Assembly (NCBI RefSeq): GCF_023653175.1
Contig: NZ_JAMNXL010000012.1
Coordinates: 1 to 38,261, forward strand
Reading direction: 5' to 3'
DNA: 38,261 nt
Source of the DNA: Erythrobacter sp.
GTDB lineage: Bacteria > Pseudomonadota > Alphaproteobacteria > Sphingomonadales > Sphingomonadaceae
Shown: positions 1 through 38,261 of the stretch, piece by piece
How the letters are laid out: each line of letters starts with the position of its first letter
Numbering within the stretch: the first letter of the stretch is position 1
Position numbers and translations under genes: made by a program
Notes under the pieces: model-generated
Told to the model about the DNA's origin: nothing
Database searches by the model: none
What the model saw: only the letters and a program-made list of their open reading frames with translations

Positions 1-310
1 CTACGAGGCGCAGAAAAAGGCGAACCTCGCGCGCAAGACGCAGAAGACGCAGGACATCAAGGAAGTGAAGATGCGTCCGAACATCGACACGCACGATTAC
101 GACGTGAAGATGCGCAACGTCACGAAGTTCATCGAACATGGCGACAAGGTGAAGATCACCCTGCGCTTCCGCGGGCGCGAGATGGCGCACCAGCACCTCG
201 GCATGGATCTTCTGAAGAAGGTGCAGGAAGACGTCGCCGAAGTCGCCAAGGTCGAGGCCTTCCCGCGCCTCGAAGGCCGCCAGATGCTGATGGTGCTCGC
301 GCCGAAGTAA
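1..310 (+). CDS. infC: Translation initiation factor IF-3, C-terminal part (partial)
   Basis: The reading frame is already open at the left edge (codons begin at base 2) and ends in TAA at 308-310, so only the last ~102 residues are present. They contain the IF-3 C-domain signature: [16 protein letters not shown], then a helix, then [18 protein letters not shown], and a final strand ending MVLAPK. In IF-3 this domain binds the 30S subunit near the P site and rejects non-initiator tRNA and wrong start codons. An internal GTG at 65 is not the start. A hairpin terminator follows about 30 nt after the stop. Identification is secure; the N-domain lies outside the window. Confidence 0.95.
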
Positions 311-339
311 GCGCGCAGCCACGCTGCCACGATTGGTGA

Positions 340-371
340 GGGGCGGGTCGCCGGACGACTTCGCCCCTTTT
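340..371 (+). terminator. Intrinsic terminator after infC
   Basis: A GGGGCG/CGCCCC stem (340-345 with 362-367) continues into GTCG/CGAC (347-350 with 356-359) around a 5-nt loop, and four T residues follow at 368-371. It lies 30 nt after the infC stop, in the right orientation to end that transcript before the transporter gene. Confidence 0.6.
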
Positions 372-434
372 CCTTGCCCCGCCTGCGTCCGTGCTGATAG
401 GCCGTGCTCCCATGCACGGGGGAGAGCACACCGC

Positions 435-1859
435 ATGACTGCACGCCGGATCGGCCTCTTCCTGGGACCGCTGGCCTTTGCCCTTGCTGCGCTCACCGCC
501 CCGCCCGCCGGGATGAGCGAGGGAGCGTGGCTGGTCGCGGGCCTTACCCTGTGGATGGCCGCCTGGTGGATGACCGAGGCGATGCCGCTCGCGGTGACCG
601 CGATGCTGCCCTTCGTGATTCTCCCGCTGGCTGGGGTATCGGATGCGGAGACGACCGCGAGCACCTACTACTCCCCGATCCTGTTCCTGCTGCTGGGCGG
701 CGCCTTCATCGCGCTCGCGATCGAGCGTACCGGCATGCACCGCCGCTTGGCCCTCGCGATCCTGCGCGCGGTGGGCGCGGACGGCGGGCCGGTGCGGCTG
801 CTGGTCGCCTTCATGCTGACGGCTGCGCTGCTCTCGATGTTCATCTCCAACACCTCGACCACGCTTATCATGATGCCGATGGCGCTGGCGGTGCTGGAGG
901 GGGGATCTTCCGGCGATGACGAGGGCGCGGCGCCGCTCCAGACCGGCATCCACGGCGCGCTGCCGATGGGCATCGCCTTTGCCGCGAGCATCGGCGGGCT
1001 CGGCACCATCGTCGGCTCGCCCACCAATGCGATTGCGGTGGGCGTGCTCGACAAGCTGGCGGGCGTGCGCATCACCTTTGCCGAGTGGTCTCTCTACGGC
1101 ATCCCGCTGGTGCTGCTGAGCGTGCCGCTCGCCGCCTTCATCGTCGCGCGGGTGCAGCGCGTGGCCGGGCATCCCTTCGATGTGGCCGCCGCGCGCGCGG
1201 CGATCGACGGCCATGTGGGCTGGACCGCGCCCGAGAAGCGGCTGGTGCCGATCGCGCTCGTCACCTTCATCGCCTGGGTCACCCAGCCACTGGTCGCCGC
1301 AGCCCTGCCGGTCGGCGCGTGGACCGACGGGACTATCGCCATCATCGCCGCGCTGGCACTGTTCCTCCTGCCCGACGGCACCGGCCGCCCGCTGCTGGTG
1401 TGGCACGAGGCCGAGCGCGCGCCGTGGAGCGTCATCTTCATGTTCGGCGGGGGCCTCGCGCTGGCGGCGGGCATGTCGGCTTCGGGCCTGGCCAAGTGGA
1501 TCGGCGCCGCGCTGCTCCCGCTCGAGGCCTGGCCGCTGGTGCTGGTCGCGCTCGCGGTGACGGTGCTGGTGATCGTGATCACCGAGTTCGCGAGCAATGT
1601 CGCGGCCGCGACGGGCATCATCCCCGTTGTCGCCTCGCTGGTGGTTGCGCTGGGCGTCGACCCGGTGCTGCTCGCGCTCCCCGCAGCGCTGGCGGCAAGC
1701 TGGGGCTTCATGCTCCCGGCCGGCACCGGGCCCAACGCCATTGCCTGGGCGACGGGGCGCATCCGCATCGGCGCGATGGTGACCGCGGGCGCGCTGCTCG
1801 ATGTGGCAGGGGCGGTGCTGATCGTCGCCGTGGTGTGGGGGATCGCGGCGCTCGTCTAG
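435..1859 (+). CDS. DASS/SLC13-family sodium:anion (dicarboxylate) symporter
   Basis: This is a polytopic inner-membrane protein of 474 residues, the usual length for the divalent anion:Na+ symporter family. Two inverted halves each carry a re-entrant-loop signature: SNTSTT at 138-143 with GSPTNAIA at 194-201, and TEFASN at 383-388 with PAGTGPNAIA at 428-437. In characterised members the SNT motifs bind the substrate carboxylate and Na+. The likely cargo is a C4-dicarboxylate or similar anion, but sulfate cannot be excluded. The ATG at 435 follows a purine-rich GGGGGAGAG and precedes the first hydrophobic helix; the frame is open upstream without a plausible start. Its stop overlaps the stop of the convergent nuclease gene by four bases. 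Confidence 0.85.
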   Translation: MTARRIGLFLGPLAFALAALTAPPAGMSEGAWLVAGLTLWMAAWWMTEAMPLAVTAMLPFVILPLAGVSDAETTASTYYSPILFLLLGGAFIALAIERTGMHRRLALAILRAVGADGGPVRLLVAFMLTAALLSMFISNTSTTLIMMPMALAVLEGGSSGDDEGAAPLQTGIHGALPMGIAFAASIGGLGTIVGSPTNAIAVGVLDKLAGVRITFAEWSLYGIPLVLLSVPLAAFIVARVQRVAGHPFDVAAARAAIDGHVGWTAPEKRLVPIALVTFIAWVTQPLVAAALPVGAWTDGTIAIIAALALFLLPDGTGRPLLVWHEAERAPWSVIFMFGGGLALAAGMSASGLAKWIGAALLPLEAWPLVLVALAVTVLVIVITEFASNVAAATGIIPVVASLVVALGVDPVLLALPAALAASWGFMLPAGTGPNAIAWATGRIRIGAMVTAGALLDVAGAVLIVAVVWGIAALV

Positions 1860-2692
1860 GGCGCGGGCGGGAAGACCTTGAGCCCCGGGAAGGGCGCCTC
1901 CCGATCATCGGGCCACATCGCTTCCAGCTTCTTCTTGCCGCCCTTGGCTTCATGCATGTCGCCGCCCGAGATCCCGTCCCAGAACCGCCCGCCGACGATC
2001 TGCTCGGCGTCATAGGTCTTGACGAGGTAGCTGCCGAGATCGCGGTTCGCGAGCGGATCGGGCGCCGCCGGATCGGCAACCAGCGGCGGGTTGGCCATCA
2101 TGAACGTCCACAGCCGGTGCCGCCCCTGCCGGTCCTCGACCAGCACGCTTTTGATGAAGGCATGGGGCACTGGCACACTGATCCCGAAATCGGGGAGGTT
2201 CTTGCCGATCCGCTCCACCGGCTCGCCGAAGTAGAACACCGGGCAGGTCAGCACGTAGGTTTCCAGCACGTCCTTGCGCGCGTCGAGCTTGCGGATCGCC
2301 TCCTCGAGCTCGCGCCACCGCTTGCGGTTGAGATCGGGGTGCTGCGGCGACATGTTCGAGAGCAGGAAGGTCTCCGAGTTCTGGATCTCGACCAGGTCCT
2401 GGTTCGCGCTCGCCACCAAGTGCCCGCGATCATAGCCGCTGCCGACATAGGCCTTGAGACCCGCGCGGAACCGCTCGGGGATGCGGGTGTCGGCGCGGAA
2501 GTTGTCGAGCCGGTCGACTTCGGGAACGGTGTCGTTGACCAGCAGCAGCTCGCGGTTGATGATCTCGAGCGTCCACTTGGCCTGGCGGAAATACCAGGAG
2601 TAGCCGATGGTGAAATGGCGGCCGGTCAGCACCTGGTCGCACACTGGATAGCCGTAGCGCAGCTCGCGCTGCATCAGGAACGGATCGTTCAT
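1856..2692 (-). CDS. DNA/RNA non-specific endonuclease (NucA/NUC1 family)
   Basis: The protein has 278 residues and the beta-beta-alpha-metal nuclease fold signature. DRGH occupies 88-91 (catalytic His91) and is followed by SNMSPQHPDLNRKRWRELE at 112-130. There Asn122 sits where the Mg-binding Asn of Serratia nuclease lies, and Glu128/Glu130 follow. Family members cleave single- and double-stranded DNA and RNA. Most are secreted or periplasmic, but no signal peptide or membrane segment is visible here, and no immunity gene is adjacent. The ATG at 2692 has a GAGGGGG about 10 nt upstream. The gene is convergent with the transporter. The exact substrate and compartment are unknown. Confidence 0.85.
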   Translation of the reverse strand: MNDPFLMQRELRYGYPVCDQVLTGRHFTIGYSWYFRQAKWTLEIINRELLLVNDTVPEVDRLDNFRADTRIPERFRAGLKAYVGSGYDRGHLVASANQDLVEIQNSETFLLSNMSPQHPDLNRKRWRELEEAIRKLDARKDVLETYVLTCPVFYFGEPVERIGKNLPDFGISVPVPHAFIKSVLVEDRQGRHRLWTFMMANPPLVADPAAPDPLANRDLGSYLVKTYDAEQIVGGRFWDGISGGDMHEAKGGKKKLEAMWPDDREAPFPGLKVFPPAP

Positions 2693-2890
2693 GCCTCAAT
2701 CCCCCTCGTGGCGGGAGCCTTGCGGTTCCCGGTTGGTATGGAATGCGACCTGCGCCTTTGCGGCTTTGGCGGAAGACTGGCGGGCAGCGTCCGGCCTGCC
2801 AAGCTGCCGATTTCTGAAGGCCTCCCTAGCGCGCCCGGCTTGCAAGCGTGTGACACCGCGGTAAGCTTCGCGGCCTGAGGGAGAGAGCAC

Positions 2891-3727
2891 ATGACCGACA
2901 GCCGCAAGCCGGTGTTCCTTGTCATCGGCGCGGGCGCCGGGATCGGCGGCAACGCCGCCGCGCGCTTTGCCGCCGGGGGCTACCACGCGGTCCTCGCCCG
3001 CCGCTCGGATGAGGAGGGCCTGACCCGCATGACCCGCCAGATCGAGGCGGCAGGCGGCAGCGCCACCGGCACCCTCCTCAACGCCGCCGAGGATGGCAGC
3101 ATCGAGGAACTGGTCGAACGCACCGAGGCCGAGATCGGCCCGATCCATGCCGCGCTCTACAACCTCGGCGCGCAAATCGGCAACCGCGCGCTGGATCAGA
3201 CCCCGCACCGCATCTTCGAGCTTGGCTGGCGGCTCGGCACCTACGGCGTCTTCCGCCTCGCCCATGCGCTGTTCCCGCACATGACCGCGCGCGCCCGCTA
3301 TGGCGGCCCCCACGGCACCCTCCTCGTCACCTCGGCGACGGCGGCGGTGCGCGGCAATGCCGGGCAGCACAGCCACGCAGCGGCGATGGGCGGGCGGCGG
3401 ATGCTGTGCCAGACCTTGAACGCCGAGTTCGCGCCCCTAGGCATCCACGTTGCTCACGTGATCGTCGACGGGCCGGTCGACGCTCCCGACACGCTCGGCA
3501 AGTTGCTCGGCGACAAGTTCGATGCCTTTAAGGCGGGCAAGGGCGCAAACGGCATCATCGACCCGGCCGCACTGGCCGAAACCTACTGGCACCTCGCCCA
3601 CCAGCCGCGCAACTGCTGGAGCCACGAGGTCGACGTGCGACCCTGGACCGACGTGCCATGGTGGAACGACAACCCCGATCCGAAGATCGACTCGCTGGGC
3701 AAGGGGTTCGCGGGGCCGCAGCCCTAG
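2891..3727 (+). CDS. Atypical short-chain dehydrogenase/reductase-like protein
   Basis: This 278-residue Rossmann protein has a glycine-rich nucleotide motif, GAGAGIG, at 13-19. The classical SDR active site is not intact. After the conserved serine strand (LLVTSATAA), the position expected to read YxxxK reads HSHAA, so both Tyr and Lys are missing. The following GIHVAHVIVDGPVD resembles a common proteobacterial SDR group (GIHVAHVVIDG) in which the Tyr is also lost. It may therefore bind NAD(P) without standard SDR catalysis, or use other residues. The start has a strong GAGGGAGAG site. It is a single gene, convergent with the J-domain gene and 4 nt away from it. Confidence 0.7.
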   Translation: MTDSRKPVFLVIGAGAGIGGNAAARFAAGGYHAVLARRSDEEGLTRMTRQIEAAGGSATGTLLNAAEDGSIEELVERTEAEIGPIHAALYNLGAQIGNRALDQTPHRIFELGWRLGTYGVFRLAHALFPHMTARARYGGPHGTLLVTSATAAVRGNAGQHSHAAAMGGRRMLCQTLNAEFAPLGIHVAHVIVDGPVDAPDTLGKLLGDKFDAFKAGKGANGIIDPAALAETYWHLAHQPRNCWSHEVDVRPWTDVPWWNDNPDPKIDSLGKGFAGPQP

Positions 3728-3731
3728 AGCT

Positions 3732-4265
3732 TCAGCCCCGCCACTCGCGCCGTTCTTCCGCCGCGCGAAGGACTTCGTAGCTGGTCTGGATCAGCTGGAA
3801 CTGCTTGGCGGCCTCGGCATCGCCGGGCTTCACATCGGGGTGCACTTCCTTGGCGCGGGCGCGGTAGGCCTTCTTGACCGCGTTGAAATCGGCATCGGGC
3901 TCGAGCCCCAGCACCTCGAGCGCCCGCATCTCGTCCGCCGAACGCGATCCGTCGCCCGAGCCCGCCCAGCCGTAATGCGCGCTTTCGGCATAGCCTGCGC
4001 TTTCCTGCTGTTCCGCCCGGGCGCGCTCTTCCCGCTCGGCCTTGTCGAGGCCTTCGAAGTAATCCCACTTGGAATTATATTCGGCCGCGTGCTTCTGGCA
4101 GAAATACCAGCGGTCGCGGCTGTTGGGGGCCTTGGGCGCGGGGCAGTCGCCGGGCTCGTCGCAGCCGTGGCGGTCGCAAATGCGCACATTCGCGGCTTCC
4201 TGCGATGAGCCATAACCGCGCCAGCGCGGGAAACCCCAGTCCATTGACCGGCGCGCGCGGCTCAC
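3732..4265 (-). CDS. J-domain protein with N-terminal Cys-rich segment
   Basis: A C-terminal J domain spans about residues 114-174 of 177, with the HPD tripeptide at 142-144 that triggers DnaK ATPase activity. Before it lies an unusual segment with Cys30, Cys35, Cys41, Cys56 and His60 (CDRHGC, then FCQKH), which could bind a metal. A charged, Glu/Arg-rich linker joins the two parts. It lacks the G/F and zinc-finger modules of DnaJ, so it is a specialised co-chaperone of unknown client. I chose the GTG at 4265 because the RRS-x-DWGFPRWRGYG block looks like part of the family; ATG at 4244 is the alternative. No clear ribosome site supports either. Confidence 0.75.
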   Translation of the reverse strand: MSRARRSMDWGFPRWRGYGSSQEAANVRICDRHGCDEPGDCPAPKAPNSRDRWYFCQKHAAEYNSKWDYFEGLDKAEREERARAEQQESAGYAESAHYGWAGSGDGSRSADEMRALEVLGLEPDADFNAVKKAYRARAKEVHPDVKPGDAEAAKQFQLIQTSYEVLRAAEERREWRG

Positions 4266-4355
4266 CGGGCCTTGCCCGGGGTCATGTCGTTGGTCGATTG
4301 GGTCACGCGGTCAATCTAGGCGCTATGGCCCCGAATGGAAAGGCATGAGAACACG

Positions 4356-4380
4356 GGAACCGGTTGCAATGTGAAATGTT
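4356..4380 (+). promoter_or_regulatory. Candidate EcfG-type (general stress) promoter
   Basis: GGAAC at 4356-4360, a 17-nt spacer and GTT at 4378-4380 match the alphaproteobacterial extracytoplasmic sigma EcfG pattern (GGAAC-N16/17-cGTT), except that the preferred C before GTT is T. The predicted start would fall a few bases before the ribosome site of the 48-residue gene at 4404. This is inference from pattern only. Confidence 0.35.
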
Positions 4381-4403
4381 GCATTGCGAAAGGACGATCC
4401 GCC

Positions 4404-4550
4404 ATGAGCCAGCAACTGACCCTCTCCAGCCTGTTCTGCGTGCTCGCGCTCGCCGGGCTGTGCGTGGTCACCGGCGCGCGCGAGCTGGCAGGGATCGAAG
4501 CCCCGGTCGCGGTGCAGGCCGAGCTTTCGTCCGGCCTGCTTCAGGGCTGA
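4404..4550 (+). CDS. Small hydrophobic protein, unrecognised (48 aa)
   Basis: The ATG at 4404 follows AAAGGA with good spacing. The product begins MSQQLTLSSLFCVLALAGLC, a hydrophobic stretch that reads as a single membrane helix or uncleaved signal. A short tail (ELAGIEAPVAVQAELSSGLL) follows. A longer in-frame start at 4335 adds a non-hydrophobic, Cys-rich extension and has no ribosome site, so I rejected it. The gene is alone on the plus strand, divergent from the J-domain gene and convergent with pal. An EcfG-like promoter precedes it, hinting at a stress-induced membrane peptide. Function unknown. Confidence 0.5.
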   Translation: MSQQLTLSSLFCVLALAGLCVVTGARELAGIEAPVAVQAELSSGLLQG

Positions 4551-4558
4551 GCCGCGTG

Positions 4559-4585
4559 CTGCCCCTCCCCCGAAGAGGAGGGCAG
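4559..4585. terminator. Hairpin between the convergent small gene and pal
   Basis: CTGCCC pairs with GGGCAG (4559-4564 with 4580-4585) and continues as TCC/GGA after one bulged base. The structure lies between the stops of the small gene (4550) and pal (4591). There is no T tract, so it is a candidate bidirectional, weak or Rho-assisted end. Confidence 0.35.
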
Positions 4586-4590
4586 TCACC

Positions 4591-5112
4591 TCAATTGATG
4601 ATCACGCTCGCCGCGCGGCGGTTCTGCGCCCATGCGGCCTCGTTAGAGGCGAGCGCGACCGGGCGCTCCTTGCCGTAGCTCACCACCGCGATACGGTTGG
4701 CATCGACGCCGAGGCTGACCAGATAGGCCTTGGCCGCATTGGCGCGCTTTTCGCCCAGTGCGATGTTGTATTCGCGCGTGCCGCGCTCGTCGGCGTGGCC
4801 TTCGATGGTGAAGGTGATCTGCGGATAGCGCGCGAAATACTGCGCCTGCGCCTGCAGCGCGGCGGCATCCTGGGTGTCGACATTGTAGCGATCGGTTTCG
4901 AAATAGATCGTGGTCGAGGAGCCGACGGCCTGCGCAAAATGCGCCTGGGTGCCGACAGCCGCACCGGTCGGCGTGACCGGGCGCGAGGTCGGGGTGGGGG
5001 TCGGGGTGGTCTGGATCGGATCGGGCGGCAGGTCGTCGGGGGCCTTCTTCGAACAGGCCGCAAGGCCGCTCGCCGAAGCGAGGAGCAGGATCGTCGCAAG
5101 CTTGGTGTTCAT
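4591..5112 (-). CDS. pal: Peptidoglycan-associated lipoprotein Pal
   Basis: The 173-residue precursor starts with a lipoprotein signal ending in the lipobox LAAC, with the lipidated cysteine at residue 20. A Pro/Thr-rich linker follows, then an OmpA-type peptidoglycan-binding domain of ~105 residues with the usual HADERGTREYNIALGEKRA core and a final VSYGKERP segment. Pal sits in the inner leaflet of the outer membrane, binds diaminopimelate in the wall, and receives TolB. It is the last gene of the tol cluster, 32 nt after tolB, with an AAAGGAA site upstream. The ending NRRAASVIIN is typical of alphaproteobacterial Pal. Identification is secure. Confidence 0.96.
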   Translation of the reverse strand: MNTKLATILLLASASGLAACSKKAPDDLPPDPIQTTPTPTPTSRPVTPTGAAVGTQAHFAQAVGSSTTIYFETDRYNVDTQDAAALQAQAQYFARYPQITFTIEGHADERGTREYNIALGEKRANAAKAYLVSLGVDANRIAVVSYGKERPVALASNEAAWAQNRRAASVIIN

Positions 5113-5144
5113 CGCTCAGGGTTCCTTTCTTGTCATTATCTGGG

Positions 5145-6542
5145 TCAGCGCCGGATCGGCCCCCATGCGGGGTCGGAGGCGTCCACCGGCGTGGGCAGGC
5201 GGCGTTCGTTCTGGCCGGTGAGGTCGACCTGCCAGATGCCCGAACGTCCGGAGTTCTTCTCGGTGCGGAAGAACTGGATGATGCGGCCGTTGGGGGCCCA
5301 TGTGGGGGCCTCGTCCTGCCAGCCGCGGGTCAGCACGCGCATGTTGCCGCCGCCGGTGTTCATAACCGCGACGTTGAAGTCGCCGGCGATCCGCGTGAAG
5401 GCGATCTGGTCGCCCCGCGGGCTCCATTCGGGCGTGGCGCAGCGGCCGCCGAAAAAGCTGATGCGCTTCTGGTTCTTGCCGTCGGCGTCCATGACGTAGC
5501 ACTGCTGGCTGCCCGAACGGTCGCTCTCGAACACGATCTTGCTGCCATCAGGCGAGTAGGAGCCGCCCACGTCGATCCCTGGATTGTCGGTGAGCTTCAG
5601 CGCGGTGCCGCCGGTCGCCGGGATACGGTAGATGTCGGTGTTGCCCGCGACTGCCATCGAAAACAGGATATGCTTGCCGTCGGGCGACCAGCGCGGGGCG
5701 ATGGTGGGGTTCCGGTTCTCGGTGACAAGCGTCTGCTTGCCGCTGCCGATGTCATAGACATAGATGCGCGGGTTGCCGTCGACGTAGCTGAGGTAGAGGA
5801 TCTTCGAATAGTCGGGCGAATAGCGCGGGGTGAGCGCGGTGGCGCTGCCCAATGTGAGGAAGCGGTGGTTCGCACCGTCGCTGTCCATCACCGCGAGCCG
5901 CTTGACGCGGCGATCCTTGGGGCCGGTCTCGGCGATATAGGCGATGCGGCTGTCGAAGAACGGGCTCTCGCCAGTGAGGCGGCTGAAGATGAGGTCCGAA
6001 CACTTGTGCGCCGCGCGACGCCAGTCGGCAGCGGCGACCACCCAGCCTTCCTTCACCAGCTGCTGCTGGAGCGCGACGTCGTAGAGGTAGCAGCCGACCA
6101 CCAGTCGCCCGTCGTCTCGCGCGGTGACATAGCCCTGCACCAGCATCTCTGCCCCCTGCCCGCTCCACGCGCCATAGGCAGGCGCACGCACGGCGGAGAA
6201 GGCGGGCTGCGGCAGGCTGTCGGGGCCGACCGGCTTGAAGAGGCCGTTGTTGCGCAGGTTGGCCGTGATCACCCGCGCAATCTCGCGGCCCAATGCGCCG
6301 GTGCCGTCGGCATTGGCAGGCGTGGCCCGCTCGCGGTCGGTGGCAAAGGCGGGGATGGCGATGCCGATGTCCGACCATGCGGCCTCGTCGGTGATGACGA
6401 TATCACGCTCGCCCGCCGCACTCTCCACCGTTTCGACGGGACTGTCCTCGGGCAGAGGAGCAGACAAGTCCTGCGCAAAAGCGGGGTGGGACGCTGTCGC
6501 AAGCAGAAGCGAAACAATCGCCTTCATTGCTGCCGCTTTCAT
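5145..6542 (-). CDS. tolB: Tol-Pal system periplasmic protein TolB
   Basis: The 465-residue precursor has a signal peptide ending PAFAQ, an N-terminal D1/D2 region, and a C-terminal beta-propeller. The propeller is seen as repeated blades such as APRWSPDGKHILF, GGSYSPDGSKIVF and TPEWSPRGDQIAF. TolB shuttles between Pal and the TolQRA motor in the periplasm and helps constrict the outer membrane at division. The ATG at 6542 overlaps the tolA stop by one base (TAATG), so translation is probably coupled, and it has an AGAGGAA site. A second ATG at 6527 is possible but leaves no better signal. Confidence 0.95.
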   Translation of the reverse strand: MKAAAMKAIVSLLLATASHPAFAQDLSAPLPEDSPVETVESAAGERDIVITDEAAWSDIGIAIPAFATDRERATPANADGTGALGREIARVITANLRNNGLFKPVGPDSLPQPAFSAVRAPAYGAWSGQGAEMLVQGYVTARDDGRLVVGCYLYDVALQQQLVKEGWVVAAADWRRAAHKCSDLIFSRLTGESPFFDSRIAYIAETGPKDRRVKRLAVMDSDGANHRFLTLGSATALTPRYSPDYSKILYLSYVDGNPRIYVYDIGSGKQTLVTENRNPTIAPRWSPDGKHILFSMAVAGNTDIYRIPATGGTALKLTDNPGIDVGGSYSPDGSKIVFESDRSGSQQCYVMDADGKNQKRISFFGGRCATPEWSPRGDQIAFTRIAGDFNVAVMNTGGGNMRVLTRGWQDEAPTWAPNGRIIQFFRTEKNSGRSGIWQVDLTGQNERRLPTPVDASDPAWGPIRR

Positions 6543-7357
6543 TACCGGTTCCTCTCGAACTTCAGAGTGAATGTGTTGTTATCCGCCGGAACCGGGAAGG
6601 GAACCTTGAAAGTTCCGACGAGCTTGACAGCCCGAACGGCCTCTTCGCGGTGCCTCGCCACCTGATTGCGGTTGAGTGCGGTTATGCCGACAGTATCCAC
6701 GACCTGAGGCTCCCCCGCCAGTGTTCCGTCCGCATTGAGCTTGAAACGCACGCGGGTGACCAGCTTTTCGGCATCCGGCCCCTGCGGCACGCGGCCCTGC
6801 CACTTGATCTTGACCTGCCGCCCGATGGAGCTGTCGAGCGAAGCGAGTTCGCTCGGGCCATATTTGGGGGCCGGCGCGCGGGTTTCGGTCGTTGTGCGGG
6901 ACGTTCCCGCGCCGTCGCGGAAGGCTTCGTCGAACGATGGGCCACCGCCCGCTTTGGGCGCGGTCTGGCGCGGCGTGGTGGCGGCCTGCTTGGGAGGCGT
7001 CCGATCGGGGCGCGAGCGTTCGCGGCTGGGCGCGGGTTGCTGTGTTGCGGTTTTCGTGGTCGGCTTGGGCGGCGTCTGCGCGGTCCGTATCGCAGGCTCG
7101 GGCCTGGCAGGCTGGGGCGCGGGCGCAGGGTTGATGTCGAGCGTCGGCGCTGATGCCATGCGACTCTCGCTCACCGGATCAGGCGCGGCAGCATCGAGGC
7201 CGACTTCGGTCGCGAGGCTCACGTTGATCCGTTCGGGGAAAACCGTGACCTCGCTCCGCATCGTCTGCATCGCGAGCACGCCCACCAGCGCGCCATGCAG
7301 CAGCACGGCGGCGCCGAGGCCGATCTTCTCGTCATTGCGGAGCGTCATCTCACCCAT
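6542..7357 (-). CDS. tolA: TolA/TonB-like energy-transducing protein
   Basis: A cytoplasmic stub, then one membrane helix (about residues 12-32, GLGAAVLLHGALVGVLAMQ), then a long Pro/Ala/Thr-rich periplasmic stretch rather than the Ala/Lys helix of enteric TolA. The C-terminal domain of ~110 residues has the TonB/TolA C-like pattern (IKWQGRVPQGPDAEKLVTRV through FKVPFPV). Position between tolR and tolB identifies it as TolA, which couples the TolQR proton motor to TolB and Pal. The annotated ATG at 7357 follows AGGGTG. A GTG directly before it and an ATG at 7348 are alternatives. The linker composition is the only unusual trait and is common in this group. Confidence 0.88.
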   Translation of the reverse strand: MGEMTLRNDEKIGLGAAVLLHGALVGVLAMQTMRSEVTVFPERINVSLATEVGLDAAAPDPVSESRMASAPTLDINPAPAPQPARPEPAIRTAQTPPKPTTKTATQQPAPSRERSRPDRTPPKQAATTPRQTAPKAGGGPSFDEAFRDGAGTSRTTTETRAPAPKYGPSELASLDSSIGRQVKIKWQGRVPQGPDAEKLVTRVRFKLNADGTLAGEPQVVDTVGITALNRNQVARHREEAVRAVKLVGTFKVPFPVPADNNTFTLKFERNR

Positions 7358-7371
7358 CACCGCACCCTGAG

Positions 7372-7815
7372 TTATGGGGCCGAAACTGAACCATCGGTGA
7401 CCAGCGAGATCGAGGTAAAGCCTGCCCTGCCCAGCTCGCCCATAACCTGCATCACTCTGCCGTAATCAAGGCTGCGGTCGCCGCGCAGCACCACCAGCGG
7501 TGGCTCGCCGCCACGGGTGAGCGCTTCGAGCGCGGCCGGCAAGCCCCCGGCAGGCACGGGCGCGTCCTCGATATAGATCGTACCGCCCGCGTCGATCGAG
7601 ACGGTGATCTGGTCGGGCTTCTCCTCGACCGGCGCGGCGCGGCTATCGGGGAGCTCCACGGCTACGCCGACCGCGGGGAGCGTGACCGTCACCATGAAGA
7701 TGATCAGCAGCACCAGCATCACGTCGACCAGCGGCGTAACGTTGATCTCCGACATGGCCGCACGGCGCGAGCGGCGGGAGGATCCCTTCCGGGACGATGA
7801 GAGCTTGGCCCCCAT
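7372..7815 (-). CDS. tolR: Tol-Pal motor subunit TolR (ExbD/TolR family)
   Basis: A protein of 147 residues with a basic, Ser/Arg-rich N-terminus. The ExbD/TolR signature follows: MSEINVTPLVDVMLVLLIIF, in which the membrane-embedded Asp of VDV carries protons. The rest is periplasmic, with the swapped-strand TolR domain (YIEDAPVP, VVLRGDRSLDYGRVMQVMGEL). With TolQ it forms the proton-driven motor that energises TolA. Its ATG overlaps the tolQ stop by one base (TGATG), giving coupled translation and balanced stoichiometry. Confidence 0.94.
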   Translation of the reverse strand: MGAKLSSSRKGSSRRSRRAAMSEINVTPLVDVMLVLLIIFMVTVTLPAVGVAVELPDSRAAPVEEKPDQITVSIDAGGTIYIEDAPVPAGGLPAALEALTRGGEPPLVVLRGDRSLDYGRVMQVMGELGRAGFTSISLVTDGSVSAP

Positions 7816-8519
7816 CAGGCGCGATCCAGCTCGCGGCTCAGGCCGGTGTGGAGCCTGTCGGCGAACCTCTGCAGCCCCGCCTCATAGCGGTCCACCGCCC
7901 CGCCGAAACGGTTGTAGGCGATCACCGCGGGGATTGCGGCGAACAGGCCGATGGCGGTCGCAAACAGCGCCTCGGCGATGCCCGGGGCGACCACCGCGAG
8001 GCTCGCGCTCTGCTGCGCGCCGATCTGGAAGAAGGAATTCATGATCCCCCACACCGTCCCGAACAGGCCGACGAAGGGCGCAACCGAGCCGACGGTGGCG
8101 AGGAAATTCAATCGCCCGGCAAGCGCGTCGGCTTCTTCCGCAATCTGGCTGTCCATCACGGCGGCGATGCGCTGGCGGGCGGCGTCGCGGTCGACCGGCT
8201 GCTTCGCGGTCGACTTGCGCCACTCGTCGAGCCCGGCGGCAGCGACGCGGGCGGCGGGGACTTCCTTCCTCATCTGCTTGGTCAGCAGGCCCTCGCGGTC
8301 GCGCTGCTCCCAGAACTCGCCCTCGTATTCGCGCGACTTCTTGGTGAGCCCGCCGATCCGCAGGGAGAAGGAGACGATGATCATCCACACCCACACGCTC
8401 GCGAGGATCAGGCCGATCATCACCGCCTGCACGATGATGTCGGCCTGAACGAACAGCTCGACCGGATCGAGGCGGGTCGGAGCGGGAAGCGTGGCGGCGG
8501 CAAGCAGGTCGAACGTCAC
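7815..8519 (-). CDS. tolQ: Tol-Pal motor subunit TolQ (MotA/TolQ/ExbB family)
   Basis: A 234-residue inner-membrane protein with three helices: one near residues 28-50, and a pair near 140-165 and 180-205. The last pair carries the family motif FVGLFGTVWGIMNSF and the Thr-rich EALFATAIGLFAAIPAVIAYN, which line the proton pathway of the TolQ pentamer. The start is GTG at 8519. The next upstream gene, the YbgC-like thioesterase, ends 4 nt earlier, so the genes are almost certainly co-transcribed. Length and motifs are normal. Confidence 0.94.
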   Translation of the reverse strand: MTFDLLAAATLPAPTRLDPVELFVQADIIVQAVMIGLILASVWVWMIIVSFSLRIGGLTKKSREYEGEFWEQRDREGLLTKQMRKEVPAARVAAAGLDEWRKSTAKQPVDRDAARQRIAAVMDSQIAEEADALAGRLNFLATVGSVAPFVGLFGTVWGIMNSFFQIGAQQSASLAVVAPGIAEALFATAIGLFAAIPAVIAYNRFGGAVDRYEAGLQRFADRLHTGLSRELDRA

Positions 8520-8523
8520 GGGG

Positions 8524-8973
8524 TCAAAGATCCTCGTTCATGAAAGTGGCAAAGGCAGCGCGCCATGCGGCGGGTTGGCGGCGCGGACGGCCATCTAGCG
8601 TGATGAAGCCGACGCGCAAACTCGCCTCGCACAGGATTTGCTCACCTCGGCGCGCAATCTGGTGCATCCGGCACGATGCCGCGCCAAGCTCGGTGCAGCG
8701 GGTTTCGATCACCACGTCGTCATCGAGCCGCGCGGGGGCGAGGTATTTCAGATTGACCTCGCTGAGTGCATAAGCCCCCTCACCGCTCTCGATCGCCGCG
8801 CGCTGGTCGATGCCGAGCATCCGCAAGAGGTCGGAGCGCGCGCGCTCGAACCAGCGCAGGTAATTGGCGTGATAGGTGATCCCCGAAAGGTCGGTGTCCT
8901 CGTAATAGACGCGCACCGCATAAAGGTGCCGCGCGCCATCGAGGACGCCGCCGGGGAGATTGGGGGAGGTCAT
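8524..8973 (-). CDS. ybgC: Acyl-CoA thioesterase of the YbgC/Tol-Pal type
   Basis: A hot-dog-fold protein of 149 residues. The motif YYEDTDLSGITYHANYLRWFERAR has the conserved Asp/Tyr-His arrangement of the 4-hydroxybenzoyl-CoA thioesterase group. YbgC heads tol-pal operons in many Proteobacteria, hydrolyses short acyl-CoA or interacts with acyl carrier protein, and is linked to phospholipid metabolism. I prefer the ATG at 8973 because AGGTGG lies at suitable distance; the GTG at 8982 adds three residues and lacks such a site. It is the first gene of the minus-strand tol cluster, with about 90 bp separating it from the HIT gene stop. Confidence 0.92.
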   Translation of the reverse strand: MTSPNLPGGVLDGARHLYAVRVYYEDTDLSGITYHANYLRWFERARSDLLRMLGIDQRAAIESGEGAYALSEVNLKYLAPARLDDDVVIETRCTELGAASCRMHQIARRGEQILCEASLRVGFITLDGRPRRQPAAWRAAFATFMNEDL

Positions 8974-9064
8974 GGCTGCCACCTAGCCTAGCGGGGAATC
9001 CGTTGCAAAGCCGGGACACTTGCAATGTGTCGATGAACCGCAGGCTAACGGCGGCTGGCAGGTG

Positions 9065-9445
9065 TCAGCGCCGCGCGATCATCGGGCCGAGGAACTGGCC
9101 GCCGAAGATGTGCACGTGGAGGTGCGGCACCTCCTGCCCGCCATGCGCGCCGATATTGGCGAGCAGGCGGTAGCCGGGCTCGACCAGCCCCTTGGCCCGC
9201 GCCACTTCGCCCACCGCGCGGATGAAGCCGGCGATTTCGGCATCGCTCGCCTTCGCCGAGAAATCGTCCCAGCTCACATACCGCCCCTTGGGGATCACCA
9301 GCGTGTGGATCTCGGCCTGCGGGTTGATGTCCTCGAAGGCGAAGGCCCAGTCGTCCTCGTAGACCTTCTTGCTCGGGATCTCGCCGCGCAGGATCTTCGC
9401 GAAGATGTTGGCGTCGTCATAAGGCAGGGTGGGGTCGATCGGCAT
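9065..9445 (-). CDS. HIT (histidine triad) family nucleotide-binding protein
   Basis: A compact protein of 126 residues with the histidine triad HLHVHIF near its C-terminus and the N-terminal IFAKILRGEIPSKKVYEDD block of the HinT/PKCI branch. HinT enzymes hydrolyse purine nucleoside phosphoramidates and aminoacyl-adenylates in the cytoplasm. The gene begins 3 nt after the hisE stop, so it belongs to the his transcript. The same hisE-hinT neighbourhood occurs in other alphaproteobacteria, though no role in histidine synthesis is proven. All expected residues are present. Confidence 0.93.
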   Translation of the reverse strand: MPIDPTLPYDDANIFAKILRGEIPSKKVYEDDWAFAFEDINPQAEIHTLVIPKGRYVSWDDFSAKASDAEIAGFIRAVGEVARAKGLVEPGYRLLANIGAHGGQEVPHLHVHIFGGQFLGPMIARR

Positions 9446-9448
9446 GGG

Positions 9449-9763
9449 TTACTCCGTGCGGGCGGCTTTTTCAGCGAGGCCGGACAGCCCCTCGCGGCGG
9501 TCGAGTTCGGCGAGCACCTGTTCAAGCGGCACGCCCTTCTCGGCGAGCAGCACCATCAGGTGGAACAGCAGGTCAGCCGCCTCGCCCACCAGTTCGGCCT
9601 CATCCCCCGCCAGCGCGGCGATCACCGTCTCGGTCGCCTCCTCGCCGAGCTTCTGCGCAATCTTGGCGAGACCCTTGGCGTGGAGCTTCGCGACGTAGCT
9701 TTCGTCGGGCGAGGCCGTCAGACGCTGGGCGATGGTCGCTTCAAGTCGGGTGAGGGTTTCCAT
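9449..9763 (-). CDS. hisE: Phosphoribosyl-ATP pyrophosphatase HisE
   Basis: A 104-residue all-alpha MazG-like NTP pyrophosphohydrolase. It carries KLGEEATETVIAALAGDEAEL and ADLLFHLMVLL, holding the acidic Mg-binding residues (EExxE and ExxD). It catalyses step 2 of histidine synthesis, PR-ATP to PR-AMP. It stands alone, not fused to HisI, as is usual in alphaproteobacteria. The ATG at 9763 starts 14 nt after the hisF stop. A much longer open frame runs upstream through hisF in another frame and is not coding. Confidence 0.95.
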   Translation of the reverse strand: METLTRLEATIAQRLTASPDESYVAKLHAKGLAKIAQKLGEEATETVIAALAGDEAELVGEAADLLFHLMVLLAEKGVPLEQVLAELDRREGLSGLAEKAARTE

Positions 9764-9777
9764 GCAGCCTCTTTCGG

Positions 9778-10542
9778 TCAAACCCCGCGCGCGGGCAACC
9801 CCGCCGCCCGCAGCGCCGCGTGCGCCTCGGCGATGGTGTGGTGGCCGAAGTGGAAGATGCTCGCGGCGAGCACCGCGCTGGCGTGGCCCTTGGTGACCCC
9901 GTCCACAAGGTGCTCGAGGCTCCCCACCCCGCCGCTCGCGATCACCGGCACGCTGACCGCGTCGGCGATCTCGCGAGTCAGGGCGAGGTCGTAGCCGCGC
10001 TGCGTGCCGTCCCCGTCCATCGAGGTCACCAGCAACTCTCCCGCGCCGAGGTCGGCGACCTTTAGCGCATATTCGACCGCGTCGATCCCGGTCGGCTTGC
10101 GGCCGCCGTGGGTGAAGATTTCCCAGTTCCCGCGCGGCGTGCGGCGCGCATCGACGCTGGCGACGACGCATTGGCTGCCGAAGCGCGATGCGATCTCGCC
10201 CACCAGCTCGGGCCGGGCGACGGCGGCGGAGTTCACCGCAACCTTGTCCGCCCCCGCCAGCAGCAGCGCGCGGGCGTCCTCAGGCGATCGCACCCCGCCG
10301 CCGACGGTCAATGGCATAAAGCACACCTCCGCCGTGCGCCGCACCATGCCCAGCAGCGTCCCGCGCCCTTCGTGGCTGGCAGAAATGTCGAGAAAGCACA
10401 GCTCGTCCGCGCCCGCCGCATCATAGGCGCGCGCCTGCTCCACGGGATCGCCCGCGTCCTTGAGGTCGACGAAGTTCACGCCCTTGACCACGCGGCCCTC
10501 GGCCACGTCGAGACAGGGGATGACGCGGATGCGGACGGTCAT
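9778..10542 (-). CDS. hisF: Imidazole glycerol phosphate synthase, cyclase subunit HisF
   Basis: A (beta/alpha)8 barrel of 254 residues. The N-terminal [16 protein letters not shown] carries catalytic Asp11, and the mid-barrel SVDARR block carries the second Asp. Phosphate-binding loops GGGVRS and ASGGVGS are present. HisF uses ammonia channelled from HisH to close the imidazole ring, making IGP and AICAR. Its ATG overlaps the stop of a small membrane ORF by 4 nt (ATGA), which places a foreign-looking gene between hisA and hisF. Length and active site are normal. Confidence 0.96.
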
Positions 10543-10769
10543 AGCTTGTCTGCCAAACCCATCATCAAGCCCGAGGCAAGCATCAGAATGATAAGGAGCC
10601 TAAACGCAAACGCAGACCAGTAAAGGCGCGGCTGGGCTTTCCTGCTGACCTTCGTGAAAATGCCTTGGGTATACTGAACCTCGGCATCAGCTCGGCCAAG
10701 ATCGCGCCATGTGATGTACGCGGTACTCATCAGCATTACCGCAGAAATAAGGATGATTATCCAAGGCAT
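10539..10769 (-). CDS. Small two-helix membrane protein inside the his operon (76 aa)
   Basis: Two hydrophobic segments, residues 1-17 ([17 protein letters not shown]) and about 54-72 ([17 protein letters not shown]), flank a polar loop, [20 protein letters not shown]. It starts 2 nt after the hisA stop and its stop overlaps the hisF ATG (ATGA), so it is fully embedded and translationally coupled. Its base composition is visibly richer in A+T than hisA or hisF. I do not recognise the family. It could be a late insertion that kept coupling to hisF, or a membrane-tethered accessory factor. The ORF is real by coupling and topology; its function is unknown. Confidence 0.6.
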
Positions 10770-10771
10770 AT

Positions 10772-11500
10772 CTACGCCCGCGCGCCCATCGCAATCGCTG
10801 CCGCCAGATCGAGCCGCCCTTCATACAGCGCGCGTCCGGTGATCACCCCCTCGATACCCTCATGCGCGTGGAGGGAGAGGATGTGGATGTCGTCCAGCCC
10901 CTTCACCCCGCCGCTGGCGATCACTGGAATGTCGACCCGGCGGGCGAGGTCGACGGTCGCCTCGATGTTCACGCCCTTGAGCAGGCCATCTCTGCCGATG
11001 TCGGTGAACAGCAGCGAAGCGACGCCCGCATCCTCGAAGCGGCGGGCAAGATCGGTGACCGGGACGTCGGAGACCTCCGCCCAGCCCTCGGTCGCGACCA
11101 TCCCGTCCTTGGCGTCGACCGCGACGACGATGCCGTTCTCCCATTCGCGGGCCATGTCCTTGACGAACTCGGGGTTCTTGAGCGCCGCCGAGCCCATCAC
11201 CACCCGCGCCACGCCGAGGTTGAACCACCCCTCGACCGCCTTCGCGTCGCGGATGCCGCCGCCAAGCTGCACATAGCCGGGGAAGGCCGCGACAATGGCT
11301 TCGACCGCCGCGCGGTTGCGGCTTTCGCCTGCGAAGCTGCCGTCGAGGTCGACGACATGGAGGTGCTCGGCCCCGGCGTCGGCAAAGATCAGTGCCTGCG
11401 CGGCCGGGTCATCGCCGTAGATCGTGGCGCGCTCCATGTCGCCTTCCACGAGGCGGACGACTTGGCCACCCTTGAGGTCGATTGCGGGGAAGATGATCAC
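10772..11500 (-). CDS. hisA: HisA, ProFAR isomerase
   Basis: A TIM barrel of 242 residues beginning [17 protein letters not shown], with catalytic Asp8, and containing VVAVDAKDG and the phosphate loops QLGGGIRD and IASGGVKG. It isomerises ProFAR to PRFAR, the Amadori step before HisF/HisH. The start is GTG at 11500, overlapping the hisH stop as GTGA. The longer open frame upstream runs antisense-like through hisH in another frame. The ATI-rich start and length match the family exactly, so the GTG is well supported despite the longer alternative. Confidence 0.95.
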   Translation of the reverse strand: MIIFPAIDLKGGQVVRLVEGDMERATIYGDDPAAQALIFADAGAEHLHVVDLDGSFAGESRNRAAVEAIVAAFPGYVQLGGGIRDAKAVEGWFNLGVARVVMGSAALKNPEFVKDMAREWENGIVVAVDAKDGMVATEGWAEVSDVPVTDLARRFEDAGVASLLFTDIGRDGLLKGVNIEATVDLARRVDIPVIASGGVKGLDDIHILSLHAHEGIEGVITGRALYEGRLDLAAAIAMGARA

Positions 11501-12123
11501 GGGAACCACTCCAGAAAGCGCCGGAGTGTCGCAAGGCCATAGGTCTGGCTCTTCTCCGGGTGAAACTGCACGCCGAGGATGTTGTCGCGCGCGACCGCCG
11601 CCACCAGCCCCTCGCCGTGGTCGGTCATCGCGGCGACATGGTGGGGATCGGACGCGGCGAAGTGGAAGGAGTGGAGGAAATAGGCCTCGCCTTCCTCGAT
11701 AACAGCATGGTCCTTGGCGTGAGGCAGCAGGGCGACATCGTTCCAGCCCATGTGCGGGACCTTGATCGCGGGGTCGGAGGGCGCGATCAGCCGCACCTCG
11801 CCCGGGATCCAGCCGAGGCCGGGATGCGCGCCGAATTCCAGCCCGCGGTCGGCAAGCAGCTGCATCCCCACGCATATGCCGAGGAAGGGCGCGCCGCCCA
11901 CGCGGACGCGCTCAGTCATCGCCTCGACCATGCCGGGGAGCGCGCGGAGCCCTTCGGCACAGGCGCGAAAGGCGCCGACACCGGGGAGCACGATCCGGTC
12001 GGCCGCGCGCACCACATAGGGGTCGGCGGTGACGGCTACCGAAGCCCCCGCCGCCTTCAAGGCGTTGTGAACGGAATGCAGATTACCGGCCCCATAATCG
12101 ACAAGGGCCACAACCTCAGCCAC
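11497..12123 (-). CDS. hisH: Imidazole glycerol phosphate synthase, glutamine amidotransferase subunit HisH
   Basis: A class I amidotransferase of 208 residues. It has [12 protein letters not shown] at the N-terminus, the nucleophile loop GICVGMQ with Cys84, and the His-Glu pair in FHPEKS near the C-terminus. It hydrolyses glutamine and passes ammonia to HisF. The best start is GTG at 12123, because the [10 protein letters not shown] strand must lie at the N-terminus; an in-frame ATG at 12171 would add 16 Arg/Gly-rich residues that belong to the hisB tail in another frame. It overlaps the hisB 3' end by 8 nt. Confidence 0.94.
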
Positions 12124-12724
12124 CGAGCTGCCCCTTGGTGCTCGGAATCGCCCCGCCCTTCCTCGGGTCACGCTCGACCGCCTGCCGCATCGCGCGGGCG
12201 AAACCCTTGTAGAGGCTCTCGCAGATGTGGTGGTTGTTGGTGCCGTAGAGCAGCTCCATGTGGAGCGTGATGCCCGCAGCTTGGCTCACCGAATGGAACC
12301 AGTGCTCGATCAACTCGGTGTCCCATTCGCCGAGGCGTTCCTGGGTAAACTTCGCCTTCCACACGAGGTAGGGCCGCCCGGATATGTCGAGCGCCACCCG
12401 CGAAAGCGTCTCGTCCATCGGCGAATAGGCCGCGCCGTAGCGCCCGATCCCGGCCTTGTCGCCCAAGGCGTTGCTGATCGCCTGCCCCAGCGCGATCGCC
12501 GAATCCTCGGTGGTGTGGTGCTGGTCGACATGGAGGTCGCCCTCCACCTTCATCGTCACGTCGATCAGCGAATGGCGGCTGAACTGTTCGACCATATGAT
12601 CGAGAAAGCCGATTCCGGTGCTCACGTCATAGGCGCCCGTGCCGTCGAGATTGACGGCAATGGCGATCTTCGTCTCGGTGGTGTTGCGGTCTACCGCGCC
12701 GGTGCGGGGGGGAGTGCTGGCCAT
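12116..12724 (-). CDS. hisB: Imidazoleglycerol-phosphate dehydratase HisB
   Basis: A monofunctional 202-residue IGPD. Mn-binding motifs [23 protein letters not shown] and NNHHICES are all visible, duplicated as in the two-fold internal repeat of the family. It dehydrates IGP to imidazole acetol phosphate. It is the first gene of the local his block (hisB-hisH-hisA-orf-hisF-hisE-HIT). The ATG at 12724 lies only 7 nt from a plausible -10 element and has no Shine-Dalgarno sequence, hinting at a leaderless message. An in-frame upstream ATG at 12853 would overlap divergent sspB and is unlikely. Confidence 0.95.
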
Positions 12725-12731
12725 GAGCCGC

Positions 12732-12759
12732 GCTATAGTCGGCTGGCAGCGCATGACAA
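12732..12759 (-). promoter_or_regulatory. Candidate his operon promoter
   Basis: Read on the minus strand, TTGTCA (12759-12754), a 16-nt spacer and TATAGC (12737-12732) resemble a sigma-70 promoter. The predicted start would coincide with, or fall within 1-2 nt of, the hisB ATG at 12724. Confidence 0.4.
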
Positions 12760-12867
12760 GCGGGCCGCGCATCGCGCCAATACCGGTGTCAATGCGGCAT
12801 GACACGGCCCGAACACGCCAAAGCCCCTTGACCAACTTCGCGCATGCCGCCACGAATCCGTCCAGCC

Positions 12868-13347
12868 ATGAACAGCGACACGCCCGACAGCCTGATCCCC
12901 TACGACGAAATCGTGCAGGAAGCCCTGCGCGCCGTCGTCGGCCGTGTGCTCGGCTCGATCGTCAGCGGCGGCGGCAGCCTGCCGGGCGCGCATCATTTCT
13001 ACATCACTTTCAAGACCGCCGCGCCCGGGGTGTCGATCCCGCAGCACCTGCGCGAACGTTTTCCCGACGAGATGACGATCGTCCTCCAGAACAAGTTCTG
13101 GGACCTGGAGGTGCTGCCGCAAAGCTTCTCGGTCAGCCTCACCTTCAACCAGGTGCCCGCCAAGCTGACGATCCCGTTTGCCGCGATCACCGCCTTCGTC
13201 GATCCGGCAGTCGATTTCGGCCTGCAATTCCAGGCCGCGGTCGACGAGCTCGAGCCCGAAGCGCACGACGATGCCGAGAATGACGGGCCGGACACGGATC
13301 CGGACGGCTCGAACGTCGTCTCGGTCGATTTCGGCCGCAAGAAATAG
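12868..13347 (+). CDS. sspB: SspB-family ClpXP adaptor (alphaproteobacterial type)
   Basis: The SspB substrate-binding fold occupies about residues 1-125 of 159 ([19 protein letters not shown], then [11 protein letters not shown], then [17 protein letters not shown]). A disordered acidic Asp/Glu linker follows. The last residues, [10 protein letters not shown], match the short basic ClpX-binding tail (XB motif). The adaptor delivers ssrA-tagged and other substrates to ClpXP. I prefer the ATG at 12868 ([13 protein letters not shown]); ATG at 12844 adds MPPRIRPA. Neither has a clear ribosome site. It is divergent from hisB, about 140 bp apart, and followed 7 nt later by a small gene likely in the same unit. 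Confidence 0.9.
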
Positions 13348-13354
13348 GCCCCTG

Positions 13355-13801
13355 ATGGCGGGGGCCAGACGGACCGGCAAAGGCAAGCGCGGGAAACCGG
13401 ACACGCCTGCCGCCGAGGCCAAGGCCGCCCCTGCCGAACTCGACACAAAGCCCGCCGGCCCCGCCGGCCTTCCCCTCCCCAGCTCTTCGGCCGGCACCAA
13501 TCTCGTCATCGCCGACATCGTGCTGCGCGCCGCGGGTGGCCTGCTGCGCGACCGGCTGGAGAAGGGCCTGATCGTCAAGAGCCACGGGCAGGCCAAGGCC
13601 GACAAGCTGGTCGACGGGCGCGGTGCCATGACCACTCTGGCACTGTGGAGCGCAAGCCACCTCGCGCGCCGTTCGCCGCTGGGGCTCGCGGTGGTCGCGG
13701 GGGGATTGGCGGCGAAGGTGTTCTACGACCGCGGCAGGCGGCTCGAGAAGAAGCGGCAGGCGGAGAGGCCGCTCCCGGCCCCGCCCTCCGGCGAATCCTG
13801 A
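13355..13801 (+). CDS. Hypothetical small protein, one possible membrane segment (148 aa)
   Basis: The N-terminus is basic and low-complexity (Lys/Ala/Pro-rich, to about residue 48). A conserved-looking middle follows: IADIVLRAAGGLLRDRLEKGL, then a Gly/Ala-rich hydrophobic stretch, PLGLAVVAGGLAAKVFYDRG, near residues 108-127. The tail is charged. I do not recognise a named domain. It starts 7 nt after sspB and precedes gmk by 42 nt in the same orientation. The basic leader and amphipathic middle could suit a membrane-associated protein. Expression from the sspB promoter is the simplest reading. Confidence 0.6.
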   Translation: MAGARRTGKGKRGKPDTPAAEAKAAPAELDTKPAGPAGLPLPSSSAGTNLVIADIVLRAAGGLLRDRLEKGLIVKSHGQAKADKLVDGRGAMTTLALWSASHLARRSPLGLAVVAGGLAAKVFYDRGRRLEKKRQAERPLPAPPSGES

Positions 13802-13843
13802 TCCGCGCTTGATTTCGCAGCCCCGCTTGGTGCAACGGAGCCC

Positions 13844-14494
13844 ATGGGCGAATCCTCACACAATGCCGCAGACCAGCTTCACCGCCGGGGCCTGATGTTC
13901 ATCCTCTCCTCGCCCTCGGGCGCGGGGAAGACCACGCTGTCGCGGATGCTGCTGGCCAAGGACGCGGAGATCAAGCTCTCGGTCTCGGCGACCACCCGCC
14001 CGCCGCGCCCGGGCGAGATCGACGGGGTGCATTACCACTTCGTCTCGCCCGAACAGTTCGAGGCGATGATCGACGAGGATGATTTCTACGAATGGGCCGA
14101 GGTCTTCGGCCATCGCTACGGCACGCCCAAGGGCAAGATCCGCGCCGGGCTGAAGGAGGGGCAGGACTTCCTGTTCGACATCGACTGGCAGGGCACCCAG
14201 CAGCTCTACCAGAAGGACCAGCAGGACGTTGTGCGGGTTTTCATCCTGCCTCCCTCGCTTGAGGAACTGCACCGCCGCCTCAAGGGCCGCGCCACCGACA
14301 GCCCCGAGGTGATCGCCGCCCGCATGGAGCGCGCCCGGGCCGAGATCAGCCACTGGGACGGCTACGACTACGTCATCATCAACGATGATATCGACGTGTG
14401 CTTCGACAAGGTCCGCGCGATCCTCGAAGCGGAACGCATGAAGCGTGCCCGGCAGACCGGGCTGATCCCCTTCGTGCGAGGGCTGATGGGTTAG
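13844..14494 (+). CDS. gmk: Guanylate kinase
   Basis: A 216-residue P-loop kinase with SSPSGAGKTTLSRML near residues 22-36. The GMP-binding residues of the family follow: SATTRPPRPGE, GVHYHFVS and the EWAEVFGHRYG lid. IDWQGTQQL and the C-terminal DYVIINDD segment are also typical. It phosphorylates GMP to GDP in the cytoplasm. The ATG at 13844 has GGAG close upstream; Met18 is a possible shorter start, just before the first beta-strand. The stop overlaps the end of the convergent MBL gene by 4 nt. Identification is secure. Confidence 0.96.
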   Translation: MGESSHNAADQLHRRGLMFILSSPSGAGKTTLSRMLLAKDAEIKLSVSATTRPPRPGEIDGVHYHFVSPEQFEAMIDEDDFYEWAEVFGHRYGTPKGKIRAGLKEGQDFLFDIDWQGTQQLYQKDQQDVVRVFILPPSLEELHRRLKGRATDSPEVIAARMERARAEISHWDGYDYVIINDDIDVCFDKVRAILEAERMKRARQTGLIPFVRGLMG

Positions 14495-15426
14495 GACACC
14501 GGCTTGGGCTCGGGCGCCGATGTGGCGGGCAGCCCGTTGATGTTGAGGTGCTCCTGCATGATCCAGCAGTGGCCCGGGGTGGAAACCGAGGCGCCGCCGA
14601 GCTTTCCTTCCCACTTGCCGAGCATCGACACGGTGCAGGCATCGGCCACACGGTCCATCCACGTCTTCACCAGCAGCCAGCGGTTGGCGAAGCCGATCTC
14701 GCCCGCCACGCCCATGAAGTCGACCTTGCCCTGTGCCTCGCGCGCCGCCGCGACTAGATCGGTAACATAGGTCTTCGCGGTCTCGACATCCTCACGCGTG
14801 CCCGGGCGCGAGAGGTGCCCGCCGACAAAGACCGAGAAATCGTAGCCCAGCAGCACGTCATGCGCATCGATGAAGCCCTGCACGTCCTCGGCCATGCCGA
14901 GATTGGTGAACGGCACCCAGCCGGGATATACGATATCGACCATCATCAAGACCTTCTCGCGCGGGAAAAGCACGATGAGGTTCCCCGGTTCATGGAAGGC
15001 TCCGGCAAGGTCGAGCTGCACCTCGGTGGCACCGAAGCGCATGCCCGTGCTGCCCGGCCCGACCACGCGGGTCGGAACCGGTCGACGCGGATCGGCCAGC
15101 CGCGCAAGCTTGTCGCGCGTGGGCACGCTGGCGATGCGCTGGACTTCCGGACCATACTGGTCGGCCGCGCCGATATGGTCGATATGGCTGTGGGTATAGA
15201 TCAGCGCGATCACCGGCTTGTCAGTCGCTGCCGCGATCGCCTGCGAGAGCCGCGGCCCGATCGAGGGCGGGGCATCGACCACGACCACGCCCGCGTCGGT
15301 CACCGCGAACAGGGCCTGATAGAGCCCGTCGGTGACCATGTGCACCCCGGGCGCCACCTCGCGCACGAGGATGCCGGTGTCCTGCGGCACCGGCATCCTC
15401 GTGCGGCGGCGGGCAGATCCTGCCAT
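14491..15426 (-). CDS. Metallo-beta-lactamase-fold hydrolase (main part of a frameshifted gene)
   Basis: The frame holds a complete MBL fold. THSHIDHIG carries the HxHxDH zinc motif, AGAFHEPGN the next His, MMVDIVYPG the bridging Asp, and FVGGHLSRPG the last His. A ~110-residue C-terminal extension follows. The family hydrolyses diverse esters, thioesters and lactams; the substrate here cannot be named. The formal start MAGSARRRTRM is not convincing. A signal peptide with its own ribosome site lies just upstream in another frame (15539-15414), and removing 20 nt (15394-15413) would join the two seamlessly as QDLPVPQDTG. So this is a periplasmic hydrolase gene that has been broken, or a sequence error. 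Confidence 0.7.
   Translation of the reverse strand: MAGSARRRTRMPVPQDTGILVREVAPGVHMVTDGLYQALFAVTDAGVVVVDAPPSIGPRLSQAIAAATDKPVIALIYTHSHIDHIGAADQYGPEVQRIASVPTRDKLARLADPRRPVPTRVVGPGSTGMRFGATEVQLDLAGAFHEPGNLIVLFPREKVLMMVDIVYPGWVPFTNLGMAEDVQGFIDAHDVLLGYDFSVFVGGHLSRPGTREDVETAKTYVTDLVAAAREAQGKVDFMGVAGEIGFANRWLLVKTWMDRVADACTVSMLGKWEGKLGGASVSTPGHCWIMQEHLNINGLPATSAPEPKPVS
15362..15405. repeat. 18-bp perfect inverted repeat at the frameshift junction
   Basis: CGCACGAGGATGCCGGTG at 15362-15379 is exactly reverse-complementary to 15388-15405, with an 8-nt spacer. It lies within coding DNA. The outer 12 bp of the 15394-15405 arm fall in the 20-nt segment that breaks the reading frame. The core CCGGTG/CACCGG is explained by the coding sequence, but the extension to 18 bp is not. 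Confidence 0.9.
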
Positions 15427-15539
15427 TCGCGCTCGTGCGCCGCCCCTGGCGAAGCGAGCGCGAGTGAGGCGGCGGCGGCAGCGGTAGTGACGGCGATCAA
15501 CGTGAAGGCAGGCCGGGGAGAGTTCAGCAAGGCAGGCAT
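15394..15539 (-). other. Detached signal-peptide start of the MBL gene (different frame)
   Basis: ATG at 15539 follows GGAG with 6 nt spacing and encodes MPALLNSPRPAFTLIAVTTA and a further Ala-rich run ending SPGAAHEREWQDLP, a convincing Sec signal and mature N-terminus. The frame then enters the 20-nt segment 15413-15394 and reads on out of phase with the MBL domain. Without that segment the joined product would be 342 residues long, in frame throughout. I read this as the original 5' end of the gene. Confidence 0.6.
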
Positions 15540-15670
15540 GGCGGGCTCCGCGAACCGGGGGAAAGAGACGACACCGTCGCTCGATACCCCCTGATCGCGC
15601 CGCCGGCAGGTGCGGGCCTGCGGCACCGTAACCGATCTTGCGGTGTTGCGCGCAGCCGCGCCCCCGCCCC

Positions 15671-16375
15671 TCAGGCGTCGTCGCCGAACTCGGCGAGGGT
15701 CTGGAGGAACGGCAGGTTGCTCACTCTGAGGGCGCGGCCCTCGCGGGCGATCACGCCTTGCGCTTCCCAGTCAGACAGCAGGCGGCTGACATTCTCGCGC
15801 GCGAGGCCGGCAAAGGCGCCAAGGTCGCTCTGGTTGGGATCGAAGCGCAGCCGGCCGTCATCGCGCGCCGGATCGATCAGCCGCACCAGCGCGCGGGCCA
15901 GACGCGGGGCCATCGAGAAGGTGCGGTCGCTCTCGATCACCAGATTGAGCTGGCGCACCCGCCGCGCAAGTTCGCGCATCACGCCTGCGGCCGAAACCGG
16001 GTTGGCGGTCGCCGCGGCGAGGAAGGTGCGCGAGGGCAGCAGCAGCACCGATGACGGCACCGCCGCGATCACGGTCGCAGTGCGCGGCCCACTGTCGAGC
16101 ATCGCAATCTCGCCGACCAGTTCGCCGGGCCCGCAATAGTTGAGGATGATCTCGTGCCCGCTGGCGCTGACCATGGTGATCTTGAGCCCGCCGGACAGCA
16201 CCACCACCGCAAAGTCACCGTCCTCGTCGCCCTGCGAGATGATCGGCTCGCCGGGACGCAGGTCTCGGCGGGAGGCCTCGCGCAGCAGCTGTTCGAGCTG
16301 GTCGGGCGCGAGCGCACGCAGCAGCGATTCGGGCGCGAGACGGGCGATGAGATCGTCGAGCGTATCCAACATCAT
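15671..16375 (-). CDS. Crp/Fnr-family transcription regulator
   Basis: A protein of 234 residues. The cyclic-nucleotide-type beta-roll (about 25-125) contains PGEPIISQGDEDGDFAVVV and CGPGELVGEIAMLDSGPRTATV. A long dimer helix follows, then a winged HTH with SDLGAFAGLARENVSRLLSDW, whose recognition helix is E-N-V-S-R-L. The GE-(L/I)-x(10)-R-T pattern in the phosphate-binding cassette is close to true cAMP receptors, so cAMP sensing is plausible. No Fnr-type cysteine cluster is visible at the N-terminus. The start is the first of two ATGs at 16375, after AGGGGG. A CRP-like palindrome lies upstream, consistent with autoregulation. Confidence 0.88.
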   Translation of the reverse strand: MMLDTLDDLIARLAPESLLRALAPDQLEQLLREASRRDLRPGEPIISQGDEDGDFAVVVLSGGLKITMVSASGHEIILNYCGPGELVGEIAMLDSGPRTATVIAAVPSSVLLLPSRTFLAAATANPVSAAGVMRELARRVRQLNLVIESDRTFSMAPRLARALVRLIDPARDDGRLRFDPNQSDLGAFAGLARENVSRLLSDWEAQGVIAREGRALRVSNLPFLQTLAEFGDDA

Positions 16376-16397
16376 GAGAGCCCCCTTCGGTTGGCCG

Positions 16398-16426
16398 AGG
16401 ATAGGGGCAGCGAAAGTCCCCCGCAA
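16398..16426 (-). promoter_or_regulatory. Candidate promoter of the Crp/Fnr gene
   Basis: On the minus strand, TTGCGG (16426-16421), a 17-nt spacer and TATCCT (16403-16398) form a credible sigma-70 promoter. It would start transcription near 16391, about 16 nt before the ATG at 16375 and just upstream of the AGGGGG ribosome site. Confidence 0.5.
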
Positions 16427-16468
16427 CGGCCGACGAGGGGCACGATAAATCGCATCGGCCCGCAAAAC

Positions 16469-16484
16469 CGTGACGGCCATCACA
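16469..16484. promoter_or_regulatory. CRP-like operator
   Basis: CGTGA-CGGCCA-TCACA differs from the CRP consensus TGTGA-N6-TCACA at only one of ten half-site bases. It lies in the gap between crp (minus) and the candidate small RNA (plus). Its centre, 16476.5, is 41.5 bp upstream of base 16518, the start predicted from a GATAGC -10 element at 16506-16511. Confidence 0.5.
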
Positions 16485-16517
16485 GACCGCGTGCGCGCCT
16501 TGCGCGATAGCCGGGGC

Positions 16518-16597
16518 GCGACCCGGGCGGAGGAGCAATTCTCCTCCGCCTCCTAGGCCCACATTCCTGGTGAGAGGGGGTGTGGGCCTCTTTTTTT
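16518..16597 (+). ncRNA. Candidate small RNA divergent from the Crp/Fnr gene
   Basis: A strong intrinsic terminator (stem 16555-16563 with 16581-16589, then seven T) points along the plus strand, yet both flanking genes are on the minus strand, so no annotated gene needs it. Upstream of it are a perfect 9-bp hairpin, GCGGAGGAG-CAATT-CTCCTCCGC (16527-16549), a GATAGC -10-like element, and a CRP-like palindrome at class II spacing. A transcript of ~80 nt would have two hairpins and expose CUCCUCC-type sequence able to pair with ribosome sites. No ORF of note is present. I recognise no named sRNA family. Confidence 0.45.
16555..16597 (+). terminator. Intrinsic terminator with no plus-strand gene upstream
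   Basis: AGGCCCACA at 16555-16563 pairs perfectly with TGTGGGCCT at 16581-16589, and CTTTTTTT follows (16590-16597). On the minus strand the tract would be A, so it cannot serve the Crp/Fnr or SDR genes. Confidence 0.75.
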
Positions 16598-16602
16598 GCC
16601 GA

Positions 16603-17415
16603 TCAGTGGCCGCCGCCGCTGGGATCGGCGAAGTGGTTCGGCAGCAGCGCGTTGACCACGCCGCCATCGACCGTCAGCGTCTCGCCCACCACATAGTCGC
16701 CCGCGCGGCTGCACAGGTAGATCGCGGCTGCCGCCATGTCTTCGGCGGTGCCGATGCGCTTGGCCGGGATGCCGCTGGCGCTCGCGTCAGGCGCGTCCTT
16801 GGCGGCCTTGTTCATCTCGGACGGGAAGGCACCGGGCGCAATCGACGACACCACGATATTGTCCCGGATCAGCCGCGCCGCCATGCGCCGGGTGAGCTGG
16901 ATGACCGCCGCCTTCGATGCCTGATAGGCATAGGTCTCCCACGGGTTGATCCGCTGGCCGTCGATCGAGGAGACGTGGATGACCTTGGCCGGATGCCCGG
17001 CCTTGCCGCCTGCGACCAGCAGATCGTGGAGCTTCTGGGTGAGGAAGAACGGGGTCTTGACGTTCAAGTCCATCGTCCGGTGCCAGCCGGCCTCGGAGAA
17101 TTCGAGATAGGGCTGGCCCCAGGCGGCGCCGGCATTGTTGATGAGGATGTCGAGCCGGGTCTCGCGCGCCTTGAGTTCATTGGCGAGCGCCACCATCCCG
17201 TCCATCTGGCTGAGGTCGGCGGGGATGCCGATCACGCGGTCTGCGCCGAACTCGTCGATGGTGGCCTGCATCTGCTCGACCTTGCGCGCCGAGATGTAGA
17301 CCTTGGCGCAGCCCGCCGCGAGCAGCCCCTCGACGAACATCTTGCCGATCCCGCGGCTGCCGCCGGTGACGAGGGCAATGCGGCCTTCGAGGCTGAAAAG
17401 TGATTGAATGTCCAT
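16603..17415 (-). CDS. SDR-family oxidoreductase (RhlG/3-oxoacyl reductase-like)
   Basis: A classical SDR of 270 residues. It has the nucleotide motif TGGSRGIG at 17-24, NNAGAAWG after strand 4, catalytic Ser in VIHVSSIDG, and YAYQASKAAV supplying Tyr and Lys. The LFSLEGRIALVTGGSRGIGK start and PGAFPSEMN loop resemble RhlG-type beta-ketoacyl reductases. Arg in GGSRG and ISARK suggests NADPH. It is the last gene of a minus-strand group behind two acyl-CoA dehydrogenase genes, which fits a hydroxyacyl/ketoacyl interconversion. A palindromic repeat of 107 bp intergenic separates it from its upstream neighbour, so it may also be expressed separately. Confidence 0.85.
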   Translation of the reverse strand: MDIQSLFSLEGRIALVTGGSRGIGKMFVEGLLAAGCAKVYISARKVEQMQATIDEFGADRVIGIPADLSQMDGMVALANELKARETRLDILINNAGAAWGQPYLEFSEAGWHRTMDLNVKTPFFLTQKLHDLLVAGGKAGHPAKVIHVSSIDGQRINPWETYAYQASKAAVIQLTRRMAARLIRDNIVVSSIAPGAFPSEMNKAAKDAPDASASGIPAKRIGTAEDMAAAAIYLCSRAGDYVVGETLTVDGGVVNALLPNHFADPSGGGH

Positions 17416-17432
17416 TTCAAATCTCTCCGTCT

Positions 17433-17510
17433 TCCCGGGCTTGACCCGGGATCCCGCTCATTTTTTGCCCGCCGCGAGAAAGAAGCGGGGCCCCGGGTCA
17501 AGCCCGGGGA
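17433..17510. repeat. Inverted pair of CCCGGGCTTGACCCGGG elements
   Basis: The 17-mer CCCGGGCTTGACCCGGG at 17434-17450 recurs as its exact reverse complement at 17492-17508. Similarity extends several bases into CCCGCT on the outer-to-inner side. Each copy is itself near-palindromic. The pair looks like a REP-type intergenic element, of a kind I associate with sphingomonad genomes. It lies between two co-directional genes and could form a long hairpin in their mRNA. Confidence 0.7.
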
Positions 17511-17522
17511 GGCGTTTGGGAC

Positions 17523-18662
17523 TTAGTAGCCGCTCAGCTCCGCCACGCGGTTCGCATGGAAGTTGGCATCGCCGAGGAACTCGGCCAGCGCGCGGTCGCG
17601 CTTCATGTAGAGGCCGATGTCGTATTCGTCGGTCATGCCGATGCCGCCGTGCATCTGCACGCCTTCCTGCACCGCCAGCCGCGCGGTCTTGGCGACCTTG
17701 GCCTTGGCAACGCTCGCCATCAGGTCGGCATGGGCCGAACCGCCGTCGAGCAGCTGCTGGGCCTTGATGGTCGCCGCGCGGGCGATCTCGACCTCGGAAT
17801 AGAGGTGGCTGGCGCGGTGCTGGAGCGCCTGAAACTCGCCGATCAGACGGCCGAACTGCTTCCTCTGCTTGAGGTAATCGACCGTCATGTCCATCGCCCC
17901 GCGTGCGACGCCCACGCCTTCCGCCGCCGCGCCGACGCGGCCCGCGACCAGCATCGCATCGAGCACGGCGCGCCCGCCGTCGATCTCGCCGATCACGGCA
18001 TCGCCGTCCAATTCGACGCCATCCAGCCGCGTATGACTCGCCATCGAACTGTCAACGAGGCGCACATGATCGTGCGACAGCCCGGCGACGTCCTTGGGCA
18101 CCGCGAACAGCGTGATCCCGTCCGCATCTTCGTCACCGCCAGAGGTGCGCGCGGCGACCACGATCATGTCGGCGCTGCCGCCGTGGATGACGAAGCTCTT
18201 GGCGCCGGTCAGCTTGAAGCCGTTGCCCGACTTTTCGGCGCGCGTGGTGATCCGCGAGGGCCGGTGCTTGGCGGTCTCGTCGATAGCGACGGCGAACACC
18301 GAATCCCCCGCGATCAGCCCGGGCAGGTAGCGGCCCTTCAAGTCCGCCGAGCCGTGCTTCAGCGCGGTCGCGGCGAGCACCGACGATGTCAGGAACGGCG
18401 AGGGCGTCAGGTTGCGGCCGATTTCCTCGAGCACGATCCCGGCTTCGACATGGCCCATCCCGAGCCCGCCGTCGGCTTCCTCGACCAGCATGCCGGTAAA
18501 GCCCATCTCGGCCATCTGCTTCCACAGGGCGTGGCCGAAGCCGTCCTTGCAGTTGCGGTCGCGCCAGTGGCGCAGCTGCTTGGCGATATTGCCTTCCTCG
18601 GCAATGAACCCGCGCGCTGTGTCGGCGAGCATCGCCTGATCTTCATTGTGATACAGGGGCAT
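17523..18662 (-). CDS. Acyl-CoA dehydrogenase-like subunit lacking the usual catalytic Glu
   Basis: A 379-residue ACAD fold. It has an N-terminal helical part, the middle beta domain (GFKLTGAKSFVIHGG), RKQFGRLIGEFQALQHRASHL, and the FAD-contact segment QMHGGIGMTDEYDIGLYMKR. At the position of the catalytic Glu in IYEGT-type enzymes this protein reads FLGDANF, so that base is missing. In Mycobacterium and other actinobacteria, such a subunit pairs with a Glu-bearing partner in alpha2-beta2 enzymes (ChsE1/ChsE2 type). The partner here is plausibly the gene at 19144. Start ATG at 18662 follows GGAGCAAGGG. Substrates of this class are often side chains of bulky steroid- or terpenoid-like CoA esters, but nothing here proves that. 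Confidence 0.83.
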   Translation of the reverse strand: MPLYHNEDQAMLADTARGFIAEEGNIAKQLRHWRDRNCKDGFGHALWKQMAEMGFTGMLVEEADGGLGMGHVEAGIVLEEIGRNLTPSPFLTSSVLAATALKHGSADLKGRYLPGLIAGDSVFAVAIDETAKHRPSRITTRAEKSGNGFKLTGAKSFVIHGGSADMIVVAARTSGGDEDADGITLFAVPKDVAGLSHDHVRLVDSSMASHTRLDGVELDGDAVIGEIDGGRAVLDAMLVAGRVGAAAEGVGVARGAMDMTVDYLKQRKQFGRLIGEFQALQHRASHLYSEVEIARAATIKAQQLLDGGSAHADLMASVAKAKVAKTARLAVQEGVQMHGGIGMTDEYDIGLYMKRDRALAEFLGDANFHANRVAELSGY

Positions 18663-18688
18663 CCCTTGCTCCAGTGTTCTTTGCTAAA

Positions 18689-19144
18689 TCAGAAATAGTG
18701 CGACAAAGACGCGGGCAGCTCCACGCGTTCAGGGCCTCTAGGAGGTGACTCTTTCCGCCAGCCTCCCGCCGTCGTTTGAATGGCACTGATGGGCAGCGCG
18801 TCCTCTTTCGGAAGCTGCTTCAAGTCTTCAACCAGCCAAAAGGAAGCCCACTTACCGTCCGTCGCTGTTGAAGGTGGCCGCGCATCCGCGATTTCTTTCT
18901 CCTTCTCCGAGGATGCTACGAGCTTTGCGATCCAAGCGACGACGCAAGACAGGTCAGCATCGCTCCCTTCATGAGAAGAATAAATCAATACTGGGACAGG
19001 CTCACCGTCACGATCCCTCTCGACCTCGCGCAACCATTCCCACTTGTTCGTGCCGTACGCAATGCGACCGTGCTTGGCGCTATGCTGAAGCCCAGAAACG
19101 AGGTGGTTGCTCGGAACGGGCGCCAAGATGGCGAAATCCAACAT
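18689..19144 (-). CDS. Unrecognised A+T-richer gene between two acyl-CoA dehydrogenase genes (151 aa)
   Basis: The ATG at 19144 overlaps the stop of the upstream acyl-CoA dehydrogenase by one base (TGATG), and the gene ends 26 nt before the next one, so it is built into the operon. The product is soluble with no signal or membrane segment: MLDFAILAPVPSNHLVSGLQ at the start, an acidic helix rich in Lys/Glu (SSEKEKEIADA), and a Trp-containing C-terminal half (KWASFWLVEDLKQLP). Base composition and codon use are visibly less G+C-biased than both neighbours, suggesting a later arrival. I do not recognise a domain. An upstream in-frame ATG at 19282 lies inside the dehydrogenase gene and is unlikely. 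Confidence 0.65.
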   Translation of the reverse strand: MLDFAILAPVPSNHLVSGLQHSAKHGRIAYGTNKWEWLREVERDRDGEPVPVLIYSSHEGSDADLSCVVAWIAKLVASSEKEKEIADARPPSTATDGKWASFWLVEDLKQLPKEDALPISAIQTTAGGWRKESPPRGPERVELPASLSHYF

Positions 19145-20337
19145 CAAGCCCCCGGCAGGTCGAGGATGCGCTTGGCGATGACGTTGAGCATCACCTCGCT
19201 CGTCCCGCCCTCGATCGAGTTGGCCTTGGTGCGCAGCCAGTTCCTGGCCGGCTTGCCCTTCTCGGTCGCCTCGCTCTCCCATTCGAGGGAGCGCGAACCG
19301 CCGACCGCCATCATCAGCTCGTGGCGGCGCTTGTTGAGCTCGGTGCCGGCGTATTTCATCATGTTGGGCTGCGCGGGGTGCGCCTTGCCGACCTTGATCT
19401 CGTCGAGGAACTTCTCGCCCATCGCGGCATAGGCCAGAGCGTCGACATCGAAATTCGCCAGCTCGGCGCGCAAGCAGGGATCGAGCTCATCGCCGAGCTT
19501 CGCCGCATGGCGCTTCATCATCGACCCGATCGCCGCCGCGCGCTCGCCGCCGTCGGCGCCCGAGATCATCTCGCGCTCGTGGCCGAGCAGATACTTGGCG
19601 ACATCCCAGCCGCGATTGATGGTGCCCACCTGAGCCGGGCAATCATCGCCATAGGACTTGGGCACCTCGACATTGTCGAAGAAGGTCTCGCAGAACGGCG
19701 AGGAACCGCTGATCAACAGGATCGGCTTGGTGGTCACGCCTTCGGATGCCATGTCGAACAGCATGAAGGTGATGCCCTGATACTTGTCGGCCTTGTCGGT
19801 GCGCACGAGGCAGAAGATCCAGTCGGCCTGGTCGGCATAGCTGGTCCAGATCTTCTGGCCGTTGACGACCCAGGAATCGCCCTTGTCCTCGCCGAAGGTC
19901 TGCAAGCTGACGAGGTCGCTCCCCGAACCGGGTTCCGAATAGCCCTGACACCAGCGGATTTCTCCGCGCGCGATCTCGTTGAGGAAGCGCTGCTTCTGCC
20001 CCTCAGTGCCGAAATGCAGCAGCGCGGGGCCGAGCATCCAGATCCCGAAGGAGCTGAGCGGCGGGCGCGCGTTGATGCGGCCCATTTCCTCGCGCAGCAC
20101 CTTGGCTTCGGGGGCCGAGAGCCCCGCCCCGCCATAGGCCTTGGGCCACATCGGCACGGTGTAGCCCTTGGCGATGCACGCCTCGAGCCACGCCTTCTGG
20201 GCATCGTTCTTGAAGGTCGCGCGGCGGCCGCCCCAGTAGATGTCGTCCTCGCCGCGCACCGGCTCGCGCATTTCGGGCGGGCAGTTGGCTTCGAGCCAGG
20301 CGCGGGTTTCAGTGCGGAATTGTTCAAGATCGGCCAT
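19144..20337 (-). CDS. Acyl-CoA dehydrogenase, catalytic-type subunit
   Basis: A 397-residue ACAD. The FAD/substrate domain carries CQGYSEPGSGSDLVSLQT, then WVVNGQKIWTSYADQADW, and the C-terminal SIEGGTSEVMLNVIAKRIL carries the Glu that acts as alpha-proton base. The ~50-residue insertion style and WPKAYGGAGLSAPE match long-chain or steroid-type FadE proteins. Together with the Glu-less partner at 17523 it may form a heteromeric enzyme. I chose ATG at 20337 (MADLEQFRTE), which has AGGAG upstream; the ATG nine codons earlier lacks one. A GACG-N-TTACGT-type motif lies in its promoter region. Confidence 0.88.
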   Translation of the reverse strand: MADLEQFRTETRAWLEANCPPEMREPVRGEDDIYWGGRRATFKNDAQKAWLEACIAKGYTVPMWPKAYGGAGLSAPEAKVLREEMGRINARPPLSSFGIWMLGPALLHFGTEGQKQRFLNEIARGEIRWCQGYSEPGSGSDLVSLQTFGEDKGDSWVVNGQKIWTSYADQADWIFCLVRTDKADKYQGITFMLFDMASEGVTTKPILLISGSSPFCETFFDNVEVPKSYGDDCPAQVGTINRGWDVAKYLLGHEREMISGADGGERAAAIGSMMKRHAAKLGDELDPCLRAELANFDVDALAYAAMGEKFLDEIKVGKAHPAQPNMMKYAGTELNKRRHELMMAVGGSRSLEWESEATEKGKPARNWLRTKANSIEGGTSEVMLNVIAKRILDLPGA

Positions 20338-20366
20338 GACCGATTCTCCTCTCTCGTCTCTCACTT

Positions 20367-20382
20367 GACGCTTACGTTAGGA
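20367..20382. promoter_or_regulatory. GACGCTTACGTTAGGA motif upstream of the acyl-CoA dehydrogenase operon
   Basis: The motif shares GACG-(N)-TTACGT with sites at 25780 and 27194. It lies 30-45 nt before the ATG at 20337, overlapping a possible minus-strand -10 (TAACGT) that is 18 nt from TTGCAG. TTACGTAA-like palindromes are typical operators of TetR regulators of acyl-CoA metabolism. No such regulator is in the window. Confidence 0.4.
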
Positions 20383-20461
20383 GCAATTTGCCGCTGCCTG
20401 CAAGCGTCCTTCGCTCGAACGGGAATGCCGTAGCGTCAGCCCCAATGCTCAAGACGCGAGA

Positions 20462-20489
20462 TTGACGCGCCCTGCAATCGGTCTAGGTT
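20462..20489 (+). promoter_or_regulatory. Candidate promoter for the GPH transporter
   Basis: TTGACG at 20462-20467, a 16-nt spacer and TAGGTT at 20484-20489 predict a start near 20496. A strong GGGAGAGAG ribosome-like site at 20502-20510 then serves a 14-codon GTG-initiated frame (20515-20559) rather than the transporter ATG at 20550 directly. Confidence 0.35.
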
Positions 20490-20549
20490 CGCAACCGAAA
20501 TGGGAGAGAGAAACGTGACCGGACACCTCGTTGGCGGGGCGAGACGCGC

Positions 20550-22013
20550 ATGGGCGTGATCGCCGGAAAATTGCCCATGCGGGTCAAGCTGCTGGCCGGA
20601 TTCGGCTCGGTCGCCTTCGGAGTGAAGGACAACGGCTTTTCCTTCTTCCTGCTGATCTTCTACAATCAGGTGCTGGGAATGGACGCGGGGCTGGTGAGCC
20701 TTGCTCTGCTGATCGCGCTGCTGGTCGATGCGCTGGTCGATCCGCTGCTCGGCAACCTCTCGGACCGCACCTATACCCGCTGGGGCCGCCGCCTGCCGTG
20801 GCTTTATGCAGCGCCCGTGCCGCTCGCGTTCCTGTGGGTGCTGCTGTGGAGCCCGCCGGGCGGCACCGTGCCGAGCTTTGGCGGTCTTGTCGCCATCGCC
20901 GTCGCGGTGCGCATCCTGCTGTCGGCCTGCGAGGTGCCCTCGATCGCGCTCGTCCCCGAACTCACCGCCGACTACGACGAGCGCACCACGCTGTTCCGCT
21001 ACCGCTTCCTGTCGGGCTGGATCGGCGGCCTGGGGATGATGGTGCTGGCCTACACCGTGTTCATGCCGGGCGCGGAAGGGATGCTGGCGGTCGAGGGCTA
21101 TCAGGCCTTCGGGATCTTTGGCGCGGTGCTGATGGCGGTCTCGGTGATCGGCTCGGCCGCCGGGCTCCACCCGCTGGTCGCGCGCCTGCCCGCGACGAAG
21201 CCTGCACCCTTCACCTTCAAGGGCGCTTTCGCCGAGATCGCCGAGGCCTTCTCCGAGCGCGCCTTCCTGATCTTCGCGGCCGGCGGGCTTGCCGCTTACG
21301 TGGCGCAGGGGATGACCTTCTCGATCTCGAACTACCTCAACCTGTTCGTGTGGCAGCTGACCCGCGCACAGCTGATCGCCTATCCGCTGATGCTGTTCGC
21401 GTCCGTCGTGCTGATGTTCGTGATCGTCGGCCCGATGCACCGCCGCTTCGGCAAGGCGGGGAGCGCGGCGCTGAGCGCGGTCGGTTCGGCGGTGATCGGG
21501 ATCTGCCCCTATGGCCTGCTGCTGGCGGGCCTGTGGGCGCAGCCCGGCACGCTCGCCTCGACTGCGGGCTTCTATGCCTTCATGCTGTTCGCCAATGCGC
21601 TTGGCGTGGTGTCGCTGGTCTCGGCAACCTCAATGATGGCCGAGATCGTCGAGGCTTTCGAGGAACGCACCGGACGGCGCGCGGAGGGCTCGTTCTTCTC
21701 GGGCGGGTGGCTGGTGCAGAAATGCGCGACCGGCGCAGGCATCTTCGTGACCGGCCAGATCATCGCCTTTGCGGGCCTCGCTCCCAATGCCGCGCCGGGT
21801 TCTGTGCCTCCCGAAGTGCTGACGCGACTGATCGTGTGCTTCGGCGTGGCGGGCGTGGGGCTGGCGCTGGTGTCGGCCTTCTTCCTTGCCCGCTTCCCGA
21901 TCAGCCGCGCCGAGCACGAGGCGCGGCTCGAACGGCTGGCCCACCGCAAGCGGTCCGATCCGCTTGCCGAAGCCGCCCGCGCCGATCCGGAGGGCCATTC
22001 GATCGGCGCCTGA
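20550..22013 (+). CDS. GPH-type MFS transporter
   Basis: A 487-residue, 12-helix permease. It has GFGSVAFGVKDNGFSFFLL at the N-terminus, DALVDPLLGNLSDRTYTRWGRR in the loop between helices 2 and 3 (the GPH cation-symporter signature), and FLSGWIGG. The glycoside-pentoside-hexuronide group includes melibiose and glucuronide carriers, but in sphingomonads relatives near acyl-CoA dehydrogenases may carry other substrates. It lies between the divergent dehydrogenase operon and the ACAD10/11-like gene, suggesting import of the molecule those enzymes degrade. The ATG at 20550 lacks a strong ribosome site; a short upstream frame overlaps it by 10 nt, and ATG at 20577 is a possible shorter start. Confidence 0.85.
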   Translation: MGVIAGKLPMRVKLLAGFGSVAFGVKDNGFSFFLLIFYNQVLGMDAGLVSLALLIALLVDALVDPLLGNLSDRTYTRWGRRLPWLYAAPVPLAFLWVLLWSPPGGTVPSFGGLVAIAVAVRILLSACEVPSIALVPELTADYDERTTLFRYRFLSGWIGGLGMMVLAYTVFMPGAEGMLAVEGYQAFGIFGAVLMAVSVIGSAAGLHPLVARLPATKPAPFTFKGAFAEIAEAFSERAFLIFAAGGLAAYVAQGMTFSISNYLNLFVWQLTRAQLIAYPLMLFASVVLMFVIVGPMHRRFGKAGSAALSAVGSAVIGICPYGLLLAGLWAQPGTLASTAGFYAFMLFANALGVVSLVSATSMMAEIVEAFEERTGRRAEGSFFSGGWLVQKCATGAGIFVTGQIIAFAGLAPNAAPGSVPPEVLTRLIVCFGVAGVGLALVSAFFLARFPISRAEHEARLERLAHRKRSDPLAEAARADPEGHSIGA

Positions 22014-22103
22014 GGCACTACAAAAGAGAGCTTGGCGCGTGGCGGATGCTCTGCCACGGTCACCCGCAGATTCGATTGCAATTGAGGACGAGAGGAACCC
22101 CCC

Positions 22104-23441
22104 ATGGATTTCGAACCCACCGAACGGCAGGCCTATTGGCGTGACCGCGTGCGCGATTTCATCGAGACGCACGTGCGCCCCAACATGGATGTCTACAAGG
22201 CACAGGATGCCGAGGGCGGGCGCTGGAAGGTGATCCCAATCATCGAGGACAAGAAGAAGCTCGCCAAGGAGGCGGGGCTTTGGAACCTGTTCATGCCGCC
22301 GCGCAATGACAGCCACCACCATGTCGATGATACCTTCGAATTCGAAGGCCCGGGCCTCACCAACCTCGAATATGCGCTGTGCGCCGAGGAAATGGGCCGC
22401 CTTGGCTGGGCGTCGGAAGTGTTCAACTGCTCGGCGCCCGACACCGGCAACATGGAGGTGTTCCACCGCTACGGCACGCGCGAGCAGAAGGAAGAGTGGC
22501 TGCGGCCGCTGATGAATGGCGAGATCCGTTCCGCCTTCCTGATGACCGAGCCCTACACCGCATCCTCGGACGCCACGAACATCGAGACCCGCATCGAGCG
22601 CGACGGCGATCATTACGTGATCAACGGGCGCAAGTGGTGGTCTTCGGGCCTCGGCGATCCGCGCTGCAAGATCGCGATCGTGATGGGCAAGACCAATCCG
22701 GAATCGCAGCGTCATGCCCAGCAATCGCAGGTGCTGATGCCGATCGACACGCCCGGCGTGAACATCCTCAGGCACCTCCCCGTGTTCGGCTATGACGATG
22801 CCCCGCACGGTCACATGGAAGTCGAGATGAAGGACGTGCGCGTCCCCGTCGCCAACGTGCTGCTCGGCGAAGGCCGCGGCTTCGAGATCGCGCAAGGGCG
22901 CCTCGGGCCGGGCCGCATCCACCACTGCATGCGCACCATCGGCGTCGCCGAAGAGGCGCTCGCCAAGATGTGCCGCCGCCTTCAGGAGCGCGAGGCGTTC
23001 GGCAAGCCGGTCTACAAGCACTCGGTCTGGGAAGAGCGCGTGGCGCGCGCCCGCATCGATATCGACATGACCCGCCTGCTCTGCCTCAAGGCCGCCGACA
23101 TGATGGACAAGGTCGGCAACAAGGCGGCCAAGCAGGAAATCGCGATGATCAAGGTGCAGGCGCCCAACATGGCCCTCAAGATCATCGACGATGCGATCCA
23201 GGCGCATGGCGGCGGCGGGGTGTCGGAGGACTACGGCCTCGCCTCGGCCTATGCCCACCAGCGCACCCTGCGGCTTGCCGACGGGCCGGACGAGGTTCAC
23301 GCCCGCTCGATCGCGCACATGGAGTTCGCCAAGCACGCCCCCGTTCCGGGGCCGACGGCGAATGCCCTGCGCGGCAATCACGGACGCGCGGTCAATGACA
23401 CCCAGAGCTTCAGCTCGGGCGACATGGGCGTGGCGCGCTGA
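22104..23441 (+). CDS. ACAD10/11-like acyl-CoA dehydrogenase (LvaC-type)
   Basis: A 445-residue ACAD. Characteristic pieces are [40 protein letters not shown], and, at the active-site end, [20 protein letters not shown] and [18 protein letters not shown]. The ADGPDEVH ending is the hallmark of the ACAD10/ACAD11 branch, not the IYEGT of ordinary beta-oxidation enzymes. In Pseudomonas LvaC and mammalian ACAD11 this domain acts on a 4-phosphoryl-acyl-CoA and eliminates phosphate. The APH-fold kinase two genes downstream is the other half of that system. SD-like GAGGACGAGAGGAA precedes the ATG at 22104. The substrate is unknown. Confidence 0.87.
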
Positions 23442-23448
23442 TCAGTCT

Positions 23449-23473
23449 CCCCCTCCTCCGGTGGAGGAGGGGG
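23449..23473. repeat. 11-bp perfect hairpin before the zinc dehydrogenase gene
   Basis: CCCCCTCCTCC (23449-23459) pairs with GGAGGAGGGGG (23463-23473) around GGT. It starts 8 nt after the dehydrogenase stop at 23441 and ends 17 nt before the TTG start at 23490, close to its GGGAGAG site. It could act as an attenuator or an mRNA-processing stop that sets relative levels. Confidence 0.6.
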
Positions 23474-23489
23474 CTTCGGGAGAGAAGAA

Positions 23490-24578
23490 TTGGCAAAAGC
23501 CGCCATCCTTGAACAACCTGGCCAAGGCCTTCGCATCGCCGAGGTCACCTATGCCGAGCCCGGCCCGCATGAAGTGCTGATCGACACCAAGGCCTGCGGG
23601 CTGTGTCACTCCGATCTGCACTTCATCGACGGGCACTACCCCCACGCCCTGCCCTGCATTCCAGGGCACGAGGCGGCGGGGATCGTCCGCGCGGTCGGCA
23701 GCGAGGTGAAGACAGTGAAGCCGGGCGACCACGTCGTCTCCTGCCTCAGCGCCTTCTGCGGACATTGCGAGTTCTGCGTCACCGGCCGGATGGCGCTGTG
23801 CCTCGGCGGCGACACGCGCCGCGGCAAGGGTGAGGCACCGCGCATTGCCTTTGCCGATGGCGCGCCGGTCGCGCAGATGCTCAACCTCTCGGCCCTCAGC
23901 GAACAGATGCTGATCCACGAACACGCCTGCGTCGCCATCGACAAGGCCATGCCCTTCGACCGCGCCGCGCTGCTCGGCTGCGCGGTGACGACCGGCGCGG
24001 GGACGATCTTCAACGCCTGCAAGGTGACCCCGGGCGAGACCGTGCTGGTGGTCGGCTGCGGGGGCGTCGGCCTTGCCGCGATCAATGCCGCGAAGATCGC
24101 CGGCGCGGGCAAGATCATCGCCGCCGATCCGCTCCCCGAAAAGCGTGCCCTCGCCGAGGTTCTGGGCGCGACCCACACGGTGGATGCGCTGGCCGAGGAT
24201 GCCGCCAAGCAGATCATCGCGCTGTCCGCCGGCGGGGTCGACTGGGGGATCGAGGCAGTCGGCCGGCAGGCCTCGGCAGACCTTGCGGTGGCTTCGCTGA
24301 AGCGTGGGGGCACCGCGGTGATCCTCGGCATGATGCCCTTGGACTGCAAGGTCGGGCTCGGCGCATTTGACCTCCTCAGCGGCAAGAAGCTGATGGGCGC
24401 GATTATGGGGATGAACCACTTCCCGGTCGACCTGCCGCGCCTCGTCGACTTCTACCTGCGCGGGTTGCTCGATCTTGACACGATCATCGCCGAGCGGATC
24501 ACGCTCGAACAGGTGAACGAGGGCTTCAACACGATGCGCGCCGGGCATTCCGCACGCACGGTGGTGGTGTTCGACTGA
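23490..24578 (+). CDS. Zinc-dependent alcohol dehydrogenase (MDR superfamily)
   Basis: A 362-residue medium-chain dehydrogenase. CGLCHSDLHF supplies the catalytic Cys, PGHEAAG the catalytic His/Glu, and CGHCEFCVTGRMALC the four structural-zinc cysteines. VVGCGGVGLAAINAAKIAGA is the NAD-binding Rossmann loop, and AADPLPEKR ends beta-2 with an Asp, favouring NAD(H). It would oxidise an alcohol or hydroxyacyl group. The start is TTG at 23490 after GGGAGAG; no ATG fits the fold. The stop overlaps the ATG of the kinase gene by one base (TGATG). Its place between the two ACAD10/11-type genes suggests it works on the same substrate. Confidence 0.86.
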   Translation: MAKAAILEQPGQGLRIAEVTYAEPGPHEVLIDTKACGLCHSDLHFIDGHYPHALPCIPGHEAAGIVRAVGSEVKTVKPGDHVVSCLSAFCGHCEFCVTGRMALCLGGDTRRGKGEAPRIAFADGAPVAQMLNLSALSEQMLIHEHACVAIDKAMPFDRAALLGCAVTTGAGTIFNACKVTPGETVLVVGCGGVGLAAINAAKIAGAGKIIAADPLPEKRALAEVLGATHTVDALAEDAAKQIIALSAGGVDWGIEAVGRQASADLAVASLKRGGTAVILGMMPLDCKVGLGAFDLLSGKKLMGAIMGMNHFPVDLPRLVDFYLRGLLDLDTIIAERITLEQVNEGFNTMRAGHSARTVVVFD

Positions 24579-25660
24579 TGACCGACGCTCCCCAGATCGA
24601 CTTCGACAAGGAAATGGTCGGCACGCTCGCAGTGACCGAGAAGGACGCGCTCGATCTGCCTGCGCTGACGGCATGGTTCGAGGCGCATGTCGAGGGTTTC
24701 GAAGGCCCGATCAGCTACACCAAGTTCAAGGGCGGCCAGTCGAACCCGACCTACCGGATCGACACGCCTTCCGCGAGCTACGTGCTGCGGCGCCAGCCCT
24801 TCGGCAAGCTGCTCCCAAGCGCCCACGCGGTCGACCGCGAATATGCGGCGATGACCGGGCTCCACCCGACCGGCTTCCCCGTGCCCCGCACCTACGGCCT
24901 CTGCGAAGACCCGGAGGTCATCGGCTCCAAGTTCTTCGTGATGAGCATGGCAGACGGCCGCAGCTTGTGGAACGGCGCGCTGCCCGGCCTGACGCCCGAG
25001 GATCGCCGCGAACATTACCACGCGCTTATCGACACCATGGCCGACCTGCACTTGAACCAGCCCGAGCGGATCGGGATGGGCGATTACGGCAAGCCAGGCG
25101 ATTACTGCGCGCGCCAGATCGCGCGCTGGTCGAAGCAGTACAAGCTGTCCGAGACCGAGCTGATGCCGGAAATGGAGCGGCTGATCGAATGGCTGCCGCA
25201 GACCATCCCGCCGCAGCACGGCTCAAGCGTGGTGCACGGCGACTACCGGCTCGACAATGTGATCTTCCACAAGACTGAACCCCGCATCATCGCGGTGCTC
25301 GATTGGGAGCTGTCGACACTGGGCGATCCGATCGCCGATTTCAGCTACCTGATGCTCAACTGGTTCCAGCCTGCCGATGGCCGCGCGGGGCTGCTCGGCC
25401 TTGATCTGGAGGCGCTCGGCATTCCCACGGTCGAGGAAGCGGTGGAGCGCTATGTCGCGCGCACCGGTTACCCCGTGCCGCCGATGGACTGGTACTTCGC
25501 CTACAACCTGTTCCGCCTCGCCGGGATCATGCAGGGCATCAAGAAGCGCGTGATCGACGGCACCGCCTCGAGCGCCCACGCGCAGGCGATGAGCGAGCGC
25601 GTGCGCCCGCTGGCGGAGCGGGCGTATCAGTTCGCGCTGGCAGCGGGGATGGATACCTAG
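24578..25660 (+). CDS. APH-fold phosphotransferase (ACAD11 N-domain/LvaA-type kinase)
   Basis: A 360-residue aminoglycoside-phosphotransferase-fold kinase. The N-lobe has [13 protein letters not shown] and YVLRRQP (ATP-binding Lys/Arg region). The catalytic loop is [14 protein letters not shown] (Asp and Asn), and [12 protein letters not shown] holds the metal-binding Asp. The GQSNPTY motif is shared with the kinase half of ACAD10/ACAD11 and with LvaA. Those enzymes phosphorylate the 4-hydroxyl of acyl-CoA so that phosphate can later be eliminated. It is coupled to the alcohol dehydrogenase by overlap and probably belongs to one operon with the gene at 22104. It should not be read as antibiotic resistance. 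Confidence 0.86.
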
Positions 25661-25878
25661 TTTTTTGCACGCCCCTCCGGGCGTGCGTCCTCGGTGCAAT
25701 TCCCTCCGCTGCGCTGCGGGGCACCTGCGGGCGGCCGTTCGGCCTTGCGGCCCTGCCGGCCGAAATTGAGTATCCCTTCGACGTTTACGTATGCTGCCTC
25801 GGCGCTTGCAGCCTCCGCTTGCCGAGCACCGCGCTCGCGGCTAGGCGCTCGGGCGCAACTATCCGCCGGAGAGAGCGC
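25661..25878. other. Structured intergenic region between kinase gene and dapD
   Basis: These 218 bases hold no gene. After six T (25661-25666) comes a perfect 8-bp hairpin, GCACGCCC-CTCC-GGGCGTGC (25667-25686). Because the T run precedes rather than follows the hairpin, it is not a standard terminator in either direction. Farther on, GC-rich self-complementary runs such as GGCCGTTCGGCC fall near 25735-25772, then a GACGTTTACGTATGCT motif (25780-25795). A GGAGAGA ribosome site for dapD ends the region. The first 110 bases look like a dispersed intergenic element. Confidence 0.5.
25780..25795. promoter_or_regulatory. GACGTTTACGTATGCT motif upstream of dapD
   Basis: It matches the TTACGT core and GACG flank of the sites at 20367 and 27194, but its right half diverges (no AAGG). 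It sits ~85 nt before the dapD ATG. It may be a weaker copy of the same operator or a chance match. Confidence 0.3.
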
Positions 25879-26715
25879 ATGCATGACGACCTGATCACCG
25901 CCATCGAAGCAGCATGGGAAGACCGCGCCTCCGTGACCCCCGGCCATGCCGTGGGCGAGGCGGTGACCGCGGCGCTGGCGCTGCTCGACAGCGGCGAGGC
26001 GCGCGTCGCGCAGCCCGACGGCAACGGCGGGTGGCAGGTCAACCAGTGGCTCAAGAAGGCGGTGCTGCTCAGCTTCCGCCTCAACGACAATCGCGTGATG
26101 GACGGCGGCGCGGCCGGCGCGCCCGCCTATGACAAGGTGCCGCTGAAGTTTGCCGGTTGGGGCGAGAACCGCTTCCGCGATGCCGGTTTCCGCGTCGTCC
26201 CGGGCGCGGTCGTGCGGCGCGGCGCGCATATCTCCAAGGGCGCGGTGCTCATGCCGAGCTTCGTCAACATCGGTGCCTATGTCGGCGAGAACACCATGAT
26301 CGACACCTGGGCGACCGTGGGCTCGTGCGCGCAGATCGGCGCCAACGTCCACATCTCCGGCGGCGCGGGGATCGGCGGCGTGCTCGAGCCGCTGCAGGCC
26401 GAGCCGGTCATCATCGGCGACAACGCCTTCATCGGCGCGCGCGCGGAAGTCGCCGAGGGCGTGCGCGTTGGCGAGGGCGCGGTGCTCTCGATGGGGGTCT
26501 ATCTCGGCGCCTCGACCAAGATCGTCGACCGCGCGACGGGCGAGGTCCACATGGGCAGCGTGCCGCCCTATGCGGTGGTCGTGCCGGGCTCGATGCCCGG
26601 CAAGCCGCTGCCTGATGGCAGCATGGGCCCGAGCCTCTACTGCGCGGTGATCGTCAAGACCGTGGACGCGCAGACCCGCTCCAAGACCGGCATCAACGAG
26701 CTGCTGCGCGACTGA
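25879..26715 (+). CDS. dapD: Tetrahydrodipicolinate N-succinyltransferase
   Basis: A 278-residue left-handed beta-helix acyltransferase. An N-terminal helical domain ([16 protein letters not shown]) is followed by hexapeptide turns including [39 protein letters not shown] and [15 protein letters not shown]. It transfers succinyl from CoA to tetrahydrodipicolinate in the lysine/meso-diaminopimelate pathway, needed for peptidoglycan. The ATG at 25879 has GGAGAGA; an upstream in-frame ATG at 25819 adds a basic stretch without support. No other dap gene is adjacent. Confidence 0.95.
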
Positions 26716-26825
26716 TCTGGCAACAGGCCCGTCCTGCCCCGTTTCCGCTCCGCCCCCATCACAGCGCAACGAAACATGCGCGCTGCCCCGGCATGGCTTC
26801 CTGCCCCTTCAAGCAGGAGACGCCC

Positions 26826-27131
26826 ATGCCCGATCCCGACCGCCGCACCAGCATCGACGAGACCGACGCCAAGGCGGGCAGCAAGGAGGGCGTGGTGCGC
26901 TGGGTGCTGCTGATCAGCCTCACGGGCGCGATCGTCGCGCTGACGCTGGTCTGGGTGACCGGCGCGCTGACGCAGGGCCCGGTCGAAAGCCAGATGAATG
27001 TCGAGCGCAAGGTCGAGGCCGAGCGCGATCAGGACGCCGTCGGCGCGGAGAGTTCGATCGACGGCGTGCTCTCCGACGATCCCGAGAACGGCGTGGACGA
27101 GGCAACAACCGAACGCGAAACCCCTCGCTGA
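26826..27131 (+). CDS. Small single-helix membrane protein, unrecognised (101 aa)
   Basis: Start ATG 26826 has AGGAGA at good distance. A polar N-terminus (MPDPDRRTSIDETDAKAGSK) leads into one helix, VVRWVLLISLTGAIVALTLV, and then an acidic tail ending NPENGVDEATTERE-like (Asp/Glu-rich). The helix core resembles that of the 52-residue protein at 27248 (R-x-VL-x-x-SL and LVW), so the two look paralogous. It lies ~110 nt after dapD. No function can be given; the low-complexity tail suggests a small membrane accessory protein. Confidence 0.6.
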   Translation: MPDPDRRTSIDETDAKAGSKEGVVRWVLLISLTGAIVALTLVWVTGALTQGPVESQMNVERKVEAERDQDAVGAESSIDGVLSDDPENGVDEATTERETPR

Positions 27132-27197
27132 CTTCACGAAAATTGCCCGCATCGTCGCGCTGCGGGAACCATTTGTCGCTGCCCGGATTGATTGACG

Positions 27198-27223
27198 TTA
27201 CGTAAGGACATTCCCTTACGTAA
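27198..27223. promoter_or_regulatory. Double TTACGTAA palindrome operator
   Basis: TTACGTAAGG (27198-27207) and CCTTACGTAA (27214-27223) form a perfect 10-bp inverted repeat with a 6-nt spacer, and each arm contains the 8-bp palindrome TTACGTAA. Centres are 18 bp apart. It lies 25-50 nt before the ATG at 27248, so a dimeric or double-dimer regulator, probably TetR-like, would cover the promoter. Confidence 0.6.
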
Positions 27224-27247
27224 ATCAACGAAACAGGGAGAGCGACA

Positions 27248-27406
27248 ATGGCCGACAAGAACGAGTCCATCCGCATCAATGACGAAGCCGCGCGCGGCGC
27301 GGTCGGCAATACCGGCCTGCGCTATGTGCTGGGCTTCAGCCTCGCCTTTGCGGTGATCGCGATGAGCCTGGTGTGGATCGTCCCTGCGATCGCCATGGCG
27401 CATTGA
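27248..27406 (+). CDS. Small membrane protein, 52 aa
   Basis: The ATG at 27248 follows CAGGGAGAG and the frame ends at TGA 27404-27406. The N-terminal polar part is MADKNESIRINDEAARGAVG. One helix follows, LRYVLGFSLAFAVIAMSLVW, ending PAIAMAH. The helix resembles that of the 101-residue protein at 26826 (R-x-VL-x-x-SL, A-x-x-x-LVW), so the two probably arose by duplication. It sits directly behind the double TTACGTAA operator, so it is likely the regulated target. Function unknown. Confidence 0.6.
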   Translation: MADKNESIRINDEAARGAVGNTGLRYVLGFSLAFAVIAMSLVWIVPAIAMAH

Positions 27407-27413
27407 CCCTGCA

Positions 27414-28742
27414 TCACTCCGCCTTGGCGGGCGGAGTGATGAGGGTTTCGATCGGCGGCTGATCCGCCACGCTTGCCGCATAGGCTTCGGCGCTGCGCAT
27501 CACCCGCAGGATATTGCGGCTCGCGATCAGCTCGAGCTCGGCCTGTGAAAGCCCGCGCCGCGCCAGTTCGGTGAACAATGCGGGGTAGCCGCTGACATCC
27601 TCCATCCCCACCGGGCCGATCGGCATGCCGTCATAATCGCCGCCGATGCCGATATGCTCCACGCCCGCGATCTTGCGGATGTGCATGATATGATCGGCAA
27701 CGTCGCTGATCGCCGCCTTGGGTTCGGGATTGGCTTCGAGCCACGCCTTCATCGCCTCGTTCGCGGCATCGGGATCGCCGAGGTGGACGACCCTGAGCCG
27801 CGCCAGCTCGCCCGCACGCTTCGCGTCCCACTGGCGGATGTCCTCGTCGATGAAGCGCGGCAGGGCGACCACCATTACCACGCCGCCGTTTTCGGGCAGG
27901 CGGGCCAGCACGGCGTCGGGCACGTTGCGCGGATGGGGCGTCACCCCGCGCGCGCCAGAGTGGCTGAAGATCACCGGAGCCTTCGCCACATCCAGCGCGT
28001 CCATCATCGTGTCCTCGCTGACATGGGAGAGGTCGACCAGCATCCCCAGCCGGTTCATCTCGCGCACCACGTCCATGCCGAATGCGGTCAGCCCGCCGTG
28101 CCTGGGGGCATCGGTCGCCGCATCCGCCCAGGGGATGTTCGAATTGTGGGTCAGCGTCATGTAGCGCGCGCCCATCGCGTAGAACTGGCGCAGCACGGCA
28201 AGGCTCGATCCGATCGAATAGCCGCCCTCCATCCCCAGCAGGGAGGCGACCTTGCCCTCGCGCATCGCGGTCTCGACCTGATCGGCGGTCAGGGCATACC
28301 GCATCGTATCGGGATTGCGCGCGATCAGGCGCTTGGTCACGTCGATCTGCTCGATGGTCTGCTGGATCGCCGCCGCCTCGTTGGCGTTGTGCGGCACATA
28401 GACCGACCAGAACTGCGCCCCCACCTTGCCCTTCTTGAGCCGGATCAGATCGGTGTGCATCGCGCCGTCATCACCGCCGATGTGGTCGTGCTCGTCCATG
28501 GTGTCGGTGAAGTCGAAAGCATTGATCTGGTTGTCGTAGCGTTGGCGGAGCTGGCCGGGCGCATCATTGTGCCCGTCGAACACCGGCGCGGCTTCGAGCG
28601 CGGCAGTGGCGATGGCGGTCGCGGTGGCGTCGTCGATCACCGGAGGCTTGGCCGATTGCGCGGCAAGCGGGCCGGCGAGCAGCAGCGCGGCGACAAGGGC
28701 GAGACGAGAGGCACGGGGGTGCGAAGGCGCGGAAAGTTGCAT
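27414..28742 (-). CDS. Membrane dipeptidase (M19, renal-dipeptidase family)
   Basis: A 442-residue precursor. The signal peptide runs to about residue 29 (LALVAALLLAGPLAAQSAK). The binuclear zinc ligands are visible: HND in DGHNDAPGQ, Glu in LGMEGGYS, His in LVDLSHVS, His in FSHSGARG, and Asp in GIGGDYDG. M19 enzymes hydrolyse dipeptides, including D-residue forms, and some beta-lactams, usually in the periplasm. Start ATG at 28742 has GGAG upstream; the open frame continues to 28958 but lacks a signal peptide there. It is convergent with the 52-residue gene, 7 nt apart. Confidence 0.92.
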   Translation of the reverse strand: MQLSAPSHPRASRLALVAALLLAGPLAAQSAKPPVIDDATATAIATAALEAAPVFDGHNDAPGQLRQRYDNQINAFDFTDTMDEHDHIGGDDGAMHTDLIRLKKGKVGAQFWSVYVPHNANEAAAIQQTIEQIDVTKRLIARNPDTMRYALTADQVETAMREGKVASLLGMEGGYSIGSSLAVLRQFYAMGARYMTLTHNSNIPWADAATDAPRHGGLTAFGMDVVREMNRLGMLVDLSHVSEDTMMDALDVAKAPVIFSHSGARGVTPHPRNVPDAVLARLPENGGVVMVVALPRFIDEDIRQWDAKRAGELARLRVVHLGDPDAANEAMKAWLEANPEPKAAISDVADHIMHIRKIAGVEHIGIGGDYDGMPIGPVGMEDVSGYPALFTELARRGLSQAELELIASRNILRVMRSAEAYAASVADQPPIETLITPPAKAE

Positions 28743-28796
28743 GGAGGTGGCTCCGGAAGCTAGAGCGCCTGACAACACAGGCACGGGGTATGCGGC

Positions 28797-29237
28797 ATGG
28801 ATAGCGCGAGCGCGTTGATTGAACAATTGGGCCTTGCGGCACACCCCGAGGGCGGGTGGTATCGCGAGACGTGGAGGGGCGAGCCGGGCCCCGATGGCCG
28901 CGCGAGCGGCACCGCGATCATCTTCCTCTTGCGCGCCGGAGAGGCTTCGCACTGGCACACGGTCGATGCGGCCGAGCTGTGGCTGTGGCAGGCGGGCGAT
29001 CCGGTCGAGCTGCGGCTATCCGCTTCGGACGAAGGCCCGGCGCGCTCGGTGATCCTCGGCAGCGACATTGCCGCGGGCCAGCACTTGCAGGGCCTCGTCG
29101 GCCTGAGCGAATGGCAGGCGGCGCGGCCGTTTGGCGAAAGCGTCCACGGCTACAGCCTCGTCTCCTGCGTGGTGGTGCCGGGGTTCGACTTTGCGGGCTT
29201 CCGCCTTGCCGAGCCGGGCTGGGAGCCCGGCGCATGA
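28797..29237 (+). CDS. DUF985-type cupin protein
   Basis: A single cupin barrel of 146 residues. HPEGGWYRETWRG, TAIIFLLRAGEASHWHTVDA (metal-ligand His residues) and LVSCVVVPGFDFAGFRLAE are the DUF985/cupin_5 signature. The family has been structurally characterised as a metal-binding cupin, but its substrate is not established. The ATG at 28797 is 54 bp from the divergent dipeptidase start, so the two share a promoter region. It is the first gene of three overlapping ORFs: its stop overlaps the next ATG as ATGA. Confidence 0.85.
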   Translation: MDSASALIEQLGLAAHPEGGWYRETWRGEPGPDGRASGTAIIFLLRAGEASHWHTVDAAELWLWQAGDPVELRLSASDEGPARSVILGSDIAAGQHLQGLVGLSEWQAARPFGESVHGYSLVSCVVVPGFDFAGFRLAEPGWEPGA

Positions 29238-29632
29238 CGAAGACGATCCTGCGCTGGCTGCTCGCGGTGTTCTACTTCGCCGCCGGGGTGATCCACATCC
29301 TGAAGCCTGCGCCCTTCCTGACCATCATGCCCCCGTGGGTGCCCGCGCCCGAAGCCGTGGTGCTGTGGACGGGGGTGGCAGAGGTGCTCGGCGCGATCGG
29401 GCTGGTGCAGCCTTTCTCCAAGCCGCTGCGGCAGGCGGCGGGGTGGGGGCTGGCGCTCTATGCGCTGTGCGTCTGGCCGGCCAACATCAACCACTTCGCG
29501 CTCGACATGGGACGCGCGGACGGCGGCCTCGGCCTTGCCTATCACGTGCCGCGCATGTTTGCGCAGCCGGCCATCATCTGGCTCGCGCTGTGGGTGGGCG
29601 AGTGCCTGCCGCTCAGGCGCAGGGCGGCGTGA
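29234..29632 (+). CDS. DoxX-like four-helix membrane protein
   Basis: A 132-residue protein with four predicted helices: LLAVFYFAAGVIHIL (1), VVLWTGVAEVLGAIGLV (2), LRQAAGWGLALYALCVW (3) and FAQPAIIWLALWVGE (4). The AGVIHILKPAPFLTIMPPW pattern and NINHFALDM are features of the DoxX/DUF4267-like family, often involved in redox or membrane protection. The ATG overlaps the cupin stop as ATGA, and the stop overlaps the next start as GTGA, so translation is coupled. Exact role unknown. Confidence 0.8.
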   Translation: MTKTILRWLLAVFYFAAGVIHILKPAPFLTIMPPWVPAPEAVVLWTGVAEVLGAIGLVQPFSKPLRQAAGWGLALYALCVWPANINHFALDMGRADGGLGLAYHVPRMFAQPAIIWLALWVGECLPLRRRAA

Positions 29633-29862
29633 CAGCCGGGGATGCGATCCTCGCCCTGCTTGGCCAGCGGGCCGAGGGCGCCACGATCTGCCCCAGCGAG
29701 GCCGCGCGCCTGCTGGCAGGGCCGCAGGGCGACTGGCGCGCCGCGATGGAGGCGGTCCACACCGCCGTCGATGCGCTGGCCGAACAGGGCGCGGTGCGGC
29801 TCTCGTGGCGGGGCGCCCAGATGCAAAAGCGGCGCGGACCCTACCGGATCGCGCGCCGCTGA
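29629..29862 (+). CDS. DUF3253-like winged-helix small protein
   Basis: A 77-residue protein starting GTG at 29629 (overlap GTGA with the upstream gene). Sequence ILALLGQRAEGATICPSEAARLLAG, then WRAAMEAVHTAVDALAEQGAVRLSWRG and MQKRRGPYRIAR, matches what I recall of DUF3253: a compact wHTH-like module. It may bind nucleic acid, but no target is known. It ends the coupled trio and converges on the SWIB gene, 35 nt later. Confidence 0.65.
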   Translation: MTAGDAILALLGQRAEGATICPSEAARLLAGPQGDWRAAMEAVHTAVDALAEQGAVRLSWRGAQMQKRRGPYRIARR

Positions 29863-29897
29863 TGTGAGGCCGATGAGGCCTCAGGATGCCGAAAGGC

Positions 29898-30149
29898 TCA
29901 GCTCAGGTGCTTGGAGACCGCAGCGGTCATCTTGAACATCGAGATCTGGTCCTTGCCGATCACTGCGCCAAGCTTGGCGTCGGGATTGATCTGACGCTTG
30001 TCGGCAGTGTCCTGCAGGCTGTTGGCCTTGATATATTCCCAGACCTTCGAGGTCACTTCGGCGCGGGTCATCGGGCCCTTGCCGATCACCGCTTCGAGTT
30101 CCCCGGAAAGCTGCACCGGCTTCTGCAGTGCGTTGGTTGTTCCAGCCAT
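29898..30149 (-). CDS. SWIB/MDM2-domain protein
   Basis: A free-standing 83-residue SWIB domain. It has LQKPVQLSGELEAVIGKGPM, then VTSKVWEYIKANSLQDTADK, then INPDAKLGAVIGKDQISMFK. In eukaryotes SWIB is part of SWI/SNF complexes; in bacteria single-domain forms occur in chlamydiae and many alphaproteobacteria and may be nucleoid-associated, but no role is settled. All core residues are present, and it is single-gene with its own start at 30149. It sits 31 nt before the PEBP gene stop, so it may be in one unit with it. Confidence 0.9.
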   Translation of the reverse strand: MAGTTNALQKPVQLSGELEAVIGKGPMTRAEVTSKVWEYIKANSLQDTADKRQINPDAKLGAVIGKDQISMFKMTAAVSKHLS

Positions 30150-30180
30150 TGTCTACTCCCTTATGTCAGTGGCAGGTTGA

Positions 30181-30774
30181 TCACAAATCATCGTCTTCCC
30201 AGCCCGCATCGTCCTCGTCCCCGCTCCCTGTGAAGGTGGCGTGGAGCACCGCGCAAGCCGTTATCGACCCTTGCAGCGATGCGAGCAGTTCCGCACGCCC
30301 TGCGCCCGGCATCAGCACCAGCGGCAGGTCAGTCGCGAAAAGTTGAAACAGGTAGTGGCGCGTCTCGCCTTCGGGGGGCGCGGGCAGCAGCCATTCGGAA
30401 TTGCCGACCGCATTCTTGCCCGTGCGCGGCGGCACCTCGCCCTCGAGCAGCTTGCCGCGCTGCCCGGCGAGGCCCCACACCAGCCAGTGGCAGGCAGGAT
30501 CGGCGGCGGGCGGGGACGAAGCGTCCTCGACCACCAGCACCAGCTCGGCAGAACCCGGCGGCGGCGCGCTCCATTCGAGCGGCGGGGCAACCGCGTCCTC
30601 TTCCTCGGCGGTGAAGCTCGGATCGAGCGGCTCACCGCTGCCGAACGCCGGGCTCGTCAGGGCAAACCCGCCACGCGACAAGGTCTGCGCCGTGCCGAGC
30701 TGCGCGATCGCAAGACCGGGATGACGCGCGGACGCGGGCACATGGGGTGCAAGCCAGGCGGGGAAATCAGTCAT
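30181..30774 (-). CDS. PEBP-family (YbhB/YbcL-like) protein
   Basis: A 197-residue phosphatidylethanolamine-binding-protein fold. SPPLEW-like (VAPPLEWSAPPPGSAELVLV) is followed by VVEDASSPPA, then CHWLVWGLAG and RHYLFQLFATD, forming the ligand pocket with the conserved Asp/His pair. The acidic end GDEDDAGWEDDDL is unusual and may be disordered. No signal peptide is present, so it should be cytoplasmic. YbhB-like proteins are of unknown bacterial function; a kinase- or protease-inhibitor role is known for other family members only. The ATG at 30774 faces the S41 gene across a 243-bp gap. Confidence 0.85.
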   Translation of the reverse strand: MTDFPAWLAPHVPASARHPGLAIAQLGTAQTLSRGGFALTSPAFGSGEPLDPSFTAEEEDAVAPPLEWSAPPPGSAELVLVVEDASSPPAADPACHWLVWGLAGQRGKLLEGEVPPRTGKNAVGNSEWLLPAPPEGETRHYLFQLFATDLPLVLMPGAGRAELLASLQGSITACAVLHATFTGSGDEDDAGWEDDDL

Positions 30775-31017
30775 GATTCTGTCTTTTCACTGCCCTCGTG
30801 CTAGTCCCTTCGGATGCGGCTTGCGAGACTGGGCAAAGGCATTTTCGGCGGATTCTGAGGAAAACCCTGCAAATGCAGGCAAAAAGGTCACGCTTTTTTG
30901 CGCCATAACGGGTCGAACCGCATCGCGCCTGCTTGCTCTTGGGCGTTTGGCGGGCCATTCCTGTCACCGCGCGCCGCCCCTGACGGCACGTGAAAACGCC
31001 CCGGAGACTTTCCTGCC

Positions 31018-32499
31018 ATGCGTGTCGGTCGCACTGCCCTGAGCCTTGTTCTAGCCTTCCAGCTTGCCGCCTGCGGGGGCGGCGGGTCGTCATCGTCCGC
31101 CCCGCCGACCGGCGGCGGTGTCACTCCGACGCCGACGCCAACCTCGACCTCTGCCGCATGCTCGCTGAGCGCACGGCAGGACTTCGCCGACCAGGTGCTC
31201 AATGAATGGTATCTGTTCCCCGACCTGCTGGCTTCGGTGAACCGCGCCACGGTAAGCAATCTCGACGACTATCTCGACGCCCGTGTCGCCCCGGCGCGCG
31301 CCGCCAACCGCGACCGCTTCTTCACCTTCGCGACCTCGATCGCGGAAGAGAACGCGCTGATCAACTCGGGCTCCTCGGCCGGTTTTGGCATCCGCCTGTC
31401 CTATGATGCGGCCAACCGCCGGCTGTTCGTGGTCGAGGCCTACGAGGGCGCGGCCGCGCTTGGCGCGGGAATCGACCGCGGGACCGAGATCACCGCGATC
31501 GGCACCACCAGCGCCAACCTCCAGAGCGTCTCCAGCCTGTTCGCGACCGGCGGGTCGCAGGCGGTGGCCGATGCGCTCGGGCCGTCCACCCCGGGGGTGA
31601 GCCGCGTGCTGCGCTTCGTCCAGCCGGGCGGTGCGTCGCAGGAGCGCACGGTCACCAAAACCGAATTCGCGCTCGACCCGGTGTCGGACCGCTATGGCCT
31701 CGTGATCCTCAATGATGGGCCGCGCCGGATCGGCTACATCAACCTGCGCACCTTCATCATCGCGGATGCGACCAACCAGCTGCGCAGCGCCTTCGGCACG
31801 CTCAATGCGCAAGGCGTGACCGAGTTGATCATCGACCTCAGATATAATGGCGGCGGGCTGGTGAGCGTGGGCGACAGCCTGGGCGACCTGATGGGCCGCG
31901 GCCGAGTGGGGCAAGTGTGGAGCCGCGAGGTGCTTCGCGCCTCCAAGGCCGCGGAGAACTCGACCCAGCTGTTCCGCAACGAAGCGAACGCCATCACCCC
32001 CACCAAGGTCGCCTTCATCACCACCGGGGCCAGCGCTTCGGCGAGCGAGCTGGTGGTCAATTCGATGCTCCCCTATCTCGGCAACAACATGGCGCTGGTG
32101 GGGGCCAATTCGTTCGGCAAGCCGGTCGGCCAGTTCGGCTTCGATCTGGCCGCCTGCGACCTGCGCATCCGCGCGGTTTCGTTCCAGACGGTCAATGCCA
32201 GCAATCAGGGCGAATATTACACCGGCCTTGCCAGCGTGGTGCCCAACACCTGCCGCGCCGGGGACGACATCACGCGGCCCCTTGGCGACCCGCAGGAGGC
32301 CTCGATCGCAGCCGCGCTCGATTTCCTCGCCGGGCGCGCCTGCACGCCGATCGGCGCCATCGACACCGGCAGCGAGATCGCCGGCACGGGCGCGACTGGC
32401 GGGCAGAGCGCGAGGCAGGGCCTCGACCTGCCCGAGCGCGAACCGCTCCAGCCGCGCAAGCCCCTGCCGGTCCAGCGCGAACTGCCCGGGCTGTTCTAG
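31018..32499 (+). CDS. S41-family (C-terminal-processing-like) lipoprotein peptidase
   Basis: A 493-residue precursor. The lipobox LAAC puts the lipidated cysteine at residue 19, and a Gly/Ser tether follows (GGGGSSSSAPPTGGG). Then come a helical N-domain (LSARQDFADQVLNEWYLFPD), a PDZ-like region with RLFVVEAYEGAAALGAGIDRGTEI, and the S41 protease core. TTGASASASELVVNSML near residue 340 carries the catalytic Ser, with IDLRYNGGGLVS before it. It should sit in the outer or inner membrane and cleave periplasmic substrates. The C-terminus is Pro/Arg-rich. The 243-bp upstream gap contains palindromes near 30866-30900 but no clear promoter. Confidence 0.88.
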   Translation: MRVGRTALSLVLAFQLAACGGGGSSSSAPPTGGGVTPTPTPTSTSAACSLSARQDFADQVLNEWYLFPDLLASVNRATVSNLDDYLDARVAPARAANRDRFFTFATSIAEENALINSGSSAGFGIRLSYDAANRRLFVVEAYEGAAALGAGIDRGTEITAIGTTSANLQSVSSLFATGGSQAVADALGPSTPGVSRVLRFVQPGGASQERTVTKTEFALDPVSDRYGLVILNDGPRRIGYINLRTFIIADATNQLRSAFGTLNAQGVTELIIDLRYNGGGLVSVGDSLGDLMGRGRVGQVWSREVLRASKAAENSTQLFRNEANAITPTKVAFITTGASASASELVVNSMLPYLGNNMALVGANSFGKPVGQFGFDLAACDLRIRAVSFQTVNASNQGEYYTGLASVVPNTCRAGDDITRPLGDPQEASIAAALDFLAGRACTPIGAIDTGSEIAGTGATGGQSARQGLDLPEREPLQPRKPLPVQRELPGLF

Positions 32500-32503
32500 A
32501 CGG

Positions 32504-32911
32504 CTAAAGCCCCTCGGGCACCGTCGCGAAGCTCGGCGTGTCGCCGAGGTCGACCCAGCCCTGCTTGCTCTTGGCATAGCAGTGGAAGGCGGGATTGAGG
32601 ATGCTGGTGTCGTCGAGCGTGCCGGCCTTGATGAACATCATCCCCGGCGGGCTGCCGACCCGGGTGAAGACGGGCGAGCCGCATTCCGGGCAGAACTGCC
32701 GCCGCACTGTCGCGCCGCTGTCGCCGGTGTCGTTGTAGGTCTTGAGCGTGCCCTCGAAGGCGACCGCGTCCTCGGGGACGCCGATGATCACCGAGAGCGC
32801 GCTGCCCGCCTGGCGCTGGCAGTTCTTGCAATGGCAGGTAACGCACAGCAGCGGCTCGCTCTCGCAGGTGTAGCGCACGCTGCCGCACAGGCAGCCTCCG
32901 GTGATTGTCAT
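32504..32911 (-). CDS. GFA-family (CENP-V/GFA domain) protein
   Basis: A 135-residue protein with zinc-binding cysteines in CLCGSVRYTC, CHCKNCQRQAG and FCPECGSP, the pattern of the glutathione-dependent formaldehyde-activating (GFA) fold. The founding enzyme condenses formaldehyde with glutathione, but most relatives have no proven activity and some bind DNA or other thiols. The ATG at 32911 lies 35 nt from the preceding lipoprotein stop, so the two minus-strand genes may be one unit. Convergent with the S41 gene, 4 nt from it. Confidence 0.9.
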   Translation of the reverse strand: MTITGGCLCGSVRYTCESEPLLCVTCHCKNCQRQAGSALSVIIGVPEDAVAFEGTLKTYNDTGDSGATVRRQFCPECGSPVFTRVGSPPGMMFIKAGTLDDTSILNPAFHCYAKSKQGWVDLGDTPSFATVPEGL

Positions 32912-32946
32912 GGCTCTTCTCCCCCTTGTCGCGGCCCCCTTGCGCT

Positions 32947-33378
32947 TCAGGGCGCTTCGGGGCCGGTGAACCTCTGGCTATCCGTATAGCCGCAGCCCTT
33001 CAGAGTCTCCCCGCCCAAAGCGATAGTGGCGACAAAGGGGAAACTGCGGTCGCTCATCCCGTCGCTGCATTGGCCGGGCGTGAGCGTGGCGGTGAGGGCC
33101 TTGCCATCGACCTCGCCCGAGAAGCCGAGGCCCCCGTTGCCGGCAAAGCGCTTGACGGAAAACCGCGTGCCGGGCTGGTTGTCGGGGGTGGTCCACAGCC
33201 CCTCGCCGCCTGTGACCGCGAGGTTCCAGAAGGGCTCTGTGCCGAGCATGGTGACCGCCTCTTGCGGAGCGACCTTGTCGAAGGGCTTGCCTTCGGGTTC
33301 GATGCCGTCGGTCTGGGCGGGGGTGCAGGCGGCGGTGGCCAGGGCCAAGGCGGCAAGCGGCAGCAGGCGGGGTTGCAT
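32947..33378 (-). CDS. Small lipoprotein, COG3650-like
   Basis: The precursor has 143 residues with a lipobox, ATAAC, at residue 18 (MQPRLLPLAALALATAAC). The mature part has a strand-rich core: LGTEPFWNLAVTGGEGLWTT, then FSGEVDGKALTATLTPGQCS, then FPFVATIALGGETLKGCGY. This resembles the COG3650/HslJ-neighbour family of envelope proteins with a conserved Cys pair (QCSDG, KGCGY). The role is unknown. The ATG at 33378 sits 63 nt from the divergent photolyase-like gene. A very long open frame continues upstream on this strand but is an antisense shadow. Confidence 0.75.
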   Translation of the reverse strand: MQPRLLPLAALALATAACTPAQTDGIEPEGKPFDKVAPQEAVTMLGTEPFWNLAVTGGEGLWTTPDNQPGTRFSVKRFAGNGGLGFSGEVDGKALTATLTPGQCSDGMSDRSFPFVATIALGGETLKGCGYTDSQRFTGPEAP

Positions 33379-33441
33379 CGGGTCTCTCCTCACTTGCAGG
33401 AATAGGCCGGAACCTCGGCCGCGCCAAGGCATTGCCCGCCC

Positions 33442-34701
33442 ATGGACGTTACCCCTTCCCGCGCCGCGGCGCTCGCCCGCCTCGCCGCCTTTCTCCCCGC
33501 CGCCGGCCGCCGCTATGCCGAGACCCGCAACGCCGATGATGGTCCGCGTGCGGAGGGGCGCGGGAATGTCTCCGAGCTTTCGCCCTGGCTCCACGCAGGC
33601 GTGATCAGCGAGACCGAAGTGCTGGAGGCGGTGCTGGGCGTCCACTCGCCGCGCGCAGCCGAAAAATTCATCGCCGAGGTGTTCTGGCGGATCTACTTCA
33701 AGGGCTATCTCGAACAACGCCCCGCGATCTGGGCGGATTACTGCACGGGCCGCGACGGCGCGCTCGCCGCGCTCGAGGCCAATGCGGGGCTGCGCAAGGC
33801 CTATGCCGAAGCCGTGGAGGGCCGCACCGGCATCGAAGCCTTCGACGTCTGGGCCAAGGAGCTGGTGGCAACTGGCTACCTCCACAACCACGCGCGGATG
33901 TGGTTTGCGAGCATCTGGATTTTTACGTTGCGGCTCGACTGGCGCCTTGGGGCAGACTTCTTCCTGCGGCATCTGATGGACGCCGATGCTGCCTCGAACA
34001 CGCTGTCGTGGCGCTGGGTCGCGGGGCTGCACACCAAGGGCAAGCACTACCTGGCGCGGGCCGACAACATCGCGCGCTACACCGCAGGGCGGTCCGAGGG
34101 GGCGCTTGATGCGGCGCGGCTCGCGGGCGACGAGGCGCAGCCGCTGAGCGAGCCGCAGGACTACGCGCGGCAGAAGCTCGACCTGCCTGCGCCGTTCAGT
34201 GCGGCGGACTTCGCCGAGCCCTTCGCGCTGCTGCTGCATGACGAGGCCGCACATCATGCGCCCCTCGCCCTCGCCGCCGCCCCAGCGCTGGTGATCGCTG
34301 CCGCCCGGCCCGAAGCGCGCTCCCCCGGCGCGCCGGGTTCGCACGCACTCGCCTTCGCTAACGGCGCACTCGCAAGCGGGATGGCCGAAGCAGCCGCCGC
34401 CTTCGTCTGCCCTGCGGTGGAATGGCGCGCGGGCGAGCCGCTCGCGCCCCTGCTGGCGGCGGCCGGGCTCAAGCGGATCGCGGTGCCCTATGTCCCCGCC
34501 GGATGGGCCCGCGACGCGCTCGGCCCCGATCTCGCCCCGCTCGCCGCAGCTGGACGGGTGGTGATGCTGCTCGGCGAACTCGATCGCGCCACCTGGCCGC
34601 TCGCCAAGGCGGGGTTCTTCGGCGTCGCCAAGGCGATCGACGGGCTGCTCGCCGAATGCGGAATCCACGGCGGCATGGCGCCCGCTTCAACCGGGAGTTA
34701 A
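33442..34701 (+). CDS. Photolyase-like FAD-domain protein without the N-terminal antenna domain
   Basis: Residues ~20-215 match the C-terminal FAD-binding domain of photolyase/cryptochrome: RGNVSELSPWLHAGVISE, then AAEKFIAEVFWRIYFKGYLE, then TGIEAFDVWAKELVATGYLH, HARMWFASIWIFTLRLDW and AASNTLSWRWVAGLHTKG. The protein starts straight at this domain, with no N-terminal alpha/beta antenna domain. Instead, residues ~240-410 form an Ala-rich region with alternating hydrophobic strands and helices (ALVIAAARPEARS, KRIAVPYVPAGW, GRVVMLLGELD). This might be a degenerate antenna domain moved to the other end. FAD binding is likely; DNA repair activity is unproven. Confidence 0.75.
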   Translation: MDVTPSRAAALARLAAFLPAAGRRYAETRNADDGPRAEGRGNVSELSPWLHAGVISETEVLEAVLGVHSPRAAEKFIAEVFWRIYFKGYLEQRPAIWADYCTGRDGALAALEANAGLRKAYAEAVEGRTGIEAFDVWAKELVATGYLHNHARMWFASIWIFTLRLDWRLGADFFLRHLMDADAASNTLSWRWVAGLHTKGKHYLARADNIARYTAGRSEGALDAARLAGDEAQPLSEPQDYARQKLDLPAPFSAADFAEPFALLLHDEAAHHAPLALAAAPALVIAAARPEARSPGAPGSHALAFANGALASGMAEAAAAFVCPAVEWRAGEPLAPLLAAAGLKRIAVPYVPAGWARDALGPDLAPLAAAGRVVMLLGELDRATWPLAKAGFFGVAKAIDGLLAECGIHGGMAPASTGS

Positions 34702-34755
34702 CCCTGCTGGCGTAACACCTTGCGGCTGTCATCCACCCCCGGGCCCGCCATCGCC

Positions 34756-35955
34756 ATGCTCTACCCCAACCGTATCCAGACCGCGCTGATGTTCGATACC
34801 CGCGCCGATCACCTCGAAGCGGTGATGCGCGATTTCCAGCGGATCGAGGGCATCCGTTCGAATGCGCGCTTCCATCTCTCCGAACAGAACCCGGGCCGCT
34901 TCTACCGCCTGTTCGAGGGGACGGAGGAGCTGATGGTCACGCTCGAATATGCCGACGGCCCGTGCGACGAACGGCATTTCGCGGGCCCGCTCGCCTCGCC
35001 CTATACCGGGATCGTCACGCCCGACATCCGCAGCCGCATTGCCCGGACTTATGGCCATGTCCTGCTCGAGGTTTCGCACGGGGTGATGGGCGGGGTCGAG
35101 GAGGATCCCAAGATCGCGGCGATGTTCGAGGCGATCGGCCGCCCGCGCTCGGGCGCGAGCCAGCTGCAGTTCGAGCGGCGCCTCGCGGTGCTCACCCTGC
35201 TGACGCGGATCGCGATCGACCATGGCATGCCGCTCGCCGTGCACTGGACCCAGTCGGGCCTGCTGCTGGGGGGCGAGGTGTTCGAGCACATCGCCGCGGG
35301 CGACAGCGTGCCCGGGCCGCTCCACATCCATCCCCAGCTGTTCCGGCCGCGCGCGGCGCCGGACGCCATGCCGCTAGCCGGCATCCGCACCTTCGGCGCC
35401 CGCCACTGGCTGGGGCGCGAGATCATCATCGAGCCCAATGTCCTGCCCTGGACCGCCAATTTCGAGACGATCCTCGCCTTCATGCGGATCGCCACCGGGC
35501 AGAACGGCTATGTCATTTCCGATGGCGACACCTTCGGGCCGGAGGACCGCAGCCTCTCCTACCGGGTGCTGCACCACGAAGCGGGCGCGATGATCGGCGT
35601 GGTCGATCCCGAGCCTGCCGACATGCCGCTCTACGAGCTGGTGCCGCTAAAGCACCTCGCCCACGGCTTCGTCTCGCCCGAACACGTGCCCGACGACCGC
35701 GTGGTGGACGACCGTGCCTTCCCGCTCGACATCATGCCGGCGGATCAGGAGGCGAAGATGGCGCTCGCCAACGAGTGGTTCGAGAAGCGCAAGCTTGCCG
35801 AGGGGATCGGCGGGCGCTTCGAGGTGCGCCATCCCGACGCGCCCGCAGCGCCGCCGCCGCCGCCTGCTCCGCCGCCCGCCCCTGCCGAGCCGGGGCTGAG
35901 CGGGGTCAGCGGGCGCGGGGTGCGTGCGCGGGTCTTCGGGCGCAAGGGGCTCTGA
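34756..35955 (+). CDS. Hypothetical protein, DUF4261-like, with Pro-rich tail
   Basis: A soluble protein of ~399 residues if ATG 34756 is right (MLYPNRIQTALMFDT); an in-frame TTG at 34720 is possible. The central part, SHGVMGGVEEDPKIAAMF through HWTQSGLLLGGEVFEHI and FGARHWLGREIIIEPNVL, resembles the DUF4261 family, whose role is unknown. The last 35 residues are low-complexity (PAAPPPPPAPPPAPAEP) and then basic. No signal or membrane segment. It follows the photolyase-like gene by ~54 nt on the same strand and faces the HPF-like gene. I am moderately sure of the family, not of any function. Confidence 0.6.
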   Translation: MLYPNRIQTALMFDTRADHLEAVMRDFQRIEGIRSNARFHLSEQNPGRFYRLFEGTEELMVTLEYADGPCDERHFAGPLASPYTGIVTPDIRSRIARTYGHVLLEVSHGVMGGVEEDPKIAAMFEAIGRPRSGASQLQFERRLAVLTLLTRIAIDHGMPLAVHWTQSGLLLGGEVFEHIAAGDSVPGPLHIHPQLFRPRAAPDAMPLAGIRTFGARHWLGREIIIEPNVLPWTANFETILAFMRIATGQNGYVISDGDTFGPEDRSLSYRVLHHEAGAMIGVVDPEPADMPLYELVPLKHLAHGFVSPEHVPDDRVVDDRAFPLDIMPADQEAKMALANEWFEKRKLAEGIGGRFEVRHPDAPAAPPPPPAPPPAPAEPGLSGVSGRGVRARVFGRKGL

Positions 35956-35977
35956 CCGCCCCGCCCTTCAGGAGGGC

Positions 35978-36331
35978 TCAGATCTGCTTGTCGGGCGAGG
36001 GATCGCGGCGGTGGCGTTCGGCCTTGCCGAAGATCCGGTCGAGCCGCTCGGCCATGATATTGGCCGCGATCCGCGCCGCGGCATCGACATCGCCGGCCTT
36101 GCCGGTCACTCCGATCGGACGAGAACCGCGCGGCCGCGCCTCGATCGTACAATGCTTGTCATCCGCACCATGTTTGGCGCTGTTGACGTCCGAGACATGG
36201 ACCTCGACCCGCGTCAGCCGCTCGCTGAAGCGCGCGAGACGCTGGCGCACCTGCGCTTCGATCCGGGCTGCGACGTCGCTGGTGCCCATCACCGAACAGT
36301 CGGTGTTGAACTGGAACTGCATGGTGCTCAT
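35978..36331 (-). CDS. HPF/RaiA-like ribosome-associated protein
   Basis: A 117-residue protein. MQFQFNTDCSVMG and RIEAQVRQRLARFSERLTRVEVHVSD fit the beta-alpha-beta-beta-beta-alpha fold of ribosome hibernation factors, followed by CTIEARPRGSRPIGVTGKAGDVDAA. It lacks the long C-terminal dimerisation domain of long HPF. The family binds the 30S decoding site when growth slows. The ATG at 36331 has AAGGAGA; a longer in-frame start at 36382 lacks one. It converges on the DUF4261-like gene. The assignment rests on fold-like pattern, so it is a little uncertain. Confidence 0.7.
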   Translation of the reverse strand: MSTMQFQFNTDCSVMGTSDVAARIEAQVRQRLARFSERLTRVEVHVSDVNSAKHGADDKHCTIEARPRGSRPIGVTGKAGDVDAAARIAANIMAERLDRIFGKAERHRRDPSPDKQI

Positions 36332-36362
36332 GGCACTCGTCTCCTTGCTGGGTCGGTCACCT

Positions 36363-36379
36363 GTTGCCCGCAAGGCAAC
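36363..36379. repeat. Hairpin between the 75-aa gene and the HPF-like gene
   Basis: GTTGCC (36363-36368) pairs with GGCAAC (36374-36379) around CGCAA. It lies between the stop of the 75-residue gene and the AAGGAGA site of the HPF-like gene, both on the minus strand. No T tract follows, so termination is uncertain. Confidence 0.35.
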
Positions 36380-36409
36380 CATGCGCCCGGCAAGTGCCGC
36401 GTGCCAGCC

Positions 36410-36637
36410 CTATCCGACGGAGCGTTCGGGAACAGGGGCGTCTGCCGCGCGGCGCTCGGCCCTGATGGCTTCCGCCTTCTCGCGCTCGACGATGGTCTTG
36501 CGGGCCTGTTCGGCTAGGCCGCGCCAGGTCTTCTCGGAGCGCAACTCGCGGTCGCGCACATTGTCGAGCGTCGCCTTGGCGGCAAGGTCAGCGGCTTCGT
36601 CGGCACGCTCGCTGCAGAATTCGTAGGTCTGGGCCAT
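36410..36637 (-). CDS. Hypothetical small alpha-helical protein (75 aa)
   Basis: The product is nearly all helical and charged: MAQTYEFCSERADEAADLAA, then NVRDRELRSEKTWRGLAEQA, then an Arg/Glu-rich helix, and a short PVPERSVG tail. No domain is recognised. It lies between the cold-shock and HPF-like genes in the same orientation, with GGACA upstream of ATG 36637. Its neighbours are both stress or growth-phase proteins, so a similar setting is possible, but nothing in the sequence proves it. Confidence 0.6.
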   Translation of the reverse strand: MAQTYEFCSERADEAADLAAKATLDNVRDRELRSEKTWRGLAEQARKTIVEREKAEAIRAERRAADAPVPERSVG

Positions 36638-36684
36638 CGGGGGTGTCCTGCCATGGGAGGGGATCGGCGGGATTCGTTAGGCAT

Positions 36685-36714
36685 GGGAGCGGGACGCCGC
36701 AGCGCCCCGCTCCC
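36685..36714 (-). terminator. GC-rich hairpin after the cold-shock gene
   Basis: GGGAGCGGG (36685-36693) pairs perfectly with CCCGCTCCC (36706-36714) around a 12-nt loop, just 10 nt beyond the csp stop. The stem is strong but has no T run on the minus strand, so it may be a stabilising 3' end or a Rho-linked terminator. Confidence 0.45.
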
Positions 36715-36724
36715 GATAGTCAGA

Positions 36725-36937
36725 TCAGGCAGCTGCCAGATTCACGGCGCTTTCCTTGCCGTTGCGTCCACGCTCGAGATCGTAGCTGAGGCGCTGGTCC
36801 TTATCGAGGCTGTGCATGCCGGCGGCCTGCACGGCAGTGATGTGGACGAAGCTGTCCGACGAGCCATCGTCGGGCTGGATGAAGCCATAGCCCTTTTCGG
36901 TGTTGAAGAACTTGACGACTCCGGTCTTGGTGCTCAT
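36725..36937 (-). CDS. Cold-shock domain protein (CspA family)
   Basis: A 70-residue five-stranded OB-fold. RNP1-like KGYGFI and RNP2-like SFVHITAV are both present, and the sequence starts MSTKTGVVKFFNTEKG. CspA-type proteins bind single-stranded RNA and DNA and act as RNA chaperones, in cold or stationary phase. The ATG at 36937 follows AAAGGAA. About 290 bases separate it from the divergent GGDEF gene, with two direct repeats in the middle, so a long 5' leader is possible, as is usual for cold-shock mRNAs. Name kept generic because paralogues are common. Confidence 0.93.
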   Translation of the reverse strand: MSTKTGVVKFFNTEKGYGFIQPDDGSSDSFVHITAVQAAGMHSLDKDQRLSYDLERGRNGKESAVNLAAA

Positions 36938-37064
36938 GCGATGTTCCTTTCAAGAACAATAGGTTGCCCACAGGCGACATGCCGTGCGGGCCGTGCGTCG
37001 TATCGTCCGATGAAAGGAAGTCGTCGTCTGGGAGTCGCCAAGCGGCCGGAGCCGGGTGGTAAAG

Positions 37065-37099
37065 CGCAAATTTCGAAGTCCGTCGCAAATTTCGACGTC
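37065..37099. repeat. Tandem direct repeat CGCAAATTTCGAnGTC upstream of the cold-shock gene
   Basis: CGCAAATTTCGAAGTC (37065-37080) and CGCAAATTTCGACGTC (37084-37099) differ at one base and are spaced 19 bp start to start. They form an A+T-rich patch in the 291-bp gap between the cold-shock and GGDEF genes. The rest of the gap holds a possible csp leader and no other gene. Confidence 0.75.
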
Positions 37100-37228
37100 A
37101 GCGGCGGCGCAGTAGCATGCTTTCCACAGATCGCCTAATCGGCCCGTCGCATTCGCACCCCGGGAGCCCGCCCCCCCCGCGCGCGTTAAGACATTCGCGA
37201 CACCTCCCGCGCTATCCTCCCCGCTTCG

Positions 37229-37993
37229 ATGAACCCGCTGCCCGCCCCTGTTCCGGCCCACGGCCCCGCCACCGGCGCCCCGCCCGAGCTGCGCCGCCGC
37301 CTGCGCCGCACCGGCATCGCCGTCGTCGGCGGATCGGTCGCCGCCTCGGTGTTCTTCGCGCACACCTCCTTCTCGCTGTTCGGCCAGGTCCAGTATTCGC
37401 ACACCATGATCTTCGCCACGACGATCCCGCTGCTGGTGGCGAGTGTCACCTTCCGCTGGATCACCCAGCTCACCCTCCAGCTCGAGGCCTCGCGCGGCGA
37501 GCTCGAGCGGCTGGCGCTCGAGGATCCGCTGACCCGCCTCGCCAACCGCCGCGCGGCGCTGGCGCAGCTCGCCGCGTGGTCCGCCGAGGCAGGCGCGCCC
37601 ATCGCGCTCGCCATCGCCGACATCGACCACTTCAAGCGCGTCAACGACCGGCTCGGCCATGACGGCGGGGACGCCAGCCTCGTCCACTTCGCCGCCATGC
37701 TGCGCCGCATGGTGCCCGAGGGCTGGCTGGTCGCCCGGATCGGCGGCGAGGAATTTCTCATCGCCGCGCAGCTTGCCGACTTTGCCGGTTTCGCCGAGCG
37801 CATCGAGGCGCTGCGCACCGCCATTGCCGAGACCCCGCTGATCACGCCCGCCGGCCCCTGGCGCCTGACCGCGAGCTTCGGCCTTGCCCAGCAGGCCGCA
37901 GACGAAACCCCCGGCCGCCTCATCACCCGCGCCGACCAGGCGCTGTACAGCGCCAAGCTGGCCGGACGGAACCGGAGCGAAAGAGCTGCGTAA
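37229..37993 (+). CDS. Membrane-anchored GGDEF diguanylate cyclase
   Basis: A 254-residue protein. Two N-terminal helices (about 27-45, then MIFATTIPLLVASVTFRW near 60-77) form a minimal membrane anchor. A short coiled linker, LQLEASRGELERLALEDPLT, leads into a complete GGDEF domain. DIDHFKRVNDRLGHDGGD and ARIGGEEF supply the metal and GTP residues, so c-di-GMP synthesis is likely. The inhibitory I-site RxxD, normally five residues before GGEEF, reads PEGW, so product inhibition at that site is absent. No sensory domain is visible. Start ATG at 37229 has no clear ribosome site. Confidence 0.88.
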   Translation: MNPLPAPVPAHGPATGAPPELRRRLRRTGIAVVGGSVAASVFFAHTSFSLFGQVQYSHTMIFATTIPLLVASVTFRWITQLTLQLEASRGELERLALEDPLTRLANRRAALAQLAAWSAEAGAPIALAIADIDHFKRVNDRLGHDGGDASLVHFAAMLRRMVPEGWLVARIGGEEFLIAAQLADFAGFAERIEALRTAIAETPLITPAGPWRLTASFGLAQQAADETPGRLITRADQALYSAKLAGRNRSERAA

Positions 37994-38021
37994 CCGGACA
38001 AAGGTTACAGCCTGTCCACTT

Positions 38022-38261
38022 TACTCCTTCCACCCATTCTCTTGTAATGCCGCCATTAATTCATCATCCGAGAAAGCGGACGGACAGGGGTAGGGGGCCT
38101 TGTTTGCGCCCATGAAGCCGTCAAACTCGCCCGGATCTTCCGGCCTGAGCGCGCCCGTTGCCACCGCCTCGCCGCTTTCGACCTTGGCCAACAGCGCCTC
38201 GAAATCGCGCGCATGGCGCTCGGCCGCCGGGCCGAGCCGCCCGAAGGCCGGATTGCTGCCC
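38022..38261 (-). CDS. 3' end of an unrecognised gene (partial)
   Basis: An open frame on the minus strand runs from the right edge to TAA at 38024-38022, encoding the last ~79 residues. It reads NPAFGRLGPAAERHARDFEA, then LLAKVESGEAVATGAL, then PEDPGEFDGFMGANKAPYPC, and ends DELMAALQENGWKE. No internal stop occurs and composition is coding-like. No family is recognised. It converges on the GGDEF gene, 28 nt after its stop. Confidence 0.65.

Follow-up and report, generated by a model that had tools for sequence, protein, structure and literature searches.

The locus raises the question of whether the gap between two minus-strand genes, one for a Crp-like regulator and one for an SDR-family dehydrogenase, holds a small RNA gene on the opposite strand, and whether this RNA is controlled by the regulator beside it. 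The window analysed here is a 38,261-nt stretch of Erythrobacter sp. DNA, in which the RNA candidate lies on the plus strand of a gap of about 224–227 bases (Table 1). From its start at 16518 it consists of GCGACCC, hairpin 1, a three-base linker, the terminator hairpin, and a T run ending at 16597. According to the terminator scan, the sole terminator in 16000–17200 is the RNA's own, on the plus strand; together with the fold and the gene calls, this confirms the initial annotation, which had reported a plus-strand intrinsic terminator between two minus-strand neighbours. Alone, a terminator is weak evidence, since shuffled sequences average 0.5 terminators per scan, and the strongest case against chance is the comparative evidence.

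Table 1. Positions in the window of the RNA candidate, its predicted control elements, and the flanking genes
Feature	Position	Strand	Basis or remark
Crp-like regulator gene	15671..16375	-	about 235 aa; Pfam domains, orthologs 65–95% identical
Crp-type palindrome CGTGACGGCCATCACA, centre 16476.5	16469..16484		lies between crp and the RNA gene, which diverge
-10-like element GATAGC, A at -11 = 16507	16506..16511	+	A at constant spacing to the palindrome
Predicted 5' end of the RNA, with heptamer GCGACCC as candidate seed for pairing	16518..16524	+	invariance, unpaired in fold
Hairpin 1, purine-rich SD-like 5' arm and pyrimidine-rich 3' arm	16525..16551	+	fold, covariation
Intrinsic terminator, hairpin 16555–16589 and T run	16555..16597	+	terminator scan, fold, covariation
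SDR-family dehydrogenase gene, convergent with the RNA, outside the unit	16603..17415	-	Pfam

The predicted RNA (16518–16597) folds with an energy of -47.2 kcal/mol (z = -4.9), which is equalled by none of 200 shuffled sequences. In this fold hairpin 1 has 11 pairs, including 9 consecutive perfect pairs GCGGAGGAG/CTCCTCCGC that bear out the perfect 9-bp hairpin noted earlier upstream of the terminator, and the terminator is a 14-pair hairpin followed by CTTTTTTT. With 22 sequences aligned by MAFFT without model fitting, RNAalifold reports 17 pairs, 11 of which have two-sided compensatory changes. In a structural alignment of 27 distinct rows, fitted to a model built from 11 sequences, two-sided changes are found in 15 of 22 pairs and 92.7% of cells are paired; none of 500 shuffles reaches any of five measures, and slid versions of the alignment have 46–60% of cells paired. 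Regarding the separate elements of this alignment, hairpin 1 has two-sided changes in 8 of 10 pairs (84.9% of cells paired) and the terminator hairpin in 7 of 12 (99.1%). At loci L050 and L053 the terminator sequence is quite different, with GCGACCC and hairpin 1 retained. Conserved covarying stems and an intrinsic terminator, the combination looked for in Hfq-dependent base-pairing sRNAs, are thus both present. The RNA structure, like the fixed promoter geometry and the linkage to crp described below, is established by sequence comparison, and the presence of a conserved RNA gene beside crp appears highly probable.

A protein scan of the named genomes gave 26 crp loci, comprising 23 close orthologs (65–95% identity) and three distant ones (28–32%) that were set aside. 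Most of the 23 loci are titled Erythrobacter, Porphyrobacter or Erythrobacteraceae, and three (L037, L040, and L045) have a higher name only. With the window included, the palindrome is found upstream of crp in 24/24 loci and the RNA core beside crp in 23 of them, the sole absence being L045, which keeps crp and the palindrome. The stem-loops had been expected to persist in relatives that keep crp, and they do so with covariation. In the whole-genome survey of 114 genomes of the genus, a crp ortholog, taken as identity of 65% or more, is present in 27; two genomes matching at just 30–33% were excluded from this count. A match to model R1 adjoins crp in 26 of these 27 genomes (E 1.3e-5 or better), and for the 27th, G085, it was obtained in a smaller search set. 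Among the 87 genomes that have no crp ortholog, G065 alone matches R1 as strongly (37 bits), and weak matches (E 1.5e-4 to 0.044) occur in another seven. The window's own genome has one R1 match. Relatedness among the genomes keeps these linkage counts from being probabilities, but their pattern points to one unit, and regulator and RNA look to be inherited together as a single switch.

Beyond the genus, model R2 matches 30 of 396 genomes of the order at E 0.001 or better, of which 29 belong to the same family and 11 carry crp. At the same threshold, the window's own genome is the single R2 match among 190 taken from the class, the other 189 giving none. The genes on the far side of the RNA vary by locus and include SDR, methyltransferase, EAL, Vut_1, ABC transporter, and symporter genes. 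The SDR gene is on the RNA side at 11 of the 23 named crp loci, lying ~1 kb from crp in two of them (L033 and L034). Because this other-side gene differs between species, the RNA belongs with crp.

As for the promoter, CGTGACGGCCATCACA agrees with TGTGAT-N4-ATCACA at 10 of 12 positions, a score reached at 2 places in the 38 kb window and in 2 of 2000 shuffles of the intergenic gap. The sigma-70 consensus scan of 16000–17200 reports zero promoters. The coordinates given initially for the GATAGC element (16506–16511), the start (16518), and the palindrome (16469–16484, centred 41.5 bp ahead of that start) all check out. Among 28 loci aligned on the palindrome, its GTG and CAC are invariant. An A at -11 is present in 27, which are all those with the RNA, the miss being L045; apart from this A the -10 element is weak, with A at -9 in 22 of 28. 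The distance from the -10 box to the RNA core, in contrast to this fixed A, ranges from 6 to about 154 nt across the 27 loci with the RNA. The GCGACCC core starts at +1 in 6 of them, one being the window, and further downstream in 21, so that the interval from palindrome centre to core is 41 to 189 nt overall and 59–189 nt in those 21, where a leader of ~18 to 148 nt is predicted ahead of the core. The length of ~80 nt proposed initially is therefore appropriate where the core begins at +1 and too short elsewhere, where the predicted leader is added.

From a class II Crp promoter one would expect a promoter locked to the Crp site and a leader of variable length, and this geometry (site at -41.5, fixed -10 spacing) is found in all 27 aligned RNA loci relative to a predicted start. 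The conserved RNA and the fixed geometry support the original proposal, namely that a small RNA transcribed divergently from a crp-like gene is controlled by Crp in class II fashion, and the neighbouring Crp-like protein probably activates the RNA. Likewise, it seems probable that a trans-acting sRNA gene activated by Crp is inherited as one unit with its activator. From this arrangement we infer transcription, dependence on Crp and cAMP, the involvement of Hfq, a seed, and targets. The Crp-like protein, probably with cAMP, would bind the palindrome between the crp and RNA genes and, once bound, would activate a class II promoter with its site centred at -41.5, which in the window's species would yield a terminated RNA of about 80 nt. 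This RNA would act on mRNAs elsewhere, most likely by pairing via its 5' GCGACCC, with the probable assistance of an Hfq-type chaperone.

The palindrome could instead serve the autoregulation of crp alone, with a real sRNA transcribed from an adjacent Crp-independent promoter, which we consider rather unlikely. The retention of palindrome and crp at L045, where the RNA core is missing, fits such an arrangement, as does a weak T-A signal at the mirror distance towards crp (T in 18 and A in 15 of 28 loci). However, the class II-spaced A at -11 follows the RNA in 27/27 loci and is absent from the RNA-less one, and its information content is unequalled by any of the first 60 columns towards crp. 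Also against autoregulation alone is L148 (about 1451–1590, plus strand), a GCGACCC RNA and possible member in another genus: a Crp-type palindrome lies 42 nt ahead of its heptamer, and its 3 kb yield no crp match with E under 0.6. Given the weak mirror-position signal, autoregulation of crp is possible and less marked, so the palindrome that probably activates the RNA may regulate crp as well.

It is very improbable that the structure serves merely to terminate transcription or to attenuate the downstream gene in cis, with no free sRNA. The RNA does end in an intrinsic terminator, and the first Pfam-supported gene lies on the same strand (Vut_1) at 2 of the nine SDR-less loci examined (L046 and L048). 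This gene, however, is convergent at 6 of the nine (L042, L044, L047, L050, L051, and L053), as the next gene is in the window; its orientation is undecided at L049, and L052 and L054 were left out of the count. Moreover, the RNA is kept while the downstream genes differ, the minus strand of the window has no T run after the terminator hairpin, and the 5' heptamer and a second covarying hairpin would be superfluous for a terminator. Finally, a small-peptide gene or a DNA element (protein-binding or repeat) is hardly credible: high identity among the closest relatives, the SD-like purine arm, and an ATG in 13 of 29 rows, several within the terminator stem, might suggest one, but the window core has no ATG, those of other rows are scattered or sit in the terminator stem near the RNA end, the own genome has a single match, and the RNA stems carry compensatory changes.

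For the sRNA gene as preferred here, relatives were sought among all Rfam 15 families at gathering and relaxed E-values, in the window and in its relatives, and none fits, which agrees with the initial statement that the RNA is unrelated in sequence to CyaR or Spot 42. No family reaches its gathering score in the window, 20 related loci give tRNAs alone, and 17 further loci give a single match at E up to 1, which is under its family's cut-off. CyaR and Spot 42 are enterobacterial base-pairing sRNAs under Crp control, and the likeness to them is one of logic, with Crp controlling a base-pairing sRNA; neither, however, is matched by Rfam in the window, and neither is known to sit next to crp in Escherichia coli. 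The sX13 RNA of Xanthomonadaceae (RF02232) shows weak shape similarity in a 116-base search (21.6 bits, E 0.014), but the match is under the 50-bit cut-off and sX13 comes from another bacterial class.

The known sRNAs of these bacteria met in the literature are Sphingopyxis SuhB and a Zymomonas mobilis set. Since Sphingopyxis SuhB has a role in catabolite repression, homology to suhB was considered; a review passage describes SuhB of Sphingopyxis granuli as acting, together with Hfq, in the carbon catabolite repression to which tetralin genes are subject (PMC6563040). SuhB/mmgR and the present RNA are alike as short alphaproteobacterial sRNAs with an intrinsic terminator at the end, whereas suhB loci differ in that their GCC/GGC hairpin is short and a CCUCUCCC-type stretch is exposed. 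Against the Rfam family suhB/mmgR (RF00519), the window scores 13.7 bits at 16509–16604, which leaves it outside the family (cut-off 41). Identity of the RNA with suhB was rejected, as the layouts differ and suhB is found at a separate place in the own genome (G000:C20, 50.7 bits). One place in G011 weakly matches both suhB (29.3 bits) and R1 (26 bits). As for the Zymomonas mobilis set, GCGACCC does not occur in passages from the main text of the article (PMC6970203).

The CUCCUCC anti-SD arm, initially taken as the seed, was ruled out because it is paired and variable in sequence; it is GCGACCC that is invariant instead. The heptamer is present in 22/22 sequences of alignment A1, an invariance that is partly due to selection because the members were found via CGACCC, and model searches independent of CGACCC recovered the same RNA places. 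In the window fold GCGACCC is unpaired (mean unpaired probability 0.98), and among the 29 rows of alignment A4 its unpaired probability exceeds 0.5 in 18, with 11 rows not mostly unpaired. The invariant heptamer thus appears to be the best candidate for target pairing, and its use as a seed together with the involvement of Hfq is, in our judgement, evenly balanced between true and false.

The same heptamer also occurs in a wider set of RNAs from the same bacterial family, which we take to be Sphingomonadaceae. Most of this set (L113, L150–L164, and L219–L248) combines GCGACCC, a hairpin, an ACUU-type linker, and a terminator, and L148 is its sole locus with a Crp-type palindrome just upstream. 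Unlike the crp-linked RNA, many of these RNAs carry a further 5' hairpin. At 12 of the loci, the flanking ORFs include no crp match and the flanks share no neighbour by BLAST, and 15 loci scanned give no Rfam match above cut-off. Model R3, built from 11 wider-set RNAs, has matches with E at or below 0.001 in 90 out of 298 genomes from the family, many of these matches being weak, and finds the window RNA weakly as well (E 2.7e-4). The weak tail of R3 matches is distrusted, since CGACCC is present in just 25 of 30 fetched loci. In its general appearance, the wider group can be described as UGCGACCCGA(A)GGG, a hairpin, a CAACUUCA-type linker, and a terminator, found across a large number of the family's genera, with several copies in some genomes; three genomes hold two or three matches each.

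Regarding the regulator, its Pfam matches are cNMP_binding (72.6 bits), HTH_Crp_2 (55 bits), and Crp (26.8 bits), and the cNMP-binding domain with the Crp-type helix-turn-helix places it in the Crp type of the Crp/Fnr superfamily. The 235-aa start was preferred over a longer GTG-started ORF because matches begin at query residues 1–5 in all 23 close orthologs. In an alignment with a solved Crp-family protein, the recognition helix ARENVSR lines up with SRETVSR, and these residues presumably read TGTGA. Orthology to Escherichia coli CRP is not claimed, since the score against the NCBIfam CRP equivalog PRK11753 (55.9 bits) is far under its cut-off of 266. The window palindrome, being of the TGTGA/TCACA kind, mismatches GTNNCNNNNGNNAC, the binding-site core of Sinorhizobium Clr as given in a part of PMC10127613. 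The class III cyclase domain (PF00211) is found in 7/7 tested crp genomes, window's included, and in 1/5 tested genomes that have no crp.

Strict Crp palindromes number 87 in 20 crp genomes (reversed-pattern control 21) versus 76 in 20 genomes lacking crp (control 28). With no clear enrichment, these counts were dropped as support for regulator specificity; since strict palindromes are hardly commoner with crp, binding of the motif by the protein is unsupported by a larger regulon. Own genome has five such palindromes, and G035 and G066 have two each, one of which is the crp/RNA site. Either the regulator has few sites, or looser sites matter. As for distant Crp-like proteins of other genera (36–46% identity, L166–L184), considered and rejected, palindromes are found by a loose pattern at 6 of 19 loci.

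Hfq is found in 6 of 7 genomes searched, namely in six of six tested relatives, and no match is present in the incomplete assembly of the own genome. As a separate observation, six Erythrobacter-group genomes (G035, G066, G073, G078, G107, and G134) have an Hfq of ~200–260 aa with two Hfq domains in one frame, for example at L249:1333–1989 on the plus strand, downstream of a sigma-54-activator-like gene (named by eye). The literature search found no account of such a two-domain Hfq in the Erythrobacter group.

Most of what is known about Crp-controlled sRNAs comes from enteric bacteria. If the proposed activation of the RNA by the adjacent Crp-like protein is true, this would be a well-supported alphaproteobacterial Crp-controlled sRNA, unrelated in sequence to the enteric ones and physically tied to its own regulator. 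The hosts of the crp-linked RNA include cultured ones, among them Erythrobacter longus DSM 6997 and Erythrobacter sp. NAP1 (L046, L047) and E. oryzae COR-2 (L032), which makes it open to testing, and the common GCGACCC points to an uncatalogued sRNA set in the same bacterial family. A broader and doubtful reading is that the Crp-type regulator has the divergent sRNA as its chief conserved output and that the two are gained and lost together, as a single module, across Erythrobacter, relaying a cyclic-nucleotide signal into post-transcriptional control. The pair would then be a Crp-wired branch of a large family-wide sRNA superfamily, in which one shared GCGACCC seed would mean shared targets.

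Outside the proposed unit, an inverted repeat around CCCGGGCTTGACCCGGG / CCCGGGTCAAGCCCGGG was spotted by eye at 17430–17520, between the SDR and acyl-CoA dehydrogenase genes.
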